Shown here piece by piece: positions 1 to 64,000 of a stretch of 64,000 nt of DNA (positions within the stretch are counted from its first letter, which is position 1; each line of letters begins with the position of its first letter). Below the pieces are notes generated by a model. That model saw only the letters and a list, made by a program, of their open reading frames with translations, searched no databases and was not told the origin of the DNA. The position numbers and the translations under genes were made by a program. The stretch comes from Sulfuricaulis sp. Its GTDB lineage: Bacteria > Pseudomonadota > Gammaproteobacteria > Acidiferrobacterales > Sulfurifustaceae. Location: the NCBI RefSeq assembly GCF_024653915.1, contig NZ_JANLGY010000020.1, positions 62,001 through 126,000 on the forward strand, given 5' to 3'.

Positions 1-1341
1 GTTCAGAATCTTGCCGCGCAGCGGCATGATCGCCTGAAATTCACGGTCGCGCGCCTGTTTGGCCGAACCGCCGGCGGAATCACCCTCCACCAGGAACAGC
101 TCGGTGCGTGACAAGTCCTGGGCCACGCAATCGGCGAGCTTGCCGGGCAGTGCCGGGCCGGAGCCAATTTTCTTGCGCGCGACCTTTTTATCGGCGCGCT
201 GGCGCTCCTGAGCGGATTCAATAGCGAGGGCGGCGATCTTCTCGGCATCAGCCACATGATGATTGAGCCACAGGCTGAAGCTGTCTTTGGCCACGCCCTG
301 CACTAAACCAGCCGCCTCGCGCGAGGTCAGGCGCTCCTTGGTCTGCCCCGAAAACTGGGGATCGCGCAGCTTGAGGGAGAAAACATAACTCGACTTGCCC
401 CAGATGTCCTCGGGCGCGAGCTTCACGCCGCGCGGCAACAGATCGCGGAACTCGCAAAATTCGCGCATGGCATCGGTGAGGCCGGCGCGGAAACCGTTGA
501 TATGCGTGCCATCCTGCGTGGTCGGAATGAGATTGACATAGCTCTCCATGATCGGCTCACCGCCCGCCGGTAGCCACACGATGGCCCAGTCCACCTCGCC
601 GTCATCGCCTTTCTGGTGACCGACAAAGGGTTCAGCCGGCAAATATTCCCAACCCTCAATCTGAGTTTTCAGATAATCCTTGAGGCCGTCTTCGTAATGC
701 CACTCTTCGTTGTCCTTGGCATCGGACTCGTGGGTAAAGCTGATGTAGAGGCCCGGACACAGTACCGCCTTGGCGCGCAACACATGCTTCAGGCGCGGGA
801 CGTGGAATTTCACCGTGTCGAAGAACTGGGCATCAGGCCAGAAGCGAATGATGCTGCCGGTGACGCCTTTTTCCGCCTTGCCGACCGCCTTCAATTCCGA
901 GGTCTTCTGTCCGTCGGCATAGGACATGCGGTATTCCTTGCCGTCACGCCGCACCGTGACTTCGAGTTTGTGCGACAGGGCATTCACCACGGACACGCCC
1001 ACACCATGCAGGCCGCCGGAATAGGTGTAGTTCTTGTTCGAGAATTTTCCGCCCGCGTGCAGGCGCGTGAGAATCACCTCGACGCCCGACACGCCCTCTT
1101 CCTTGTGCTTGTCCACCGGCATGCCGCGGCCGTTGTCCGCGACCGAGACCGAACCGTCGACATGCAAAGTGACGTCTACCGCGCTGCAATGGCCGGCGAT
1201 GGCCTCGTCCACGCTGTTGTCGACTACTTCCTGGGCGAGATGGTTAGGCCGGTCCGTCTGGGTGTACATGCCCGGACGGCGACGCACCGGCTCGAGTCCG
1301 GTCAGGACTTCAATCGCAGAGGAATCGTAGGCGGTGCTCAT
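1..1341 (-). CDS. parE: DNA topoisomerase IV subunit B, N-terminal part (runs off window)
   Basis: This is the ATPase subunit of topoisomerase IV, which decatenates daughter chromosomes together with ParC. The visible 447 residues begin MSTAYDSSAIEVLTGLEPVR. They contain the GHKL ATPase motifs (EVVDNSVDEAIAGH near residue 38, DNGRGMPV, GGLHGVGVSVVNA) and then the start of the TOPRIM domain (LVEGDSAGGSAKQARD, PLRGKILN) at the window edge. The stretch YTQTDRPNHLAQEVVDN is typical of ParE rather than GyrB, which has an IGDT-type sequence there. The reading frame is open to base 1, so the C-terminus lies outside the window. The next gene on the strand upstream ends 41 bp away. Confidence 0.95.
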   Translation of the reverse strand, partial: MSTAYDSSAIEVLTGLEPVRRRPGMYTQTDRPNHLAQEVVDNSVDEAIAGHCSAVDVTLHVDGSVSVADNGRGMPVDKHKEEGVSGVEVILTRLHAGGKFSNKNYTYSGGLHGVGVSVVNALSHKLEVTVRRDGKEYRMSYADGQKTSELKAVGKAEKGVTGSIIRFWPDAQFFDTVKFHVPRLKHVLRAKAVLCPGLYISFTHESDAKDNEEWHYEDGLKDYLKTQIEGWEYLPAEPFVGHQKGDDGEVDWAIVWLPAGGEPIMESYVNLIPTTQDGTHINGFRAGLTDAMREFCEFRDLLPRGVKLAPEDIWGKSSYVFSLKLRDPQFSGQTKERLTSREAAGLVQGVAKDSFSLWLNHHVADAEKIAALAIESAQERQRADKKVARKKIGSGPALPGKLADCVAQDLSRTELFLVEGDSAGGSAKQARDREFQAIMPLRGKILN

Positions 1342-1382
1342 GGACGGTCAGATAATCATGAAATGAACAAAGTTCATCGGCA

Positions 1383-1952
1383 TTACTGGGTCAACAGGCG
1401 CACGAGATCTTCGGGCGCCCGGGCAGATGCATGCGTGTCGCACATATAATGACGGTAAAGATGATAACGGAATGCGTTTATCGCAGGCTGTGGAATTCTT
1501 CGCCACGCCGCCTCTTTAACCGGCGTGAAAACATGCTCCGGGCTTCCAAAAGCATAGGTCTTGTATTCCCGGGTTTCACAGCGCAGACCGTCATAGAAAA
1601 CACTGCGCGCACCGGAGGGGCTTTCTACCACGAGCGAAAACCGGGCGACGCGATCGACACCGCGCGAAAGAGACGCACGGTCAATATAAATTTTAAGGTT
1701 GTCTGTGGCCGGTAAGGGCACCGCCAGGAGGTCCTGGTCCTTCGGATAAGGCGGGAGGATTATCTCGCTTTCCTTCCACTTCTCCACCAGGCTTTCATCG
1801 AAATCGAATTGCTCCGGTCCAGTTCCGTATTGATCGCGCTTGGCATGGAGTGGATGAATGGCGGCGAACAACGCCAAGGACAGCAGCAGACGACCGAAGA
1901 AAAATCTTTTCCCTCCGATACGACGGACAATAAAACGAGTGGCTCCTTGCAT
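1383..1952 (-). CDS. CNP1-like family protein, exported
   Basis: About 189 residues starting MQGATRFIVRRIGGKRFF, followed by a hydrophobic stretch and an AxA-like cleavage region near HPLHA, so it is probably secreted to the periplasm. The body (YIDRASLSRGVDRVARFSLVV, SGARSVFYDGLRCETREYKT, HYMCDT) matches my memory of the CNP1-like family found in beta- and gammaproteobacteria, whose function is unknown. Two conserved cysteines could form a disulfide. A GTG 36 bp upstream (position 1988) would add 12 residues before the signal sequence. I prefer the internal ATG because it puts the signal peptide at the N-terminus, although neither start has a clear ribosome binding site. Confidence 0.7.
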   Translation of the reverse strand: MQGATRFIVRRIGGKRFFFGRLLLSLALFAAIHPLHAKRDQYGTGPEQFDFDESLVEKWKESEIILPPYPKDQDLLAVPLPATDNLKIYIDRASLSRGVDRVARFSLVVESPSGARSVFYDGLRCETREYKTYAFGSPEHVFTPVKEAAWRRIPQPAINAFRYHLYRHYMCDTHASARAPEDLVRLLTQ

Positions 1953-2047
1953 CGGGCGCGCAGTATACAGCAGATGTGCGTCGTGCACGAGGAATCACCC
2001 CGCGGGATTATCTCGTCGCGGTTGACAGCACACGCGAATGATATTCG

Positions 2048-2677
2048 TCAGTCTGACAGGTCCTGCGCCAGGGAGTCGCGCGTCACCGCCGGAACGGGAT
2101 CGACCAGATGGGTATAGGCCGGGTGATCGATGCCCATCGTTACCGCGGCGCCTTGCTTGACTGCCTTGACCATGTCGGGTGTCAGCTCGAAGCGCAGAAA
2201 ATGGACGGACGAGGTTTTTTCTTCATCTTCGCGCTCCAGATCCTCGTCTGCGTGCGGGCGCACCGGCTCAAAACCCGCCACACGTGCCCATACCTGGTTT
2301 TCCACGCCTTTCAGGCGCTTCAGGGCCACACGGCGCTCCTCGGCATCCGGAAACTCAACCATAAAAGTCGCCTTCCAGTTATGCCCATCCGGGATGAGGG
2401 GGTTATAAACCGCCAACTCATCATTGATGCCTTCCGCTTCAAAAATCCGTTCAATGCGGAGCATTTCCTGAATCTGGTACTGCATGGTCATCCGATCCTC
2501 GAAATAGAGCGTGGCATTCGGACCGATAGCCACCTGGCGATTCTGCTTGTGCGCCATCACCTGAGCACGGAATCCGGAGCGAAGCTCGGCATATTTTTCA
2601 AGCGGATAAAGATCGTCGCGGCTCAGCTTTTTCATCACAGGGTTTTCGATCAGTTGACCGGAGGATTTATTCATCAT
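2048..2677 (-). CDS. DUF3501 family protein
   Basis: 209 residues. The text around KLSRDDLYPLEKYAELR, GPNATLYFEDRMTMQYQIQE and FLRFEL matches the DUF3501 family, which has no established biochemical role. In proteobacteria it is regularly encoded with a rubrerythrin and a heterodisulfide-reductase-like Fe-S protein, as here. The start is supported by AAGGAG seven to eight bases upstream. The gene begins 4 bp after the stop of the ferritin-like gene, so it is almost certainly the last member of that operon. It is rich in charged residues, has no signal peptide or membrane segment, and is likely cytoplasmic. Confidence 0.85.
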   Translation of the reverse strand: MMNKSSGQLIENPVMKKLSRDDLYPLEKYAELRSGFRAQVMAHKQNRQVAIGPNATLYFEDRMTMQYQIQEMLRIERIFEAEGINDELAVYNPLIPDGHNWKATFMVEFPDAEERRVALKRLKGVENQVWARVAGFEPVRPHADEDLEREDEEKTSSVHFLRFELTPDMVKAVKQGAAVTMGIDHPAYTHLVDPVPAVTRDSLAQDLSD

Positions 2678-2681
2678 TGAC

Positions 2682-2987
2682 TCACTCCTTGCCCTTGTGT
2701 TCCAGGCCGGTTATGGGTTTTTTGGTAAACAGATAGTCCCGCAGCTCTTTTTCAAATCGCTTATCGTGGCGGCGAATCCATTCGAGCACCATCGCAGCGT
2801 GTTCTTTTTCTTCATCGCGGTTGTGTGCCAGGATGGCGCGCAATTCCTTGTCCCGGCAGGCATCTACCCGCTGGTTATACCAGTCCACCGCTTCCAATTC
2901 CTCCATCAACGATACGATGGCGCGATGCATGTCGCGGGTTTCCTCAGACAGTTCTTCAAGTGGCTCGTGATAACCTTCGTTAGCCAT
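2682..2987 (-). CDS. Encapsulin-type ferritin-like protein (EncFtn family)
   Basis: 101 residues from MANEGYHEPLEEL. The helix sequences SLMEELEAVDWYNQRVDA and AHNRDEEKEHAAMVLEWIRR carry the Glu, Glu and His residues that form the ferroxidase site at the subunit interface of encapsulated ferritins such as the Rhodospirillum rubrum protein. Family members oxidise Fe(II) and are normally loaded into an encapsulin shell by a C-terminal tail. Here the protein ends shortly after YLFTKKPITGLEH, no long encapsulation tail is visible, and no encapsulin gene lies in this window. ATG at 2987 is preferred over GTG at 2996 because GAGGG sits eight bases upstream. It belongs to the rubrerythrin/Fe-S/DUF3501 operon. 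Confidence 0.88.
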   Translation of the reverse strand: MANEGYHEPLEELSEETRDMHRAIVSLMEELEAVDWYNQRVDACRDKELRAILAHNRDEEKEHAAMVLEWIRRHDKRFEKELRDYLFTKKPITGLEHKGKE

Positions 2988-3007
2988 AGCAGTCACCCTC
3001 TATATAG

Positions 3008-4354
3008 TTAAAGGCCGTAGGCAATACGCAACAATGTCAGCGGATGCTCTGGATTTTTCGCACCGCCCAATCCATTTTCGATCTGATGCCCGGCCATGGG
3101 GCAATCGCTGGAATAATGATCCGGCTTGGCCTGCTCAACCCGGCTGACCACGGGTTTGCAGATCTTCATCGAAATCTTGTGGAATTCGCTTTTCACCGCG
3201 TAGGTTCCATCATGCCCGGAACAACGTTCAATGGTGTCGATTGTTGTGTTGGGAACAAGATTCAGCGCCTCACGCGTCTTAAGGCCGATATTCTGCACAC
3301 GCAGATGACAGGGCGCATGATAAGACACGGAGCCCAGTTCCTTCTTGAAATCGGTTTTTAATTTTCCTTCCTTGTGCCGCAACATCAGATATTCGAAGGG
3401 ATCGAAAATAGCCTCTTTGACCTTGGCCACATCGGGATCGTCGGGAAACATGAGCGGCAATTCCTGCTTGAACATCAACACACAGGATGGCACCGGTGCA
3501 ACAATATCCCAACCTTCATCCACGAGTTTCGCCAGCACCGGGATATTGGCTTCCTTGGCGCGCGCCACGGATTCAAGGTCACCCAGCTCGAGTTTGGGCA
3601 TGCCACAGCACTGCTCCTTCTCGGCCAGTTTCACGGGAATACCGTTGTGCTCGAAAATGGCGATCAAATCTTCACCCAAATGCGGTTCATTGTAGTTTCC
3701 GTAACATGTGGCAAACAATGCCACCCTGCCACGCGTGCGTCCGGCCGGGACGGCAACCAGGTCATCGCGATTCCGGTTCTTCATGCGCTTGCGCAAGGTA
3801 TTGCTGTGATACTCCGGCAATACCGCCTCCGGGTGCACGCCCAACACCTTGTCCAGCATTTTTCGCATGGCGACGGAATGGTTCGCGGCATTTACCGCCT
3901 GCACCACCACCGGGATACCGGCCAGTTTGCCGACCATGTCGGTATTGGTGAGCAACCTGTCACGTTTCTTGATATCGCCTTTTTTGAATTTCACCGCTTT
4001 GGCGCGCAGCATCAAATGCGGAAAATCCACGTTCCATTCGTGCGGCGGTACATACGGGCATTTGGTCATGAAACACAGATCGCAGAGATAACAGTGATCA
4101 ACGACCTGCCAATAATCCTTCTTCTTGACTCCATCCACTTCCAGCGTCGGTGAATTGTCGACGAGATCGAACAAGGAGGGGAAAGAATTGCACAAACTGA
4201 CACAGCGACGACAACCGTGGCATATGTCAAAGACGCGCTCGAGCTCTTCCATGAGCGCTTCTTCATTGTAAAACCCGGGATCGCGCCATTCCAGAGGATG
4301 CCTCGTCGGCGCCTGGAGACTGCCTTCACGTCGGCCTTCAGTTGGTTGGCTCAT
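3008..4354 (-). CDS. Heterodisulfide-reductase-like Fe-S oxidoreductase (CCG domains)
   Basis: 448 residues. Two 4Fe-4S ferredoxin-type motifs lie at residues 45-55 (CHGCRRCVSLC) and 88-99 (CYLCDLCFMTKC). Two cysteine-rich CCG domains follow, with CCGMPKLELGD in the first and HAPCHLRVQNIG plus RCSGHDGTY in the second. This is the architecture of GlpC/HdrD-like proteins, which pass electrons to quinone or thiol partners. The substrate is not evident. No membrane segment is visible. It follows rubrerythrin after a 135-bp spacer holding a GC-rich hairpin and precedes the ferritin-like gene by 20 bp. An electron-donor role for the rubrerythrin or ferritin is inference from this recurrent neighbourhood. 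Confidence 0.87.
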   Translation of the reverse strand: MSQPTEGRREGSLQAPTRHPLEWRDPGFYNEEALMEELERVFDICHGCRRCVSLCNSFPSLFDLVDNSPTLEVDGVKKKDYWQVVDHCYLCDLCFMTKCPYVPPHEWNVDFPHLMLRAKAVKFKKGDIKKRDRLLTNTDMVGKLAGIPVVVQAVNAANHSVAMRKMLDKVLGVHPEAVLPEYHSNTLRKRMKNRNRDDLVAVPAGRTRGRVALFATCYGNYNEPHLGEDLIAIFEHNGIPVKLAEKEQCCGMPKLELGDLESVARAKEANIPVLAKLVDEGWDIVAPVPSCVLMFKQELPLMFPDDPDVAKVKEAIFDPFEYLMLRHKEGKLKTDFKKELGSVSYHAPCHLRVQNIGLKTREALNLVPNTTIDTIERCSGHDGTYAVKSEFHKISMKICKPVVSRVEQAKPDHYSSDCPMAGHQIENGLGGAKNPEHPLTLLRIAYGL

Positions 4355-4444
4355 GATTGAATCTGCATGCTGATAAATTCAGAATATTTTCTGCTTTACG
4401 AGCTTGGCCAGTATTGACAGCCATCAAACCCGGTCAGGGAGAAG

Positions 4445-4475
4445 CGACGGGGCGCAGAACAAGCCCGCCCCGTCG
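4445..4475. repeat. GC-rich hairpin between rubrerythrin and Fe-S genes
   Basis: CGACGGGGCG (4445-4454) pairs perfectly with CGCCCCGTCG (4466-4475) around an 11-base loop. No T-run follows on either strand, so it is not a canonical intrinsic terminator. It may separate or stabilise the rubrerythrin part of the operon transcript. Confidence 0.6.
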
Positions 4476-4489
4476 TTCACGACTGAAGC

Positions 4490-4912
4490 CTACTTGCCCA
4501 GGGTATCGAGGGCTTTCTGGAACCGGTTGGCGTGTGAACGTTCGGCCTTGGCCAGCGTCTCGAACCAGTCGGCAATTTCGGCAAAACCTTCGTCTCGAGC
4601 GGCCTTGGCCATACCCGGATACATGTCAGTGTATTCGTGAGTTTCACCGGCAATAGCGGCCTTCAAGTTATCCGAGGTTGGGCCGATTGGAAGACCCGTG
4701 GCCGGATCGCCGCACTGCTCAAGATACTCCAGATGACCGTGTGCATGGCCGGTTTCGCCTTCCGCGGTAGAACGAAACACCGCTGACACGTCGTTAAAGC
4801 CTTCCACGTCGGCCTTGGCGGCAAAATACAGATAACGCCGGTTGGCTTGGGATTCACCGGCGAAGGCATCCTTGAGGTTGCCTTCGGTCTTGCTTCCTTT
4901 GAGTTTTGTCAT
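4490..4912 (-). CDS. Rubrerythrin without rubredoxin domain
   Basis: 140 residues forming only the diiron four-helix domain. Motifs [39 protein letters not shown] and [11 protein letters not shown] supply the carboxylate and histidine ligands. Rubrerythrins reduce hydrogen peroxide. The classical form has a C-terminal rubredoxin with four cysteines; this protein ends at KALDTLGK with none, so an external electron donor is needed. The start is supported by GAGGA eight bases upstream. It is the first gene of the minus-strand operon, and a Fur-family-like palindrome overlaps its predicted promoter. Confidence 0.92.
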
Positions 4913-5002
4913 GATTTATTCCTCGATTTCAGTCGATTTACGGTAATATCAATTTAAAGAAATTTAGTTTTAAAACTTTGATTTACAACAATAAAAACCA
5001 AT

Positions 5003-5032
5003 ATGATACTTTGATTTAGAATAATTCTAAAT
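5003..5032. promoter_or_regulatory. Fur/PerR-like palindromic operator over divergent promoters
   Basis: ATTTAGAATAATTCTAAAT at 5014-5032 is a perfect 9-1-9 inverted repeat. It contains the 7-1-7 arrangement used by Fur-family regulators, and its A/T-rich arms resemble PerR boxes. On the minus strand, TTAGAA (5030-5025), a 16-base spacer and TATCAT (5008-5003) make a plausible promoter for rubrerythrin. On the plus strand, TTGATT (4978-4983), 18 bases and TATGAT (5002-5007) make a promoter for the small ORF at 5046. The palindrome would cover the -35 of one promoter and the start point of the other. The 11-mer ACTTTGATTTA occurs at 4975 and 5008, 33 bp apart. Regulator identity is inference. 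Confidence 0.6.
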
Positions 5033-5045
5033 TAGAGGAAAGCCC

Positions 5046-5222
5046 ATGTCAACAACCGTGCGTGGCCAGGGACGAGTCCAAATGGAGATTAAGAGGAATC
5101 TGGCTATTCTTAGGGTTCGGATGTCATTCATGGTCCTCTTGGGTGCGATGACAGACCGCAAGGCATATTTCTCTGGCAATACACCAGTCACGACCGGTGG
5201 TCGTGAACCCACAAGAAATTAA
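5046..5222 (+). CDS. Small ORF divergent from rubrerythrin, unknown
   Basis: 58 codons from ATG (MSTTVRGQGRVQMEIK...) to TAA. AGAGGAAAG lies just upstream of the start, and a promoter-like pair plus the palindromic operator lies directly in front. I recognise no family. The sequence is basic, with a short hydrophobic stretch (MSFMVLLGAM). It could be a real small protein, a remnant of a divergent regulator gene, or chance. The well-placed promoter, operator and ribosome binding site are the main support. Confidence 0.35.
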   Translation: MSTTVRGQGRVQMEIKRNLAILRVRMSFMVLLGAMTDRKAYFSGNTPVTTGGREPTRN

Positions 5223-5353
5223 CGGATGCCAATATGACAGACGCACGTAAATACCGGAAAACAGGAGGAAAAATAATTTGGCGCATCCAGATATCTAAAC
5301 TATATTTGAAAGATTCAGCGCAATAGCACTGACGCTTACCTGAATCCACCACG
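5223..5353. other. Leader region upstream of pilB
   Basis: 131 bp. It holds an isolated strong Shine-Dalgarno-like AGGAGG at about 5262-5267 that is followed by only a six-codon frame (TTG to TAA). There is no pilA or other gene here, and I see no convincing promoter hexamer pair. Confidence 0.4.
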
Positions 5354-7075
5354 ATGGCAACCGCAAGCACGGCAACGAATCTGAGCGGCCTCGCACTGAG
5401 GCTGGTGCGCGACAATCTGCTCAGCCCCACGGATGCGGAACGCATCCAAACGGAGGCGCTTGCCAAAAAGACCTCCTTTGTCACACAGCTGGTTGAAAGC
5501 AAAAAACTCGATAGCGCCACCATCGCCAAGGTGGCGTCCGAAGATTTCGGCATCCCCCTGTATGAAATCAACTCGCTCGATCTGGAAATGGCCCCGGTCA
5601 AGCTGGTTGATGAAAAGATCATCCGCCGTCATCACGTCCTTCCCCTCTTCAAGCGCGGGACAAGACTTTTTGTCGCGGTCGCCGACCCCACCAATTTGCA
5701 GGCGCTGGATGAAATCAAATTTCATACGGGACTCGGCACGGAACCGATTCTGGTCGAGGAAGCCAAGCTCGCCGCCATTATCGAAAAATCTCTCGACGCC
5801 CAAGATACCAGCCTTTCAGATCTGGCTGGCGATGACAGTCTCGATAACCTTGAACTCATCGCCGGTGAGGAAGACAAGGATAAGGGGGGCGCCGGAGGAG
5901 AAGAAGGCGTCAACGATGCGCCGGTCGTCAAATTCGTTAACAAGATTCTGATGGATGCCATCAATCGCGGCGCCTCGGATATTCACATTGAACCGTATGA
6001 AAAAATCTACCGTGTGCGCTATAGGCAGGATGGCATCCTGTCCGAAGTGGCCAATCCACCGATAGCGCTGTCAGCGCGTATTGCGGCACGTATCAAGATT
6101 CTTTCCAGGCTCGATATCTCGGAACGGCGCGTCCCACAGGACGGCCGTATCAAGATGCGCATTTCGAAAAATCGCTCGATCGACTTCCGCGTCAGCACGC
6201 TGCCGACTTTGTGGGGCGAGAAAATCGTGATGCGTATTCTCGATCCGACCTCAGCCACGCTCGGCGTGGAAAAACTGGGATTCGAGGATTTTCAAAAGGA
6301 ACTTTTCCTTGAGGCGATTCATCGACCCTACGGTATGGTGCTCGTCACTGGTCCAACCGGTAGTGGCAAAACTGTTACCCTCTATACGGGCGTGAATATC
6401 CTCAATACACCGGACAATAATATTTCCACGGCCGAAGATCCGGTGGAAATTAATCTGACCGGCGTCAATCAGGTCAATATCAATGAAAAGACCGGGCTCA
6501 ACTTCGCTTCGGCACTGCGCGCCTTCTTGCGCCAGGACCCGGACATTATTCTGGTCGGCGAAATCCGCGACCTCGAAACGGCCGAAATTTCCATCAAGGC
6601 CGCGCAGACGGGGCACATGGTGCTCTCGACCCTGCACACGAACGATGCGCCCTCCACGCTGACCCGTCTTGCCAACATGGGCGTACCCCCGTTTAACATC
6701 GCTTCGGCGGTTAATCTGATCATTGCCCAGCGTCTGGCACGGCGATTGTGCGCGCATTGCAAGAAACCCCTTGATATCCCCAAACCGGCGTTGTTGAAAG
6801 CTGGCTTTAAGGAAGAAGACCTCCCGGACCTTGTTGTTAATGGCCCCGTGGGTTGCGATGCCTGTAATGGCGGCTATAAAGGACGTGTGGGTATTTATCA
6901 GGTCATGCCGGTATCGGAGGAAATTGGCGCCATTATCATGCGTGGCGGCAACCAGTTGGATATCGAATTGCAGGCCAGGAAGGAAGGCGTTCCTGATTTG
7001 CGCCAGTCGGGCCTGATGAAGGTCAAGCAAGGCGTCACCAGTCTCGAAGAAATCGAGACGGCAACCAACGAGTAA
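5354..7075 (+). CDS. pilB: Type IV pilus assembly ATPase PilB
   Basis: 573 residues, the usual length. This is the cytoplasmic hexameric ATPase that powers pilus extension. An N-terminal MshEN/GspE_N domain is followed by the secretion ATPase core: Walker A GPTGSGKT near residue 333, the Asp box and Walker B region DPDIILVGEIRDLETAE near 395-410, and a tetracysteine zinc site CAHC (about 466) and CDAC (about 501). The tetracysteine separates PilB/GspE from the retraction ATPase PilT. It is followed 3 bp later by pilC and then pilD, the standard gammaproteobacterial order. No pilin gene lies next to it. Confidence 0.97.
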   Translation: MATASTATNLSGLALRLVRDNLLSPTDAERIQTEALAKKTSFVTQLVESKKLDSATIAKVASEDFGIPLYEINSLDLEMAPVKLVDEKIIRRHHVLPLFKRGTRLFVAVADPTNLQALDEIKFHTGLGTEPILVEEAKLAAIIEKSLDAQDTSLSDLAGDDSLDNLELIAGEEDKDKGGAGGEEGVNDAPVVKFVNKILMDAINRGASDIHIEPYEKIYRVRYRQDGILSEVANPPIALSARIAARIKILSRLDISERRVPQDGRIKMRISKNRSIDFRVSTLPTLWGEKIVMRILDPTSATLGVEKLGFEDFQKELFLEAIHRPYGMVLVTGPTGSGKTVTLYTGVNILNTPDNNISTAEDPVEINLTGVNQVNINEKTGLNFASALRAFLRQDPDIILVGEIRDLETAEISIKAAQTGHMVLSTLHTNDAPSTLTRLANMGVPPFNIASAVNLIIAQRLARRLCAHCKKPLDIPKPALLKAGFKEEDLPDLVVNGPVGCDACNGGYKGRVGIYQVMPVSEEIGAIIMRGGNQLDIELQARKEGVPDLRQSGLMKVKQGVTSLEEIETATNE

Positions 7076-7078
7076 GCC

Positions 7079-8305
7079 ATGGCAGAAGCGGCGAAAAAGA
7101 AATCGAATTTCGATGCCTTCATGTGGGAAGGCGTCGACAAACAGGGAAGGAAGGTCAAGGGCATCATGGAAGCGGCCAGCGTCGCCTACGTGAATGCCAC
7201 ATTGCGCCGGCAGGGGATCAATCCCGTCAAGGTAACCAAGCAGCGCAAGATGACCTTCAAGTTCAAGCAAAAAATCACCACCAAGGACATCTCCATTTTC
7301 ACCCGCCAGCTTGCCACTATGCTGAACTCAGGCATACCGATGGCTCAATCCTTTGAAATTGTCGGCAAGGGGCATGAAAACCCTTCTATGCAAGAAGTGA
7401 TCATGTCAATCAAACAAGATGTGGAGTCGGGTACTGCCTTGGCTCCAGCCCTAGGCAAGTACCCGCTTTATTTCGATGCCCTGTATTGCAACCTGGTACA
7501 GGCCGGTGAACAGGCCGGTATCCTGGATGGCATTCTGGACAAAGTCGCTACGTACAAGGAAAAAATCGAGGCCATCAAGGGCAAAATTAAATCTGCCCTG
7601 TTTTATCCAACCGCAGTCATCGTAGTGGCATTCATCATTACTGCCGTACTGCTGGTATTCGTTATTCCACAGTTCGAAAGCTTGTTTGCCGGTTTCGGCG
7701 CCGACCTGCCGGCCATGACCAAGATGGTTATCGATATGTCCAAGGCATTCCAGGAATGGTGGTGGGCGATTATCGGAACAATCGTCGGGTCCGTTGTATT
7801 CCTCAGCTACTCATACAAACGTTCAGATAAAATGCAACATACGATGGATCGCCTCTTGCTCAAGGCGCCCGTGATTGGCGATATCGTCAAAAAAGCCACC
7901 ATCGCCCGGTTCGCACGCACGCTGGCTACCATGTTTGCTGCCGGCGTGCCACTGGTAGAGGCGCTGGATTCTGTCGCGGGCGCCGCGGGCAATCGCGTTT
8001 ATTATGAAGGCACCCTGGCCATCAAGGCCGATGTCAGCACTGGCATGCAGCTGCAGGCATCCATGGGTGCTACCGGACTTTTCCCCAACATGGTGGTGCA
8101 GATGGTCGCCATCGGCGAGGAATCGGGCGAGCTCGACAAAATGCTCAGTAAGGTTGCTGATTTCTATGAACAGGACGTTGACGACGCCGTGGCGGGCCTT
8201 TCCAGCCTGCTTGAGCCGATCATCATGGCCTTCCTGGGTATCGTCATCGGCGGTCTGGTTGTCGCCATGTATTTGCCGATCTTCAAGATGGCGGCCACGG
8301 TTTAA
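7079..8305 (+). CDS. pilC: Type IV pilus inner-membrane platform protein PilC
   Basis: 408 residues with two T2SSF domains, each containing a MLNSGIPMAQSFE or MFAAGVPLVEALD type repeat. Three hydrophobic segments are visible (around AVIVVAFIITAVLLVFVIP, WWWAIIGTIVGSVVFL and the C-terminal MAFLGIVIGGLVVAMYLPIF). PilC sits in the inner membrane and couples PilB to the growing pilus. The ATG follows the pilB stop by three bases, so the two are translationally linked. Confidence 0.96.
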   Translation: MAEAAKKKSNFDAFMWEGVDKQGRKVKGIMEAASVAYVNATLRRQGINPVKVTKQRKMTFKFKQKITTKDISIFTRQLATMLNSGIPMAQSFEIVGKGHENPSMQEVIMSIKQDVESGTALAPALGKYPLYFDALYCNLVQAGEQAGILDGILDKVATYKEKIEAIKGKIKSALFYPTAVIVVAFIITAVLLVFVIPQFESLFAGFGADLPAMTKMVIDMSKAFQEWWWAIIGTIVGSVVFLSYSYKRSDKMQHTMDRLLLKAPVIGDIVKKATIARFARTLATMFAAGVPLVEALDSVAGAAGNRVYYEGTLAIKADVSTGMQLQASMGATGLFPNMVVQMVAIGEESGELDKMLSKVADFYEQDVDDAVAGLSSLLEPIIMAFLGIVIGGLVVAMYLPIFKMAATV

Positions 8306-8357
8306 TCCCATAGCAAGCTCTGCTTTTATCCTCGGCATTTGGGCATAATGGCGCCCG

Positions 8358-9242
8358 ATGAGTGATCTCTCCGTCCTCTTTGCCAACTACCCCGCGGCTT
8401 TTCCATGGATCGCCGGTGTATTCGGACTGGCGATAGGCAGTTTTCTGAACGTCGCGATTTACCGTCTTCCTGTCATGCTGGAGCGGAAGTGGCGTAGTCA
8501 GTGTCAGGAGATCCTCAAACCGAATAAGAAAACCCGGAACGCCCCCAAACGTTTTGATCTGGCAGTGCCAGGCTCGCGCTGTCCGCATTGTGGCCATGCC
8601 ATCACCGTTCTCGAAAATATTCCGGTTCTGAGTTTTCTCTGTCTCCGCGGAAAATGTTCGGCTTGCGCCAAGCCCATTTCGTGGCGCTATCCGCTGGTGG
8701 AGCTGCTGACAGGATGCCTCACGGCAATGGTCGCCTGGTATTTCGGATACGGAATGGCTGCACTGGCCGGCATGGCGCTGACGTGGGCTCTGATTGCACT
8801 CAGTTTCATCGATTTTGACCGACAGCTGTTGCCGGACGATATCACCCTGCCACTGTTGTGGGCAGGATTGCTGTTAAATGTTTTTTCTGCTTTCACTCCG
8901 CTGTCATCGGCGGTCATCGGGGCCACCAGCGGTTATGTTTTCCTCTGGCTGGTCTACCAGTTTTTCAAGCTGGTAACCGGCAAGGAAGGCATGGGTTATG
9001 GCGACTTCAAACTCTTTGCCGCACTGGGCGCCTGGCTCGGATGGCAGAGCCTGCCATTAATTATCCTGTTTTCATCGTTGGCTGGTGCCATCGTGGGAAT
9101 TACCTTCATCGTGTTTTTCGGCCACGACCGCCGCATGCCCATGCCCTTCGGACCGTTCTTGTGCGTGGCCGGTTGGGTTGCGCTCCTTTGGGGCGATACC
9201 CTGACACGTTACTACCTGCAGTTCGCCCGCATCGGTTCCTGA
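8358..9242 (+). CDS. pilD: Prepilin peptidase/N-methyltransferase PilD
   Basis: 294 residues. This bifunctional membrane enzyme cleaves the prepilin leader and methylates the new N-terminal residue. The cytoplasmic zinc motif has Cys75/78 (CPHC) and Cys100/103 (CSAC). The aspartyl protease residues lie in IDFDRQLLPDD and in GYGDFK near residue 216. Multiple membrane helices are visible. It is third in the pilBCD operon, 52 bp after pilC and 11 bp before coaE. Confidence 0.96.
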   Translation: MSDLSVLFANYPAAFPWIAGVFGLAIGSFLNVAIYRLPVMLERKWRSQCQEILKPNKKTRNAPKRFDLAVPGSRCPHCGHAITVLENIPVLSFLCLRGKCSACAKPISWRYPLVELLTGCLTAMVAWYFGYGMAALAGMALTWALIALSFIDFDRQLLPDDITLPLLWAGLLLNVFSAFTPLSSAVIGATSGYVFLWLVYQFFKLVTGKEGMGYGDFKLFAALGAWLGWQSLPLIILFSSLAGAIVGITFIVFFGHDRRMPMPFGPFLCVAGWVALLWGDTLTRYYLQFARIGS

Positions 9243-9253
9243 ATCCAGCACTC

Positions 9254-9862
9254 ATGTTGCGCGTAGGTTTGACCGGCGGCATCGGCAGTGGCAAATCCAC
9301 CATCGCCTCGTTGTTCACCATGCGCGGAGTGCCGGTGATCGATACCGACGAGATCGCGCGTGGCCTGACTGAACCGGGGCAGGAATCGTTTGACGAAATT
9401 GTCCGTGCTTTTGATGGCTCGATCCTGGATGAAAACCACCGGATAGACCGCAATAAACTTCGTGAGCGAGTCTTTGACAATGCCGATGAACGTCGTCGTC
9501 TCGAGACGATTTTGCATCCGCGCATTCGTGCCATTGTCCGGGAGAAGCTCGCCACGCTTGAGGCGCCCTATGGCATTGTCGTTGTGCCGCTCCTGATCGA
9601 ATCCGGCTTTACCGACCTCGTGGATCGTATTCTGGTCGTAGACGCATTGGAAAATGTGCAGGTTCAACGCACCACCACCCGCAGCGGATATAGCGAACCG
9701 GAAATACGGAAAATCATGTCGGCACAAGCAAGCCGGGCGCAGCGACTGCAACAGGCCAATGACGTGATCGAGAACAATGGCGACAGAAAACAGCTTGAAG
9801 GCGAGGTAGAGCGCAAACATCAATGGTATTTGTCGCTCGCAGCCACGACGAAAAAAATATAA
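9254..9862 (+). CDS. coaE: Dephospho-CoA kinase
   Basis: 202 residues from MLRVGLTGGIGSGKSTIA. The P-loop GGIGSGKS is at residues 8-15 and is followed by the substrate-binding VIDTDEIAR. The enzyme phosphorylates dephospho-CoA at the ribose 3'-OH, the last step of CoA synthesis. pilBCD-coaE is a common arrangement in gammaproteobacteria. The longer open frame upstream of this ATG overlaps pilD and is not coding. The C-terminal region (HQWYLSLA) is typical. The yacG gene that often follows is absent. Confidence 0.96.
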   Translation: MLRVGLTGGIGSGKSTIASLFTMRGVPVIDTDEIARGLTEPGQESFDEIVRAFDGSILDENHRIDRNKLRERVFDNADERRRLETILHPRIRAIVREKLATLEAPYGIVVVPLLIESGFTDLVDRILVVDALENVQVQRTTTRSGYSEPEIRKIMSAQASRAQRLQQANDVIENNGDRKQLEGEVERKHQWYLSLAATTKKI

Positions 9863-9867
9863 GTTTC

Positions 9868-9948
9868 ACCGCAGAGTACGCAGAGATCACAGAGATTTTT
9901 CAGTTAATTTTCGTGGTTCTTCTCTGCGTCCTCTGCGCTCTCTGCGGT
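9868..9948. repeat. Dispersed imperfect inverted repeat, copy 1
   Basis: The left arm ACCGCAGAGTACGCAGAG (from 9868) pairs over 28 bases with the right arm ending CGCTCTCTGCGGT (9921-9948), with roughly 22 matches. Each arm is built of short CGCAGAG-like units. It lies between the convergent coaE and argJ genes. A second copy with related arms is at 58831-58919. Elements of this look are widespread in bacterial intergenic regions. It may also act as a two-way transcription stop. Confidence 0.75.
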
Positions 9949-9973
9949 AAACAATCAATAAATCAAACCTTCT

Positions 9974-11194
9974 TTAACTACGATACTCGGCGTTGATGCG
10001 CACATATTCGTGCGACAAGTCTGAGGTCCAAACTCGAGCGGAAGCGCTGCCCGCCCCTAACTCCACCCCGATCCGGATTTCCGGCAGCTGCATAACGGAG
10101 AGCCCCTTGGCGTCGGTATAGCCAGCGTCCGCGGCACCATGGCGCACCACGCATAGCTCATTAAGATAAATCCCCACTTTGGCGACATCCAGTTGCGCAA
10201 CCGGTGCGCGTCCGATCGCCGCCAGAATGCGCCCCCAATTGGGGTCGCTGGCAAAAAACGCCGTTTTCACCAACGGTGAATGCGCAATGGTATAAGCCAC
10301 CGCGAGACAATCTGATTCAGTGCGGCCACCCTTCACCTCAACGGTTATGAACTTGGTCGCGCCCTCGGCGTCGCGCACAATGGCTTGAGCAAGCTCCATG
10401 AATACTTCCGTGATGGTTCCCAGCAATACGGTATAAGCCTCTCCACCAGTCTGATCAATCACCGGATTTCCGGCTGTTCCGGAAGCAAGCAATACGCAAG
10501 CATCGTTGGTCGAGGTATCGCCGTCCACGGTGATGCGATTAAAAGACTGGCTCACGGCAGCTGACACGCACGCCTGAAGTGCCGGCGGTGCCACAGCAGC
10601 ATCCGTTGCGACAAATGCCAACATGGTTGCCATGTCCGGCCGGATCATGCCGGCGCCCTTGGCGATACCCGTCACCGTAACCGTACGCGAACCGATTTTG
10701 ACCTGACGTGAGCTTCCCTTCGGCAAGGTATCGGTCGTCATGATGCCATGCGCCGCTTCGGCCCAACCGTTTTGATTGAGACTGGCGAGGCAGGACGGCA
10801 GGCCGGCAACAATTCGCTCACGCGGAAGCCGCTCGCCGATCACGCCCGTGGAGAACGGCAAGATTTCAGCAGCTTTACAGCCCAACTGGCTGGCGAGCGC
10901 CTCGCAACAGGCGCGCGCGTCTTCGATGCCAAGATCACCAGTCCCGGCGTTGGCAAAACCGGTATTGATGAGCAAGGCGCGGGGCATAAAGTTGGCGAAG
11001 TGCTCGCGTGCCACGGCGACGGGAGCGGCACAGAAGCGGTTTTGCGTAAAGACAATGGCTGCCTGTGTTCCCGACGCGCACTCAATCACCACCAGATCGC
11101 GTCGATCTTTTTTGCGGATACCAGCGGCAGTGGTGCCCAGACGAATGCCGGAGACGGAATGCAGATCAGGTAAACCATGCAAACCGACCGCCAT
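9974..11194 (-). CDS. argJ: Glutamate N-acetyltransferase / amino-acid N-acetyltransferase
   Basis: 406 residues. ArgJ transfers the acetyl group from N-acetylornithine to glutamate in the cyclic arginine pathway and may also make acetylglutamate from acetyl-CoA. The precursor self-cleaves before a conserved threonine: the site here is KGAGMIRPDMA|TML, with Thr190 as the new N-terminal nucleophile. The C-terminus has the expected INAEYRS end. The gene starts 3 bp after secA ends and is the last member of the long minus-strand block. Confidence 0.96.
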   Translation of the reverse strand: MAVGLHGLPDLHSVSGIRLGTTAAGIRKKDRRDLVVIECASGTQAAIVFTQNRFCAAPVAVAREHFANFMPRALLINTGFANAGTGDLGIEDARACCEALASQLGCKAAEILPFSTGVIGERLPRERIVAGLPSCLASLNQNGWAEAAHGIMTTDTLPKGSSRQVKIGSRTVTVTGIAKGAGMIRPDMATMLAFVATDAAVAPPALQACVSAAVSQSFNRITVDGDTSTNDACVLLASGTAGNPVIDQTGGEAYTVLLGTITEVFMELAQAIVRDAEGATKFITVEVKGGRTESDCLAVAYTIAHSPLVKTAFFASDPNWGRILAAIGRAPVAQLDVAKVGIYLNELCVVRHGAADAGYTDAKGLSVMQLPEIRIGVELGAGSASARVWTSDLSHEYVRINAEYRS

Positions 11195-11197
11195 GGA

Positions 11198-13906
11198 TCA
11201 GTCCAGCTTTCCGTGACAATGCTTGTACTTTTTGCCGGAGCCGCAGGGGCAGTGCTCGTTACGTCCGATCTTGGGCTGGCGGCGAGTAACGGGTTTTTGC
11301 GCCACCGCCACGTCATCGTCACCCTCGTTTTCTTCCGGCTGACTGCCGGCATTGAGCGTCGGGTGAACGAATTGCATTTCCTGAGGCTGGCGATTCTGGT
11401 TTTCCAGCGCCTCAACATCCTGCGGTGCCTGCACCTGAACATGTGCCAACAGATTGATCGCATCGTGCCGCACGCGGGTTAACATATCGGAGAACAGCAC
11501 AAAAGATTCGCGCTTGTACTCTTGCTTCGGGTCTTTCTGGGCATAACCGCGCAAGTGAATGCCCTGACGCAGGTAGTCCATTCCGGCAAGATGGTCCTTC
11601 CACTGGGTGTCCAGCACTTGCAGCATGATCGCCTTCTCCAGATGGCGCATCACATCGGGCCCAATGGAAACACTCTTTTCAGCATGCTTTCGGTCAGCCT
11701 CGCTGATGACGCGCGCGCGCAATTTCTCCTCGTCCAGAGAGGACTCTTCCTTGAGCCAGTGAGCAATCGGAAGTTTCAGGCCCAGGTCGCGTTCAAGGCT
11801 CTCTTCCAGACCCGGAATATCCCACTGTTCTTCCAGGCTCTCCGGCGGAACATGCTGGCTGATCATTTCATTAACGACATCGTGTCGTATGGTGGTAATG
11901 CTTTCCGATATATCTCCCACATCCATGAGCCGGTTGCGCTGCTCATATATCACCTTACGCTGGTCGTTCGCCACATCGTCATATTCCAACAACTGTTTAC
12001 GGATGTCGAAGTTACGTCCCTCCACCTTGCGCTGGGCATTCTCAATGGCGCGCGTCACCCACGGATGTTCAATGGCCTCACCCTCCTGCATGCCAAGCTT
12101 CTGCATGAGGCCAGAGAGGCGGTCGCTTCCGAAAATGCGCAGAAGATTGTCTTCAAGGGAGAGATAAAAACGTGAGGAACCGGCATCACCCTGGCGACCG
12201 GAACGGCCACGCAACTGGTTGTCGATACGGCGCGATTCATGCCGTTCGGTGCCAATCATGTGCAGTCCGCCCGCGTCCAGGACTTGTTGATGACGTTTGT
12301 CCCACTCGGCGCGCGCGCGTTCGCGTTTCGGCTTGTCGTCGCCGATCTCTTTGAGTTCCATTTCAAGATTTCCGCCAAGGACAATATCGGTGCCGCGGCC
12401 CGCCATGTTGGTGGCTATGGTCACGGCGCCGGGACGACCGGCCTGCGCGACAATCATCGCCTCTCGTTCATGATGCTTGGCGTTTAAAACCTGATGCTCA
12501 ATCTTCTCTTTCTGCAGCAGGCGCGAGAGATGCTCCGAGGCCTCGATCGTAACGGTGCCTACCAGCGCCGGCTGGCCGCGCTGATGACAATCCCGGATAT
12601 CCGCGAGTATCGCGGCGTGTTTTTCCGCCGCGGTACGGTAGATCTGGTCGGCCATGTCCTTACGAACCATCGTCCGGTGGGTCGGTACCACCACCACTTC
12701 GAGACCGTAAATTTGCTGGAACTCAAAGGCCTCGGTGTCGGCCGTGCCGGTCATACCGGCAAGTTTGCCGTACAGCCTGAAATAATTCTGGAAGGTGATG
12801 GTCGCCAGCGTCTGATTCTCGTTCTGGATCAGCACGCCTTCCTTCGCTTCCACCGCCTGGTGCAGCCCGTCCGACCAGCGCCGCCCCTGCATCATGCGCC
12901 CGGTAAACTCATCGATGATAATGACCTCGTTATCGCGCACAATGTAATCCACCTCGCGCTTGAAGAGCGCATGCGCACGCAGCGCGGCGACAAGATGGTG
13001 CATTAATATAAGATTCGAAACGTCGTACAGACTCGACCCGGGTTGCAGCAAGCTGGCCTGGGCCAGCAGTTTCTCGACCGTTTCATGGCCGGCCTCGGTC
13101 AGATTGGCTTGGCGGGTCTTTTCATCCACGCTGTAGTCGCCCGGTCCGTCCTCCGTTTCCTGCTTGGTCAGGTGTGGAATGATGGTGTTGACCTTGACGT
13201 ACAGATCGGTGCTTTCCTCAGCCGGTCCGGAAATAATAAGCGGCGTGCGCGCCTCGTCGATCAGGATCGAGTCTACCTCGTCGACGATGGCGTAGTTGAG
13301 CCTGCGCTGCGAGCGTTCCTCGGCACGAAACGCCATGTTGTCGCGCAGGTAATCGAAACCGTATTCATTATTGGTGCCATAGGTAATATCGGCGGCATAG
13401 GCCTCGCGCTTGGTCTGGCGGTCTTGTCCGGGAACGACCACGCCCACGCTCATGCCCAGGAACTGGTATATCTGACCCATCCACTCCGCGTCGCGCCGGG
13501 CAAGATAATCGTTGACGGTCACCACGTGCACGCCTTTACCCGAAAGCGCGTTCAAATAGACGGGCAGCGTGGCAACCAGTGTTTTGCCCTCACCGGTTCG
13601 CATTTCCGAAATCTTTCCCTGGTGCAACACCATGCCGCCGATCAGCTGCACATCAAAGTGACGCATACCGAGCGTGCGCTTGGAGGCTTCGCGCACCACC
13701 GCAAAAGCCTCGCTTAAAAGGCTGTCCAGTGTCTCGCCATTAGACACGCGGGTTTTGAATTCAGCAGTTTTCGCACGCAGTTGCTCGTCGGTAAGTTGAG
13801 AGATCCCGGGTTCGAGCGCGTTGATGCGCGCCGCGTCCTGCTGCATGCGCTTGATCAGGCGTGTATTGCGGCTGCCAAAAATCCTGGTAAGTGCTTTCGT
13901 AATCAT
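11198..13906 (-). CDS. secA: Preprotein translocase ATPase SecA
   Basis: 902 residues. SecA drives secretory proteins through SecYEG. Walker A (RTGEGKT) is at about 103-109, [20 protein letters not shown] marks the DEAD-type motor, and [10 protein letters not shown] lies in the second motor domain. The C-terminal zinc finger has Cys886, Cys888, Cys897 and His898 ([13 protein letters not shown]) and is intact, so SecB binding is likely. It lies between the M23 peptidase and argJ genes, close to the end of the dcw region as in related genomes. Confidence 0.98.
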
Positions 13907-13997
13907 GAAAATCCGTGCGCCTCACGGGGAGACGTATCAAAAGAACGGCGATTATGGAGGAAAAACGAAAAGACTTGAAGCTTCGCGGTGGTGTGAC

Positions 13998-14924
13998 CTA
14001 TTTGCTGGCTTGCTGCAAATACCGCATGGGGTTCACCGCGGTTCCATTGCGCACTACCTCGAAATGCAGGTGAGGGCCGGTGGAACGACCGGAAGTGCCG
14101 ACCAGCGCGATGGACTGGCCTTTCTGTACGCGATCACCCGCCCTGACAAGGACGGCGCTGGCATGGGCATAACGCGTCGTCAAACCGGATTCATGCGTGA
14201 CCTCGACCATCATTCCATAACCGGCCTTGTCTCCGCTGTGGCTGACAACACCATCACCCACGGCATGCACCGGCGAACCCATGCTCGAGGCGATGTCCAC
14301 ACCGTCATGTTGGGACTGATGGCCATTGAAAGGATCGGCGCGCACACCAAAACCGGAGGAAATCCATCCGCCGTCCACCGGCCAGCCGGATGGCGTCACA
14401 GCCGCGTTGAGCTTGCGATCCAGCAGCAGGTTTTCGAGCGCGCTCAGGCGCTCTTGCTGGCGCTCAATCTCTCGTGTCAGGCGATCGAGCGAATCCATGA
14501 GTTCGGGTGGATTCGACGAGGCGGCTGTCTTTTCGGGTCCACCCATGGCCGCTTCGACGGAAAAATTGAATTCGCGTGCATCCAGCCCTGCCATGCGCGT
14601 CAGGCGGGAGCCCAGCGCATTGAGTCGCATCATTTGTGCCTGCATCTGGCCCAGCCGCTGTGCCAACGCGTTGAGATGCGTCTCGGCATTGCGCTTGGCC
14701 TCGGCCACCGCCGTGCGCTGCGCTGCCAGTTCGCGGCGCTGAGCCGCCAGCAGCGAATCCGCGTTGTAGGCGGTGAGCATATCCTGCGCATGGTAGGCAA
14801 CGATGCCGACCAGAACCGGCAGTGCGAGAAAAACCACCAGGGCGATAAGGACAAGATGACGATGGGAAAAGGTAGTATTGCGCCCTTTGCCACGTTGACT
14901 GTTGGGTACCAGGATAATATTCAT
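13998..14924 (-). CDS. M23 family metallopeptidase (LytM domain), membrane-anchored
   Basis: 308 residues. One N-terminal membrane segment (HLVLIALVVFLALPVLVGIV) is followed by a coiled-coil region rich in Ala, Glu and Arg (about 55-170) and a C-terminal peptidase M23 domain (about 205-305). The zinc ligands are visible in HDGVDIAS and HLHFEV. Such proteins cut peptidoglycan cross-links or act as regulators of amidases. An M23 gene between lpxC and secA is common in gammaproteobacteria. The intact HxH suggests an active enzyme. Confidence 0.9.
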   Translation of the reverse strand: MNIILVPNSQRGKGRNTTFSHRHLVLIALVVFLALPVLVGIVAYHAQDMLTAYNADSLLAAQRRELAAQRTAVAEAKRNAETHLNALAQRLGQMQAQMMRLNALGSRLTRMAGLDAREFNFSVEAAMGGPEKTAASSNPPELMDSLDRLTREIERQQERLSALENLLLDRKLNAAVTPSGWPVDGGWISSGFGVRADPFNGHQSQHDGVDIASSMGSPVHAVGDGVVSHSGDKAGYGMMVEVTHESGLTTRYAHASAVLVRAGDRVQKGQSIALVGTSGRSTGPHLHFEVVRNGTAVNPMRYLQQASK

Positions 14925-14965
14925 GCCGCGTTTCGCCTTTTAACTTCCCGCTCGCTGTGCGCCGG

Positions 14966-15877
14966 TCAGGTTGCCGGAACCGTGCGCACGAAGGCGATAG
15001 GCGCCTCGTCGTTTTCATCGTAAGTGATGAGTTCCCATGCTTCCTGGTTCGTCACCAACTCGCGCAGCAGACGATTATTGAGAGAATGACCGGACTTGTG
15101 CGCGCTGAAGGCGCCGATCAACGGGTGTCCCAACAGATACAGATCACCAATGGCGTCCAGCACCTTGTGTTTGACGAATTCGTCTTCGTATCGCAAGCCG
15201 TCATCATTCAGGATGCGGTAATCATCCATCACAATGGCGTTATCCAGACCGCCACCGCGCGCCAGCCCCACGGCACGCAAGGCCTCAAGATCGCCCATGA
15301 AACCAAAGGTGCGGGCACGACTGACCTCCTTGACGAAGGAGGTGGTGGAAAAATCGACCGTGGCATTCTGAGTCGAATTGCGGAAAGTCGGATGATCGAA
15401 TTCGATGGCAAAGGAAACTTTGAACCCTTCAAACGGCTGAAAGCAGGCCCACTTGTCGCCCTCTTCCACGCGTACTTCCTTTTTGATGCGCATGAAACGT
15501 TTCGGCGCGGTCTGCTCGGCAATACCGGCCGACTGCACCAGGAACACAAAGGGACCGGCACTGCCGTCCATGATCGGCACTTCTGCCGCCGTCAAATCGA
15601 CGTAGGCGTTATCGATACCGAGTCCGGCAAACGCTGACATTAGATGTTCCACCGTGGACACCCTCGCCCCATTAAATTCAAGTGTAGTTGAGAGGCGGGT
15701 ATCGGAGACATTTTCCGGGCAGGCGCGAATTTCCACCGGATCAGCCAAGTCGATGCGGCGAAAGACAATTCCAGTTTCGGAAGAGGCGGGCCGGAGGGTC
15801 AGATAGACCTTTTCGCCTGTATGCAAACCCACGCCTGTTGCGCGGATAACGTTTTTCAGTGTTCGTTGTTTAATCAT
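14966..15877 (-). CDS. lpxC: UDP-3-O-acyl-N-acetylglucosamine deacetylase
   Basis: 303 residues, near the 305 of E. coli. LpxC performs the committed step of lipid A synthesis. The zinc and catalytic residues are visible: His78 in EHLMSA, His237 and Asp241 in [10 protein letters not shown], and His264 in [10 protein letters not shown]. Its position after ftsZ is conserved. A 344-bp gap separates it from ftsZ, so it probably has its own promoter. AGAAGAAG upstream of the ATG can serve as ribosome binding site. Confidence 0.98.
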
Positions 15878-16221
15878 TGAATACTTCTTCTTGAAGATCC
15901 CTTTCTTGCGAAAAGGCGTGCATTTCTCCGCCGGGGCGGGAAATAGTCACGCTGGGTTAAGTTGGTGCATGCAACCCTGCATACCGATTATGATTTCACT
16001 CGGGTAAGGTTTACGGAAAAATCAGTCCCTACCTGTAATTTAAGGATAAAACCCCACACCTGTCCAGCCAAATCTCGGTTTGGAAGCTGCGACCGGGAAA
16101 CCAAGCCCGATAAACGGCCTGTTCCAAGGTTAACGCCTCCTGGCCGCCGGGTCCCATAGCGTCGGAAACTCCCTTCCGTGGCGAAGCTCCTTTGAGGGGC
16201 GTTCGCCTCGGGCGTAAGGCG
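15878..16221. other. Intergenic region ftsZ-lpxC with possible lpxC promoter
   Basis: 344 bp with no convincing gene. On the minus strand, TTGGCT (16071-16066), a 17-base spacer and TATCCT (16048-16043) form a possible lpxC promoter. A CATAAT further downstream lacks a good -35. No strong terminator follows ftsZ; only a weak CGCCT/AGGCG hairpin is present. Confidence 0.35.
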
Positions 16222-17358
16222 CTAGTCCGCCTGCTTACGCAAAAACGCCGGGATATCCAAGTACTCGATGGCCGCCTCAGATGCCGTGGCCAGGGGACGC
16301 TCTGTACGCCGATTCCGGATCACCGTCGGAGTCTCGTAATCCTCGAAGTCAGTCGTACCGGTTCCGGTCTTGACCACCTTGTACGGCTGCTTGCGCTGCT
16401 TTTCCTGTCCAAGGCCCGTCGCCACCACCGTCACGCGCAGTTCCTCGCGCATCTCAGGCTCGATCACGGTGCCAATCACCACGGTGGCATCTTCGGAAGC
16501 AAATTCCTTGATGGCATTACCAACCTCCTCGAATTCCCCGATAGACATGTCGAGTCCACCCGTGATGTTGACCAGAATCCCGCGGGCGCCGGAGATATTG
16601 ATGTCCTCCAGCAAGGGACTCGAAACCGCCGCGATCGCTGCTTCGCGCGCGCGTGACGGCCCACTGGCGGAGGCCGCACCCATCATGGCCATGCCCATCT
16701 CCGACATCACGGTGCGCACGTCGGCAAAGTCCACATTAATAAGTCCGGGACGGGTAATCAGCTCGGCGATGCCCTGTACAGCGTTTTGCAGCACTTGGTT
16801 GGCTTTACCGAAGGCATCGAGCAGTGTGGCATCCTTGCCCAATACCGTCAGTAGTTTCTCGTTCGGAATCGTAATGATGGAATCGACGTACTGGGCCAGA
16901 TCCGAGATTCCCTGGTCGGCGATGCCCATGCGCTTGCGGCCCTCGAACGGAAACGGCTTGGTCACGACAGCTACCGTCAGGATACCCATATCCTTGGCCA
17001 CTTGCGCCACCACCGGCGCGGCGCCAGTGCCGGTACCACCGCCCATACCAGCGGTGATAAAGACCATGTCAGCACCGGAAAGCGCCTCGGCGATGCGTTC
17101 GCGATCCTCGACAGCGGCCTGACGGCCGATATCGGGATTAGCGCCGCAACCCAGACCCTTGGTGAGATTGGTTCCCAGTTGCAGAATGGTCTTCGCCTGC
17201 GATCGCTTGAGCGCCTGCGAATCTGTGTTGGCATTGATGAACTCCACGCCCTCGATGTTGGCGGAGACCATGTGGTCGACGACATTACCACCGCCCCCGC
17301 CAACGCCGATTACCTTGATTACCGCTTGCTGCCCATAGGTATCCATCAGTTCAAACAT
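16222..17358 (-). CDS. ftsZ: Cell division protein FtsZ
   Basis: 378 residues. FtsZ is the tubulin-like GTPase that forms the Z ring. The tubulin signature [11 protein letters not shown] lies near residue 104, with an N-terminal [11 protein letters not shown] nucleotide-binding loop. The C-terminal tail ([11 protein letters not shown]) is the docking site for FtsA and ZipA, and the linker is short. It starts 62 bp after ftsA in the usual order. Confidence 0.99.
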
Positions 17359-17420
17359 GTGTAACCTCCAGTGTAGGTTTCCTTGATTTCATTAATCGAA
17401 ACATCTTCCCGTTTCCCACT

Positions 17421-18662
17421 TTAAAAATTCCCCTGAAACCAGCTCTTCATCTTGCTCCAGACTCCTTTCACACCCACGGCTGTACCAGGATTCTGCACGT
17501 ACGTCTTGCCTTCCCGGCACCGTGCGCCGTACAGCACCAGACCCACGCCAGTGGCGAAGATCGGGTTTTGCACCACGCCCTTCAACCCTCCGATGTACTG
17601 CGGCACGCCCAGGCGCACCGGCATGTGAAATACCTCTTCCGCGAGATCGACCACGCCTTCCATCTTGGCGCTGCCTCCTGTGAGCACGAGACCACTTCCA
17701 ATCACGTCCTCGAAACCACTGCGACGCAGCTCCGCCTGCACCAGGCTGTAGAGTTCCTCGATACGCGGCTCGATGACCTCGGCGAGCGTCTGGCGCGAAA
17801 GCTTGCGCGGCGGTCGGTCGCCTACCCCTGGCACCTCGATGGTTTCATCGCGATGTGCCAACTGGGTAAGCGCACAGCCGTATTTTTTCTTGATATCCTC
17901 GGCATACTGCGTCGGCGTGCGTAGCGCCACGGCGATGTCATTCGTCACCTGATCGCCGGCGATGGGGATGACAGCGGTGTGGCGGATCGCCCCATCGGTG
18001 AACACCGAGATGTCGGTGGTGCCACCGCCAATGTCCACCAGGCACACGCCCAGCTCTTTTTCGTCCTCCGTCAGCGTGGAAATACCGGAAGCGAGTTGTT
18101 CGAGAATAATGTCGTCCACCTCCAGCCCGCACCGACGCACGCATTTAATGATGTTCTGTGCCGCACTGACCGCGCCGGTCACAATATGCACCTTGGCCTC
18201 GAGTCGCACGCCGCTCATGCCGACCGGCTCCCGGATACCCTCCTGCTTGTCGATGATGAATTCCTGGGGAAGGATATGCAGTATCTTCTGGTCCGCGGGG
18301 ATGGCGAGTGCGCGCGCCGCCTCCATCACACGCTCTACGTCGCCCTGCCCAACTTCCTTATCCTTGATGGCGACAATACCGTGCGAGTTAAAACTGCTGA
18401 TGTGCGAACCCGCGATGCCGGCATAGACCGAATGAATCTGGCAACCGGCCATGAGTTCTGCCTCTTCCACCGCGCGCTGAATCGATTGCACCGTGGATTC
18501 AATGTTCACTACCACGCCCTTTTTCATTCCGCGCGAGGGATGATGTCCCACGCCAATGATCTCGACCTCGCCCGTTGGCGCAATTTCGCCGACGATCGCG
18601 AGCACCTTGGAAGTGCCGATATCGAGGCCCACAATCAGCTTGTCATCGTCTCTCTTCGCCAT
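17421..18662 (-). CDS. ftsA: Cell division protein FtsA
   Basis: 413 residues with the actin-like fold. Phosphate-binding motifs VGLDIGTSKVLAIVGE and VDIGGGTTDISVF are visible, as is LTGGSAKMEG. The C-terminal amphipathic helix (VWSKMKSWFQGNF) attaches FtsA to the inner membrane, where it anchors FtsZ. The gene starts 2 bp after ftsQ ends. Confidence 0.99.
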   Translation of the reverse strand: MAKRDDDKLIVGLDIGTSKVLAIVGEIAPTGEVEIIGVGHHPSRGMKKGVVVNIESTVQSIQRAVEEAELMAGCQIHSVYAGIAGSHISSFNSHGIVAIKDKEVGQGDVERVMEAARALAIPADQKILHILPQEFIIDKQEGIREPVGMSGVRLEAKVHIVTGAVSAAQNIIKCVRRCGLEVDDIILEQLASGISTLTEDEKELGVCLVDIGGGTTDISVFTDGAIRHTAVIPIAGDQVTNDIAVALRTPTQYAEDIKKKYGCALTQLAHRDETIEVPGVGDRPPRKLSRQTLAEVIEPRIEELYSLVQAELRRSGFEDVIGSGLVLTGGSAKMEGVVDLAEEVFHMPVRLGVPQYIGGLKGVVQNPIFATGVGLVLYGARCREGKTYVQNPGTAVGVKGVWSKMKSWFQGNF

Positions 18663-18664
18663 AA

Positions 18665-19510
18665 TTACCCCTTCTTGGCTGCTGCTGTCCGTCCCGTGCC
18701 GATGGCGTCTGCGTGCCCCGACGTATCTCGATGACCGGCGGCTTGCGCGCCGGCCTGCTGTACTGCAAATCCGTTGGTATACCGCAGGTCTATCTGTGAG
18801 ATTTTCGCACCCTGGTGTTTCAGCGCTTGCGCGTATACACGCGCAAAACGTTCCAGTTTGTATTCCGGCTGATCCCGATCCAGCACTATGATCATCGTCG
18901 CTCCCGGAATCCTCCCTCCCGTATCGCCATTCGACACTACCAGTCTCCAGACACGTCGAGGCGTCAACGTGATGTTTTCCAGTTTCAGCCCGACTACCGC
19001 CAGGATCTGGCCGAGTTTTTTGTAATGCTCCAGCACCTGTGCTCCGGCACCATCCGGCCCCTCGAGCTGCGGGAGCTCAGCCGACGGATCGCTCTGAGTC
19101 ACGCGCATCACATCGCCGGCCTGATTTAAATAAGCGCTGTTACCCCAGCGTGCGGCGAGCTGCTGCTCGGTGAACTGGACATGCACATCCTGTGGCCACT
19201 GGCGGCGCACCGACGCCCGGTAAACCCAGGGCAAGGATTCCACGCGCGCCTTCACCGCCTCCAGATTGAGCAGGAAGAAATTACCGCGCACGACGTTCAT
19301 CACGGCAGTTTGCAATTCCTGCTGCGTCACCTGTTTGAATTCGCCTTCGAAGCGCACGTTTCGCACCGGAAAATGATCGGTACGCAGCAACCAATCGGCG
19401 CCGAAAGCCAGTACCAGTAACACTGACAGCAGCGAGAACAACAGCACTGCCGCCTTGAACAGGCTGATGCCTTCGTCGGCCTTTCCGCGTGTCATCTCAG
19501 CGCCTGACAT
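18665..19510 (-). CDS. ftsQ: Cell division protein FtsQ
   Basis: About 281 residues from [14 protein letters not shown]. One membrane segment ([19 protein letters not shown]) is followed by a POTRA domain ([20 protein letters not shown]) and the FtsQ/DivIB domain. It is a single-pass inner-membrane protein linking early and late divisome proteins. The start at 19510 is chosen because GGAG lies eight bases upstream; it overlaps ddlB by 14 bp. An ATG at 19495 would give a slightly shorter protein and lacks a ribosome binding site. Confidence 0.93.
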
Positions 19511-20417
19511 CGGCTGTCTCCAGTATGCGCAACACCAATTCATCGAAATCCATGCCCACCTGCTTCGCCGCCTTGGGCACGAGACTGTGATCCGTCATGC
19601 CCGGCACCGTGTTCACTTCCAGCGCGTATGCGCGCCCGCTTTTGTCGAGCATGAAATCCACTCGGCCCCACCCGCCGCAACCGAGCACGGCAAACGCCCG
19701 TTGCGCGAGCGTCTGGATGGCGCGCTCCTCGTCCGCGGGCAGGCCGCAAGGACAGAGATAGCGCGTGGTATCCAGCAGGTACTTCGCCTCGTAGTCGTAA
19801 AATTCGCGATCGGTCTCAATCTGGATCAGCGGCAGCGCCTGTTCGCCGAGAATCCCGCAGGTAATTTCCGCGCCGTCGATGAAGCGCTCGGCCATGACCT
19901 GATCGTCGTATTTGGCTGCGCTTTTCCATGCGTCCTTGAGCTCAGTCACTGACTTGGCCTTGCTCACACCAAGGCTCGAACCTTCGCGCACGGGTTTAAC
20001 AAAAACCGGCAAGCCGAGTTTCGCGGCCACCTTGTCGAAATCGGTGCTGGCTTCGAGCACAGCGTATTCCGGCGTCGGGATGCCGGCGGCGGACCAGAGA
20101 AATTTGGTTCTGAGTTTGTCCATGCCCAGTGCCGAGCCCAGCAAGCCGCTGCCGGTATAGGGAATATCCAATACTTCCAGCGCCCCCTGAATCACGCCGT
20201 CCTCACCCCAACGTCCGTGCAGCACAATGAATACGCGTTCGAATTCCCCGTCTTCCAGCAGCCGCAAAACAGACCTGTCGGCATCGAAGCCATAAGCATC
20301 GACCCCTTTACGTTTCAGGGCGGCCAACACAGCGTTGCCGCTCTTGAGCGATACCTCGCGTTCCGCCGAAGGACCTCCCATCAGCACCGCCACCTTGCCA
20401 AAGTTTTTACGGTTCAT
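19497..20417 (-). CDS. ddlB: D-alanine--D-alanine ligase
   Basis: 306 residues with an ATP-grasp fold. It joins two D-alanines for the peptidoglycan stem. Motifs include [39 protein letters not shown] and [16 protein letters not shown]. It lies between murB and ftsQ and overlaps both by a few bases, which indicates a continuous transcript with coupled translation. Confidence 0.98.
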
Positions 20418-21319
20418 GCGTTAATCTCGCCGATGACTCGCACTTCGGTTTCCAGCGTCACCCCGTGCAGGTTTTCCACCGTGGCCTGGATCCGTGATAT
20501 CAGGCGTTCAATCTCTGCCGCCGTGGCGCTACCCTGGTTAACGATGAAATTCGCGTGCAGCTCGGAGACACAGGCCTTACCTTCGCACGCGCCCTTCATT
20601 CCACTGGCCTCGATCAAGCGCGCGGCATAATCGCCGGGGGGATTTTTAAAAATGGATCCGGCGTTTGGCAACTGCGTCGGCTGGGTCGCTCCACGCTTCG
20701 CCAGCAGGGTCTTGATAAGCGTTTTCCCCTGAGAGACGTCTCCGCTATCAAGCCGGAAATGCGCGGCGACAAACCATTCGCCCTGGGGGCCGCCGACTTT
20801 GCGATAATCGATTGTGTAATCCGATGGCGTGCGCGTGCGCCGTTCACCGTGGCGGTCAATGGTTTCCACTGCCTCGACGATGTTCCAGGTTTCTCCGCCG
20901 AAGGCGCCAGCGTTCATCGCCAGTGCACCACCGACCGTGCCGGGGATGCCGGCCAGAAATTCCGCGCCAACCAGCTCACGCTCGGAGCAGAAACGGGCCA
21001 CTTTGGCCCCTGCCACGCCGGCCTCAGCACGCACCACGCCAGCGCGTAAAATGGCCAAGCCGCTCAGCGCGCCACTGGTCATGATCACCGTGCCGCGCAC
21101 GCCACCGTCACGCACCAACAGGTTGCTTCCCAGCCCCACCCAATGCAGCTGCTCTGGCGCCGGCAATGACATGAGAAACGCCGCGAGATCATCGAGATCG
21201 GCGGGAATATAAAGCCGGTCTGCCGGTCCGCCGACGCGCCAGCTGGTGTGGCGCGACATCGGCTCGTTCATGAGCAGTCGTCCGCGCAGGCTTGTGCTGG
21301 ATTTCGCCGGCATCATCAT
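20414..21319 (-). CDS. murB: UDP-N-acetylenolpyruvoylglucosamine reductase
   Basis: 301 residues. The FAD-binding motifs [15 protein letters not shown] and [20 protein letters not shown] are present. The catalytic serine is in NAGSIFKNP. The length fits the shorter type II MurB rather than the 342-residue E. coli enzyme. It reduces enolpyruvyl-UDP-GlcNAc to UDP-MurNAc. It overlaps murC and ddlB by 4 bp each. Confidence 0.97.
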
Positions 21320-22716
21320 TTTCCTCCCTTGCCCAGCGTCTGCGGCAGCGAAGCAGCAACGTTGCCGATTGAACCTGCCCCCAGGGTCAGCAACACGTCG
21401 TTACCGTGCAGCACATCGACCAAGGCCTGCGGAAGCGTACTGACATCTTCCAGGAAAATCGGGTCGGCCTTGCCGCGCGCGCGGATGGCGCGGCACAGGG
21501 CGCGGCCGTCCGCACCGCTGACCGGTTTCTCGCCCGCGGCATAAACCTCCGTGATGAGCAAAGTATCGATCTCTGCCAACACGGTGCTGAAATCGTCCAG
21601 CAGGTCATGCGTGCGCGTGTAGCGATGTGGCTGAAACACCACGACGAGCCGGCGCTGCGGCCAGCTGGCGCGGGCGGCTGCGACGGTCGCGGCGATTTCA
21701 CGCGGATGATGCGCATAGTCGTCCACCAGGATCACATCACCACTGTCCTGCTTGATGCGTCCGTTGATCTGGAAACGCCGTCCAATGCCGCCGAAGGCGG
21801 CCAACGCCCGTGCAATCGCTGCCTCGTTCACACCCAACTCGTGCGCGATGGCTATGGCCGCAAGCGCATTGAGCACGTTGTGATGACCCGGCTGATTCAA
21901 CTCAACCGTCAGCCAGTTCTTCTGGCCGCGCAGCTCGGCGGTAAAATGCATGCGAGTTTCCTGCTGGCGAATGTTGACGGCACGCAAATCGGCTTCCGGC
22001 ACCGTCCCATAGGTCAGCAATGGGCGATGTACCCGTGGGATGACCTCGCGCACCACCGGGTCATCGAGACACAGAACGGCCAGACCGTAGAACGGAAGTT
22101 GCTGCAGAAAATCGACAAAGGCCTGCTTCAGCCGATCGAAATCACCACCGTAGGTGGCCATGTGATCAGCGTCGATGTTGGTCACGACCGCCATGAACGG
22201 GGCGAGATGCAGAAAGGAAGCATCGCTTTCATCGGCCTCTGCGACCAGATATTGCCCGCGTCCCAGTCGCGCATGCGTGCCGGCACTGTTGAGTCGTCCG
22301 CCGATCACGAAGGTGGGATCAAGCCCGCCTTCAGCCAGGCAACTGGCGATCAGGCTCGTGGTAGTGGTTTTGCCGTGTGTGCCGGCAATGGCAATGCCAC
22401 GCTGCAGGCGCATTAATTCGCCCAGCATCTCGGCACGCGGAATGACTGGCACGCGCGCCAGACGCGCCGCGCGAACTTCCGGATTGACATCATCCACGGC
22501 TGACGACACCACCACCACGTCCACGGCTTTAATAAGCTGTGGATCGTGGCCAATGGCAACTTTGATGCCGAGGGAGATCAGGCGCTTGGTGTTGGGCGAC
22601 TCACGCACATCCGATCCGGTAACCTCAAACTGGAGGTTGTGCAACACTTCGGCAATACCGCACATACCCGCGCCGCCGATGCCGACAAAATGCACGTGCT
22701 TCACACGGTCACGCAT
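21316..22716 (-). CDS. murC: UDP-N-acetylmuramate--L-alanine ligase
   Basis: About 466 residues from [20 protein letters not shown]. The ATP-binding motif is [12 protein letters not shown], and [11 protein letters not shown] is the Mur ligase C-terminal motif. It adds L-Ala to UDP-MurNAc. The longer frame upstream (to 22758) lies inside murG; the ATG at 22716 places the conserved dinucleotide-binding start at the N-terminus and overlaps murG by 8 bp. Confidence 0.97.
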
Positions 22717-23785
22717 GCGTGTGCTCCAGGCATAATCTCGCCACGGTTTCAGCCGCATCGGTCACGGCCAGATGACGCGCCGCTTGTGCCATCTTCAACA
22801 AGAGCCCACGGTTGCCGGCGAATCCGCCAAGCAGCTCGCATACACGGGCATTGTTGAATTCCGCCGGCGGGATCAGCACCGCCGCGTCACGCTCGGACAA
22901 AAATTTCGCATTCGCGGTCTGGTGATCGTCGACCGCATAAAGATAGGGAACCAGAATCGCCGCGGACCCGGAGGCGGCGATCTCGGCGATCGTCATAGCC
23001 CCGGCGCGACATATCACAACGTCTGCCCAGGCATAGGCCTGCGCCATGTCATCGATGAATTCCATCACCTTGGCCGGCACGTCGCCGTATGCACGCTGCA
23101 CCGATTCCGCGGCGTTACGGCCACACTGATGCCAGATCTCCGGTCGAATGTCGGCCGGCAATTCCTGCACGGCATCGGGCACAACGTCGTTGAAAATCCT
23201 GGCCCCCAGGCTGCCGCCGACAATCAGCAACCGCAGCCGGCCGCGGCGGGAGGCCAGTCTTTCATCCGGAGGCGGCAGCGCGGCAATTTCGTCACGCACC
23301 GGATTGCCCACGGGGCGCGCGACCAGATGTCGGCCGAAGGCATTCGGGAAACCGCTCAGCACCTGATCGGCGAGCGGCGCCAGCCACTTGTTGGTCATGC
23401 CGGGAATCGCGTTCTGCTCGTGGATGAGCAACGGAGTACGCGTCAACCAGGCCATCAAACCTCCAGGACCGGCAACGAATCCGCCGAGAGACAATACGGC
23501 ATCGGGCTTTCTGCGGCGCAGCACGCGGAACGCCTGCGCCATGGCATATATAAGAGTGAACGGGAACAGCAGCCAGCGCAGCCAGCCCTTGCGCCGCACG
23601 CCCTGGATCGTCAGCCATTCCATTTCGATAGCAAGCCCCGAAGCCGGCACCGCATGCGCCTCCAGGCCCCGGCGCGTACCCAGCCACACAACTTGCGTAC
23701 GTTTTTCGAGCAATCGGCGCGCCACGGCGAGGCCGGGGAACACATGCCCTCCGGTACCGCCCGCCATAATCAGCACGCAAGTCAT
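22709..23785 (-). CDS. murG: UDP-GlcNAc:undecaprenyl-PP-MurNAc-pentapeptide GlcNAc transferase
   Basis: About 358 residues from [20 protein letters not shown]. The N-terminal glycine-rich loop binds the lipid carrier side, and the C-terminal domain has the UDP-GlcNAc site ([22 protein letters not shown] in pieces). It makes lipid II at the inner face of the membrane. The start at 23785 is supported by GGAGGCGGAGC immediately upstream. Unusually for the cluster, a 237-bp hairpin-rich gap separates it from ftsW. Confidence 0.97.
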
Positions 23786-23837
23786 TGCTCCGCCTCCGAT
23801 AGCACTACAATATTCCACATTCCGTTTTGTCGGCGTC

Positions 23838-24007
23838 TGGCGGCATTCGCCACGGTTGCATCCCCACGCTTCGCGTGGGGGGCGCCCCGGAGCGTCGCCC
23901 GAGGGACCCGCGCAGCGGGATCGGGCAGCGGAGGGGATGCCAGCGACCGCATGCGGGGCGCCGGCATCCCCGCATCCCCGAAGGGGCCCCTGCTCCGCGC
24001 TGCGCGG
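23838..24007. repeat. Cluster of short perfect hairpins between ftsW and murG
   Basis: At least five hairpins occur in 170 bp: TGGCG/CGCCA (23838-23852), CCCCACGC-TTC-GCGTGGGG (23862-23880), CCCGC-GCA-GCGGG (23907-23919), CCCC-GAA-GGGG (23976-23986) and CCGCG-CTG-CGCGG (23995-24007). A wider GGGGATGCC (23933) / GGCATCCCC (23963) pair also occurs. Four loops are only three bases long. The region is far more GC-rich than its flanks and codes for nothing I recognise. It looks like inserted palindromic repeat material inside an otherwise gapless cluster. Confidence 0.7.
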
Positions 24008-24022
24008 TCGCCATCGCCCTGC

Positions 24023-25186
24023 TCATGCCGCCCCCCAATTGCCGCCGCGCGCCGCGCGCCCGATGAGAAGCAGCAGACCCATCGCCATGCAGCTCACCAG
24101 CATGCTGGAACCGCCATAACTTACGAATGGCAGTGTCAGTCCCTTGGTTGGCAACAAACCCATGTTGACACCCATGTTGATCATGGCTTGGCCACCGAGC
24201 AGCAGCCCGATGCCTTGCGCCAGGCGCGCGCCGTAGATCTGGCCGGCAACTTCCGCCTGGTGCGCGATGACGAAGGCGCGCACGATAATAATGCTGTACA
24301 GCACCATCATGCCGAGCACCGCCACCAATCCGAGTTCTTCGGCCATCACGGCGAACACGAAATCGGTGTGCGACGCGGGCAGATAAAAAAGCTTCTGCAT
24401 GCTGGCGCCCAGCCCGGCGCCAAACCATTCGCCGCGCCCGAAGGCAATCAACGACTGCACCAACTGGAATCCGGTGTTGAACGGATCTGCGAATGGATCC
24501 ATGAAACTCGTCGCCCGCGCCATGCGATACGGAGAGATGATGGTGAGCAGCACCATGCTGCCGGCACCGGCGCCTAGGACCATCATGAAGTGCCAGAAAC
24601 GCACGCCGCCGAGGAACAGCATGGAAAACACTGTCACGGTAATTACCACCAGCGAACCCATGTCGGGTTCCATCAGCAGCAACGCCCCAATCACCGCCAG
24701 CACGAGGCTGACCATCACGATGCCCTGGGTAAAATTCTTGAGCGCCTCCTGCTTGCGTACCAGATATCCCGCGACGTAAATCACCGCGAATAGCTTCATG
24801 AATTCCGACGGCTGCACGTTCAGGACGCCAAGCCGAATCCAGCGCGAACTGCCGTTGACGTGCGCACCTATGCCAGGCAGCAGTACAACAAACAGCGAGA
24901 CCATGCCGATCAGCAGAAGATACGGACCGGACTTTTCCCACCAACGCACGCGCGTGCGCATGGTGAGCGCCATGAACAGCAAACCCAGGATTGTGTAAGA
25001 GGCATGGCGGATGAGGAAATAGGCGCTGTTGTTCATCTCGCGATCGGCGTAAGCGACAGACGCTGAATACACCATGATTACACCCGTCGCGAGCAGCACG
25101 ATGGTGCTGCCCAAAAGCCACGGGTCCCACGCCGGGCGTGCCCGACCCGCCGAACGCAGCACACCCGGCATGATGACAGCGCTCAT
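24023..25186 (-). CDS. ftsW: Lipid II polymerase/flippase-family protein FtsW
   Basis: 387 residues from MSAVIMPGVLRSAGRARPAW. About ten membrane segments are visible. Conserved SEDS motifs include GIGAHVNGSSRWI, QPSEFMKL and the C-terminal FVSYGGSSML. SEDS proteins polymerise glycan strands; FtsW works with FtsI at the septum. The start overlaps the murD stop (ATGA), typical of coupled translation. The longer upstream frame lies within murD. Confidence 0.97.
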   Translation of the reverse strand: MSAVIMPGVLRSAGRARPAWDPWLLGSTIVLLATGVIMVYSASVAYADREMNNSAYFLIRHASYTILGLLFMALTMRTRVRWWEKSGPYLLLIGMVSLFVVLLPGIGAHVNGSSRWIRLGVLNVQPSEFMKLFAVIYVAGYLVRKQEALKNFTQGIVMVSLVLAVIGALLLMEPDMGSLVVITVTVFSMLFLGGVRFWHFMMVLGAGAGSMVLLTIISPYRMARATSFMDPFADPFNTGFQLVQSLIAFGRGEWFGAGLGASMQKLFYLPASHTDFVFAVMAEELGLVAVLGMMVLYSIIIVRAFVIAHQAEVAGQIYGARLAQGIGLLLGGQAMINMGVNMGLLPTKGLTLPFVSYGGSSMLVSCMAMGLLLLIGRAARGGNWGAA

Positions 25187-26523
25187 GCCAATTCCTCGCG
25201 CACGGCCTGACAGAAAACTTCGGCACGGTGCTCGTAATTGCGGAACATGTCGAAGCTGGCGCAGGCAGGTGAAAGCAACACCACGTTTCCCGGTTGTGCC
25301 AGTTTCTTGGCAATTCGCACGGCATCGTGCATATCCTTCGCGTGATGCACCTTCACGGCCTTGCCAAGCGCGGCCTCGATCTGTGGCGCATCGCGCCCGA
25401 TGAGCACCACCGCGCGGGCATGCTGGATGCACGCCGGTTTCATATCGCTGAAATCCTGTCCCTTGCCGTCGCCGCCGGCGATGAGAATCACCGGCGAGGT
25501 CATGCCGTTCAACGCCGCCACGGTGGCGCCGACGTTCGTCCCTTTCGAATCGTCATACCAGCGCACATCCTGGTGCTCGGCCACCAGTTCGGTGCGGTGC
25601 TTGAGTCCTTTGAATGTCCGCACCGCCGCACAGAAAGCCTCGGGCGCGACTCCCACGGCCTCGGCCAGCGCCATGGCCGCGAGCACATTGGCCAGGTTAT
25701 ACCGGCCGGTAAGCGGTACTTCGCGCACGGGCATGAGCGATTCCTTTCCGCGCATCAGCCAAGTCTCACCGCGGATTTCATCGAGACCATAATCCTGCGC
25801 CGTAAGCGGGCGACCAAGTCCGAAATTGACAACGCGACGACCCGACTGGCTCATGCGCAGCACCAGGGGATCGTCGGTATTGATCACCATGGTGCCGTTG
25901 CCGCGAAAAATTTGTGCCTTGGCTCCGGCGTATTCATTGATATCACGGTAGCGGTCCATATGATCCGGCGTTATGTTGAGCACCGCCGCGGCGCGCGCAT
26001 TGAGACTGGTCGTTGTCTCCAGCTGGAAACTCGACAGCTCGAGGACGTAGACATCCGGCTCGTCACCCGCGAGCAGCGACAGTGCCGGTACACCAATGTT
26101 GCCGCCGACGGCGGTCCTGAGGCCCGCGTGCCGGCACATCTCTCCGGTCAGGGCAGTGACCGTGCTTTTGCCATTCGTGCCGGTCACGGCGATGACCGGC
26201 GCTGTCGCTTCGCGAGCGAACAGCTCAATGTCCCCAACCACCTCGGCGCCATGCTCTGTGGCACGCGCAATCTCGCTTTCCCTGACCGACACGCCCGGGC
26301 TCACCACCAGCAGACCCGGGTCGTCGAAAAGCGCCGCAGGCAAGCCACCGGTGTGTACGGCGACCCGCGGTAATTCGCGCCGCAGTTCCGCCAGCTTTGG
26401 CGGTTGCTCGCGGGTATCCACCACCACGACCTCATAATCTCGCGCGATGAGATGACGCACGCAGGAAATTCCTGTAAGCCCGAGGCCCACCACCAGCGCG
26501 CGTTTTGTTTCCGTCTTTTTCAT
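25183..26523 (-). CDS. murD: UDP-N-acetylmuramoylalanine--D-glutamate ligase
   Basis: 446 residues from MKKTETKRALVVGLGLTGIS. The ATP motif VTGTNGKSTVTAL and the C-terminal LSPACASFDMFRNYEHRG-like region (ending FDMFRNYEHR here) are clear. It adds D-Glu to UDP-MurNAc-L-Ala. The start was chosen at the conserved N-terminal Rossmann motif; the open frame continues upstream but crosses the mraY-murD spacer hairpin. The spacer to mraY is 92 bp. Confidence 0.96.
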   Translation of the reverse strand: MKKTETKRALVVGLGLTGISCVRHLIARDYEVVVVDTREQPPKLAELRRELPRVAVHTGGLPAALFDDPGLLVVSPGVSVRESEIARATEHGAEVVGDIELFAREATAPVIAVTGTNGKSTVTALTGEMCRHAGLRTAVGGNIGVPALSLLAGDEPDVYVLELSSFQLETTTSLNARAAAVLNITPDHMDRYRDINEYAGAKAQIFRGNGTMVINTDDPLVLRMSQSGRRVVNFGLGRPLTAQDYGLDEIRGETWLMRGKESLMPVREVPLTGRYNLANVLAAMALAEAVGVAPEAFCAAVRTFKGLKHRTELVAEHQDVRWYDDSKGTNVGATVAALNGMTSPVILIAGGDGKGQDFSDMKPACIQHARAVVLIGRDAPQIEAALGKAVKVHHAKDMHDAVRIAKKLAQPGNVVLLSPACASFDMFRNYEHRAEVFCQAVREELA

Positions 26524-26570
26524 CGCCACCACATTCACGTTCTGTCCTGACCTCTTTCCCCTCGTCCCTG

Positions 26571-26593
26571 CCCTCTTCCGCAATGGAAGAGGG
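26571..26593. repeat. Palindromic element between mraY and murD
   Basis: CCCTCTTCC-GCAAT-GGAAGAGGG is a perfect 9-bp stem with a 5-base loop. It is flanked by CCTCGTCCC and a downstream GGCGAGG that extend the symmetry. This resembles common REP-like intergenic palindromes of the CCCTCTCCC type. No T-run follows it, so termination is unlikely. Confidence 0.6.
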
Positions 26594-26615
26594 AGATTGG
26601 CGAGGGTCTTAATTC

Positions 26616-27698
26616 CTATCGAAGCTTCAATGTCGCCAGTCCAATCAGCACCAGGATCAGCGAGATGATCCAGAAACGCACAATCACGCGCGGTTCGGGC
26701 CATCCCTTCAATTCAAAATGATGATGCAACGGCGCCATGCGGAAGATGCGCTTGCCCGTGAGCTTGAATGACGCTACTTGCAAGATCACCGACACCGTCT
26801 CCATAACGAACACCCCGCCCATGATGAAGAGCACAATTTCCTGGCGCACCGACACCGCCACGGTCCCGAGCGCCGCGCCCAGTGCGAGCGCGCCGATATC
26901 GCCCATGAACACCATGGCGGGATAGGTGTTGAACCACAGAAAACCGAGCCCGGCGCCAACGATGGCGCCACAGAAAATCAACATTTCGCCGGCACCGGCG
27001 ATATAGGGGAAACCGAGGTAGGCGGAAAATTTCAGGTGACCCATGACGTAGGCAAAGATGCCCAGCGCCGCGGCCACCATGACCGTCGGCATGATCGCCA
27101 GGCCATCCAATCCGTCCGTCAGATTCACGGCATTGCTGCTGCCCACGATGACGAAATAAGCGAGCAGGATATAAACCGGGCCCAGATCAATGATGATGTT
27201 CTTGAACAGCGGAACGATGAGCGCCGTATCGGCTGGACTCTTGGCGGTGTAATAGAGGAACAGCGCGATCGCCAAACCGGAAACCGTCTGCCAGAAAAAC
27301 TTGGCCTTGGCGCCGATACCGCGCGGATCTTTATTGATGATCTTCTTGTAGTCGTCGACCCAGCCGATCGCACCGAAGGACACGATGGAGAACAGCACCG
27401 CCAGCACGAAGCGGTTGGTGAGGTCCGCCCACAGCAGGGTGGAGACGGCGATCGCCACGATGATCAGCGCCCCGCCCATGGTCGGCGTACCGGCCTTGGC
27501 AAGATGGCTCTGCGGGCCGTCCTTGCGCACAGTCTGTCCCAGCTGCCGCACGCCGAGACTCCGGATCATGGTCGGCCCAATCCAGAAGCTGATCATCAGC
27601 GCCGTGAGTACGCCCAGGATACCCCGCAGCGTGAGATAACGAAACACGTTGAAAAACGAGAAATCCCGCGCCAGCGATTCGAAAAGATAATAAAGCAC
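26616..27698 (-). CDS. mraY: Phospho-N-acetylmuramoyl-pentapeptide transferase
   Basis: 360 residues, the E. coli length. About ten membrane helices are visible. Catalytic motifs include [29 protein letters not shown] and [11 protein letters not shown], and the C-terminal HHHFELKGW is the HHH motif of the family. It makes lipid I in the inner membrane from UDP-MurNAc-pentapeptide and undecaprenyl phosphate. It begins directly after murF. Confidence 0.98.
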
Positions 27699-29069
27699 TT
27701 AGCGTTTCCTCCCGTTCTCGCCGGCGGCCGGGGATTTTTTTGTAATGCCGGCGACGATCTGTTCCATGTGCATCATGCGCGACCCCTTGACCAGCACCGT
27801 CATGTCCGCGTGCAGGCAGTCCTGAAGGGCTTCGATGAGGGCCTCATGACTCTCGAAATGACGCGCGCCCTTGCCGAAAGCGCCTACGGCAATGCGTGAA
27901 AATTCTCCAATGGCGAACAGGCGCTGGATGCCAAGACGGCCGGCCAGTTCGCCGACGCGGAAATGGATGTCGGCGGCGGATGACCCGAGCTCACCCATGT
28001 CACCGAGCACCATTACACGCTCGCCGGAAAATTCCTTGAGCACCTGCAGCCCCGCCGCGACGGAGGTGGGATTGGCGTTATAAGTATCATCAATTATGCG
28101 CGCGCCGCTGACGCCCCTTTTCACTTCGAGGCGGCCGGAAACCGTTTGTAGTTTTTCGAGGCCGTTTTTCACCTGTTCAAGCGAGGCGCCAGCCGCAATC
28201 GCCGCGCCCGCGCCCGCCAGGGTGTTCATGACATTGTGTCTGCCCAACAAGGGTACGCTCATGTCGATGTCTCCATGGGTGGTGGTTTTCAGATGTATCA
28301 GACTGCCGTTGTCGGTAAGCCGGTAATCCGCGCTCACGTCCGCCTTGTGATCCAGCCCGAAGGTCAGGCACTTGCGCCCGGCAACCAACGTCCTCCAGAG
28401 AGGAAAAAATTCATCGTCGGCATTGAGCACGGCCGTTCCCGCCGTTCTCAGGCCGGTGAAAATCTCCCCCTTGGCGCGTGCCACACCTTCGACCGTACCG
28501 ACCCCCGCCAGGTGCGCCTCGCCAGCATTAGTGATGAGCGCGACCGTCGGCCGCGTCATGCGCGACAAATACTCGATCTCACCGAAATGATTCATCCCCA
28601 TCTCAATAACGGCAAAGCGGTCACTGGAGCGCATTCGCACCAGCGTCAATGGCACGCCGATATCGTTGTTGAAATTTCCGCGCGTAACACACCCGGTTCC
28701 GATCTCACCCAGAATGGTGCCGATCATTTCCTTGACCGTGGTCTTGCCGTTGCTGCCGGTGATGGCGACGACCGGGACCTGAAATTGGTTGCGCCAGAAT
28801 GCCCCGAGATTGCCATAAGCCAGTCGCGTGTTCGGCACATGCACATAGGGCAACGGCGTTTGCATATCGCGTCCCAGCAGGGCCCCCACGGCACCCGCAC
28901 TGATGGCTTCGGCCAGAAAGTTGTGTCCATCGAAGCGATCGCCCTTGATCGCGACATACAAGTCACCGGCCTGTAATGTACGCGTGTCATGACTGACGCC
29001 CGTGAACACGGCGTCCGAACCCTTGCGCGGGCACTTCAGAACATCGGCGAGAATTTCGAGAGACATCAC
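27699..29069 (-). CDS. murF: UDP-MurNAc-tripeptide--D-Ala-D-Ala ligase
   Basis: 456 residues. The ATP motif is ITGSNGKTTVKEM, followed by GNFNNDIGVPLT and the C-terminal VLVKGSRMMHME. It adds D-Ala-D-Ala, completing the cytoplasmic precursor. It overlaps murE by 4 bp and abuts mraY, so it is part of one long operon. Confidence 0.98.
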   Translation of the reverse strand: MMSLEILADVLKCPRKGSDAVFTGVSHDTRTLQAGDLYVAIKGDRFDGHNFLAEAISAGAVGALLGRDMQTPLPYVHVPNTRLAYGNLGAFWRNQFQVPVVAITGSNGKTTVKEMIGTILGEIGTGCVTRGNFNNDIGVPLTLVRMRSSDRFAVIEMGMNHFGEIEYLSRMTRPTVALITNAGEAHLAGVGTVEGVARAKGEIFTGLRTAGTAVLNADDEFFPLWRTLVAGRKCLTFGLDHKADVSADYRLTDNGSLIHLKTTTHGDIDMSVPLLGRHNVMNTLAGAGAAIAAGASLEQVKNGLEKLQTVSGRLEVKRGVSGARIIDDTYNANPTSVAAGLQVLKEFSGERVMVLGDMGELGSSAADIHFRVGELAGRLGIQRLFAIGEFSRIAVGAFGKGARHFESHEALIEALQDCLHADMTVLVKGSRMMHMEQIVAGITKKSPAAGENGRKR

Positions 29070-30535
29070 GCTGCCGCTCCCATCAGCTGTCTTACCACTT
29101 CCCGATCGCTGTAAGGCAGACGTTCGTCGCCCACCTGCTGGTAATCCTCATGTCCCTTGCCGGCGATGAGCACGATGTCATCCGTAGCGGCGGTCTGAAT
29201 GGCTGTTTTGATGGCGGCGCGGCGATCACGGATGATCCGCGGTGAGGCACGCATGCCGCCAGCAATCTCCGCGATAATGGCATCGCCCAACTCATGGCGC
29301 GGGTTGTCGTCAGTCAGCATAACCACGTCCGCCAGTCGCTCGGCGATCTCGCCCATCTGCGGACGCTTGCCACGGTCGCGGTCGCCACCACAGCCAAAGA
29401 CGCACCAGAGCTTTCCCTGCGCGTGCTCGCGCAGTGCCATCAGGATTTTTTCCAGCGCATCCGGCGTGTGCGCATAATCCACCACGACCAGAGGCAAACC
29501 CTTGATGCCGCCAAAACGCTCGGCACGTCCGGCGGGGGCATGCGCCCGAGCCAGTCGCGCGGCCGCATCCTTCATGTCCACTCCCAGAACCAAAAGGGTC
29601 GTGAACACCGCTAACAGGTTGTACACGTTGAAGTGTCCGATGAGCGGGCTACGCAATTCAATTTCACCGTTGGGCGTCTGGATCCGCAGCCACAGCCCCT
29701 CGGGCGAAGGTCGTACCTCGCACGCGCGCACATCGCCACCCTTGATGCCGTAACTCAAGGAAGTCACCGGCGCGCTTATATCGGTCAGCAACCGGCGCCC
29801 AAAATCATCGTCATGATTGGTCACCACGTATTTCAATCCTTCCGTGGCAAACAATTTCGCCTTGGCCAGGCCATAAGCTGTCATGTCTCCGTGATAATCG
29901 AGATGGTCGCGCGTCAGGTTGGTGAAGACCGCCACATGGAACAGCACGCCATTCACTCGCCCCTGATCGAGCGCGTGCGAGGAGACCTCCATCGCCAGAT
30001 GCGTGGCACCTTGTCCGAGAAAGTCCGTCATGAGCCGCTGCACCGTCACGGGATCGGGTGTGGTGTGGATCGAGGCGTTAAGCACGCCGGGGAATCCGCT
30101 ACCGAGCGTGCCAATCACCGCGCAGCGCTTCGGAGGCTGGTCGAGGGCCTGCGCCAGGAGTTGTGTGCAGGTGGTTTTCCCGTTGGTGCCGGTAACGCCG
30201 ACCACCACGAGCCGTCGCGAGGGCGAACCATAAAAGCGGTCCGCAACGAAGCCGAGTTTCTGACCCAGCCCCGAGACACCAAAGGCGGGCACCGGCACTC
30301 CGCGCAACGCATAACCGTCATCTTTTTCGTAGACGATGGCGCAGGCCCCCGAGGCTACGGCATCGCCAATATACTCGCGCCCGTCAGCCACCATTCCCGG
30401 CAGCGCCAGAAACAGGTCGCCCGGCTGTACGCGCCGACTGTCCGTTTGCAGCCCGCGTACCTCGCGGCTGGCTACGCCCGGCACACGCGCTATGCCTTCG
30501 AGCAGTTCACGCAGGTCAATTATTCTCGGCGTCAT
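29066..30535 (-). CDS. murE: UDP-MurNAc-L-Ala-D-Glu--meso-diaminopimelate ligase
   Basis: 489 residues. The ATP motif GVTGTNGKTTCTQ is near residue 114. The DNPR tetrapeptide in MLTDDNPRHE is the specificity motif for meso-diaminopimelate, so the cell wall is mDAP-type, as expected for a Gram-negative organism. It overlaps ftsI and murF by 4 bp each. Confidence 0.98.
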   Translation of the reverse strand: MTPRIIDLRELLEGIARVPGVASREVRGLQTDSRRVQPGDLFLALPGMVADGREYIGDAVASGACAIVYEKDDGYALRGVPVPAFGVSGLGQKLGFVADRFYGSPSRRLVVVGVTGTNGKTTCTQLLAQALDQPPKRCAVIGTLGSGFPGVLNASIHTTPDPVTVQRLMTDFLGQGATHLAMEVSSHALDQGRVNGVLFHVAVFTNLTRDHLDYHGDMTAYGLAKAKLFATEGLKYVVTNHDDDFGRRLLTDISAPVTSLSYGIKGGDVRACEVRPSPEGLWLRIQTPNGEIELRSPLIGHFNVYNLLAVFTTLLVLGVDMKDAAARLARAHAPAGRAERFGGIKGLPLVVVDYAHTPDALEKILMALREHAQGKLWCVFGCGGDRDRGKRPQMGEIAERLADVVMLTDDNPRHELGDAIIAEIAGGMRASPRIIRDRRAAIKTAIQTAATDDIVLIAGKGHEDYQQVGDERLPYSDREVVRQLMGAAA

Positions 30536-32247
30536 TCGGTCATCCGCTCGCTTTTCACTGTCAAGAGACGCGTTTCCTTCCGTGGTGCATCGGGCGGGAT
30601 GTCAAGCAATCGCAATGCGCCGGCCATCACATGGCCGAAAGCCGGCGCGGCCACTTCGCCGCCGTAGTAGGCGCCACGCGCCGGTTCGTCCACCGTTATC
30701 ACCATCACGAGGCGTGGTGAGTTGATGGGCGCGAATCCGGCGAACCACGCGACGTATTTGTCTTCGGAGTATCCCTCCGGGGTCAGCTTGCGTACCGTGC
30801 CGGTCTTGCCGGCCACGCGGTAATCCGCCACCTGCGCCGCTTTGCCCGTACCGGCATCGCTCACAGCAAGTTCCAGCATGGACTGAAGATGGCGCGCAGT
30901 TTTGCCGGACATGATGCGCTCACCTTCCGGTATGGTTTCGGAATGTTGCATCGTCAACGGCAGCGCCGTTCCGTCATTCGCGAGAGCAAGATAGGCGCGC
31001 GCCAGTTGCAGTGGTGTTACGGAAATTCCGTAGCCAAAGGAAATGCTCGCCTGGTCGACCGGGACCCACCCTGAGTAGGGATTGAGAAGTCCCGACACTT
31101 CGCCCGGAAGCTGCACGCCGGTAGATTGTCCAAACCCGGCGTGGCGCAGCATCTCCCACATGCTCTTCTTGTTCAGCGCCAGCGCAATCTTGGAGATTCC
31201 GACGTTGCTCGATTTCTCGATAATGCCCGCGACCGTCAGCACACCGTAATTGTGGTTATCGCGGAATGTGCGATCACCCACCCGCAACACTCCCGGCGTG
31301 GTATCGATCACGCTGCCGGGCGAATATTTTCCGCTCTCCAATGCACACGCGATGGTGAAGGGCTTGAGGGTAGACCCCGGCTCGAAGAGATCCGTCACGG
31401 CGCGATTGCGGAACTTGCCGCTGCGCAGGCCGGCGCGGTTGTTGGGATTGAAGTCCGGCTCGTTAACCATTGCCAGCACCTCGCCGGTACGTGCATCCAG
31501 CACGACAGCGCTGCCGGCACTCGCGCCATGCTCGACTACGGCCGCCTTGAGCTCACGATAGGCGAGATACTGGATACGCCGGTCGATGGAAAGCACCAGG
31601 TCCCGGCCCGGCTTGGGCAATATCACGCTCTCGGCGACTTCCACTGCATTGCCCCGCAAATCGCGCAACAAACGCTTGGTCCCGGGCACGGCGCGCAACG
31701 AGGCATCGAAAGCGAGTTCAACGCCTTCCTGACCCTGATCGTCAATATTGGTGAAGCCGATAACATGACCAGCGACGGAACCCAGCGGATAGTAGCGCCG
31801 ATATTCGCGCTGCAGCGCCACGCCCGAAATCTTGAGCGCCATCACCCGCTCGGCTAGCGGCGGCGGGACATGCCGCTTGAGATACATAAACTCACGACCT
31901 TCATGCCGGCGCATCAGTAACGTAAGCTCGCGCGGGCTCATCTCGAGCAGCGCCGCCAGCCGTGGCCATTTCCGGCGTTCCTCCGCCAGCGTTGGCGGAT
32001 GCGCCCACACCGAATCCACCGGCGTGCTGACAGCCAGCGGTGAGCCATGACGATCGAGGATCATCCCCCGGTGCGAATTATCCTTCACCAAACGCGAGTG
32101 ACGCTGATTACCCTGACTCTGGAGAAAATCGGAATTGAGCACCTGCAGGTACACCGCACGCGCCGCCAGCAGTACAAGCCCGCTCAGAAAAAACAGCAAG
32201 ACAATGGCGTTACGCACCGGGTGACGGGTTTTGGCGTGGCGGCTCAA
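30532..32247 (-). CDS. ftsI: Peptidoglycan transpeptidase FtsI (PBP3)
   Basis: 571 residues. An N-terminal membrane anchor (NAIVLLFFLSGLVLLAARAVYL) is followed by the PBP dimerisation domain and a transpeptidase domain. The active-site triad motifs are SxxK in GSTLKPFT (serine near residue 292), SSN in KSSNVGIS, and KTGT in VAGKTGTVRK. It makes septal cross-links together with FtsW. It overlaps ftsL by 4 bp. Confidence 0.98.
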   Translation of the reverse strand: MSRHAKTRHPVRNAIVLLFFLSGLVLLAARAVYLQVLNSDFLQSQGNQRHSRLVKDNSHRGMILDRHGSPLAVSTPVDSVWAHPPTLAEERRKWPRLAALLEMSPRELTLLMRRHEGREFMYLKRHVPPPLAERVMALKISGVALQREYRRYYPLGSVAGHVIGFTNIDDQGQEGVELAFDASLRAVPGTKRLLRDLRGNAVEVAESVILPKPGRDLVLSIDRRIQYLAYRELKAAVVEHGASAGSAVVLDARTGEVLAMVNEPDFNPNNRAGLRSGKFRNRAVTDLFEPGSTLKPFTIACALESGKYSPGSVIDTTPGVLRVGDRTFRDNHNYGVLTVAGIIEKSSNVGISKIALALNKKSMWEMLRHAGFGQSTGVQLPGEVSGLLNPYSGWVPVDQASISFGYGISVTPLQLARAYLALANDGTALPLTMQHSETIPEGERIMSGKTARHLQSMLELAVSDAGTGKAAQVADYRVAGKTGTVRKLTPEGYSEDKYVAWFAGFAPINSPRLVMVITVDEPARGAYYGGEVAAPAFGHVMAGALRLLDIPPDAPRKETRLLTVKSERMTE

Positions 32248-32522
32248 AGCGCGGAATCCGGTGTCACCCGCACGACGCGGATGCTCGCGGCCTCGGGTGT
32301 GTTCATGTCAAGTCGACTGCGCGCCACGATCTCGATGCGGCGGTGCTGCGACCAGGCGCCTTCCTCAAGCAACAGCTTCCCCCATTCAACATTCAGCGCG
32401 TCCCGTTCTGCCTGTTGTACCTGCAATTGCGCGAACCGTTGGCGGCTTTCATGCCGCATTTGCACCACGACGACTGAAACCACGATTACCGCCGCGAAAA
32501 GAATGACCAGACGCCTAGGCAT
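32244..32522 (-). CDS. ftsL: Cell division protein FtsL
   Basis: 92 residues. A single N-terminal membrane segment (LVILFAAVIVVSVVVVQM) is followed by a leucine-zipper-like coiled coil (RFAQLQVQQAERDALNVEW). The size, topology and position between rsmH and ftsI identify it as FtsL, a divisome component that pairs with FtsB and FtsQ. It overlaps the rsmH end by 8 bp. Confidence 0.95.
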   Translation of the reverse strand: MPRRLVILFAAVIVVSVVVVQMRHESRQRFAQLQVQQAERDALNVEWGKLLLEEGAWSQHRRIEIVARSRLDMNTPEAASIRVVRVTPDSAL

Positions 32523-33465
32523 CGGTGGTTGCCTCTTCGGTACGTTCCGCCACGCGCATCACGGCACTTCGGGCACGCGAATTCCGACGGGTTTCCGCCT
32601 CGCTGGCCCGGATCGTCTTGCCGATGATTTTCAGGCGCGCACGGAATTGATCATGGCGTACCGGTAATTCGGGCGGAAGCTCCAGCCCTTTCGCTTCCGT
32701 GCGCAAAAAATGTTTGACGATCCGGTCTTCGAGCGAATGAAAACTGATCACCGCCAGTCTCCCACCGGTGTCGAGCAATTTCACCGCCTGCGGGAGCGCT
32801 TCGGTCAATTCCTCGAGCTCACGATTGATGTAAATCCGGATGGCCTGAAATGTGCGCGTGGCAGGGTCCTTGCTCTTCTCGCGCGTGGGCACGGCGCGTG
32901 CGACGATCTCAGCCAGGCGCTGTGTGGTAGTAATGGGCTCAATGGATCGTTCACGCAGGATCGCGCGCGCGATGCGTCGGGCAAAACGTTCCTCGCCGTA
33001 TTCACGCAGGACGCGCACAATTTCATTTTCCTCTGTGCGATTGATCCATGCCGCGGCCGATTCACCAACCCGTGGATCCATGCGCATGTCGAGTGGCCCT
33101 TCGGTACGAAAACTGAAACCACGATGAGGATCGTCAAGCTGCGGCGAGGATATGCCGAGATCGAAAAGAATACCGTTGATTTTTCCAGTGAGATCCAGAT
33201 TCTCAATCGCCTGTCCGATCATCGAGAACGGTGCCTGGTGGATTTGCATGCGCGCGTCGTCGCCAAATCGGCGGCGCGCGTCTTCGCAGGCGTGTGGGTC
33301 CCGGTCAAACGCCAGCAGCCGTCCCCGCTCGCCGAGCTTTCTCAAAATTTCCTGCGCGTGTCCGCCTCGCCCATAAGTGGCATCCACATACACTCCGTCT
33401 TCCTTCACCTGTAGAGCCTGCAATGCCTCCTCCAGCAATACCGGAACATGGTGATATCCATTCAC
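32515..33465 (-). CDS. rsmH: 16S rRNA (cytosine1402-N4)-methyltransferase
   Basis: 316 residues. MNGYHHVPVLLEEALQAL, VDATYGRGGHAQEIL (SAM motif I), FDLGISSPQLDDPHRGFSF and VISFHSLEDRIVKHF are signature sequences of RsmH/MraW. It methylates C1402 of 16S rRNA with RsmI, which is also encoded in this window (55637-56518). It is second in the dcw operon, 9 bp after mraZ. Confidence 0.98.
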   Translation of the reverse strand: MNGYHHVPVLLEEALQALQVKEDGVYVDATYGRGGHAQEILRKLGERGRLLAFDRDPHACEDARRRFGDDARMQIHQAPFSMIGQAIENLDLTGKINGILFDLGISSPQLDDPHRGFSFRTEGPLDMRMDPRVGESAAAWINRTEENEIVRVLREYGEERFARRIARAILRERSIEPITTTQRLAEIVARAVPTREKSKDPATRTFQAIRIYINRELEELTEALPQAVKLLDTGGRLAVISFHSLEDRIVKHFLRTEAKGLELPPELPVRHDQFRARLKIIGKTIRASEAETRRNSRARSAVMRVAERTEEATTDA

Positions 33466-33474
33466 GCTTTGTTT

Positions 33475-33942
33475 CTAAAGCGAGAGCGATTCGAGATCGG
33501 GCGGCAGCTTGTCTTCGCCGTCCTTGCCTTCATCTTGGAGCCATTCACTGCGACGCGCATTCCATGTGGCGTCGTCCCATATCTCGAATTTGTTGCCCTG
33601 ACCAATCAGCACAACGTCTTTGTTCAATGCCGAAAATTCACGTAGCGGCGGAGCCAGCAGAATGCGTCCGTTGCCGTCCATTTCGCATTCAGTGGCGTGA
33701 CCAACCAGCATGCGCTGCAACTTGCGCGTCTGCTTGTTAAAACTCGAGAGCTTCATGATTTTGCGTTCGATCTCCTCCCACTCCGGTTGCGGATACAGCA
33801 GCAGGCAGTGATCGCTATCGAGGGCATTGATGGTGAGCACCATCTGGCCGTTGCACGCGCGCGCCAGTTGATCGCGATAACGCGTCGGGATGGCCATGCG
33901 ACCTTTGCTGTCGAGCGACAATGTATTGACACCGCGAAACAT
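33475..33942 (-). CDS. mraZ: Transcriptional regulator MraZ
   Basis: 155 residues. MFRGVNTLSLDSKGRMAIPTR is the first of two AbrB-like SpoVT motifs; the second is around MDGNGRILLAPPLREF. MraZ binds tandem short repeats just downstream of its own promoter and represses the cluster in E. coli. Five such repeats occur directly upstream of this start. It is the first gene of the dcw cluster. Confidence 0.98.
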   Translation of the reverse strand: MFRGVNTLSLDSKGRMAIPTRYRDQLARACNGQMVLTINALDSDHCLLLYPQPEWEEIERKIMKLSSFNKQTRKLQRMLVGHATECEMDGNGRILLAPPLREFSALNKDVVLIGQGNKFEIWDDATWNARRSEWLQDEGKDGEDKLPPDLESLSL

Positions 33943-33946
33943 TTTT

Positions 33947-33992
33947 CCCCGCTATTTCCCGCTGTAATCCACAAAAAACCACATTTATCCAC
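33947..33992 (-). promoter_or_regulatory. MraZ operator: five direct repeats with 10-bp period
   Basis: Read on the minus strand, units starting at 33992, 33982, 33972, 33962 and 33952 are GTGGATAAAT, GTGGTTTTTT, GTGGATTACA, GCGGGAAATA and GCGGGGAAAA. The period is exactly 10 bp, matching TGGGN-plus-5-spacer sites of MraZ. The array lies between the predicted transcription start and the mraZ ATG, the same place as in E. coli, where three units are known. Confidence 0.8.
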
Positions 33993-34000
33993 TTAGTGAC

Positions 34001-34030
34001 ACTATAGATAGCAGCGATAAGGAGTGTCAA
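34001..34030 (-). promoter_or_regulatory. Predicted sigma-70 promoter of the dcw cluster (Pmra)
   Basis: On the minus strand a perfect -35 TTGACA (34030-34025), an 18-base spacer and a -10 TATAGT (34006-34001) are present. The expected start point is near 33994, immediately before the MraZ repeat array. Confidence 0.75.
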
Positions 34031-34220
34031 GACAAAACTGTTATTTATTAAAGATTTCTTCTTTGCAGGACAGTGAGTTAGTGACAAAAGATGAAACTTT
34101 GGGGGATGAATGCGAGGTGGAGCGCTTTTAGGGCAAATGCGATAGCATTTGTAGGCGGAAGTGAGACTAAAAACTGCATTAAAAACAAAAAATTATAGAA
34201 CTAACTTAAAGTGAAAAAAG
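34031..34220. other. Spacer between Pmra and rnpB 3' end
   Basis: About 190 bp, AT-rich and without a gene. It contains one hairpin, CAAATGC-GATA-GCATTTG (34134-34151), with no T-run. The T-run next to rnpB (34215-34220) belongs to the RNase P RNA terminator. Confidence 0.4.
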
Positions 34221-34576
34221 GAGTTGGCCGTTAAGCCGGGTTCTGTCGTGGACAGCCATTCATCTGGGACGCCTGTCGCCAAGCGCCTCATGCGGCCTAC
34301 CCGGGAACAGTGCGGGCAGCACTATCGTTCCCCTATTTGGCCTTACTCCGGGTGGGGCTTGCCCTGCCACGGGATGTTACCACCCGCGCGGTGCGCTCTT
34401 ACCGCACCATTTCACCCTTACCAGCCCTTTCGGACTTCGGCGGTATATTTTCTGTGGCGCTTTCCATCGGCTCGCGCCGCCCAGGCGTTACCTGGCACCC
34501 TGCCCTGCGGAGCCCGGACTTTCCTCCACTCGACCACGCGAACGTGGGCGGGCAGCGGCTGCCTGGCCAACTCCAG
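34221..34576 (-). ncRNA. rnpB: RNase P RNA component (bacterial type A)
   Basis: The minus-strand sequence starts near CTGGAGTTGGCC and contains GAGGAAAGTCCGGGC, the universal 5' core of bacterial RNase P RNA. It also has the conserved AGGGTGAAATGGTGCGG region and a 3' GAACCCGGCTTA segment. The 5' GGAGTTGGCC and 3' GGCCAACTCC ends pair to form helix P1. Length is about 356 nt, within the normal range. P1 is followed by six U residues, so this helix may double as the terminator. It is the catalytic RNA that matures tRNA 5' ends. Apparent reading frames on either strand here are not genes. Confidence 0.96.
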
Positions 34577-34597
34577 TGACTATTATACCAGTCACTG
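34574..34597 (-). promoter_or_regulatory. rnpB promoter with flanking inverted repeat
   Basis: A perfect -10 TATAAT (34587-34582 on the minus strand) lies seven to eight bases before the expected rnpB 5' end. No good -35 is seen. CAGTGAC (34574-34580) and GTCACTG (34591-34597) form a perfect 7-bp inverted repeat that brackets the -10. Confidence 0.6.
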
Positions 34598-34617
34598 CCG
34601 ATTCGTTTCCGAAAACC

Positions 34618-35172
34618 TCAAGTCTGTACTGGCCCCACATTAAATCCGATGGATATTCGGGAGCCGTCGGATTCGTTGCGCATAACCTCGTGCAGTACAT
34701 CAGGCTTGAAATACACGATTCGCCCCGCCCGGGGCTCAACTTCTGCACGCTGTGAGCCCTTCGTCAGCAATAACTTCCCTGATCGGGGCGGCACGACTAT
34801 GTAATAAACGCCCGAAAGCAATTCATCTGCGTCGTCATGCGTATGCGGGTACGTATAATCTCCCGGTCGCATGATATTGAGCCACCAGCCAATAACGAGT
34901 TCTTTCTTTGGCTGGTCCAGGATGTGTGCGGCCTGTGCTGTCGCCAAGTCCAGAATCACGCGCATTTCCGGGATTGCATCGAGCACAACATAGAGGTTCT
35001 CGTAGCGACCACCCAGGAAATGATTCCGATGGAATATTTCATTCTCAGTCAACAACTCAATGCGGGCAAGCAGCGTCGCATTCAGCGCCTCACAATCCTG
35101 GCATTCACCGAGTTTATAGAACGCCGAACTTCCATTATTTTCCGGATTTCTTTCCGGGGGAGAAAAGATCAC
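34618..35172 (-). CDS. Putative 2-oxoglutarate/Fe(II)-type oxygenase
   Basis: 184 residues if it starts at GTG 35172. The core YPHTHDDADELLSGVYYI (HxHxD-type iron site) and the C-terminal LHEVMRNESDGSRISIGF (distal His and Arg for 2-oxoglutarate) fit the putative 2OG-Fe(II) oxygenase family whose members carry a jelly-roll fold. The substrate is unknown. The frame is open further upstream to 35448, but that part overlaps the zinc-ribbon gene in another frame and looks non-coding. The chosen GTG overlaps that gene by 38 bp and has only a weak GGGAT in front, so the start is uncertain. Confidence 0.65.
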   Translation of the reverse strand: MIFSPPERNPENNGSSAFYKLGECQDCEALNATLLARIELLTENEIFHRNHFLGGRYENLYVVLDAIPEMRVILDLATAQAAHILDQPKKELVIGWWLNIMRPGDYTYPHTHDDADELLSGVYYIVVPPRSGKLLLTKGSQRAEVEPRAGRIVYFKPDVLHEVMRNESDGSRISIGFNVGPVQT

Positions 35173-35521
35173 TGAGTTTATCCCGCGCTGTATCCGCGTT
35201 GTCGTCGGAGGTTTGGGTGCCGCCAAGAAAGTCATCGAGTCTGGCCTTGGCCGCCTGTGATTTTCCCGCGCCACGCGGGCGGTGCGCCTCGGGACGCGGC
35301 TTGAACCAGTCGCAGAAATTCGCACCTTCCTTGTTGAGCACTTCCTCGGCGCGGTCTTCGTCGCACTGCTCCGCCACGTTCGAATTGAAAAACTGGCATA
35401 ACCGACAACAGTGCAGATAGGCGCGACATTGGGGGCATTCCGCCTCACGGCTCAAAGGCAATGGCAACTCGGCCAGGGAAGCACCGCATTTCCAGCAAAC
35501 CAGATCTGTCGCGAAGCGCAT
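35135..35521 (-). CDS. Zinc-ribbon-like small protein, unknown function
   Basis: 128 residues. CWKCGASL, ECPQCRAYLHCCRLCQFFN and later CDE and CDWF give a cysteine-rich N-terminal half likely to bind zinc. The C-terminal half is charged and low in complexity (ARLDDFLGGTQTSDDNADTARDKLSDLF). I recall similar uncharacterised proteins in gammaproteobacteria but no defined role. It lies upstream of, and overlaps, the putative oxygenase gene, so the two may be co-expressed. Confidence 0.8.
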   Translation of the reverse strand: MRFATDLVCWKCGASLAELPLPLSREAECPQCRAYLHCCRLCQFFNSNVAEQCDEDRAEEVLNKEGANFCDWFKPRPEAHRPRGAGKSQAAKARLDDFLGGTQTSDDNADTARDKLSDLFSPGKKSGK

Positions 35522-35528
35522 TAATCAA

Positions 35529-36317
35529 TCAGTTAAAGACAAGCTTCAGGAACGATTGCAGATCGGACCATGAAGCCTGATCGGCCTGGGCGTCATAGGC
35601 CAGCGGTAATTTAAACTTGGCGCCATTGGCGTCGGCGTTGGGATTTGTGAAGCTATGCTTGGCGCCCGGGTAGTTGACAAACTTGTAGTCAGCCTTGGCG
35701 CTTTCCATTTCTTTCTTGAAGGCCGCAATCTGCTCCGCCGGCACGAAAGGATCCTCCGCCCCGTTCATTACCAGCACCTTGGCCTTGATCTTCCCCGGCT
35801 TGGCCGGATTTTCGGTCGCCAGACCCCCATGGAAGCTTGCCACACCGCGCAATTTTTCTCCGGCGCGCGCCATTTCCAGCACCACACTGCCACCGAAACA
35901 GTAACCGATCGCGGCCAGGCGCTTGCTATCAACGCGCGACTGTTTTTCAAGGAGTTTCATACCGGCTTGAAAGCGCGATTTCATCAGTGATTGATTCTTG
36001 CGCACCTCGCCGGAAAACTTACCGGCATCGTCGGGGTGATGCGCCTGTTTGCCGTCGCCGTACATGTCCAGCGCCAGCGCCACATAGCCGGCCTCGGCAA
36101 GCTTGCGGGCGCTGTTGCGTGCGTGCTCATCGTGTCCCCACCACTCGTGGATCACCAGCACGCCCGGGCGCTTGGCCATGATGGCATCGTCATACACCAG
36201 ATAGCCATTGTGAACCGTGCCATTCGACTTGTATTCGACCGGTACTCCCTTGATCGCCGCCTGCGCCGACGCCAGCCCGATGAAAGCTGTCAGGACTGTA
36301 AATAAAAGTCTCCGCAT
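35529..36317 (-). CDS. Dienelactone hydrolase family protein, exported
   Basis: 262 residues from MRRLLFTVLTAFIGLASAQA, a signal peptide. The alpha/beta hydrolase core has the cysteine nucleophile in IGYCFGGSV, Asp in NGAEDPFVP and His in PGAKHSFTN, the Cys-Asp-His triad of dienelactone hydrolases. HEWWGHDEHARN is also conserved. The physiological substrate is unknown. The start at 36317 has AAGGAGA upstream; the frame continues upstream without a signal peptide and is not preferred. Confidence 0.9.
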   Translation of the reverse strand: MRRLLFTVLTAFIGLASAQAAIKGVPVEYKSNGTVHNGYLVYDDAIMAKRPGVLVIHEWWGHDEHARNSARKLAEAGYVALALDMYGDGKQAHHPDDAGKFSGEVRKNQSLMKSRFQAGMKLLEKQSRVDSKRLAAIGYCFGGSVVLEMARAGEKLRGVASFHGGLATENPAKPGKIKAKVLVMNGAEDPFVPAEQIAAFKKEMESAKADYKFVNYPGAKHSFTNPNADANGAKFKLPLAYDAQADQASWSDLQSFLKLVFN

Positions 36318-36431
36318 GACCTGTCTCCTTGTCGTAACTATTGCCTGGAAAATTGCCTTGGACATTTCGCCGAAATGCTCGAGACGCTAGACTCAGCCTA
36401 ATGCCGCGCCGGCTTGCCCGTCAAATCCATC

Positions 36432-37529
36432 ATGCCCATTGAGAAAGACATTGCCTGCCGATTCGTTCCGAACGGGAATATCACCGCCATCCAGCCGTAT
36501 GGACTGGGACTGATCAACGATACTTTTCTCGTCACCACCGATACCGGCCGCCAGATCATTTTGCAGCGGATTAACCGTCACGTCTTCCCGCGACCCGAGC
36601 GCATCATGGAAAACCTGCGCGTGCTGGCCGAACATGTTCGTCAACGCGCCGCAACTGACAGCGCCAGTGGACGTACGCTGCGTCTGCCCGAAATATTAAT
36701 GGCCCGCGACGGCAGGAATTTCACAATCGATGCCAAGGGTGGATTCTGGCGCGCGCAGGAATTTATCGAGCATACACGCACGTATGACAACATCTGCAAT
36801 ATCGCACAGGCCGAGGAAATCGGTTTTGCCCTCGGCCGCTTCCATGCGCTCATCCACGACCTCGATCCTGTGCGGCTGCATCAGACGCTTCCGGGTTTTC
36901 ACGATGCCCCTGGGTATTTTGCGCGCTTCCTGCAAGCCTCGGCCCGGCCGCGCCAGTCTGAGGCGAGTCGCGAGCTGCTTCATGGTTTGTCGTTCGCGCA
37001 AGGGCATGAGAGCCTTACGCGCGTCCTGGAGAATGCCAGACACGAGGGAAAACTGGTTGTAAGAGCGATCCACGGGGATACCAAGCTCAACAATTTTCTA
37101 TTCGACATACAGACCGGCAAGGCAGCAAGCCTGATCGATCTCGACACCGTGCAACCGGGGCTGATTCATTATGACGTTGGCGACTGCCTGCGCTCATGCG
37201 CCAACCCTGCCGGCGAATCGCCCAGAGAGATCACTGCCGTACACTTCGATCTCAGCATCGGGCAGGCAATTCTGAAAAATTATCTGGCTGAAACCCGGGG
37301 CTTCCTGACACAGCATGACTACGACTATTTATATGACGCTATCCGTCTCATTCCCTTCGAGCTGGGGCTACGTTTTCTCACCGACCATCTGGAAGGAAAT
37401 CATTATTTCAAGACCGAATGGGCGGGACAGAACCTGCACCGGGCGCTGACACAGTTCCGCCTGACCGCCAGCATCGAGGAACATGAACGACCGATCAAGG
37501 CGCTAATCGCAAGCCTGGTCACGGGGTAA
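36432..37529 (+). CDS. Aminoglycoside-phosphotransferase-fold sugar kinase, N-acetylhexosamine-kinase-like
   Basis: 365 residues from MPIEKDIACRF. The kinase core has IHGDTKLNNFLFD (catalytic Asp and Mg-binding Asn) and SLIDLDTVQPG. The N-terminal PYGLGLINDTFLVTTDTGR, ILQRINRHVFPRPE and later FIEHTRTYD closely follow the layout I recall for the N-acetylhexosamine 1-kinase of Bifidobacterium. That makes an anomeric sugar kinase more likely than an antibiotic kinase. A TTG 18 bp upstream is possible. It is convergent with apbE, 18 bp apart, and divergent from the hydrolase gene. Confidence 0.8.
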   Translation: MPIEKDIACRFVPNGNITAIQPYGLGLINDTFLVTTDTGRQIILQRINRHVFPRPERIMENLRVLAEHVRQRAATDSASGRTLRLPEILMARDGRNFTIDAKGGFWRAQEFIEHTRTYDNICNIAQAEEIGFALGRFHALIHDLDPVRLHQTLPGFHDAPGYFARFLQASARPRQSEASRELLHGLSFAQGHESLTRVLENARHEGKLVVRAIHGDTKLNNFLFDIQTGKAASLIDLDTVQPGLIHYDVGDCLRSCANPAGESPREITAVHFDLSIGQAILKNYLAETRGFLTQHDYDYLYDAIRLIPFELGLRFLTDHLEGNHYFKTEWAGQNLHRALTQFRLTASIEEHERPIKALIASLVTG

Positions 37530-37547
37530 CCCGCCTTAAGACATGCA

Positions 37548-38585
37548 TTATTGAGTCGGAGAAGATTCGGCGGGTACAAATAGTTCACGTTTTCTGTTCT
37601 GTAAACCCGAAGAGTAGAACATCTTGCCGTCCACATCGATGATCACGGCATCGATCCCCGGGATGGATTCGATCAGGCGCAAACCCTTTCCCGGACCGAG
37701 AATAAACACCGGCTTGGTGAGGCCGTCCGTGGTGGTGGCGTCGGGGCCAATCACCGACACGCTGTGCACACCGGTGGCGGAGCGGCCAGTCTTTGGATTA
37801 ATGATGTGGTGATATCGCACCCCATCGATTTCGAAGTAGCGCTCGTAGTCCCCCGAGGTTGAAATAGCCGAGTTGATCAGGGGTATCACGGCAACCACAT
37901 TATCTTTCCGGCGCGGATCGCGAATACCCACCATCCACGGCCTGCCTCCTCTGTCGCCAATGACACGGCTGTCGCCACCGGCCGTGATGATCGCCTGCGT
38001 AATATTGCGTTTCTTCAGCAACGCGATCCCGTTATCCACCGCATGGCCTTTGCCGATGCCTCCGAGGTCAATGCGCACGCCGGGGCGTGCGAATTTGACC
38101 GTTTGCTTTTTTGCATCAAGCAGTATGTGGCGATAATTAATCCCGGGCAGGGCTCTCTCGATTTCCTTGTCCGTCGGTTTTATGTGATGGCGATAATCGT
38201 ACAAATAACCAACGCTGGAAAAAGTAATATCAAATGCCCCGCCGCTGAGTTTCGAGAATTCAATTGAGCGCGACAGGATATCGAACATTTCTGCGCTGAT
38301 GGGCACGGGACTTTTCGCCGCCTCGCGGTTGATCCGTGATAATTCGCTTTCCGGCTTGTACGGACTCATTTCCCTGTCGATTCGGTGCATCTCCTCCATC
38401 ACCGCGGCGATGGCGGCCTCGCCCGTTGCCTTGTCGTCCGCCCACAGCTCGACACGTATCGCCGTACCCATAATGGCTTCTTCACCGGTCAGCCATTGCG
38501 CATGCGCCAACGCTGCCCCCATTGGCAACGGGACGCAGAGCAGTGCGACTTTCAGCAAAAAGGTAAAAAATGCTTTATCAGACAT
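37548..38585 (-). CDS. apbE: FAD:protein FMN transferase
   Basis: 345 residues. A signal peptide (LLCVPLPMGAALAHA) exports it; no lipobox cysteine is present. Motifs GGIGKGHAVDNG and HHIINPKTGRSA are characteristic of ApbE, which covalently attaches FMN to Thr/Ser of respiratory proteins such as Nqr and Rnf subunits using FAD. No target flavoprotein gene is adjacent. Confidence 0.95.
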   Translation of the reverse strand: MSDKAFFTFLLKVALLCVPLPMGAALAHAQWLTGEEAIMGTAIRVELWADDKATGEAAIAAVMEEMHRIDREMSPYKPESELSRINREAAKSPVPISAEMFDILSRSIEFSKLSGGAFDITFSSVGYLYDYRHHIKPTDKEIERALPGINYRHILLDAKKQTVKFARPGVRIDLGGIGKGHAVDNGIALLKKRNITQAIITAGGDSRVIGDRGGRPWMVGIRDPRRKDNVVAVIPLINSAISTSGDYERYFEIDGVRYHHIINPKTGRSATGVHSVSVIGPDATTTDGLTKPVFILGPGKGLRLIESIPGIDAVIIDVDGKMFYSSGLQNRKRELFVPAESSPTQ

Positions 38586-38963
38586 ATTCGACTAATCATG
38601 TCCGTTCGATTAATAGAGTCTTGCCGGCCAAGTAGATGAGTTTCTGGTACCGGTAAAACCGGTATCTGCCCTGATTGTAGAGTATTGGAGCCGGGCTTCC
38701 CCCGCCTTCAGTTACACGACTATCGGACGATCTGGCCTCTATGTCAGGAACTCCGGAAATTCAGATTTAATCCCGGCAAAAGAGATTCCACGCCAATCAA
38801 CCGGGCGCAGCTGACGAATCGCGGTATAGGGGGGAAATTTCCGATATTTCCTGTTGATCTTGGCGGCAAACCAAGGGCAAAATGCGCCCCTTCGCGGCCG
38901 GGCTGACGTGGCCGCTAGCGGATTTCACGATTTCATATTGGCTCACTAAAGAGAGGAATAATC
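38586..38963. other. Intergenic region apbE-adk
   Basis: 378 bp between divergent genes. It contains a hairpin at 38646-38666 (GGTACCGGT-AAA-ACCGGTATC, one G-T pair). A weak promoter for adk may lie around TTGATC (about 38857) and CAAAAT. The adk start has AGAGAGGAA upstream. I see no convincing gene; a 73-codon frame in it has no family resemblance. Confidence 0.4.
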
Positions 38964-39611
38964 ATGAAGTTGATACTGTTAGGCGCCCCGGGTGCGGGCA
39001 AGGGCACGGTTGCGAAGCAACTGACACAGCTGGACGGCTCGGTACAGATTTCCACCGGCGACATCCTGCGTGGCGCGGTGCAGGCCGGTTCCGATCTCGG
39101 CAAACAGGCCAAGGCCTACATGGATCGCGGTGATCTGGTGCCGGATGAACTGATCATGGGCATCATGGAAAAGCGCCTGCAGGAACCCGACTGCCAAAAG
39201 GGTTTCCTGCTCGACGGTTTCCCGCGCACTATTCCCCAAGCCGAGGCCCTGAAAAAACTGCTGGTGAATAGCGGCATCAAACTCGAGATGGCGGTCAACA
39301 TCGACGTGCCGCGCAACGTCATCCTCGACCGCCTCACCACCCGCCGTACCTGTTCCAATACCAAGTGCCAGGCGATTTACAACGTCAAAAGCATGCCACC
39401 GAAGAAGGAGGGCATTTGCGACAAGTGTGGCAGCCCCATAGTGCAACGCGAGGACGAGACCGAGGCCGCCATCAGCCACCGGCTCGATACTTATAATAAG
39501 AAAACCGCCCCGCTCATCGGTTTCTATGAAAAAGAAGGCATGCTGCTGACCGTCAGCGCCACCTCGAGCGAAGCCGTGATCGACGCCATCAAGAAGAAAC
39601 TCGGCAAGTAA
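38964..39611 (+). CDS. adk: Adenylate kinase
   Basis: 215 residues. The P-loop GAPGAGKGT starts the protein, followed by STGDILRGAV and DGFPRTIPQAEAL. The LID domain has a cysteine-rich insert (TCSNTKCQ and ICDKCG), so it is a zinc-type LID rather than the zinc-free LID of E. coli. It interconverts ATP, ADP and AMP. It is monocistronic, with a strong terminator after the stop. Confidence 0.98.
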   Translation: MKLILLGAPGAGKGTVAKQLTQLDGSVQISTGDILRGAVQAGSDLGKQAKAYMDRGDLVPDELIMGIMEKRLQEPDCQKGFLLDGFPRTIPQAEALKKLLVNSGIKLEMAVNIDVPRNVILDRLTTRRTCSNTKCQAIYNVKSMPPKKEGICDKCGSPIVQREDETEAAISHRLDTYNKKTAPLIGFYEKEGMLLTVSATSSEAVIDAIKKKLGK

Positions 39612-39623
39612 TCGCTGAAAACG

Positions 39624-39670
39624 AAAAGGCCGGTGTCTGTCGCACCAAGGCGGACAGACACCGGCCTTTT
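39624..39670. terminator. Bidirectional intrinsic terminator adk/tesA
   Basis: AAAAGGCCGGTGTCTGTC (39624-39641) pairs perfectly with GACAGACACCGGCCTTTT (39653-39670), an 18-bp stem with an 11-base loop and T-runs on both strands. It ends adk on the plus strand and tesA on the minus strand; the tesA stop codon (39670-39672) touches its edge. Confidence 0.92.
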
Positions 39671-40323
39671 TATTTCCCACCCACATAACGGTCAGCTGGC
39701 ACGCTACGTGGTTCTGACTCAAGCAAGTGGCGCAGATGCGCCCAGACATTTTCCAGCATGCGCGGCTGCGCCCTGGCGCTGGCATGAATCCGATCCGGCT
39801 GCATGAGGTCGTTGCGGGTGGCGATTCCCTCCAGCAGGGACGGTACCAGCGCTACGCCCTGTTCGGCCGCGATTTCACGGTAGATGGCCTGGAACCTTTC
39901 GGTGTATGTTTTGCCATAGTTGGGCGGGAGCTGCACGCCGACCAATAACACACTCGCGCCAGGGCGCTTGGCCTTCGTAACCATCATGCTGATATTATGT
40001 TTCATCTGCTCCAGCGAGAGTCCGCGAAGACCATCGTTGCCACCGAGCTCAATGATGACAAGGGTGGGTTTGTGTTGGGCCAGGAGTTTGGGGAGCCGCA
40101 CCAGACCATTCGCCGTGGTGTCGCCGCTGATGCTGGCGTTAACGATCCGGTAATCGAGGTTTTCCTGCTTGAGGCGCATGCCGAGCAAGACCACCCAGCC
40201 GGACTGTACCTCCATGCCATAGGCCGAGCTCAGGCTGTCGCCGACCACGAGCAGTGTGCGCGCCGCGGCGGACAGGGGAAACAAACCGACCAACAACAGT
40301 ACTGTCAACAAGATACGACGCAT
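39670..40323 (-). CDS. tesA: Arylesterase / acyl-CoA thioesterase I (GDSL family)
   Basis: 217 residues from MRRILLTVLLLVGLFPLSAA, a signal peptide, so the enzyme is periplasmic. SGNH-hydrolase blocks are present: GDSLS (serine 30), the Gly in SISGDTT, Asn in ELGGND, and a C-terminal DRIH that gives the Asp-His pair. It hydrolyses fatty acyl esters and thioesters. It is divergent from ybbA, as in E. coli. The start at 40323 has AAGGTG upstream; only 25 bp separate it from the ybbA start. Confidence 0.93.
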   Translation of the reverse strand: MRRILLTVLLLVGLFPLSAAARTLLVVGDSLSSAYGMEVQSGWVVLLGMRLKQENLDYRIVNASISGDTTANGLVRLPKLLAQHKPTLVIIELGGNDGLRGLSLEQMKHNISMMVTKAKRPGASVLLVGVQLPPNYGKTYTERFQAIYREIAAEQGVALVPSLLEGIATRNDLMQPDRIHASARAQPRMLENVWAHLRHLLESEPRSVPADRYVGGK

Positions 40324-40348
40324 GCCTGCACACCTTAATAATGGAATC

Positions 40349-41014
40349 ATGGTTTCCGCGACCCATCTTTCGAAGCGGGTTAGTACCGCCGAGGGCTTTC
40401 TCGACATCTTGTCGGGTGTGAATCTTGAGATCAAGACCGGTGAACGTGTGGCAATTATCGGCGTATCGGGCTCAGGCAAATCCACCCTGCTCGGGCTGCT
40501 GGCCGGTCTCGATTCCCCCACGCAAGGCGAGGTGATGCTTGCCGGCGAGCGCCTCGACCGGCTCGATGAAGACGGGCGGGCACGCGTGCGTGCCGGACGT
40601 GTCGGGTTCGTGTTCCAGAGTTTTCAACTGCTTCCCGGCCTGACCGCTCTGGAAAATGTCATGCTGCCGCTTGAACTGGCCGGATTCGATGACCCTGAAA
40701 ATGACGCCCGGGGACTGCTCGAACGCGTCGGTCTCGGTGAACGGCTTTCGCATTATCCGCGTCTGCTTTCAGGCGGCGAACAGCAGCGCGTGGCGATAGC
40801 GCGCGCCTTCGCGATCAAGCCCGCGATCCTGTTTGCCGACGAGCCCACCGGCAATCTCGACAGCGCCACCGGCGCGCGCGTTATCGACCTGCTTTTCGAT
40901 CTCAATCGGGAACTGCAGACCACGCTGGTGCTGGTGACGCACGATGAAAGCCTCGCTTCACGCTGCGAACGCCATATACATCTGGATGCCGGCCGCATCG
41001 TGAAGGATTGTTGA
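40349..41014 (+). CDS. ybbA: ABC transporter ATP-binding protein YbbA
   Basis: 221 residues from MVSATHLSKRVSTAEGFLDI. Walker A is GVSGSGKST, the signature is LSGGEQQRVAIARAF and Walker B is ILFADEPTGNLDS. It is of the LolD/MacB-type ATPase class. It works with the permease encoded 2 bp downstream. Divergence from tesA is the classic arrangement. The transported substrate is not established. Confidence 0.95.
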   Translation: MVSATHLSKRVSTAEGFLDILSGVNLEIKTGERVAIIGVSGSGKSTLLGLLAGLDSPTQGEVMLAGERLDRLDEDGRARVRAGRVGFVFQSFQLLPGLTALENVMLPLELAGFDDPENDARGLLERVGLGERLSHYPRLLSGGEQQRVAIARAFAIKPAILFADEPTGNLDSATGARVIDLLFDLNRELQTTLVLVTHDESLASRCERHIHLDAGRIVKDC

Positions 41015-41016
41015 CC

Positions 41017-43512
41017 ATGCACAGCTTGCGCCTGTTCCCGCTGGCGTTGCGCCTGCTGATGCGCGACTGGCGTGCCGGTGAGTTGCGCATTCTGGCCGCC
41101 GCCATTGTGATTGCCGTGGGCGCGGTCACCGCCATCAGCTTTTTCAGTGATCGACTGAATCGTGCCATGACCTATCAATCGGCGGACCTGCTCGGGGCGG
41201 ATCTGCGTTTGACGAGCACTGAGCCGGTGCCGAAATCCTGGCTCAAGGCCGCCGCCGATTACAACCTGCGCGAGACAGAAACACTCGACTTCGCCAGCGT
41301 GGTCGTGCATGGCGAAAAATTGCAGCTCGCCAGCCTCAAGGCCGCCGGGGCAGGTTATCCCCTGCGCGGGGTTTTGCGGACGGCGCTTGCCTTGCATGCC
41401 TTGGAAACGGCAACCAGTGAAATACCCACGCCCGGCACTGCCTGGGTCGAGCCACGCATCATGCAGTCGCTGGGTTTGACCGTCGGCGCGAGCATTGAAA
41501 TCGGCAGCGCGGCGTTCACCGTTACACGTGTTCTCACTTATGAGCCGGGACGCGGCGGAAGTTTTTTCACTCTCGCGCCACGCGTGCTGATACACGGGGA
41601 TGATGTCGGTCGCACGGGAGTGATTCAACCCGGCAGTCGCGTAACTTACAGTTACCTGTTCGCCGGTACTGACAATGATCTGGCGCGCTACAAGGAATGG
41701 CTCAAGACCCGTCTTGGTCCACATCATCAATTGCTCGACGTGCGCGATGGCGGCAGTTCCCTTGGCCGCGCACTGGGACGCGCCGAACGTTATCTCGGCC
41801 TCACCAGTTTGCTGGCCGTGATCCTGGCAGGGGTGGCGATTGCCATGGGGGCACGACGCTACAGTGAACGCCACTTTGATGTCAGCGCCATGTTGCGTTG
41901 TCTTGGCGCCACGCAACGGGATCTTGTAGCGTTGTTTGTGCCGCAATTCCTGTTGCTTGGGCTGATCGCGAGCGCCATTGGCTGTCTATCCGGCTGGCTC
42001 ACACAGGAAGCCATCTTTTATTTGCTCAAGGACCTGCGACCCATGCGTCTGCCGGCCGCCGGGATCGCGCCGGTGATGTTCGGATTCTTCACCGGTCTAC
42101 TGGCGCTCGCCGGCTTCGCGTTACCGCCGTTGCTACGCTTGCAGCAGGTGCCACCGCTGCGGGTCATACGCCGCGAGCTGGCGCCGTTGCCGCCAACAGC
42201 GTGGTTTGTGTACGGCTCCGCCAGCGCGGCAATACTGATACTGATGTGGCGCCACACCGGCAGCTTGCTCCTCACGGCTTCAGTGCTGGCCGGTAGCCTC
42301 GCGGCGTCCCTCGCACTGGCGGCTATTGCCGGCGCGCTGCTGGTCTTCAGCCGTCGCGTGCACCAGCGTGTCGGTGTGGCCTGGCGTTTCGGGCTGAACA
42401 ATCTGTGGCGCCGTACGCAAACGAGCATCGGCCAGATCCTTGCCTTCGGGCTCGCGCTCATGGCGATGGCGGTGATCGCGTTGCTGCGCACCGATCTGCT
42501 GAACACCTGGGAGACACAGTTGCCGCCCGATACGCCGAATCATTTTGCATTCAATATCCTGCCGCAGGACGTGACGGCCGTGGAGAAATTCTTTACGACA
42601 CACCGGATCCCGGCAAACGCGCTCTACCCCATGGTGCGCGGCCGCCTGACCGGGATCAATGGCAAACCGGTGGTCGAGGCAGTCACAAAAGAAGAATCGG
42701 GCAATGAAGCGATCCAGCGCGAGCTCAATCTCACGTGGACCGATACCGTGCCGTCTGACAATCGGATCGTGCATGGAACATGGTGGGACCGCACCGCACC
42801 CGACAATCGGGTTTCTGTCGAGGAAAAGCTCGCCAAAAAACTGGGGGTCAAGCTTGAAGATGAATTGACGTTTTCAATTGCCGGGGCTGAGCTGCGGACG
42901 CGCGTGGCAAATATCCGCACGGTCCAATGGGATTCCTTCCATCCCAACTTCTACATGATCTTCCCTCCCGGAACGCTCGATACATTCCCCGCCACTTATC
43001 TCACGAGCTTTTATCTGGGACCGGACCAGAAGCCGCAGCTGACTTCGCTGGTCCGCGCCTTTCCGGCAATAACGGTGCTCGAGATGGATCAGGTGCTGTC
43101 GCAGGTGCGGACCATTCTCGCGCAGGTGACGGCCGCCGTGGAACTGGTGCTGCTGTTTGTGCTGGCCGCCGGATTTGCAGTCCTGTTCGCCGCTTTGGCC
43201 ACCAGCCTGGATGAGCGTTTTTACGAAGGCGCGCTGCTGCGCACGCTCGGTGCACGCCGGCAACAGCTACGGGCCGCGCACTTCGCTGAATTCTCCGTGC
43301 TCGGCCTGCTCGCCGGCCTGCTCGCCGCGATTGGCACGGAACTCATAGCCTATGTGCTCTATACGCGTGCTTTTGAACTCGAATACAGTTTCAAGTGGCC
43401 GGTATGGCTCGCCGCGCCGTTCCTGGGGGGATTATTAATCGGATTGGCCGGTTATTGGGGCACGCGCCGCGTGGTGCGCCAAAGTCCACTGACTATCCTG
43501 CGCGAACTTTGA
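41017..43512 (+). CDS. ybbP: ABC transporter permease YbbP
   Basis: 831 residues from MHSLRLFPLALRLLMRDW. Two FtsX/MacB-type permease repeats with several membrane helices each are visible, with large periplasmic loops between. Clear membrane stretches include LAVILAGVAIAMGA, FLLLGLIASAIG and LVLLFVLAAGFAVLFAAL. It is the partner of the preceding ATPase. It may link to export or release of lipophilic molecules handled by TesA, but this is inference from gene order. Confidence 0.93.
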   Translation: MHSLRLFPLALRLLMRDWRAGELRILAAAIVIAVGAVTAISFFSDRLNRAMTYQSADLLGADLRLTSTEPVPKSWLKAAADYNLRETETLDFASVVVHGEKLQLASLKAAGAGYPLRGVLRTALALHALETATSEIPTPGTAWVEPRIMQSLGLTVGASIEIGSAAFTVTRVLTYEPGRGGSFFTLAPRVLIHGDDVGRTGVIQPGSRVTYSYLFAGTDNDLARYKEWLKTRLGPHHQLLDVRDGGSSLGRALGRAERYLGLTSLLAVILAGVAIAMGARRYSERHFDVSAMLRCLGATQRDLVALFVPQFLLLGLIASAIGCLSGWLTQEAIFYLLKDLRPMRLPAAGIAPVMFGFFTGLLALAGFALPPLLRLQQVPPLRVIRRELAPLPPTAWFVYGSASAAILILMWRHTGSLLLTASVLAGSLAASLALAAIAGALLVFSRRVHQRVGVAWRFGLNNLWRRTQTSIGQILAFGLALMAMAVIALLRTDLLNTWETQLPPDTPNHFAFNILPQDVTAVEKFFTTHRIPANALYPMVRGRLTGINGKPVVEAVTKEESGNEAIQRELNLTWTDTVPSDNRIVHGTWWDRTAPDNRVSVEEKLAKKLGVKLEDELTFSIAGAELRTRVANIRTVQWDSFHPNFYMIFPPGTLDTFPATYLTSFYLGPDQKPQLTSLVRAFPAITVLEMDQVLSQVRTILAQVTAAVELVLLFVLAAGFAVLFAALATSLDERFYEGALLRTLGARRQQLRAAHFAEFSVLGLLAGLLAAIGTELIAYVLYTRAFELEYSFKWPVWLAAPFLGGLLIGLAGYWGTRRVVRQSPLTILREL

Positions 43513-43577
43513 CATGACAATCACGGGATACGCTTTCCTAAAAAATTCCTGGAGGGGTCCCATCAGGGAAATCATTG

Positions 43578-43631
43578 TGGTATAATGGTTTTTTTCAAGG
43601 CTACCCGGGCTTTTTCCAGTTCTGGGTGGCT
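43578..43631 (+). promoter_or_regulatory. Extended -10 promoter and leader hairpin before small gene
   Basis: TGGTATAAT (43578-43586) is a perfect -10 with the TGn extension; no good -35 exists. GGCTACCC (43599-43606) pairs with GGGTGGCT (43624-43631), including two G-T pairs, and is followed by GTTTTGTT. This hairpin lies at the very start of the expected transcript and could be an attenuator. Confidence 0.5.
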
Positions 43632-43702
43632 GTTTTGTTGCGTTTTCCCTGTTGGAAACACTTTTAACTAACACTTCCGCCGTTTTACCGCGGAACAGGC
43701 CC

Positions 43703-44011
43703 ATGGTTCAGAAAATGACTGACACGACAACTGCTACAGCAAAAGCCAGCCGACCCTCCATGCCGCGCCCGTTTAAAGTGGCACGCGTGGAAAAAACCGA
43801 CGCACCGGACGGGGGCCAGGGACAGGATTGGTACCGCTATGTGCTTGAAAGCGGCCGCTCTACCATCACCGGACAGCGTTGTGGATCACGCAAGGACGTT
43901 ATTGCCTATGCCACGCAATGTGCCGAGCAGTTGAACACCCGCGGAGTAACGGGGCAATCCATCTGGAGCCCGCGCGGAAGAAAACCCGCCGCCGCTCTGG
44001 CCGCAAAATAA
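43703..44011 (+). CDS. Small conserved-looking protein, unknown
   Basis: 102 residues from MVQKMTDTTTATAKASRP. The central block DWYRYVLESGRSTITGQRCGSRKDVIAY is well ordered, and the ends are low-complexity and basic. I do not recognise a family. It has its own extended -10 promoter, a GGAAC near the start, and a strong terminator 1 bp after the stop, so it is very likely a real, independently transcribed gene. No signal peptide or membrane segment. Confidence 0.65.
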   Translation: MVQKMTDTTTATAKASRPSMPRPFKVARVEKTDAPDGGQGQDWYRYVLESGRSTITGQRCGSRKDVIAYATQCAEQLNTRGVTGQSIWSPRGRKPAAALAAK

Positions 44012-44039
44012 AAAAACCCCGCCAACTGGCGGGGTTTTT
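44012..44039. terminator. Bidirectional intrinsic terminator
   Basis: AAAAACCCCGCCA pairs with TGGCGGGGTTTTT around a very short loop, with T-runs on both strands. It ends the small gene on the plus strand and serves the DsrC-like gene on the minus strand. Confidence 0.9.
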
Positions 44040-44076
44040 GTTTCAGGCATCATTCACAAAGCTTTACCGGTGCACA

Positions 44077-44370
44077 TCAAACACAACCCGTCGGTTTAGG
44101 CAGGCCACCGTACTTGGTGATCGGTTTCATCGGGCCGGTCATCCAGAGCTTGAACAGGTCTTTCTGATCCTCCTCGATGAACTTCGCGAATTTTCGAATC
44201 GGCGGCACCACGCTAAACTCTTCGTAATAATCACGCGCTTTCGTGATGTGCGACCACTTCAGGTCATCAAGCGCTACACCATCGACCTCCGCCATGGCGC
44301 GGCCAATTTCCGGTGTCCACGCGTCTCGATCAATCAAGTAACCATCACCATCACGTTGCGGAATTTCCAT
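44077..44370 (-). CDS. TusE/DsrC family sulfur-carrier-like protein
   Basis: 97 residues ending GGLPKPTGCV, with the penultimate cysteine that carries sulfur in this family. The second cysteine of true DsrC, about ten residues upstream, is replaced (MKPITKYGG has none), so it is TusE-like or a DsrC paralogue without the disulfide-forming pair. DsrC/TusE proteins relay sulfane sulfur to tRNA thiolation or sulfur oxidation. GAGAGG lies upstream of the start. It is monocistronic, between a terminator and the mutarotase gene. Confidence 0.9.
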   Translation of the reverse strand: MEIPQRDGDGYLIDRDAWTPEIGRAMAEVDGVALDDLKWSHITKARDYYEEFSVVPPIRKFAKFIEEDQKDLFKLWMTGPMKPITKYGGLPKPTGCV

Positions 44371-44488
44371 TACAACCTCTCTTCAAAAAAAACCAAACCG
44401 AATACCAAGCATCTCTGTTTAAGCTGATTAATTATCATGCAATAACATAGCAAAAGAATCAACTTTTAAAGAAATAGGTGTTTGCAGA

Positions 44489-45406
44489 TTACCCTGAGTA
44501 TTTTTCCGTCCAATATTCCACCGCGAGCGTGTGACGGCTGCCTTTCCTGATTGTCACCACATTTTCCGCCGCGTTAGCGCTCTCAACACAAACCATCCCG
44601 CGCCAGCCATCCGGGCCAAAATCACCCATTTTATTGGCCTTCTCGGTCCAGGGATTCCACACCACGGTTGAGTAACTACCCGATTTCGCTACATGGATGC
44701 GACGCTTCAAGCGCGGATCTTCAATCACGCACTCGGCATCGGTATTCGAATAAATCCGGTCTGTCTCTGCGGAGAAAACCACCGGTCCGTCCTGGCGGCG
44801 ATGCACATTGCCGCCACCCACCTTGTCGAGGTAGTCACAACCTTCCAACCCGCCGATGCGGATATCAGCAATGTCACCAATGTGAAAATAAGCATGCAAG
44901 GCCTCACCAATGACTGCATCTTCATTCCCGAGATTGTCGGTGGCAAGCGCAATCTTGAGTCTCGGCCCCACGGTGATGGTAATAGATAACTTTGTCCGAT
45001 GTGGCCACATGGTGCGCGTCTGATCTGTTTCCACCAGAGTCAGCGCTATTTCAGTTGCACCGTTATCGAGTGCGCGCGTGGCGGTCACTTCCCATGGCAC
45101 GGTACGAGCGAACCCATGCGTCGGTCGCTTGGGATCTGTCGCGTGTGTCCCAAACCATGGCCAGCACACCGGCACACCACCGCGAATAGATTTCCCGGGA
45201 GTAAAATTGGCGGCGCGCGATAGCCACACCACGGGCTCGGTTTCCGATTTCGGCTGCCAGCTCATGATATGCCCACCTTGCAGGGCAAGGGTGGCACTGG
45301 CATGGGCATTAATCACTTCCATAACAGCCAGGCCACCTGGCATTTCCTTGAAAGAAATCTGTCCAGACAGACCAAAACGCAGGTTTAAAGCAGATAAATC
45401 AGCCAT
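44489..45406 (-). CDS. D-hexose-6-phosphate mutarotase (YeaD-like)
   Basis: 305 residues. GGVPVCWPWFG, PTHGFARTVPWEV and GEALHAYFHIGDI follow the glucose-6-phosphate 1-epimerase family (YeaD in E. coli, YMR099c in yeast), with the catalytic His in the HAYF region and Glu in the C-terminal half. It equilibrates alpha and beta anomers of glucose-6-phosphate. It lies downstream of, and on the same strand as, the ParA-glycogen-binding fusion, 171 bp away. Confidence 0.9.
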   Translation of the reverse strand: MADLSALNLRFGLSGQISFKEMPGGLAVMEVINAHASATLALQGGHIMSWQPKSETEPVVWLSRAANFTPGKSIRGGVPVCWPWFGTHATDPKRPTHGFARTVPWEVTATRALDNGATEIALTLVETDQTRTMWPHRTKLSITITVGPRLKIALATDNLGNEDAVIGEALHAYFHIGDIADIRIGGLEGCDYLDKVGGGNVHRRQDGPVVFSAETDRIYSNTDAECVIEDPRLKRRIHVAKSGSYSTVVWNPWTEKANKMGDFGPDGWRGMVCVESANAAENVVTIRKGSRHTLAVEYWTEKYSG

Positions 45407-45500
45407 GCGAGGGGTTGCGCCCGGAATTCGCTGAAAATAATCGATGAGTGAAGTTAATCATGCGCGGCCATTGTAACGACTTCATCCACCGTGCCTAGCG

Positions 45501-45516
45501 GCCGGGACCGCCCGGC
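45501..45516. repeat. Short hairpin between mutarotase and ParA-fusion genes
   Basis: GCCGGG-ACCG-CCCGGC is a perfect 6-bp stem in the 171-bp spacer. No T-run follows on the minus strand, so it is not a canonical terminator. Confidence 0.4.
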
Positions 45517-45577
45517 ATGTGATCAGTCAGTCGTCCTGCAAGAGGAATGGCGAGTCAAATTTCTGCAGGCGCCGCCA

Positions 45578-46720
45578 CTAGGCGCTGGCCGTTTCCTGTT
45601 CTTCCTCCACTTGCAAGACCGAATTGAATCCACCTGAATAATTCGGCACCTGTTCGGGATTGGAGGGATCCTCCTGCCAGATGCCATCAACAATTAAACG
45701 ATACTGATATGCGCCGGGCATCAACATGACAACTTTTTCCACAAAGTCGTTTTCCGTACGGGTAACGATGCCTTGATCCGGCCGCCAGTCATTGAAACTT
45801 CCAGCGAGCTTCACATCCCTGCCGTTGAAATCGTAAAAGCGCAACACCACCTTTTGTCTTCCGCCATGCCCAGCGAGACGCGACCTGGCTTCTTCGAAGG
45901 CGCGCTTCATCGCGGTCAGGCGCGACAAGGTCTCGCTTTCGCTTTCACCCACTGCCGCCGCAGGGTCCTGCAAAATAAACATCAGCTCATTCGCCAGCCG
46001 ATCGTACTGCACGGCAACAGTCGAAGTCGGGTCATAGGCAATGATCGGCACACCCTGGCGCACGGCCTCTTTAAGCCGCACCGTGAACTGCACCATGACG
46101 GACAGCACATCATCGGCAAAGCGCTCTCCCACCTCATGCAAAAACTGCCGACACAGGCGCGTGCGACTGTCGACCAACGTGGGCAGAACACGGATAGGAA
46201 TTTTACGTCCATGGCGTTCACGCAACTCACGGATGATTTCGTACATCCGGTCGATGCCGTGCATGCCAAACAGACTCATCTCGATCGGGATCAGCACCAG
46301 GTCCGCCGCCGTCAGCGCATTGAAGCAGAGCAGCCCCATTGAGGGTGGGCAGTCGATAACGATATAGTCGTAGCGATCGCGGATCGGCGCCAAGTGTTTC
46401 TCAAGCTGAATGTCGCGCTCATCGCTTCGAACCGGCAGATGTTCCGCCGCGGCGAGCATCTTGGTCGCTGGGGCCACATCCACGCCGGTGAAAACATTGG
46501 GCAGAATAATATCTTCGATACCGATTTCCCCGGTTAAAACATCATACAAATCGCGCGCGTCCTCGTTGTATACACCGAATCCCAGCGAGGAGTGGCCCTG
46601 CGGGTCCAGGTCCAGTAACAATACACGCTGTTCTTTTTTTCCAAGACAGGCAGCGAGATTGATAGCGGTAGTGGTTTTCCCGCAACCACCCTTCTGATTG
46701 GCAACGGCAATGATTTTCAT
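45578..46720 (-). CDS. ParA/Soj-type ATPase fused to a C-terminal glycogen-binding (AMPK-beta-like CBM48) domain
   Basis: 380 residues. Residues 1-250 form a ParA ATPase: deviant Walker A KGGCGKTTT (10-18), Walker A' LLLDLDPQGHSS (35-45) and Walker B YIVIDCPPS (119-127). Residues about 255-285 look like a charged helical linker. Residues about 290-373 match the carbohydrate-binding module of AMPK beta subunits: VKLAGSFNDW, AYQYRLIVDG, IWQEDP and GGFNSVLQV. The sugar-stacking and contact residues Trp312, Trp348 and Asn366 are retained; the usual Lys is Arg341. No ParB gene is nearby. GGAGG precedes the start. A role in positioning glycogen or linking polysaccharide state to a ParA switch is my inference. 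Confidence 0.9.
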   Translation of the reverse strand: MKIIAVANQKGGCGKTTTAINLAACLGKKEQRVLLLDLDPQGHSSLGFGVYNEDARDLYDVLTGEIGIEDIILPNVFTGVDVAPATKMLAAAEHLPVRSDERDIQLEKHLAPIRDRYDYIVIDCPPSMGLLCFNALTAADLVLIPIEMSLFGMHGIDRMYEIIRELRERHGRKIPIRVLPTLVDSRTRLCRQFLHEVGERFADDVLSVMVQFTVRLKEAVRQGVPIIAYDPTSTVAVQYDRLANELMFILQDPAAAVGESESETLSRLTAMKRAFEEARSRLAGHGGRQKVVLRFYDFNGRDVKLAGSFNDWRPDQGIVTRTENDFVEKVVMLMPGAYQYRLIVDGIWQEDPSNPEQVPNYSGGFNSVLQVEEEQETASA

Positions 46721-47206
46721 GAGACTGATACCTCCGGCCTTCGGCCAATAAAAAAGAGAGCGGTAATTCGCTCCCTTGGTTTTGATATCGGTTTAGATTC
46801 GGCATTCGCTGCCAAGGTATAGCGCCAGGCAGTTCGGATTGAAGGAAAATCGAATGTAATAACCCCCTCCCGGGAGATTCTCCGGGACGACGGCTACTGG
46901 ATAGTTTGGAAAAAAAGACGAAATGAAAAAAGCGGGAAGGATATCGCTCTTGCAAGGAGCGTAACGGAGTAACCGGATCGGTTACGTGGTGGCGAACAGG
47001 CCACCTCCCCGTCGTGCGGGACGCACTGGTGTTGCTGTTAGTAAACCCGAGTTGGTCAATCCGTTGAACCTCCAAGGGAGCAGATGGCGAGAAAGTTTAT
47101 GGACTCGCTGTCAAAAGTCAAGGAATAACAAGACGCTTGCACGAGATGAGCCGGGATGAGCCGGACTGTACGACTGCTCTGGGAAATTTTCCAAGCGCGA
47201 CGCGGA
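46721..47206. other. Structured 486-bp non-coding region upstream of ParA fusion
   Basis: No gene is convincing. Hairpins: CTGCC/GGCAG (46809-46832), CCGGGAGA/TCTCCGG (46870-46886), CGCTC/GAGCG (46945-46961), GTAACCG-GAT-CGGTTAC (46969-46985), GGTGGC/GCCACC (46988-47005) and CCCG/CGGG (47008-47020). CGTAAC (46960) can instead pair with GTTACG (46981), giving an alternative fold. The plus strand carries 19 GGA triplets between 46801 and 47220. It could hold a long leader, a small RNA, or both. Confidence 0.45.
46750..46775 (-). terminator. Terminator-like hairpin just upstream of ParA fusion gene
   Basis: Minus-strand GGGAGCG-AATTAC-CGCTCTC (one G-U pair) is followed by six T residues, with flanking CCAA/TTGG extending the stem. 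It ends only about 30 bp before the ParA-fusion ATG. It may end transcripts from the dsbA-like gene, or work as an attenuator. Confidence 0.6.
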
Positions 47207-47851
47207 TTATTCATCCTGCCTTTCCGGCTGTGACAACCACTGGTCGATGGCAGGTTGCAGCTCATCGAACGGACGGTAGCCGTTGGTCAAAAGCGTGCCG
47301 GTAGCTCCGTCTTGCAAAACCACGGTCGGGAATCCACGCACTCCGGATTCGCGGGCGATCTGAAAATGTGTTTGCGTCTTTTTCTGCATTTCGTCAGATC
47401 GAAACCGATCGAGGAACACCGTCCTCTCTATATTATGTTGCTCTGCCAGCTCTGCCAGTGTTTCTGGCTGGGTGACATTCCGCCCGAGCGCATAAAATGC
47501 CTCCTGCACCGATTTGAAATAGGGAAAGATAGCCTCGGAATTAATGTCAGCCACGGCGATCACCGCGCGACTGGGTGGTTCAGTATCGTAGACAAATCCT
47601 TCAGGCATCGCGCCCTCGAAAGTGAAGGGCTGGCCCGTCATGCGGTGCACATCCTGCCAGTGATGCAGAATTTCTTCGCGTGATTTTAGCGCCATGGGTT
47701 CGGTCGTGCCCGGTCGGAGCCCGCCCAGCATCAGGGCTATCTTCACGCGGTCGGAATAGGCCTCCTTGATCGCGCTGATCACGGGCGCGAAGCCCCAGCA
47801 CCACGAACACATGGGGTCGGCGAAATACCACAGGATCCGTTGTGTCGGCAT
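47207..47851 (-). CDS. DsbA family thioredoxin-fold protein (CSWC motif)
   Basis: 214 residues. DPMCSWCWGFAP carries the redox cysteines Cys15 and Cys18, and GVRGFPTVVL contains the cis-proline loop. No signal peptide is present, so it is a cytoplasmic FrnE/DsbA-like oxidoreductase. The substrate is unknown. It lies 84 bp after the MEKHLA gene on the same strand. Confidence 0.88.
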   Translation of the reverse strand: MPTQRILWYFADPMCSWCWGFAPVISAIKEAYSDRVKIALMLGGLRPGTTEPMALKSREEILHHWQDVHRMTGQPFTFEGAMPEGFVYDTEPPSRAVIAVADINSEAIFPYFKSVQEAFYALGRNVTQPETLAELAEQHNIERTVFLDRFRSDEMQKKTQTHFQIARESGVRGFPTVVLQDGATGTLLTNGYRPFDELQPAIDQWLSQPERQDE

Positions 47852-47935
47852 TGGAGCTTTCCTTCAGCGCGTAAATCAACAATAGCCTACACCCGCACTG
47901 ATAACTTATGAACCACATCAACTTCTTTCCAGGGG

Positions 47936-48553
47936 TTAAAGATATTCCCATTCGTGTATCAACACCGCCTGCCCGGACGGCTTGCCGTGCGCATCCATAA
48001 CGTTCCATACGGTGGCACGCTGGATATGAAAGCGCCGGCCGGTGGCGGAGAGGCGAATTCCACTGTAATCGTCAGTGAAGCCCTGGCGCCTCACACGTTC
48101 CAGCAGTTGTGCCCGCTCCTCGCGCTCCATCGGTTCCGCTGACAGGCGCGAAGGAGTAGATGTGAAATCATTCCATCCGGCTTCAAAAAGCGCGAGTGCC
48201 GCACGATTGGCATAATTGAAAATCGGATCGGTCTCGGTACCGTGCGAGGCCACCACGAACGGTGCTTCGTGAATTGCCCTCGCCTGTTGCAGCGGAGACA
48301 TCCCGGAATCAACCAGATTGCGACCAGTCCAGTGACGAAAACTGTTTACCAACAGCGATACATGAGATGAAAGAAAATCGTTACTTACGTCCGGCTCGCG
48401 GAATCCTGCGTGACCGGATTGTGCGCCATTCTTCTTATCTCTACCCCCTCCATTCTTGCGAATCTTCGGCACCCGCTGGCGCCACAACCAATACAGCGCC
48501 AAGCCGGTGAGCACAATGTTCAGAACAATTCCCACTACAAAAAAATTAGACAT
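47936..48553 (-). CDS. MEKHLA domain protein with N-terminal membrane anchor
   Basis: 205 residues from MSNFFVVGIVLNIVLTGLAL, a membrane segment, then a charged linker. The C-terminal MEKHLA domain follows (LVNSFRHWTGRNL, EAPFVVASHGTETDPIFNYAN, ALFEAGWNDFTSTPSR, GRRFHIQRATVWNV). MEKHLA is a PAS-related sensor-like fold usually soluble and of unknown ligand; here it is tethered to the membrane. It follows the terminator of the respiratory operon. An upstream start at 48598 is possible but would bury the membrane segment. Confidence 0.8.
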   Translation of the reverse strand: MSNFFVVGIVLNIVLTGLALYWLWRQRVPKIRKNGGGRDKKNGAQSGHAGFREPDVSNDFLSSHVSLLVNSFRHWTGRNLVDSGMSPLQQARAIHEAPFVVASHGTETDPIFNYANRAALALFEAGWNDFTSTPSRLSAEPMEREERAQLLERVRRQGFTDDYSGIRLSATGRRFHIQRATVWNVMDAHGKPSGQAVLIHEWEYL

Positions 48554-48653
48554 GATTCGCGTGCATGCTCGTGAGGTGATTTTTCCTGGCGCAGCCATTA
48601 CACCAATTGACGAGGAATCCTAACATAGAGACATACACGCTACGGAAAACAAA

Positions 48654-48674
48654 ACGGGCGGCAACACCGCCCGT
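48654..48674 (-). terminator. Intrinsic terminator of the octaheme cytochrome operon
   Basis: On the minus strand, ACGGGCGG-TGTTG-CCGCCCGT is a perfect 8-bp stem followed by TTTGTTTT. It lies 30 bp after the cytochrome b stop. Confidence 0.85.
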
Positions 48675-48703
48675 CAAATCCTCTGATAAAACAACTCCCG
48701 ATA

Positions 48704-49309
48704 TCAATCTTCTACTTCCTCCCAGCCGGTAATCATGGCCTTGATGTGGGAGGTCGGTGTGTGACCGGTAGTAGCGAGATAAACATGGGCGATGAAAAAT
48801 ATCAGGATCATGTAGGCGCCCAGCACATGGAAGAACGACACCCATTCCAGCGAAAGGTAACCGGCCACGCCCAACTCCGCCCACTGGCCATAGAACAGGT
48901 AAAACCAGCCGGAAAACCAGATTACCGGCGATATCACCAGCCAGAAAAACAGGTAGGCCAGGCGCTGCAGCGGATTGTGCTTGCGCAGCGTGGTCTGGCG
49001 GAACGGATGCGGCGCACGGGTGAAGATGCCGGTCAGATAATAATTGAACATGGCGCCAACCTTTTCGAGCGTTGGAACGTACTGTTTCCATTCGCCGGTG
49101 GTTAGATGCCAGAACACAGCGAACACCCACAGCGTAATCAGCGTCCAGGCGGCTATGGTGTGCAGGTTCACCGCCGTGCCGAAACCGAAAAGTTTGTAGG
49201 CGCCATGCACCTCGAACCCCGTGAGCAACAGGAAGATAATCGTTGCCGCCTGCGCCCAGTGCCAGAACCGCTCGAAGCGCCTGAAAATATAGATTCTTTC
49301 GGCTGCCAT
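48704..49309 (-). CDS. Membrane cytochrome b subunit (thiosulfate-reductase/formate-dehydrogenase type)
   Basis: 201 residues from MAAERIYIFRRFERFWHWAQ. About four to five membrane helices with candidate haem-ligand histidines are visible: RFWHWAQAATIIFLLLTG, VNLHTIAAWTLITLWVF, and FFHVLGAYMILIFFIAHVYL. It is likely the quinol-oxidising partner of the octaheme cytochrome encoded directly upstream; only one base lies between the two genes. The substrate link is inferred from context. Confidence 0.9.
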   Translation of the reverse strand: MAAERIYIFRRFERFWHWAQAATIIFLLLTGFEVHGAYKLFGFGTAVNLHTIAAWTLITLWVFAVFWHLTTGEWKQYVPTLEKVGAMFNYYLTGIFTRAPHPFRQTTLRKHNPLQRLAYLFFWLVISPVIWFSGWFYLFYGQWAELGVAGYLSLEWVSFFHVLGAYMILIFFIAHVYLATTGHTPTSHIKAMITGWEEVED

Positions 49310-49310
49310 G

Positions 49311-50921
49311 TTATTTCCCTCCCTTGCGATTGCTGAAGATGCGCAGAGAACCGTGGCCAATCACCCCGAGCAAGGCGAAGAATGCCGCGCCCCCGCCAAG
49401 GAGATCGAGCCAGCCATGGGAATCGCGCCCCGGCATGTAGATTCCGGCGATGTTTTTCAGGCGTCCGTCAGCACGGTGGCATTCGATACAGGCAAGTGCC
49501 TTGTCTTTCGGCGCCACCATATGCGTGATGGGCCAGCGCATTTCGGTCTCGATGAAGTCATACTTGCCGGAGTATGGCGCCTTCGCACTGGCCATGCCAA
49601 CGGTGATGGCCTTATCCCATCCGAAATTCGTCCAGTAAGCGGTGGTGTCTTGTCCCGCCGTATGCGGCTTGACCAGCGTGTTGTTCACTGGGTCGAACGG
49701 CTGCTTGCCGCGGAACACTTTGACCGGCCAGATCAACGATTTGCCGTCGTCAGGGCTGCCGTCAAAACGATTAATCGGCGTGACGCCAGCGCTCTTGTCG
49801 ACCTTGTCGGTGATCAAAGTGAAACGAACCTTGCCGTTGAACCACTGATACTCTGGTTCGACATTCTCACCGAGCACGAAGTCGCCCTTCTTGCTGTCGT
49901 AGATGACATGGCCCTTCTCGTCCTTCTTGACGATCGGCTTTCCCTTTTCGTCCATCTTGCCCGAGGTAGACCAGTCCCAGATCATTTTTGTCGCCACACC
50001 GCCACGTGCGATTGTCGGGATGTGACATGTCTGACAGGCGACCTTGCGTGCGTGGTCGTTGAGCCTGGCTTCCTTGAGTGAGTGCGGTCTGTCGCTATGA
50101 CAGGCGACACAGGTGGCCGGATTGCCTTTCGAGACCTTGCCGCGGAGGTGGCGACCTTCGGTATCTTTCGCCGTGGGTACGTAACGACTGCCCGGAATAT
50201 CATGCGCCGAAGTGAGGTGGCAGGTGCCGCAGGTGAAATCCAGCCCGGCGGCGTCCATGTGTACGTCGAGCTCGTGATCCGGAACGGTTAGTGAGCTGTC
50301 CAGGTCACCGTGCTTGACGCCGTCGCCGCCACCGCTGAAGAAGTGACATCCGCCGCAGGTATCGCGGCTGGTTTTCCCGATCTTCTGTGCGACCTGGGTC
50401 AGGTCAACCGGCTTGACGATCTTGCCGGAACCGGGCGGCAGTTCCATCTCCTTGTAGGCCGGATGACCGGCCAGGCCCGGCAACTTGCGGTACTTGCCGG
50501 TGGTGTCATGGCACACCAGGCAATCGACATTGGCTTCCGATTTGAAATCAAAATTGTCGTCCTTCCAGCCGTAGCCAACGTGGCAAGCCGTGCAGAAGGC
50601 GTAATTCGAAGCAACGGAAATGCAGAAATTATTGATGACGTTCTTCTTGCCGAGCCGCTGGCTGCTGTCGGGGTTCAGGAACTCCCAGGTCCAGTGCTTG
50701 GTACGGTGAACCTGCTTGGCCGCCTCAGTGTGGCAAGCGAGGCAGGCCTTGGTCACCTCGGGGCCGGAGGCGAAGGTTTTCTGCAGCTCCTTGAACTTGG
50801 AGTGGTCGGCGGTGGTGGTCTTGGACACGGCCAGCGCCGCGCCGCTGAACAGGAGGCCAAGCACCGTCAGCCAGATACCGATTATCGTCGCGCCAAATCG
50901 ACAGCCACGCCTGTTATTCAT
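49311..50921 (-). CDS. Octaheme c-type cytochrome, tetrathionate reductase (OTR) family
   Basis: 536 residues with a signal-like N-terminus (residues 10-32). Eight CxxCH haem sites lie at Cys60, 110, 134, 189, 231, 271, 296 and 478. The stretch KKNVINNFCISVASNYAFC is typical of the octaheme tetrathionate reductase family first studied in Shewanella, where one haem has a lysine ligand. A C-terminal membrane helix (GGAAFFALLGVIGHGSLRIF) anchors it. Members reduce tetrathionate, and in vitro nitrite or hydroxylamine; the true substrate here is not proven. GGAGG precedes the start. It is third in the cytochrome c-yedE-otr-cytochrome b operon. Confidence 0.93.
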   Translation of the reverse strand: MNNRRGCRFGATIIGIWLTVLGLLFSGAALAVSKTTTADHSKFKELQKTFASGPEVTKACLACHTEAAKQVHRTKHWTWEFLNPDSSQRLGKKNVINNFCISVASNYAFCTACHVGYGWKDDNFDFKSEANVDCLVCHDTTGKYRKLPGLAGHPAYKEMELPPGSGKIVKPVDLTQVAQKIGKTSRDTCGGCHFFSGGGDGVKHGDLDSSLTVPDHELDVHMDAAGLDFTCGTCHLTSAHDIPGSRYVPTAKDTEGRHLRGKVSKGNPATCVACHSDRPHSLKEARLNDHARKVACQTCHIPTIARGGVATKMIWDWSTSGKMDEKGKPIVKKDEKGHVIYDSKKGDFVLGENVEPEYQWFNGKVRFTLITDKVDKSAGVTPINRFDGSPDDGKSLIWPVKVFRGKQPFDPVNNTLVKPHTAGQDTTAYWTNFGWDKAITVGMASAKAPYSGKYDFIETEMRWPITHMVAPKDKALACIECHRADGRLKNIAGIYMPGRDSHGWLDLLGGGAAFFALLGVIGHGSLRIFSNRKGGK

Positions 50922-51014
50922 GCAGCCTCCTTATATTCTCATGTCACCCGTCAGCTTCGTTTGCTGTGCCTGCTACGAAACGCCATTCCAGGCTTACATT
51001 GCCGCCCGCGCTCA

Positions 51015-52280
51015 TTACACAATGGTGAATTTCTCAGTCGATTCGTTATAGCGAACCCATAGATACCAGGCGAGCAACACACCCAATGCAATCAGATAGG
51101 CATACGACCAGCCACCGAGCCATTCGGGCAGATAGACCTGTGTGCCGACCTTGGTAACCTCCACCAGGTCAAGCGACATCTCGGGTGTCATCACTTGCCA
51201 GTATCTTAGAATTCCGGAAAAGACCGAACCGGACCACGCGAAGAACAGCACCGCCACCCACAGCTTCAGATGACCTTCACCGACACGCCACAAAGCGCCC
51301 GAAGCGCAACCTCCGGCGAAAACCATGCCGATGCCGAAAATCGCCCCGCCAAGCAGCGAACCGATCCAGAACGTCGCCGGTATTCCCAGATACGGGTCGA
51401 TGATTTTTTTCTGGAACAAAAGCGACGCCAGTGGAATTGCGATAGCGAGCGCGAGAATGATCGCCTTGGTCATTTCACCCTCGGCCGTCATGAACGGTTC
51501 GCGGAACGCGCGTGCAAAACAGATGCGCGACCGGTGCAGTACGAAGCCCATCGCCAATCCGGCCAGCACCAGGATGGCGCGGGCAGCCAGCTTTTCGTTC
51601 GGGCTGTTGATCCAGCTGGTGGCCCACACGCCGACGGCAACGATAATCAGAACTCCAATCAAGGGATGCCAGGCACGCAACGGTGCGTGCTTCGGCGGCA
51701 GGCCTTTGGTGCCCCAGGTGATGTGCTCCATGGTCCACAACAGCAACTTCAACCCCACCAGCGCGCCGAGAATCAATCCTGCCCACATGGCCCAACCGGC
51801 GGGAGAAGAGTGTATGGCCGGTGTGAAGAATCCGCCGGTGGTGCAGCCACCCGCGAGTGTGGCGCCGATGCCCATGAACGTTCCGCCGAGCGCACCCCAG
51901 ATGTACTCCAGTTTTGGTGCACGATTAAACGCGAACTGGCGCGACATCAGCGCGGCGGCGAACGCCCCGAGCACCAGGGTCATGTTCATCAGCGACATCC
52001 GGTCGAGAAGCGGACTCTCGGGGGCGGACTTCATGTTCAGCAGAGGGCCGAGACCGAGCGACCAGTTGATCCAGTCGCCCCACAATTTGAGACCGCCGTA
52101 AATACCCCAGAACAATCCGCTGACCATAAGCACCGCAATGATCAACACCATCAAGATGGCACCGACATAGGGCGACCAGCTGTCGACGAATATGTGCTCG
52201 TAGTCGGCGCGCAACCCCGACAGCCATCGCGACTGGGTGACTGAACCCACTCCGTTTCCTGTTTCCACACCGTTGCTCAT
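51015..52280 (-). CDS. YeeE/YedE family sulfur-compound transporter
   Basis: 421 residues from MSNGVETGNGVGSV. About ten or more membrane helices form two repeats, each with the conserved cysteine loop: LAGGCTTGGFFTPA and FAGGCASGALWRVG. YeeE/YedE proteins import thiosulfate or related sulfur species through these cysteines. Its place next to the octaheme cytochrome suggests uptake or export of a sulfur oxyanion used or made in respiration. GGGGGA precedes the start. Confidence 0.93.
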   Translation of the reverse strand: MSNGVETGNGVGSVTQSRWLSGLRADYEHIFVDSWSPYVGAILMVLIIAVLMVSGLFWGIYGGLKLWGDWINWSLGLGPLLNMKSAPESPLLDRMSLMNMTLVLGAFAAALMSRQFAFNRAPKLEYIWGALGGTFMGIGATLAGGCTTGGFFTPAIHSSPAGWAMWAGLILGALVGLKLLLWTMEHITWGTKGLPPKHAPLRAWHPLIGVLIIVAVGVWATSWINSPNEKLAARAILVLAGLAMGFVLHRSRICFARAFREPFMTAEGEMTKAIILALAIAIPLASLLFQKKIIDPYLGIPATFWIGSLLGGAIFGIGMVFAGGCASGALWRVGEGHLKLWVAVLFFAWSGSVFSGILRYWQVMTPEMSLDLVEVTKVGTQVYLPEWLGGWSYAYLIALGVLLAWYLWVRYNESTEKFTIV

Positions 52281-52352
52281 CTTAGTTTCCCCCGGTCTGA
52301 ACAATCCGGGAACCGATCTTCGTTTATGAAACGCGGTCCCCGTGTGGCGCTG

Positions 52353-52754
52353 TTACTGACAGCGGGACGGATTGTCGGAATCTTTCGCGCCGTAAAGTAC
52401 GAAGGCCATGATATCAGCTTGCAATTCGGCATCCGGAACATCCAGGTATTTCTCGGCGGCTTTATTTGCGCCCACGATGCTCTTGCGGTATTCGCGGCTG
52501 GAGTAATACTTCACCGAGTGGTTGGTCTTGCCTTTGACATCGTGTTTGTCAGCCTTCAGATAGGCGCTCCAGTCAGCCTTGACCCTGTCAGCCGGCGAGA
52601 TGGTTTTGCCGGACGTGGAAAGGTGACAGCTGGTGCAGACTTGGCGGAAGTAAACACGGCCCCGCTTCCAGTCGCCATCGTAGGCCTGTGCGCTGGTGGC
52701 AAACGTGACACCAACGGTTGCTGTAACAATGAGCCAAGCGACTATGTGTTTCAT
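52353..52754 (-). CDS. Monoheme c-type cytochrome, periplasmic
   Basis: 133 residues. A signal peptide (HIVAWLIVTATVGVTFATSAQA) precedes a single haem site Cys40-Thr-Ser-Cys43-His44. The rest is charged, with YLDVPDAELQADIMAFVLYG as the C-terminal helix of a class I cytochrome. It is the first gene of the operon and probably shuttles electrons with the octaheme cytochrome. GAGGAGAAC lies upstream of the ATG. Confidence 0.9.
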   Translation of the reverse strand: MKHIVAWLIVTATVGVTFATSAQAYDGDWKRGRVYFRQVCTSCHLSTSGKTISPADRVKADWSAYLKADKHDVKGKTNHSVKYYSSREYRKSIVGANKAAEKYLDVPDAELQADIMAFVLYGAKDSDNPSRCQ

Positions 52755-53292
52755 GGACGTTCTCCTCTTAAATTTCCGATCTGTCTGGTCGCCAAATATA
52801 TTCTGACTTGCCGCGATTGAATATAAGCATAGAATGAAATACTAATAATTGATCTTGCGCAAATTACTCATGTTACCTCATGTTTTGCAGTATGCATTTC
52901 TCCATCAATTGGATTTATGACCGAGATCAGTAATCCCGACGAATTTACTTGGTATTTAGATTTTCCGACTGATTCTCACGCACAGCATTATTTTCATGCG
53001 CCCTGAAATGCTTGAGAACAACTGAGCCGATACATTGTCGGACCGAAGGCGGATTGATCTTGAGATAGATAATTCATTCAAGAGTCAAATGTTGTCACAT
53101 TCTGGCAATAGCGGCCACGCACTCCGCTGATGTGACCGGAAAATGCTCATGCATGCGTCAGAAATAAATTAATCGCCAGCTTCCAGCATTATCAATCCAT
53201 ACGGAATGTAACGTTATTTGAATATTGATAGCTGGTTTTGAAATCCTCGGTGGCTGTGCTTCAATGCCAGATCGTATCGCAGGGAGGCGCTG
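52755..53292. other. Intergenic region between cytochrome operon and egtB
   Basis: 538 bp, more AT-rich than its surroundings, separating divergent genes. It holds the FNR-type site and promoter of the cytochrome operon. The nine bases TTGATCTTG occur twice (52849 and 53054), but the second copy lacks the CAA half. Near egtB, AGGGAGG just before the ATG is its ribosome binding site. No gene is evident. Confidence 0.5.
52820..52862 (-). promoter_or_regulatory. FNR/ANR-type site and promoter of cytochrome operon
   Basis: TTGATCTTGCGCAA (52849-52862) has the TTGAT-N4 half of the FNR/ANR consensus and a CAA end in the second half. A minus-strand -10, TATATT, is at 52825-52820, giving a start near 52813. 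The centre of the FNR site is about 42 bp upstream of that start, the spacing of FNR-activated promoters. Oxygen-sensitive control of the operon is inferred. Confidence 0.55.
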
Positions 53293-54597
53293 ATGAGCCC
53301 GCAACGCGTCAGTCCAAATAATAAAACCTCCGCCGGTATTTCCCTGTCACCCCGGGAAACCCTGGCAGAACGCTACACCACCGTACGGCGCATGAGCGAG
53401 GCGCTGTGCCAGCCGCTGGCGCCGGACGATTACAACCTGCAAGCAATACCGGAGGTCAGCCCAGCCAAGTGGCACCTCGCGCACACCACCTGGTTCTTTG
53501 AAACTTTCCTGCTCAAGTATTTTCTTTCCCGTTACCAGCCATTCCATCCTCATTTCGAGCACCTGTTCAACTCCTATTATGAACAGGTCGGTCAGCCGTT
53601 CCCGCGCGCGCAGCGCGGGCTGATTTCACGACCCACGACGGAGGAAGTTCTTCGTTACCGCGCGCAAGTCGACGCGGCCATGGCGGCCTTGCTGGCCTCG
53701 GCGGAAGAGGCCCACTGGCCCGAAGTGGCGGAGCGTGTCAGCCTCGGTTGCCATCACGAAGAACAACATCAGGAACTGTTCCTGACGGATATCAAATACA
53801 ACCTCTCGATCAATCCGCTCAGGCCGGCTTACCGGTCCGATCTGCCGAAGACTGACACTGGCACGACCACGTCGCTGGCATGGATCGAACAGCCCGGCGG
53901 TGTGCAGGAAATCGGGCATGACGGGAATGGTTTTTCCTTTGACAACGAGACGCCACGTCATCGCGTGTTACTGGCAACTTATGCGCTGGGCTCGCGTCTG
54001 ACTACGAATGGCGAATTTCTTGAATTTATCGAGGCCGGTGGTTATCAGCGTCCGGAATACTGGCTCGCGGACGGCTGGCGCACCGCACGCGAGAAATCCT
54101 GGCAGGCGCCGCTTTACTGGGAAAAGGCTGGCGCCCGCTGGCAAGTTTTTACACTCGCGGGCATGCGTGAACTGAACGAACACGAGCCGGCGTGTCATGT
54201 GAGTTTCTACGAGGCCGATGCCTACGCGCGCTGGGCCGGGAAACGTCTGCCGAGCGAGGGCGAGTGGGAGGTGATCGCGAATCAGGAAGCGTTGCGCGGC
54301 AACCTGCGCGAATCAGGCTACCTGCACCCGGCGCCCGTCACCGGCGAAGAAAGACCGGCACAACTGTATGGTGACGCATGGGAATGGACCCGCAGCGCCT
54401 ATGCGCCCTATCCCGGCTACCGGCCTGCCGCGGGCGCGCTCGGCGAATACAACGGCAAATTCATGGTCAACCAGCTGGTCTTGCGCGGCGGGTCGTGCGT
54501 CACGCCCGCGGATCATGTGCGCGCGAGCTGTCGAAACTTCTTCTATCCCGCGGACCGCTGGCAGTTTTCCGGCATCCGCCTGGCGGACGACCGATGA
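53293..54597 (+). CDS. egtB: Ergothioneine biosynthesis sulfoxide synthase EgtB
   Basis: 434 residues. An N-terminal DinB-like domain carries the iron-binding histidines: His64 in HLAHTTWFFE and the HX3HXE motif (His155, His159, Glu161) in HHEEQHQE. The C-terminal FGE-sulfatase domain includes GDAWEWTRSAY and VLRGGSCVTP. EgtB joins a thiol to trimethylhistidine using O2. AGGGAGG supports the start. It overlaps egtD by 4 bp. Confidence 0.95.
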   Translation: MSPQRVSPNNKTSAGISLSPRETLAERYTTVRRMSEALCQPLAPDDYNLQAIPEVSPAKWHLAHTTWFFETFLLKYFLSRYQPFHPHFEHLFNSYYEQVGQPFPRAQRGLISRPTTEEVLRYRAQVDAAMAALLASAEEAHWPEVAERVSLGCHHEEQHQELFLTDIKYNLSINPLRPAYRSDLPKTDTGTTTSLAWIEQPGGVQEIGHDGNGFSFDNETPRHRVLLATYALGSRLTTNGEFLEFIEAGGYQRPEYWLADGWRTAREKSWQAPLYWEKAGARWQVFTLAGMRELNEHEPACHVSFYEADAYARWAGKRLPSEGEWEVIANQEALRGNLRESGYLHPAPVTGEERPAQLYGDAWEWTRSAYAPYPGYRPAAGALGEYNGKFMVNQLVLRGGSCVTPADHVRASCRNFFYPADRWQFSGIRLADDR

Positions 54598-55577
54598 ACC
54601 AACGCGCCATTCGCTTCTACGACGACCATCCGGCACCGGCGACAATGCTGGAAGAAGTCCTGCAAGGGCTGGCGTCACGACCCCGGCGCATCGCGCCGAA
54701 ATTCTTCTACGACGAGCGCGGCTCGCGCCTGTTCGATGCCATCTGCGAATTACCCGAGTACTACCCGACGCGCACCGAGATGGGAATTCTGGAATCCTGC
54801 GCCGACGAGGTGGCGCGCCTGTCCGGGCCGGACGGAACGCTGATTGAGCTTGGCAGCGGTGCCAGCAAGAAAATCCGGTTGCTGCTCGAAGCGGTACGGC
54901 CGCGCCGCTATCTCGGCATCGACATCTCGCGTGAATTCCTGCGGCAATCCGTGCAGCGCCTGGCACACGATTACCCGTGGCTTGAGGTGCAGGCGGCTTG
55001 CACCGATTTCATGCAGGATTTTGAATTGCCCGGAGGCGCGGGGGAGGGGAAAAAACTCGCGTTCTTTCCGGGATCGACCATCGGCAATTTCGAGCCGCAT
55101 GACGCTTTGGCTTTTCTGCAGCGGGTGCGTCGCCTGGTGCAACCCGACGGCGCCCTGCTGATCGGCGTCGATCTCAAGAAGGACCCGCAGATATTGCACG
55201 CGGCCTACAACGACAGCGCCGGCATCACCGCGCAATTCAATCTCAATCTGCTGCTACGCCTGCGCGATGAACTCGGCGCCGAACTCGATCCGCAGGGTTT
55301 CAGGCACCGCGCATTTTACAACACCGCCCGTGGCCGCATCGAAATGCATCTGATCAGCCGCCGTGCGCAGGACATCCGCCTGCTCGGACGGCGTTTCCAT
55401 TTTGAACCGGGAGAAAGCATCCACACCGAGAATTCTTATAAATATACGCTGGAGGAATTTCATGTACTCGCACGTGGCGCCGGTCTGCGGCCACGTCAGG
55501 CGTGGCTGGACTCGGCGCATCTTTTCAGCGTTCATTACCTGAGTGTCGTTTCCCGGTCCCGTCCGCGCGCGGCCTGA
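54594..55577 (+). CDS. egtD: L-histidine N-alpha-methyltransferase EgtD
   Basis: 327 residues from MNQRAIRFYDDHPAPATM. SAM-binding IELGSGASKKI is near residue 81, and PKFFYDERGSRLFDAICELPEYYPTRTE is the family's start block (given here in pieces). It trimethylates histidine to hercynine, the EgtB substrate. The ATGA overlap with egtB shows coupled translation. No egtA, egtC or egtE is next to it, so an alternative thiol donor or unlinked genes must complete the pathway. Confidence 0.95.
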   Translation: MNQRAIRFYDDHPAPATMLEEVLQGLASRPRRIAPKFFYDERGSRLFDAICELPEYYPTRTEMGILESCADEVARLSGPDGTLIELGSGASKKIRLLLEAVRPRRYLGIDISREFLRQSVQRLAHDYPWLEVQAACTDFMQDFELPGGAGEGKKLAFFPGSTIGNFEPHDALAFLQRVRRLVQPDGALLIGVDLKKDPQILHAAYNDSAGITAQFNLNLLLRLRDELGAELDPQGFRHRAFYNTARGRIEMHLISRRAQDIRLLGRRFHFEPGESIHTENSYKYTLEEFHVLARGAGLRPRQAWLDSAHLFSVHYLSVVSRSRPRAA

Positions 55578-55636
55578 GACATCTATCCGGTTCTGGGATT
55601 TCCCTCCGTGAGTTCTGCATGCCCTTCGGAGAATAT

Positions 55637-56518
55637 TTATATTTCAGAAGTTTCCTGGCCGTCTCTCTTGAGCGCCAGGGCGTGTTCATAGAGTTTGTTT
55701 TTTTTAAGTCCGGTAATTTTGGCGGCTAACGCCGCGGCCTGCTTGACGGGCAGCTCTTCCAGCAGGATTTTGAGCACGCGCCCGGTTTCTTCATCCACGG
55801 CACTTTGTTCCACACGTGGTACACCATGTATAAGAATCACGAATTCGCCCAGCTGCTGGTTCGCATCGCGGCCAACCCATTCGAGAAGTTCCGCCAGAGT
55901 TGCGGAATGCAGGGTTTCAAACTGCTTGGTCAGTTCACGCGCCAGCACCGCTTCGCGCCCATCCCCGAAAACCTCGCTCATGTCCTTCAGGCTTTCCAGA
56001 ATGCGATGCGGACTTTCGTAAAAAATCAGCGTGCGGCCTTCCTCGCACAACTTCTCAAACACGGCTCGACGCGCGACCGATTTGGCCGGCGGGAACCCCT
56101 CGAACACGAAACGGTCGGAAGGTAAACCGGCGGCGGACAAGGCGGCAATAGCGGCGCAGGCGCCGGGCACGGGTGTCACGCGAATGCCCGCCTGTCGGGC
56201 GGCGCGCACCAGATGAAAACCCGGATCGCTCACCAGCGGGGTACCCGCGTCGGTGATAAATGCGATAGACTTACCGCCCTTCAGGATTTCGATTAGTCTG
56301 GGAACCTGGTTGCGTTCGTTATGCTCATGGATGGCTTCCGTCTTGGTGCCAATACCGAAATGCCGCAAAAGCTTGCCGCTGTGGCGCGTATCCTCGGCGG
56401 CGATCAGATCGACCTCCGACAGCGTCCGCACGGCACGCGGCGCCATGTCTTCGAGATTGCCGATCGGCGTGGCCACGACGTAGAGCGTGCCTTGGTTTAT
56501 TGAAGCGCTATGACTCAT
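55637..56518 (-). CDS. rsmI: 16S rRNA (cytidine1402-2'-O)-methyltransferase
   Basis: 293 residues from MSHSASINQGTLYVVATPIG. Signature blocks TPIGNLEDMAPRAVRTL, AEDTRHSGKLL, FITDAGTPLVSDPG and FYESPHRILESL belong to RsmI. It methylates the 2'-O of C1402, next to the modification made by RsmH. It is divergent from lpoA (30 bp), the E. coli arrangement. The much longer open frame upstream is antisense to lpoA and not coding. Confidence 0.97.
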   Translation of the reverse strand: MSHSASINQGTLYVVATPIGNLEDMAPRAVRTLSEVDLIAAEDTRHSGKLLRHFGIGTKTEAIHEHNERNQVPRLIEILKGGKSIAFITDAGTPLVSDPGFHLVRAARQAGIRVTPVPGACAAIAALSAAGLPSDRFVFEGFPPAKSVARRAVFEKLCEEGRTLIFYESPHRILESLKDMSEVFGDGREAVLARELTKQFETLHSATLAELLEWVGRDANQQLGEFVILIHGVPRVEQSAVDEETGRVLKILLEELPVKQAAALAAKITGLKKNKLYEHALALKRDGQETSEI

Positions 56519-56548
56519 TTTCTTCGCGCATTCTAAACAGGAAACTGA

Positions 56549-58486
56549 ATGAAACCCATCCGCTGGCTGGTCATACCTATAATAATATGTGCGGCGATCC
56601 TTGCCGGTTGCGAAACCGTGCCCGTGACGCCCACGGCCTTGCCGCCGGTCAGCACGGACACCGCCGAAAAAGCCGAGCGCGACGGCGAATACCTGCTGGC
56701 CGCGCGCGAGTACACGCGCCTCGCCGACACCGCCGAATCGCCCCGGAAACAGGACTTCGAACTGCGCGCCGTGGCCGCCCTGCTCAAGGCCGGCCAACTG
56801 CGCGAGGCACGCGCGCGCGTCGAGCCGATCGATGTCACGCCACTGGACGCCTCGTTCACCGCGCGCAAGCGCATCTTGCAGGCGCGCGTGCTGATCACCG
56901 AGGGCGCGCACGAGAAAGGCATACGCCAGCTGGACGAGGCCAGCCGCCTGCGCAACCTGAGCCCGGCGCTGCTTTCCGAAATCAGCGGCGTGCGCGCGCA
57001 GGCGGAACTCGCGCTCGACAATCCCGTGGGCGCGGCGCGCAACCTCATCGCCCGCGAGCAGTATATCGTTGGCAAGGAGGCCGTCACCGAAAACCAGCAG
57101 CAATTGTGGAAAATCCTGGTGTCGATGCCACGCGCCCGGCTCGCCGCCGAACTCAACTTGGCGCGCGACCGGGTGCTGTCCGGCTGGATCGAGCTGGCCT
57201 TGATCGCCGTGGACAACGCCGGTCAGCCGCTGCGGATGGGCGCCGCTGTCGAACAGTGGAAAAAGGCCAACCCGAATCACCCCGCGGGAGAGATAGTGCT
57301 CGGCACATTGATCAGTCAGGCGCCCAGCATGATTGGCCGCATCGACCGCATTGCACTGCTGCTGCCGCTGACCTCCGGTTATGCCGTTGCGGCTCAGGCG
57401 GTGCGCGACGGAATCCTGGCCATGGACGCCGCCAACACCGACCCGGACAAACCCAAGATCAAAATCTACGATACCGGACCGGACCCGTTGAAGGTGCGTG
57501 ATTCCTATGAGCAGGCCGTCAATGACGGTGCGCAGTTTATCGTCGGTCCCCTCGGACGCGAGGCCGCGGAAACCATCATGCGCCAGGCCAGTATCCGGGT
57601 ACCAACACTGATGCTGAACCACACCGATGACGATCCGGGCTCGACATCAAAATACCTTTTCCAGTTCGGCCTGCCACCGGAACAGGAAGCGCGACAGGTG
57701 GCCGAACGAGCCTGGCTCGATGGGCATCGGCAAGCGGCCGTGCTTTATCCAAAAACGCCATGGGGCGAGCGCATGATGACGGCATGGTCCAGTCACTGGC
57801 AGCGACTGGGCGGCGTGGTGGTCGCCAACCAACCCTATAACGAGGAGGATGTCGATTTTTCCGATGCAATCAAAAGCCTGCTCAATATCGGCCAGAGCGA
57901 AACGCGCAAGGAACAGATCGAGAAAATGATTGGGCAGAAATTGCGCTCTGATGCGCGTGCGCGCCAGGATATCGATTTCATTTTCCTCGCCTCAGACGCC
58001 AAACACGGACGGCTGATCAAGCCGCAGCTCAATTTCTATCACGCCGCGCGCGTGCCGGTGTACTCAACCTCGCACATATTCACCGGCGCAGGCGATGCCA
58101 TGCGGGACATTGACCTCGATGGCATCCAGTTCGGCGACATGCCGTGGATGCTGGTAGGAGACGGAAAAATACTGGAACTGCGACAGGCGCTGCAACGCGA
58201 CTGGCCGTACGTCCATACCGATCTCGACCGCCTGTACGCACTCGGCGTGGACAGTTATGCCATCCTCCCGCACCTGGGCCGTATCAGCATGGAATCGGGG
58301 GGACGCTTCAATGGCGTCACCAGCGGACTCTCCGTTGACCACAGCGGACGCCTGCAGCGGCAACTGCTGTGGGCACGGTTCAGCCGGGGCGTACCGCGGC
58401 TGGTCGATACCTTTCTCAAGCACCAGAACCAGTTCAGGATTGAGAACGATGCGGAAACCCCCGACAAATCTCAGCCGCGGTCGTGA
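56549..58486 (+). CDS. lpoA: Penicillin-binding protein activator LpoA
   Basis: 645 residues. The signal peptide ends in a lipobox with Cys21 (ILAGC), giving an outer-membrane lipoprotein. An N-terminal TPR-like helical domain (to about 250) precedes a periplasmic-binding-fold C-terminal domain starting near RIALLLPLTSGYAV. LpoA reaches through the periplasm to activate PBP1A. It is divergent from rsmI and overlaps yraN by 38 bp. Confidence 0.93.
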   Translation: MKPIRWLVIPIIICAAILAGCETVPVTPTALPPVSTDTAEKAERDGEYLLAAREYTRLADTAESPRKQDFELRAVAALLKAGQLREARARVEPIDVTPLDASFTARKRILQARVLITEGAHEKGIRQLDEASRLRNLSPALLSEISGVRAQAELALDNPVGAARNLIAREQYIVGKEAVTENQQQLWKILVSMPRARLAAELNLARDRVLSGWIELALIAVDNAGQPLRMGAAVEQWKKANPNHPAGEIVLGTLISQAPSMIGRIDRIALLLPLTSGYAVAAQAVRDGILAMDAANTDPDKPKIKIYDTGPDPLKVRDSYEQAVNDGAQFIVGPLGREAAETIMRQASIRVPTLMLNHTDDDPGSTSKYLFQFGLPPEQEARQVAERAWLDGHRQAAVLYPKTPWGERMMTAWSSHWQRLGGVVVANQPYNEEDVDFSDAIKSLLNIGQSETRKEQIEKMIGQKLRSDARARQDIDFIFLASDAKHGRLIKPQLNFYHAARVPVYSTSHIFTGAGDAMRDIDLDGIQFGDMPWMLVGDGKILELRQALQRDWPYVHTDLDRLYALGVDSYAILPHLGRISMESGGRFNGVTSGLSVDHSGRLQRQLLWARFSRGVPRLVDTFLKHQNQFRIENDAETPDKSQPRS

Positions 58487-58814
58487 GGCGGAGGATCGCG
58501 CCTGCCACCACTTGCTGCAACAAGGACTGACGCTGACAGAACGCAATTACCGCAGCCCCTTTGGGGAGATCGATCTCGTCATGCAGGAGCGCGATACCCT
58601 GGTCTTTGTCGAGGTTCGATACCGTGCCCGCGGCGATTTTGGCTCCGCCGCCGAGACCGTGGATGCACGCAAACAGGCCCGGTTACGCGCCACCGCCGAG
58701 CACTACCGGCAGAACATACCGCGGGCCTCCAAGAAAGCCTGCCGATTTGATATCGTTGCCATCACCGGTGATGGCGAAGACTGTGACTTTCGCTGGCTTC
58801 GGAATGTTTTTTAA
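58449..58814 (+). CDS. YraN/UPF0102 family nuclease-fold protein
   Basis: 121 residues from MRKPPTNLSRGREAED. The nuclease-like core ERNYRSPFGEIDLVMQERD and TLVFVEVRYR (D..ExK-like pattern, here VEVR) identifies the UPF0102 family. E. coli yraN lies in the same position between lpoA and diaA. Biochemical role is unclear. The start lies inside the lpoA end. Confidence 0.9.
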   Translation: MRKPPTNLSRGREAEDRACHHLLQQGLTLTERNYRSPFGEIDLVMQERDTLVFVEVRYRARGDFGSAAETVDARKQARLRATAEHYRQNIPRASKKACRFDIVAITGDGEDCDFRWLRNVF

Positions 58815-58830
58815 ATGAAGCAAAAACGGC

Positions 58831-58919
58831 TCACCGCAAAGGCGCGAAGGACGCAAAGAAAGCCTTTTGTAATGCAAAACACTCGTGTTCCTTTGCGCTC
58901 TTTGCGTCTTTGCGGTGAA
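58831..58919. repeat. Dispersed imperfect inverted repeat, copy 2
   Basis: The left arm TCACCGCAAAGGCGCGAAGG (from 58831) and the right arm ending CTTTGCGTCTTTGCGGTGA (58919) pair over about 29 bases with roughly 24 matches. It has the same arm design as 9868-9948, but with AAAG in place of AGAG units. It lies between yraN and gmhA. Confidence 0.75.
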
Positions 58920-58955
58920 ATCTGTTTCTTTAGAGATACTGAATCGAGGATGTAA

Positions 58956-59585
<630 letters not shown>

Positions 59586-59586
59586 A

Positions 59587-60165
59587 ATGCGCACACGGTA
59601 TATCTTCCTCACGACCATCCTCGGTGCCATCACGCTGGCGCAGGGCTGCGCGCCGATCATCATCGCCGGCGGCGCGACCGCCGCGGCGGTGGCTACTGAC
59701 CGACGCACCGTCGGCGCTCTGGTGGACGACAACGCCATCGAGCTCAAAGCGAGAAAGGCGCTTAATTCCGATCCGGAAATCGGTGACGATGTGCACGTCA
59801 ACATCACCAGCATGAATGGCATCGTCCTGCTCACGGGCGAAACAACGACCGGTGAATTGCGCGACCGCGCCTTGGCGCTGATCCGTGATATCCCGGGCAT
59901 TCGCAGCATCAATAACAACGTCGTAATCGCGGAACCAACGGCCTTCGCCAACCGCACCCATGACAGCTGGATCACCAGCATGGTCAAAGCCAGACTGATT
60001 GGCACCGAGAATATCCGCTCCAACCATATCAAGGTGGTGACGGAAAGCTCCGTCGTTTATCTCATGGGACTCGTTAAACAGAAGGAAGGCGAAATGGCCG
60101 CTACGGCAACACAGCAAGTTGCTGGAGTCACCAAGATCGTCAAGCTGTTCGAGTACCTGGATTGA
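59587..60165 (+). CDS. dolP: BON-domain outer-membrane lipoprotein DolP
   Basis: 192 residues. The signal peptide ends at Cys21 (LAQGC lipobox). Two BON domains follow (about 48-115 and 125-190), each with the alternating pattern seen in VHVNITSMNGIVLLTGET and IKVVTESSVVYLMGLV. DolP (YraP) binds anionic lipids in the outer membrane and supports envelope integrity. The gene order lpoA-yraN-diaA/gmhA-dolP is conserved with E. coli. Confidence 0.93.
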   Translation: MRTRYIFLTTILGAITLAQGCAPIIIAGGATAAAVATDRRTVGALVDDNAIELKARKALNSDPEIGDDVHVNITSMNGIVLLTGETTTGELRDRALALIRDIPGIRSINNNVVIAEPTAFANRTHDSWITSMVKARLIGTENIRSNHIKVVTESSVVYLMGLVKQKEGEMAATATQQVAGVTKIVKLFEYLD

Positions 60166-60644
60166 CCGACAGCGAACGCAAAATCGTCCGTGACGCCACG
60201 CAACTCACGGCACGCCTGTCGCAGCTCGGCCGTCCCGTTGTCTTCACCAACGGCTGCTTCGACATTCTGCATCGTGGGCATATCGCCTACCTCGAAAAGG
60301 CCGCGGCGCTCGGGAAATCACTGGTCGTCGGCGTCAACAGCGATGCCTCCGTGCGTCGCCTCGAAAAGGGACAGGACCGCCCCATCAATCCTCTCGAGGA
60401 CCGCATGGCCGTTCTTGCCGCGCTCGGCTGCGTTTCACTGGTCACGGCCTTCGACGACACCACGCCCTTGGCGCTGATCAAGCTCGTGCGACCGGACCAT
60501 CTGGTAAAGGGCGGCGACTGGACGCCAGACAAGATTGTCGGATCTGACGTCGTCAAAAGCTCCGGCGGCCAGGTTCATTCCATTCCCTTCCAGTTCGAAC
60601 ATTCGACCACGGAACTGCTGCGCCGCATCCGCTCGCATGACTGA
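60162..60644 (+). CDS. rfaE2: D-glycero-beta-D-manno-heptose 1-phosphate adenylyltransferase
   Basis: 160 residues. FTNGCFDILHRGHIAYLEKA contains the nucleotidyltransferase HxGH-type motif (HRGH), and VGVNSDASVRRLEKGQDRP follows. It corresponds to the C-terminal half of E. coli HldE; the kinase half (rfaE1) is not nearby. The likely start is TTG at 60162, overlapping the dolP stop (ATTGA) with no strong ribosome binding site. Confidence 0.92.
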   Translation: MTDSERKIVRDATQLTARLSQLGRPVVFTNGCFDILHRGHIAYLEKAAALGKSLVVGVNSDASVRRLEKGQDRPINPLEDRMAVLAALGCVSLVTAFDDTTPLALIKLVRPDHLVKGGDWTPDKIVGSDVVKSSGGQVHSIPFQFEHSTTELLRRIRSHD

Positions 60645-62025
60645 AATCCCCGGCCCATTCGTAGAACGGCTCAAGGCCGTTTTGGGCGCGCAGAATGTAC
60701 TAACCGATCCTGCCGACCGCTGGCCCTACGGCCAGGACAATTCGCGCAAGCACACACCGCCGGACGCCGTGGCCTTCGCCACCACCCATGCCCAGGTGCT
60801 GGAAACGGTACGGCTGTGCCACCAGTACAGCATTCCCATCGTCGCGCGCGGACGTGGAACCGGCACCACGGGCAGCGCCATTCCGGTGCGCGGCGGGCTC
60901 GTACTGTCACTCGAGCGCATGAATCGGATTGTCGAGATGGACGCCGCCAACCGCGTCATGCGCGTCGAGCCGGGCGTGATCAATCAGGCCATACAGGACA
61001 AGGCCGCGCCGCATGGTTTCTTCTGGCCACCCGATCCCACGAGCAGCGCTTACTGCACGGTCGGCGGCAACATTGCATTGAACGCCGCCGGGCCGCGCGC
61101 GCTCAAATACGGCACCACGCGCGAGAACGTGCTCGGGCTCGTCGCGGTGACCGGCAAGGGCGATGAGATTCACACCGGCACCTATACCACCAAGGGCGTG
61201 GTCGGCTACGACCTGACACGACTGATCATCGGCTCGGAGGGCACGCTCGCCATTGTCACCGAGGCAACGTTGAAGCTGACACCGCTGCCCGAATCCCGTC
61301 GTACCCTGCAGGCGGTTTACGCCAGCGTGCGCACCGCCGCCGCGGCCATATCGCGCCTCATGTCGCAATCGGTCACGCCATGCGCGCTGGAATTCATGGA
61401 TGCGGCCGCGATCGAGATGATACGCAACTATTCCCAGGCGGAATTGCCGCGCGGGGCCGGCGCGCTGCTCATGATCGAACTGGACGGACCGGAGGCGGCG
61501 ATGGAAACCGCGGTGGCAACGGTCTCGGCCGCTGCCCGTGGTGACGGCCTGCTGAACCTGAACGCGGCCGGAACCAGGGACGAAGCCGCGGCACTGTGGG
61601 CCACGCGCAAAGCGCTATCGCCCGCCCTGCGCAACATCGCGCCGAACAAGTTGAACGAGGACGTGGTGGTGCCGGTCTCCCGCATCCCGGAACTCATCGA
61701 CGGACTGGAAAAACTCTCGCGCGAGTTCGGCATCCCGATCGTCAATTTCGGGCACGCCGGCAATGGCAATATCCACGTGAACCTGCTTTACGATACACAA
61801 GACCCACAGCAGGACAACAACGCGCGCCCCTGCCTGTCGCGCGTGTTCGATCTGGTTTTACAGCTGGGGGGGACGCTTTCCGGTGAACACGGCATCGGCG
61901 TGGAAAAGCGCGACTACATCAACCGCGCCATCGATCCGGTAACGCTGGATCTCATGCGTTCGATCAAGCGCCAGTTCGATCCCCGGGGGATTTTGAATCC
62001 CGACAAGATCTTTCCATCGCAGTAG
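60637..62025 (+). CDS. FAD-linked oxidase, glycolate/D-lactate dehydrogenase type
   Basis: 462 residues from MTEIPGPFVERLKAVLGAQN. The FAD_binding_4 domain has RGRGTGTTGSAIPVRGG and PTSSAYCTVGGNIALNAAGP; the C-terminal FAD-oxidase domain ends SGEHGIGVEKRDYI. It resembles GlcD and D-lactate dehydrogenases. No glcE or glcF gene is adjacent, so the exact substrate is uncertain. It overlaps the rfaE2 stop by 8 bp. Confidence 0.92.
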   Translation: MTEIPGPFVERLKAVLGAQNVLTDPADRWPYGQDNSRKHTPPDAVAFATTHAQVLETVRLCHQYSIPIVARGRGTGTTGSAIPVRGGLVLSLERMNRIVEMDAANRVMRVEPGVINQAIQDKAAPHGFFWPPDPTSSAYCTVGGNIALNAAGPRALKYGTTRENVLGLVAVTGKGDEIHTGTYTTKGVVGYDLTRLIIGSEGTLAIVTEATLKLTPLPESRRTLQAVYASVRTAAAAISRLMSQSVTPCALEFMDAAAIEMIRNYSQAELPRGAGALLMIELDGPEAAMETAVATVSAAARGDGLLNLNAAGTRDEAAALWATRKALSPALRNIAPNKLNEDVVVPVSRIPELIDGLEKLSREFGIPIVNFGHAGNGNIHVNLLYDTQDPQQDNNARPCLSRVFDLVLQLGGTLSGEHGIGVEKRDYINRAIDPVTLDLMRSIKRQFDPRGILNPDKIFPSQ

Positions 62026-62164
62026 TGATCGCAATCGTTCTCGCTGCCGCACGCCTGTTTCGGGCGGATGGGCGGTAGGGATTTTGACCTCGTTTACCAT
62101 TACGATAAAAACATTGGAGTCCCCAGGCGAAGCAGGCTAAACCTCGGAAATCAAGGAGAACACA

Positions 62165-62884
62165 ATGAAACACGCGCTCGCTTTTCTGACAGTTTTTCTG
62201 GCCGCTATCTCATCGACTGAAGCGGCTGATGATATCGACCAGATCAATCAGCTGATACAAGCGGACTTCCGCAAGCTATCAGAAGATCTCGGCGCGGCAC
62301 TCAGCTACAAGGCCGTGATCCCGGCCACGCCGCTCGGCCTGACCGGCTTCGATCTTGGCGTTGAAGTCACGGCCACGAAGCTTGAAAACCGCGAAGCCTG
62401 GAACCGCGCCAGTTCCAGCACGGCGCCTGACACGCTGTATATTCCCAAGCTGCATCTGCACAAAGGCCTGCCGGCGGGATTCGATGTGGGCGCTTTCTAT
62501 ACATCGGTCCCCGGCAGCAACATAAAACTCTGGGGCGCCGAGTTACGCTACGCCATCATCGATGGTGGCACTATCGCACCGGCGCTCGGTCTGCGCGGCA
62601 CTTATTCCAAACTGTCGGGCGTAAACCAGCTCGATTTCCACACGAAGGGTCTTGAACTGCTGGTCTCAAAAGGTTTCACCATCTTCACACCGTATGCCGG
62701 CGCGGGACAAGTAAGGACAGTGTCCGAACCGGTGGGCGTGACGAACGTCAGCAAGGAAGAATTTACGCAGGGGAAATATTTTGTCGGCGGAAATATCAAT
62801 TTGGGCCTTGTCAATCTCGCGTTCGAAGCCGACAAAACCGGTGACGCCGCTACTTATGGTGCCAAGCTCGGATTTCGCTTCTGA
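62165..62884 (+). CDS. Predicted outer-membrane beta-barrel protein
   Basis: 239 residues. A signal peptide (MKHALAFLTVFLAAISSTEA) is followed by alternating strands and a C-terminal aromatic end (AKLGFRF), typical of beta-barrels. It resembles the DUF6588-like group of exported proteins in my memory; function unknown. AAGGAG lies upstream of the start, and a weak promoter (TTGACC at 62084, TAAAAA at 62106) may serve it. Confidence 0.75.
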   Translation: MKHALAFLTVFLAAISSTEAADDIDQINQLIQADFRKLSEDLGAALSYKAVIPATPLGLTGFDLGVEVTATKLENREAWNRASSSTAPDTLYIPKLHLHKGLPAGFDVGAFYTSVPGSNIKLWGAELRYAIIDGGTIAPALGLRGTYSKLSGVNQLDFHTKGLELLVSKGFTIFTPYAGAGQVRTVSEPVGVTNVSKEEFTQGKYFVGGNINLGLVNLAFEADKTGDAATYGAKLGFRF

Positions 62885-63009
62885 CTGTAACGCTCAGCGC
62901 CCGAGGCAAGCGCTCTTTCGTCAGTGGGCGCCGATAGTCGCAAAGAAAGAACCGCCCTTGGTCGAACCTGCCACGGTCTCAATAAGAACTGTCACACGGG
63001 AACCGGCGG

Positions 63010-63663
63010 CTAGTGCTCGCTCAACTCCATTTTCTCGCTATCGCGCTTCATGTTGAGATGACCGAGGAACGACATGCCGAGCAGCGCTTCGCGCGGGCTG
63101 GAACCCTCGACGATACTGGCATCTACGTTATATAAGGTGATATCACCGACCGTGACGTTGTTCAGCTTGATGTAGTACGTAGGCACCGTGCCACCCGCGG
63201 TGTTGACGAAGCCGGGACGGCCCTGTTTGCGGTAATCGAGGCCGATACGATTGGCCACGATGCTGTTCATGCCAATAATGGTGGCGCCGGTATCCACCAT
63301 GAAACGCACGGGAACCCCGTTGACCAGTCCTTCAACAAAATAATGACCGCTGGTTTCAGGGTAAAGTATTACGCTGCCCTTGCCTTTGGAGGCAAATCCG
63401 GCGATCACCACGCCCAACTTCAGCACTTCACGTTTGCCACCGATTTCGATTTCGGCCTTTTCCTCCTGCGTGTCGGTGGCCAGCAGTTTGACGCCCTCCG
63501 GACTTTCCTCGCCGCTCTTCAGTATCCGGCGTGCGCCATCCACTACAATAATTGCCTTGTCCTTGAACAAGGCCTGCAACGAAATTTTTTCTACCGCACT
63601 GGCGGGATTCGCGGCCAGTAGCAGGCCAGTTAATATGATTAACTTCGTTTTCAGAAATCGCAT
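63010..63663 (-). CDS. Retropepsin-like aspartic protease, TIGR02281 type, exported
   Basis: 217 residues from MRFLKTKLIILTGLLLAANP, a signal sequence. FMVDTGATIIGMNS is the aspartyl protease motif (DTGA), with the flap and second half VNTAGGTVPTYYI and ALLGMSFLGHLNM. Members of the clan AA bacterial family act as single-domain homodimers in the periplasm. AGGAAA precedes the chosen start. It is convergent with the beta-barrel gene. Confidence 0.9.
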   Translation of the reverse strand: MRFLKTKLIILTGLLLAANPASAVEKISLQALFKDKAIIVVDGARRILKSGEESPEGVKLLATDTQEEKAEIEIGGKREVLKLGVVIAGFASKGKGSVILYPETSGHYFVEGLVNGVPVRFMVDTGATIIGMNSIVANRIGLDYRKQGRPGFVNTAGGTVPTYYIKLNNVTVGDITLYNVDASIVEGSSPREALLGMSFLGHLNMKRDSEKMELSEH

Positions 63664-63705
63664 AGCTGTATTTCCTAAAATCATCGCTGACGATACAATC
63701 GCCGC

Positions 63706-64000
63706 ATGCAGGAAATCCTGATATTCCGGCACGCGCCGCACGAAGGGCCCGGTTACCTGGCCGATTACCTCGACCGCCAGCACCTGCCCTACCGACTGGT
63801 CCGCATCGACCAGAACGATCGCATACCTTCAAGCATAGACGGGGTTGCGGGGATTGTGCTCATGGGCGGGCCCATGAGCGTTAACGACCCGCTGCCCTGG
63901 ATTCCGAAAGTCACTGATTTGATTCGAAAGGCCGTCGCGGCGGATGTGCCGGTACTGGGTCATTGCCTCGGCGGGCAGCTCATCAGCAAGGCGCTGGGTG
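63706..64000 (+). CDS. Type 1 glutamine amidotransferase, N-terminal part (runs off window)
   Basis: About 98 residues are visible: MQEILIFRHAPHEGPGYLAD, then GIVLMGGPMSVND and PVLGHCLGGQLI. The nucleophile is the Cys in GHCLGGQ. It resembles the GMP-synthase-like stand-alone amidotransferases of unknown acceptor. It is divergent from the aspartic protease gene, 42 bp away. Confidence 0.9.
   Translation, partial: MQEILIFRHAPHEGPGYLADYLDRQHLPYRLVRIDQNDRIPSSIDGVAGIVLMGGPMSVNDPLPWIPKVTDLIRKAVAADVPVLGHCLGGQLISKALG

Follow-up and report, generated by a model that had tools for sequence, protein, structure and literature searches.

In the 64,000-nucleotide stretch of Sulfuricaulis DNA analysed here (the window), one gene encodes a protein in which a complete ParA-type ATPase continues, in the same reading frame, into a module of the AMPK-beta type, a sugar-polymer-binding domain by which animal cells sense glycogen. 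We read the protein as a ParA-family ATPase with a cargo-type module in cis. The same architecture is present in several bacterial phyla, mostly in genomes equipped for glycogen synthesis, and its ATPase core as well as its sugar-contact tryptophans and asparagine are invariant. On this basis, it is proposed that the protein positions or partitions glycogen, or a glycogen-bound complex, by means of a ParA with its own tether, a reading to which we assign a probability of about 45%. Some bacteria may, thus, use the fusion to arrange or keep track of the glycogen they store.

Architecture of the fusion protein

The gene is read from the minus strand (Table 1), frame 1 of the plus strand being interrupted by several stops over the same interval. 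Pfam assigns residues 1-173 to AAA_31 (E 3e-54; 184.1 bits versus a cut-off of 27) and residues 297-374 to AMPK1_CBM (PF16561; E 8.1e-13; 48.8 bits versus a curated cut-off of 26.8), with the fusion gene being the only match to the latter family in the window genome. When the C-terminal 94 amino acids were compared with the PDB by phmmer, the glycogen-binding domain of AMPK beta-1 was retrieved (1z0n/1z0m, E 1e-11), and the tryptophans of FNDW and DGIW as well as the asparagine of NS in the fusion were aligned with FNNW, DGQW and NN of AMPK beta. The AlphaFold2 model, based on a 54-row alignment (mean pLDDT 89.6, pTM 0.70), consists of two confident domains at residues ~1-250 and 289-371, the second of which is beta-rich, with a low-confidence linker between them. 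The best structural matches of its ParA part are Soj/ParA structures, on which it superimposes with Z-scores of 35-38 and an rmsd of 1.3-1.7 Å over 241-250 residues. ParA matches filled the list of structural hits shown for the model, and no hit to the carbohydrate-binding module (CBM) is among them; hence, the identity of the CBM rests on sequence (Pfam, phmmer).

Table 1. Features of the window discussed in the text.
Feature	Position	Strand	Basis
DsrC-like small protein, near the fusion	44077..44370	minus	PF04358, E 6.3e-22
Aldose-1-epimerase-family gene, 171 nt downstream of the fusion	44489..45406	minus	Pfam PF01263, E 3.2e-46
ParA-AMPK1_CBM fusion, 380 aa, stop codon included	45578..46720	minus	Open reading frame, Pfam
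AMPK-beta-type glycogen-binding module, Pfam residues 297-374	45599..45832	minus	Pfam, phmmer, conservation
Linker, residues ~251-288, with low-confidence helix 261-284	45857..45970	minus	AlphaFold2 model, alignment
ParA ATPase domain, residues ~1-250	45971..46720	minus	Pfam AAA_31, fold matches, conservation
DsbA-like gene, upstream of the fusion	47207..47851	minus
MEKHLA-domain gene, upstream of the fusion	47936..48598	minus
b-type cytochrome, after the octaheme gene	48704..49360	minus	Thiosulfate reductase cytochrome b-like, under model cut-off
Octaheme tetrathionate-reductase-family cytochrome	49311..50921	minus	TIGR04315, E 5.7e-189
FGE-sulfatase + DinB_2 protein	53293..54597	plus
Methyltransf_33 protein	54378..55577	plus

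Walker A has the sequence NQKGGCGKT at residues 8-16 (with K10 and K15), and the Walker B aspartate is D123. In the CBM, Trp312, Arg341, Trp348 and Asn366 are of the sugar-contact type; we take the two tryptophans, the Lys/Arg and the asparagine to be the sugar-contact residues of AMPK. An earlier note, made from the sequence alone, had described, with no strand named, an in-frame continuation of a ParA ATPase into an AMPK-beta-type module, and Pfam, phmmer and the two-domain model all agree with it; the deviant Walker A and the Walker B motif it had seen are present, and the Pfam search it had suggested for the C-terminal module returned AMPK1_CBM above the curated cut-off.

The distance from Walker A to the CBM motif ranges from 258 to 416 residues within the 54-row alignment and is longer in some Nitrospirota; such wide variation of linker length is as expected of a tether. 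Very long low-complexity linkers are found in two Nitrospirota fusions, one (L041:6123-8276) with EELLAADEDD units and the other (L022:5846-7558) with repeats of the KTSTAKT type. The alignment comprises the window and 53 other loci, with L039, L043 and L082 omitted because of a stop in the stretch used, and others because of thinning or long inserts.

Distribution, origin and conservation

A search with the C-terminal portion of the CBM matched 13 of the 274 class genomes, which belong to 10 of 221 genera; twelve of them have the fusion and one (G080) has a CBM but no ParA. A contig scan with the CBM alignment yielded 376 stretches, 316 of which were relatives, and the best 80 of these 316 were retained. 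Together with L002 (the window locus), L003, L006, L010 and L012, they constitute the 85 loci on which the following counts are based (L066 and L071 come from the same MAG); L001, L004, L005, L007, L008, L009, L011, L013 and L014, residing on contigs shared with the window or the named loci, had been removed beforehand. Walker A is found in the same frame as the CBM in 73 of the 85 loci. The other twelve are six CBM-only operon loci (L012, L042, L057, L060, L061 and L074), two loci cut by a contig end (L045 and L093), and four other CBM proteins (L084, L088, L089 and L092). The recurrence of the fusion in 12/274 class genomes and in 73/85 CBM loci argues that it is neither a product of chance nor an assembly join.

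Fused loci occur in Gammaproteobacteria, Nitrospirota, Deltaproteobacteria/Myxococcota (Myxococcales) and Planctomycetota. Among the best 80 of 316 relatives, the nearest named ones are MAGs of “Candidatus Muproteobacteria”, of unclassified gammaproteobacteria and of Sulfuricaulis, with a CBM identity of 73-88%, from which the host is probably a sulfur oxidiser of the Sulfuricaulis type. In a tree of the ParA domain, all fusions (54/54) group into one clade with a support of 0.94 relative to six other ParA/MinD sequences; a single fusion event is likely on this tree, the outgroup of which, with six sequences, is small.

The ATPase residues K10, K15, D39 and D123 are identical in all 73 fused proteins, as is the histidine at position 43 (DPQGH), and cysteine occupies position 13 of Walker A in 72 of them. 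A degenerate pattern of NQKGGCGKT was matched in 12 of the 274 class genomes, which are exactly the twelve fusion genomes, once each and at the fusion gene. Basic residues that presumably correspond to the nucleoid-DNA-binding arginines of Soj-type ParA are also largely retained (R186 as R in 61, R188 as R/K in 71 and R215 as R/K in 70 of the 73). The 73 include L039, L043 and L082; open reading frame ends were taken from tblastn matches, which may contain internal stops.

In the CBM, W312, W348, N366, Y340 and G363 are identical in 85/85 loci and position 341 is R/K in 81/85, so that the retention of Trp312, Trp348 and Asn366, pointed out in the earlier note for the single protein and seen in the alignment with AMPK beta, extends to every locus compared. 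W312, Y340 and R341 lie inside the patterns used in the search for relatives; W348 and N366 lie outside these patterns and, thus, provide the fairer evidence.

Glycogen genes in carrier genomes

The window genome encodes GlgC, GlgA, GlgB, alpha-glucan phosphorylase and MalQ and, hence, a complete glycogen pathway. One 16-kb stretch of it contains glgC, glgA, malQ and the genes for alpha-glucan phosphorylase and glucokinase, along with a relative of GH57-type branching enzymes scoring under the model cut-off, while glgB is located elsewhere; within the window, glycogen genes do not adjoin the fusion. A GT5 glycogen synthase above cut-off is present in all 13 class carriers versus 157 of the 274 class genomes overall (hypergeometric P 5.8e-4 by genome and 3e-3 by genus, the genus count being the only correction for ancestry). 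GlgB is likewise above cut-off in 13/13, a figure for the carriers alone.

A further survey covered 50 of 61 listed carrier loci, including L093 with its ParA cut by the contig end. GT5 was found above cut-off in 45 and as a strong match (E < 1e-30) in 39; planctomycete loci L085, L090 and L091 have a GT3 synthase instead (E ~1e-265; two with one in-frame TAG), giving a recognised synthase in 42/50. Phosphorylase was detected in seven of the 11 carriers without a strong GT5, and GH13-type GlgB exceeded the strict cut-off in 32/50, falling below it in 18/50, including four Nitrospirota. Altogether, 46/50 genomes contain a strong GT5, a GT3, GlgB or a phosphorylase, or several of these. No convincing GT5/GT3, GlgB or phosphorylase was found in the remaining four (L077, L080, L083 and L086, all MAGs); such absences are weak, since genome completeness was not given, and three of the four, from Deltaproteobacteria/Myxococcota, may be a real exception. 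The expectation that the fusion goes along with glycogen genes, accordingly, stood for the class, where all 13 carriers have GlgA and GlgB, and for the host with its complete pathway, but it fell short in these four further carriers; carriers in which no convincing glycogen synthesis gene was found, the kind of genome named in the earlier note as contrary evidence, form a minority. Considering both the conserved contact residues and the co-occurrence in genomes, the CBM is likely to bind a glycan.

Gene neighbourhood in the window and in relatives

In the window, the direct neighbours examined are the epimerase, DsbA-like, MEKHLA and cytochrome genes, and neither a parB nor a transcriptional regulator is among them. 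The downstream gene, annotated as a hexose-6-phosphate mutarotase in the earlier note, does contain an aldose-epimerase domain, but clustering places such a gene after the fusion in only three loci (the window, L003 and L019); as a neighbour, it is a candidate member of the same system. The MEKHLA and DsbA-like genes are likewise located upstream in L003, L015, L016 and L017. The surroundings additionally contain a DsrC-like protein and two cytochrome genes as well as, on the plus strand, an FGE-sulfatase/DinB_2 and methyltransferase pair that is probably of the ergothioneine type (EgtB/EgtD) (Table 1).

Many relatives reside in a different setting, a conserved operon that seems to be missing from the window genome and was out of view for the earlier note. 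Where at least 2 kb of downstream sequence is available (66 fused loci), a gene that we call the partner was matched in 50 and a third gene in 34; where the upstream side extends over at least 0.8 kb (70 fused loci), 44 have a MerR-type gene there (MerR being assigned by Pfam on one member). A stricter count that drops overlapping frames gives 40, 31 and 40, respectively, and by their N-termini the partner matches in L006, L058 and L072 are doubtful. Upstream of the fusions in L066, L067, L070 and L076, a gene grouped by clustering with a GH100 alkaline/neutral invertase lies at 2-3 kb on the opposite strand (Pfam E 1.7e-187 for the L067 member), and a 470-aa gene, phosphofructokinase-like by eye, is located downstream of the planctomycete fusions L085, L090 and L091.

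Partner profiles match FleN/FlhG chains in a PDB profile search (E 1e-8 to 1e-11, best 6.5e-10 and 1.7e-11), and, judged by eye, the P-loop is absent. The link to FleN/FlhG is made via this search; hhalign links the two partner profiles, A3 and A4, with one another (97.4), and direct comparison with the fusion gave hhalign probabilities of 2.9 (A3) and 36.5 (A4), by which a ParA relationship of the partner was rejected on this route. At its N-terminus, the partner has a motif of the R-L-x-x-I-S-H-H-F-L-S type, a loose expression of which fits 38/50 sequences. This region looks like the ParA-activating peptide of ParB, as exemplified by RLGRGLEDISHYFIS in the Nitrospirae loci L078, L081 and L082 versus RLGRGLDALLGS in the ParB of the window genome, an apparent likeness over a short stretch. 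According to published work, it is with a positively charged N-terminal region that the partners of ParA/MinD ATPases exert their effect (PMC10241942, PMC12204374).

When the window genome and its congener were searched with profiles, with no positive control in the search, neither the partner nor the third gene turned up, and the window genome, thus, seems to be without a partner. Of the 66 fused loci, 16 have no partner match, namely the window locus, L003, L015, L016, L018, L020, L021 and L023, the gammaproteobacterial L027, L031 and L035, and the planctomycete L085, L086, L087, L090 and L091. Orphan ATPases are described in PMC10241942; therefore, a missing nearby partner in the window does not exclude membership in the ParA/MinD family. 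Sequence searches of Pfam, NCBIfam and the PDB gave no match for the third gene, and its AlphaFold2 model (pLDDT 85) weakly resembles nuclease-fold proteins (XisH, EndoMS, Shedu nuclease; best E 1.3e-3, TM 0.31-0.45). Its nuclease-like character is a lead only, with loss of the catalytic residues being judged by eye.

In the six CBM-only operon loci, the MerR gene, CBM, partner and third gene are kept and ParA is absent. When CBM, partner and third gene are combined in one tree, L012 groups with the fused L051 and L057 with the fused L044/L046, each with a support of 1.0, which implies at least two separate losses of the ATPase. The CBM stretch of L012 is 93% identical to that of L051, its ParA traces are short and weak (E 0.02-0.03), and no NQKGGCGKT match was found in its genome (G080), a single contig. 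These operons indicate a use for CBM and partner without the ATPase. This favours either a sensor or a complex that sits on glycogen and gains spatial control through ParA.

Proposed mechanism and alternative readings

We propose that the ParA domain would bind nucleoid DNA as an ATP-bound dimer, while the C-terminal AMPK-beta-type module would hold alpha-glucan, i.e., glycogen. Cycles of ATP hydrolysis would then spread glycogen particles, or an enzyme complex bound to them, over the nucleoid and share them between the cells at division. The trigger of hydrolysis in most relatives would be the adjoining P-loop-less, FleN-like protein with its ParB-like N-terminus. Since no partner was found in the window genome, this task would fall there to the linker, to the binding of glycogen as such, or to a protein encoded elsewhere. 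More broadly, and tentatively, the loci could represent an ancient, dedicated system of glycogen positioning or partition across phyla, comprising the cis-fused ParA, in most cases a FleN-derived pseudo-ATPase with a ParB-like peptide, and in many a MerR regulator and a weakly nuclease-like, probably inactive protein. Counting against positioning are the ATPase-less operons, the 4/50 carriers without convincing glycogen genes, the 18/50 carriers below the strict cut-off for GH13-type GlgB, the 16/66 loci without a partner match, and the separate location of the glycogen genes in the window. PMC10241942 adds that in known systems the partner rather than the ATPase contacts the cargo, which speaks against positioning by a cis tether.

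Several of these observations would also suit a sensor of the glycogen state, in which glycan binding switches ParA between a monomer and a DNA-bound dimer and, thereby, controls something else, for instance transcription via the adjoining MerR-type regulator of relatives, or glycogen enzymes, in a manner resembling AMPK beta and its kinase. The MerR-type gene upstream in many loci and the homology of the partner to FleN/FlhG argue for it, FleN being an antiactivator of transcription, as does the persistence of the CBM and of the other three operon genes (MerR gene, partner, third gene) after loss of the ATPase. We nevertheless consider a sensor less likely than positioning, given that the ATPase residues are invariant in 73/73 proteins, beyond what a mere scaffold would need, and that none of the genes examined next to the fusion in the window encodes a transcriptional regulator. 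It is more doubtful still that the AMPK-like beta-sandwich has been reused for protein contact or for another polysaccharide, so that the cargo of ParA is not glycogen. Other immunoglobulin-like E-set domains do mediate protein contacts and four carriers are without convincing glycogen genes, but both contact tryptophans and the asparagine are identical in all 85 loci, a glycogen-type gene is present in 46/50 carriers, and the pathway of the window genome is complete.

That the protein is an ordinary chromosome or plasmid ParA, with the extra domain being incidental, is disfavoured and in our view very improbable, even though its ParA domain is 38-42% identical to Soj-type ParA. The genome possesses a separate ParA with an adjoining ParB elsewhere, so that the housekeeping role does not fall to the fusion; moreover, the fused domains form their own clade, have a private NQKGGCGKT motif, and do not reach the NCBIfam partition models (ParA_partition, 117.5 bits versus a cut-off of 180). 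As to a plasmid-borne origin, a tblastn search of plasmids matched at least 5000 records over the ParA part; at least one record has a place that covers 80% or more of the query, and the 15 matches listed cover 64-67%.

Other assignments were also rejected. The cellulose-biosynthesis ATPase BcsQ (TIGR03371) scores 65.6 bits versus a cut-off of 157.85. For a phage origin, a scan of viral contigs with the CBM alignment gave six stretches, none of which is a relative, and for anti-phage defence, PADLOC matches were weak and concerned generic ATPase and HTH parts (1.2e-4 and 1.3e-6).

Significance and comparison with known systems

Bacterial glycogen is usually regarded as free particles. A recent review states that bacterial glycogen is without protein content to cluster the particles (PMC11046441). 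No description of a fusion between ParA and a glycogen-binding domain was found in the open-licence literature searched, and the word glycogen is absent from the main text of a survey of ParA/MinD ATPases (PMC10241942). If the positioning of glycogen proposed above holds true, a storage polymer would be a positioned and inherited cargo, glycogen would join the cargoes of ParA ATPases as a new class, and a handle would be provided on how daughter cells divide their carbon stores.

Soj/ParA proteins (PDB 8ray, 2bek, 6iub) share with the fusion the fold, 35-42% identity, the Walker motifs and basic residues at the presumed DNA-contact positions. The fusion differs from them in having no adjoining parB, a cysteine in Walker A, a histidine in DPQGH and the glycan-binding module in cis. 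With the glycogen-binding domain of AMPK beta (PF16561, CBM48 type), it has in common the sequence match described above (E 1e-11) and the contact residues; in the present case, however, the module is attached to a bacterial ParA ATPase and not to a kinase complex. FleN/FlhG are matched by the profiles of the partner, which departs from them in the absent P-loop (by eye) and the ParB-like N-terminal motif. The plant protein PTST2, composed of a coiled coil and CBM48 and involved in starch granule initiation (PMC11772324), is also a non-enzymatic CBM48 protein that acts on glucan granules, but it is without an ATPase, concerns plastid starch and has different partners. Likewise a ParA-type ATPase for a non-DNA cargo is McdA, which positions carboxysomes (Cyanothece McdA, Z 32, 23-24% identity). 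While McdA, according to PMC12204374, reaches its cargo via McdB, the fusion has the cargo-type domain on the ATPase itself and would, if our reading is true, extend the logic of ParA systems from adaptor-borne to ATPase-borne cargo recognition.
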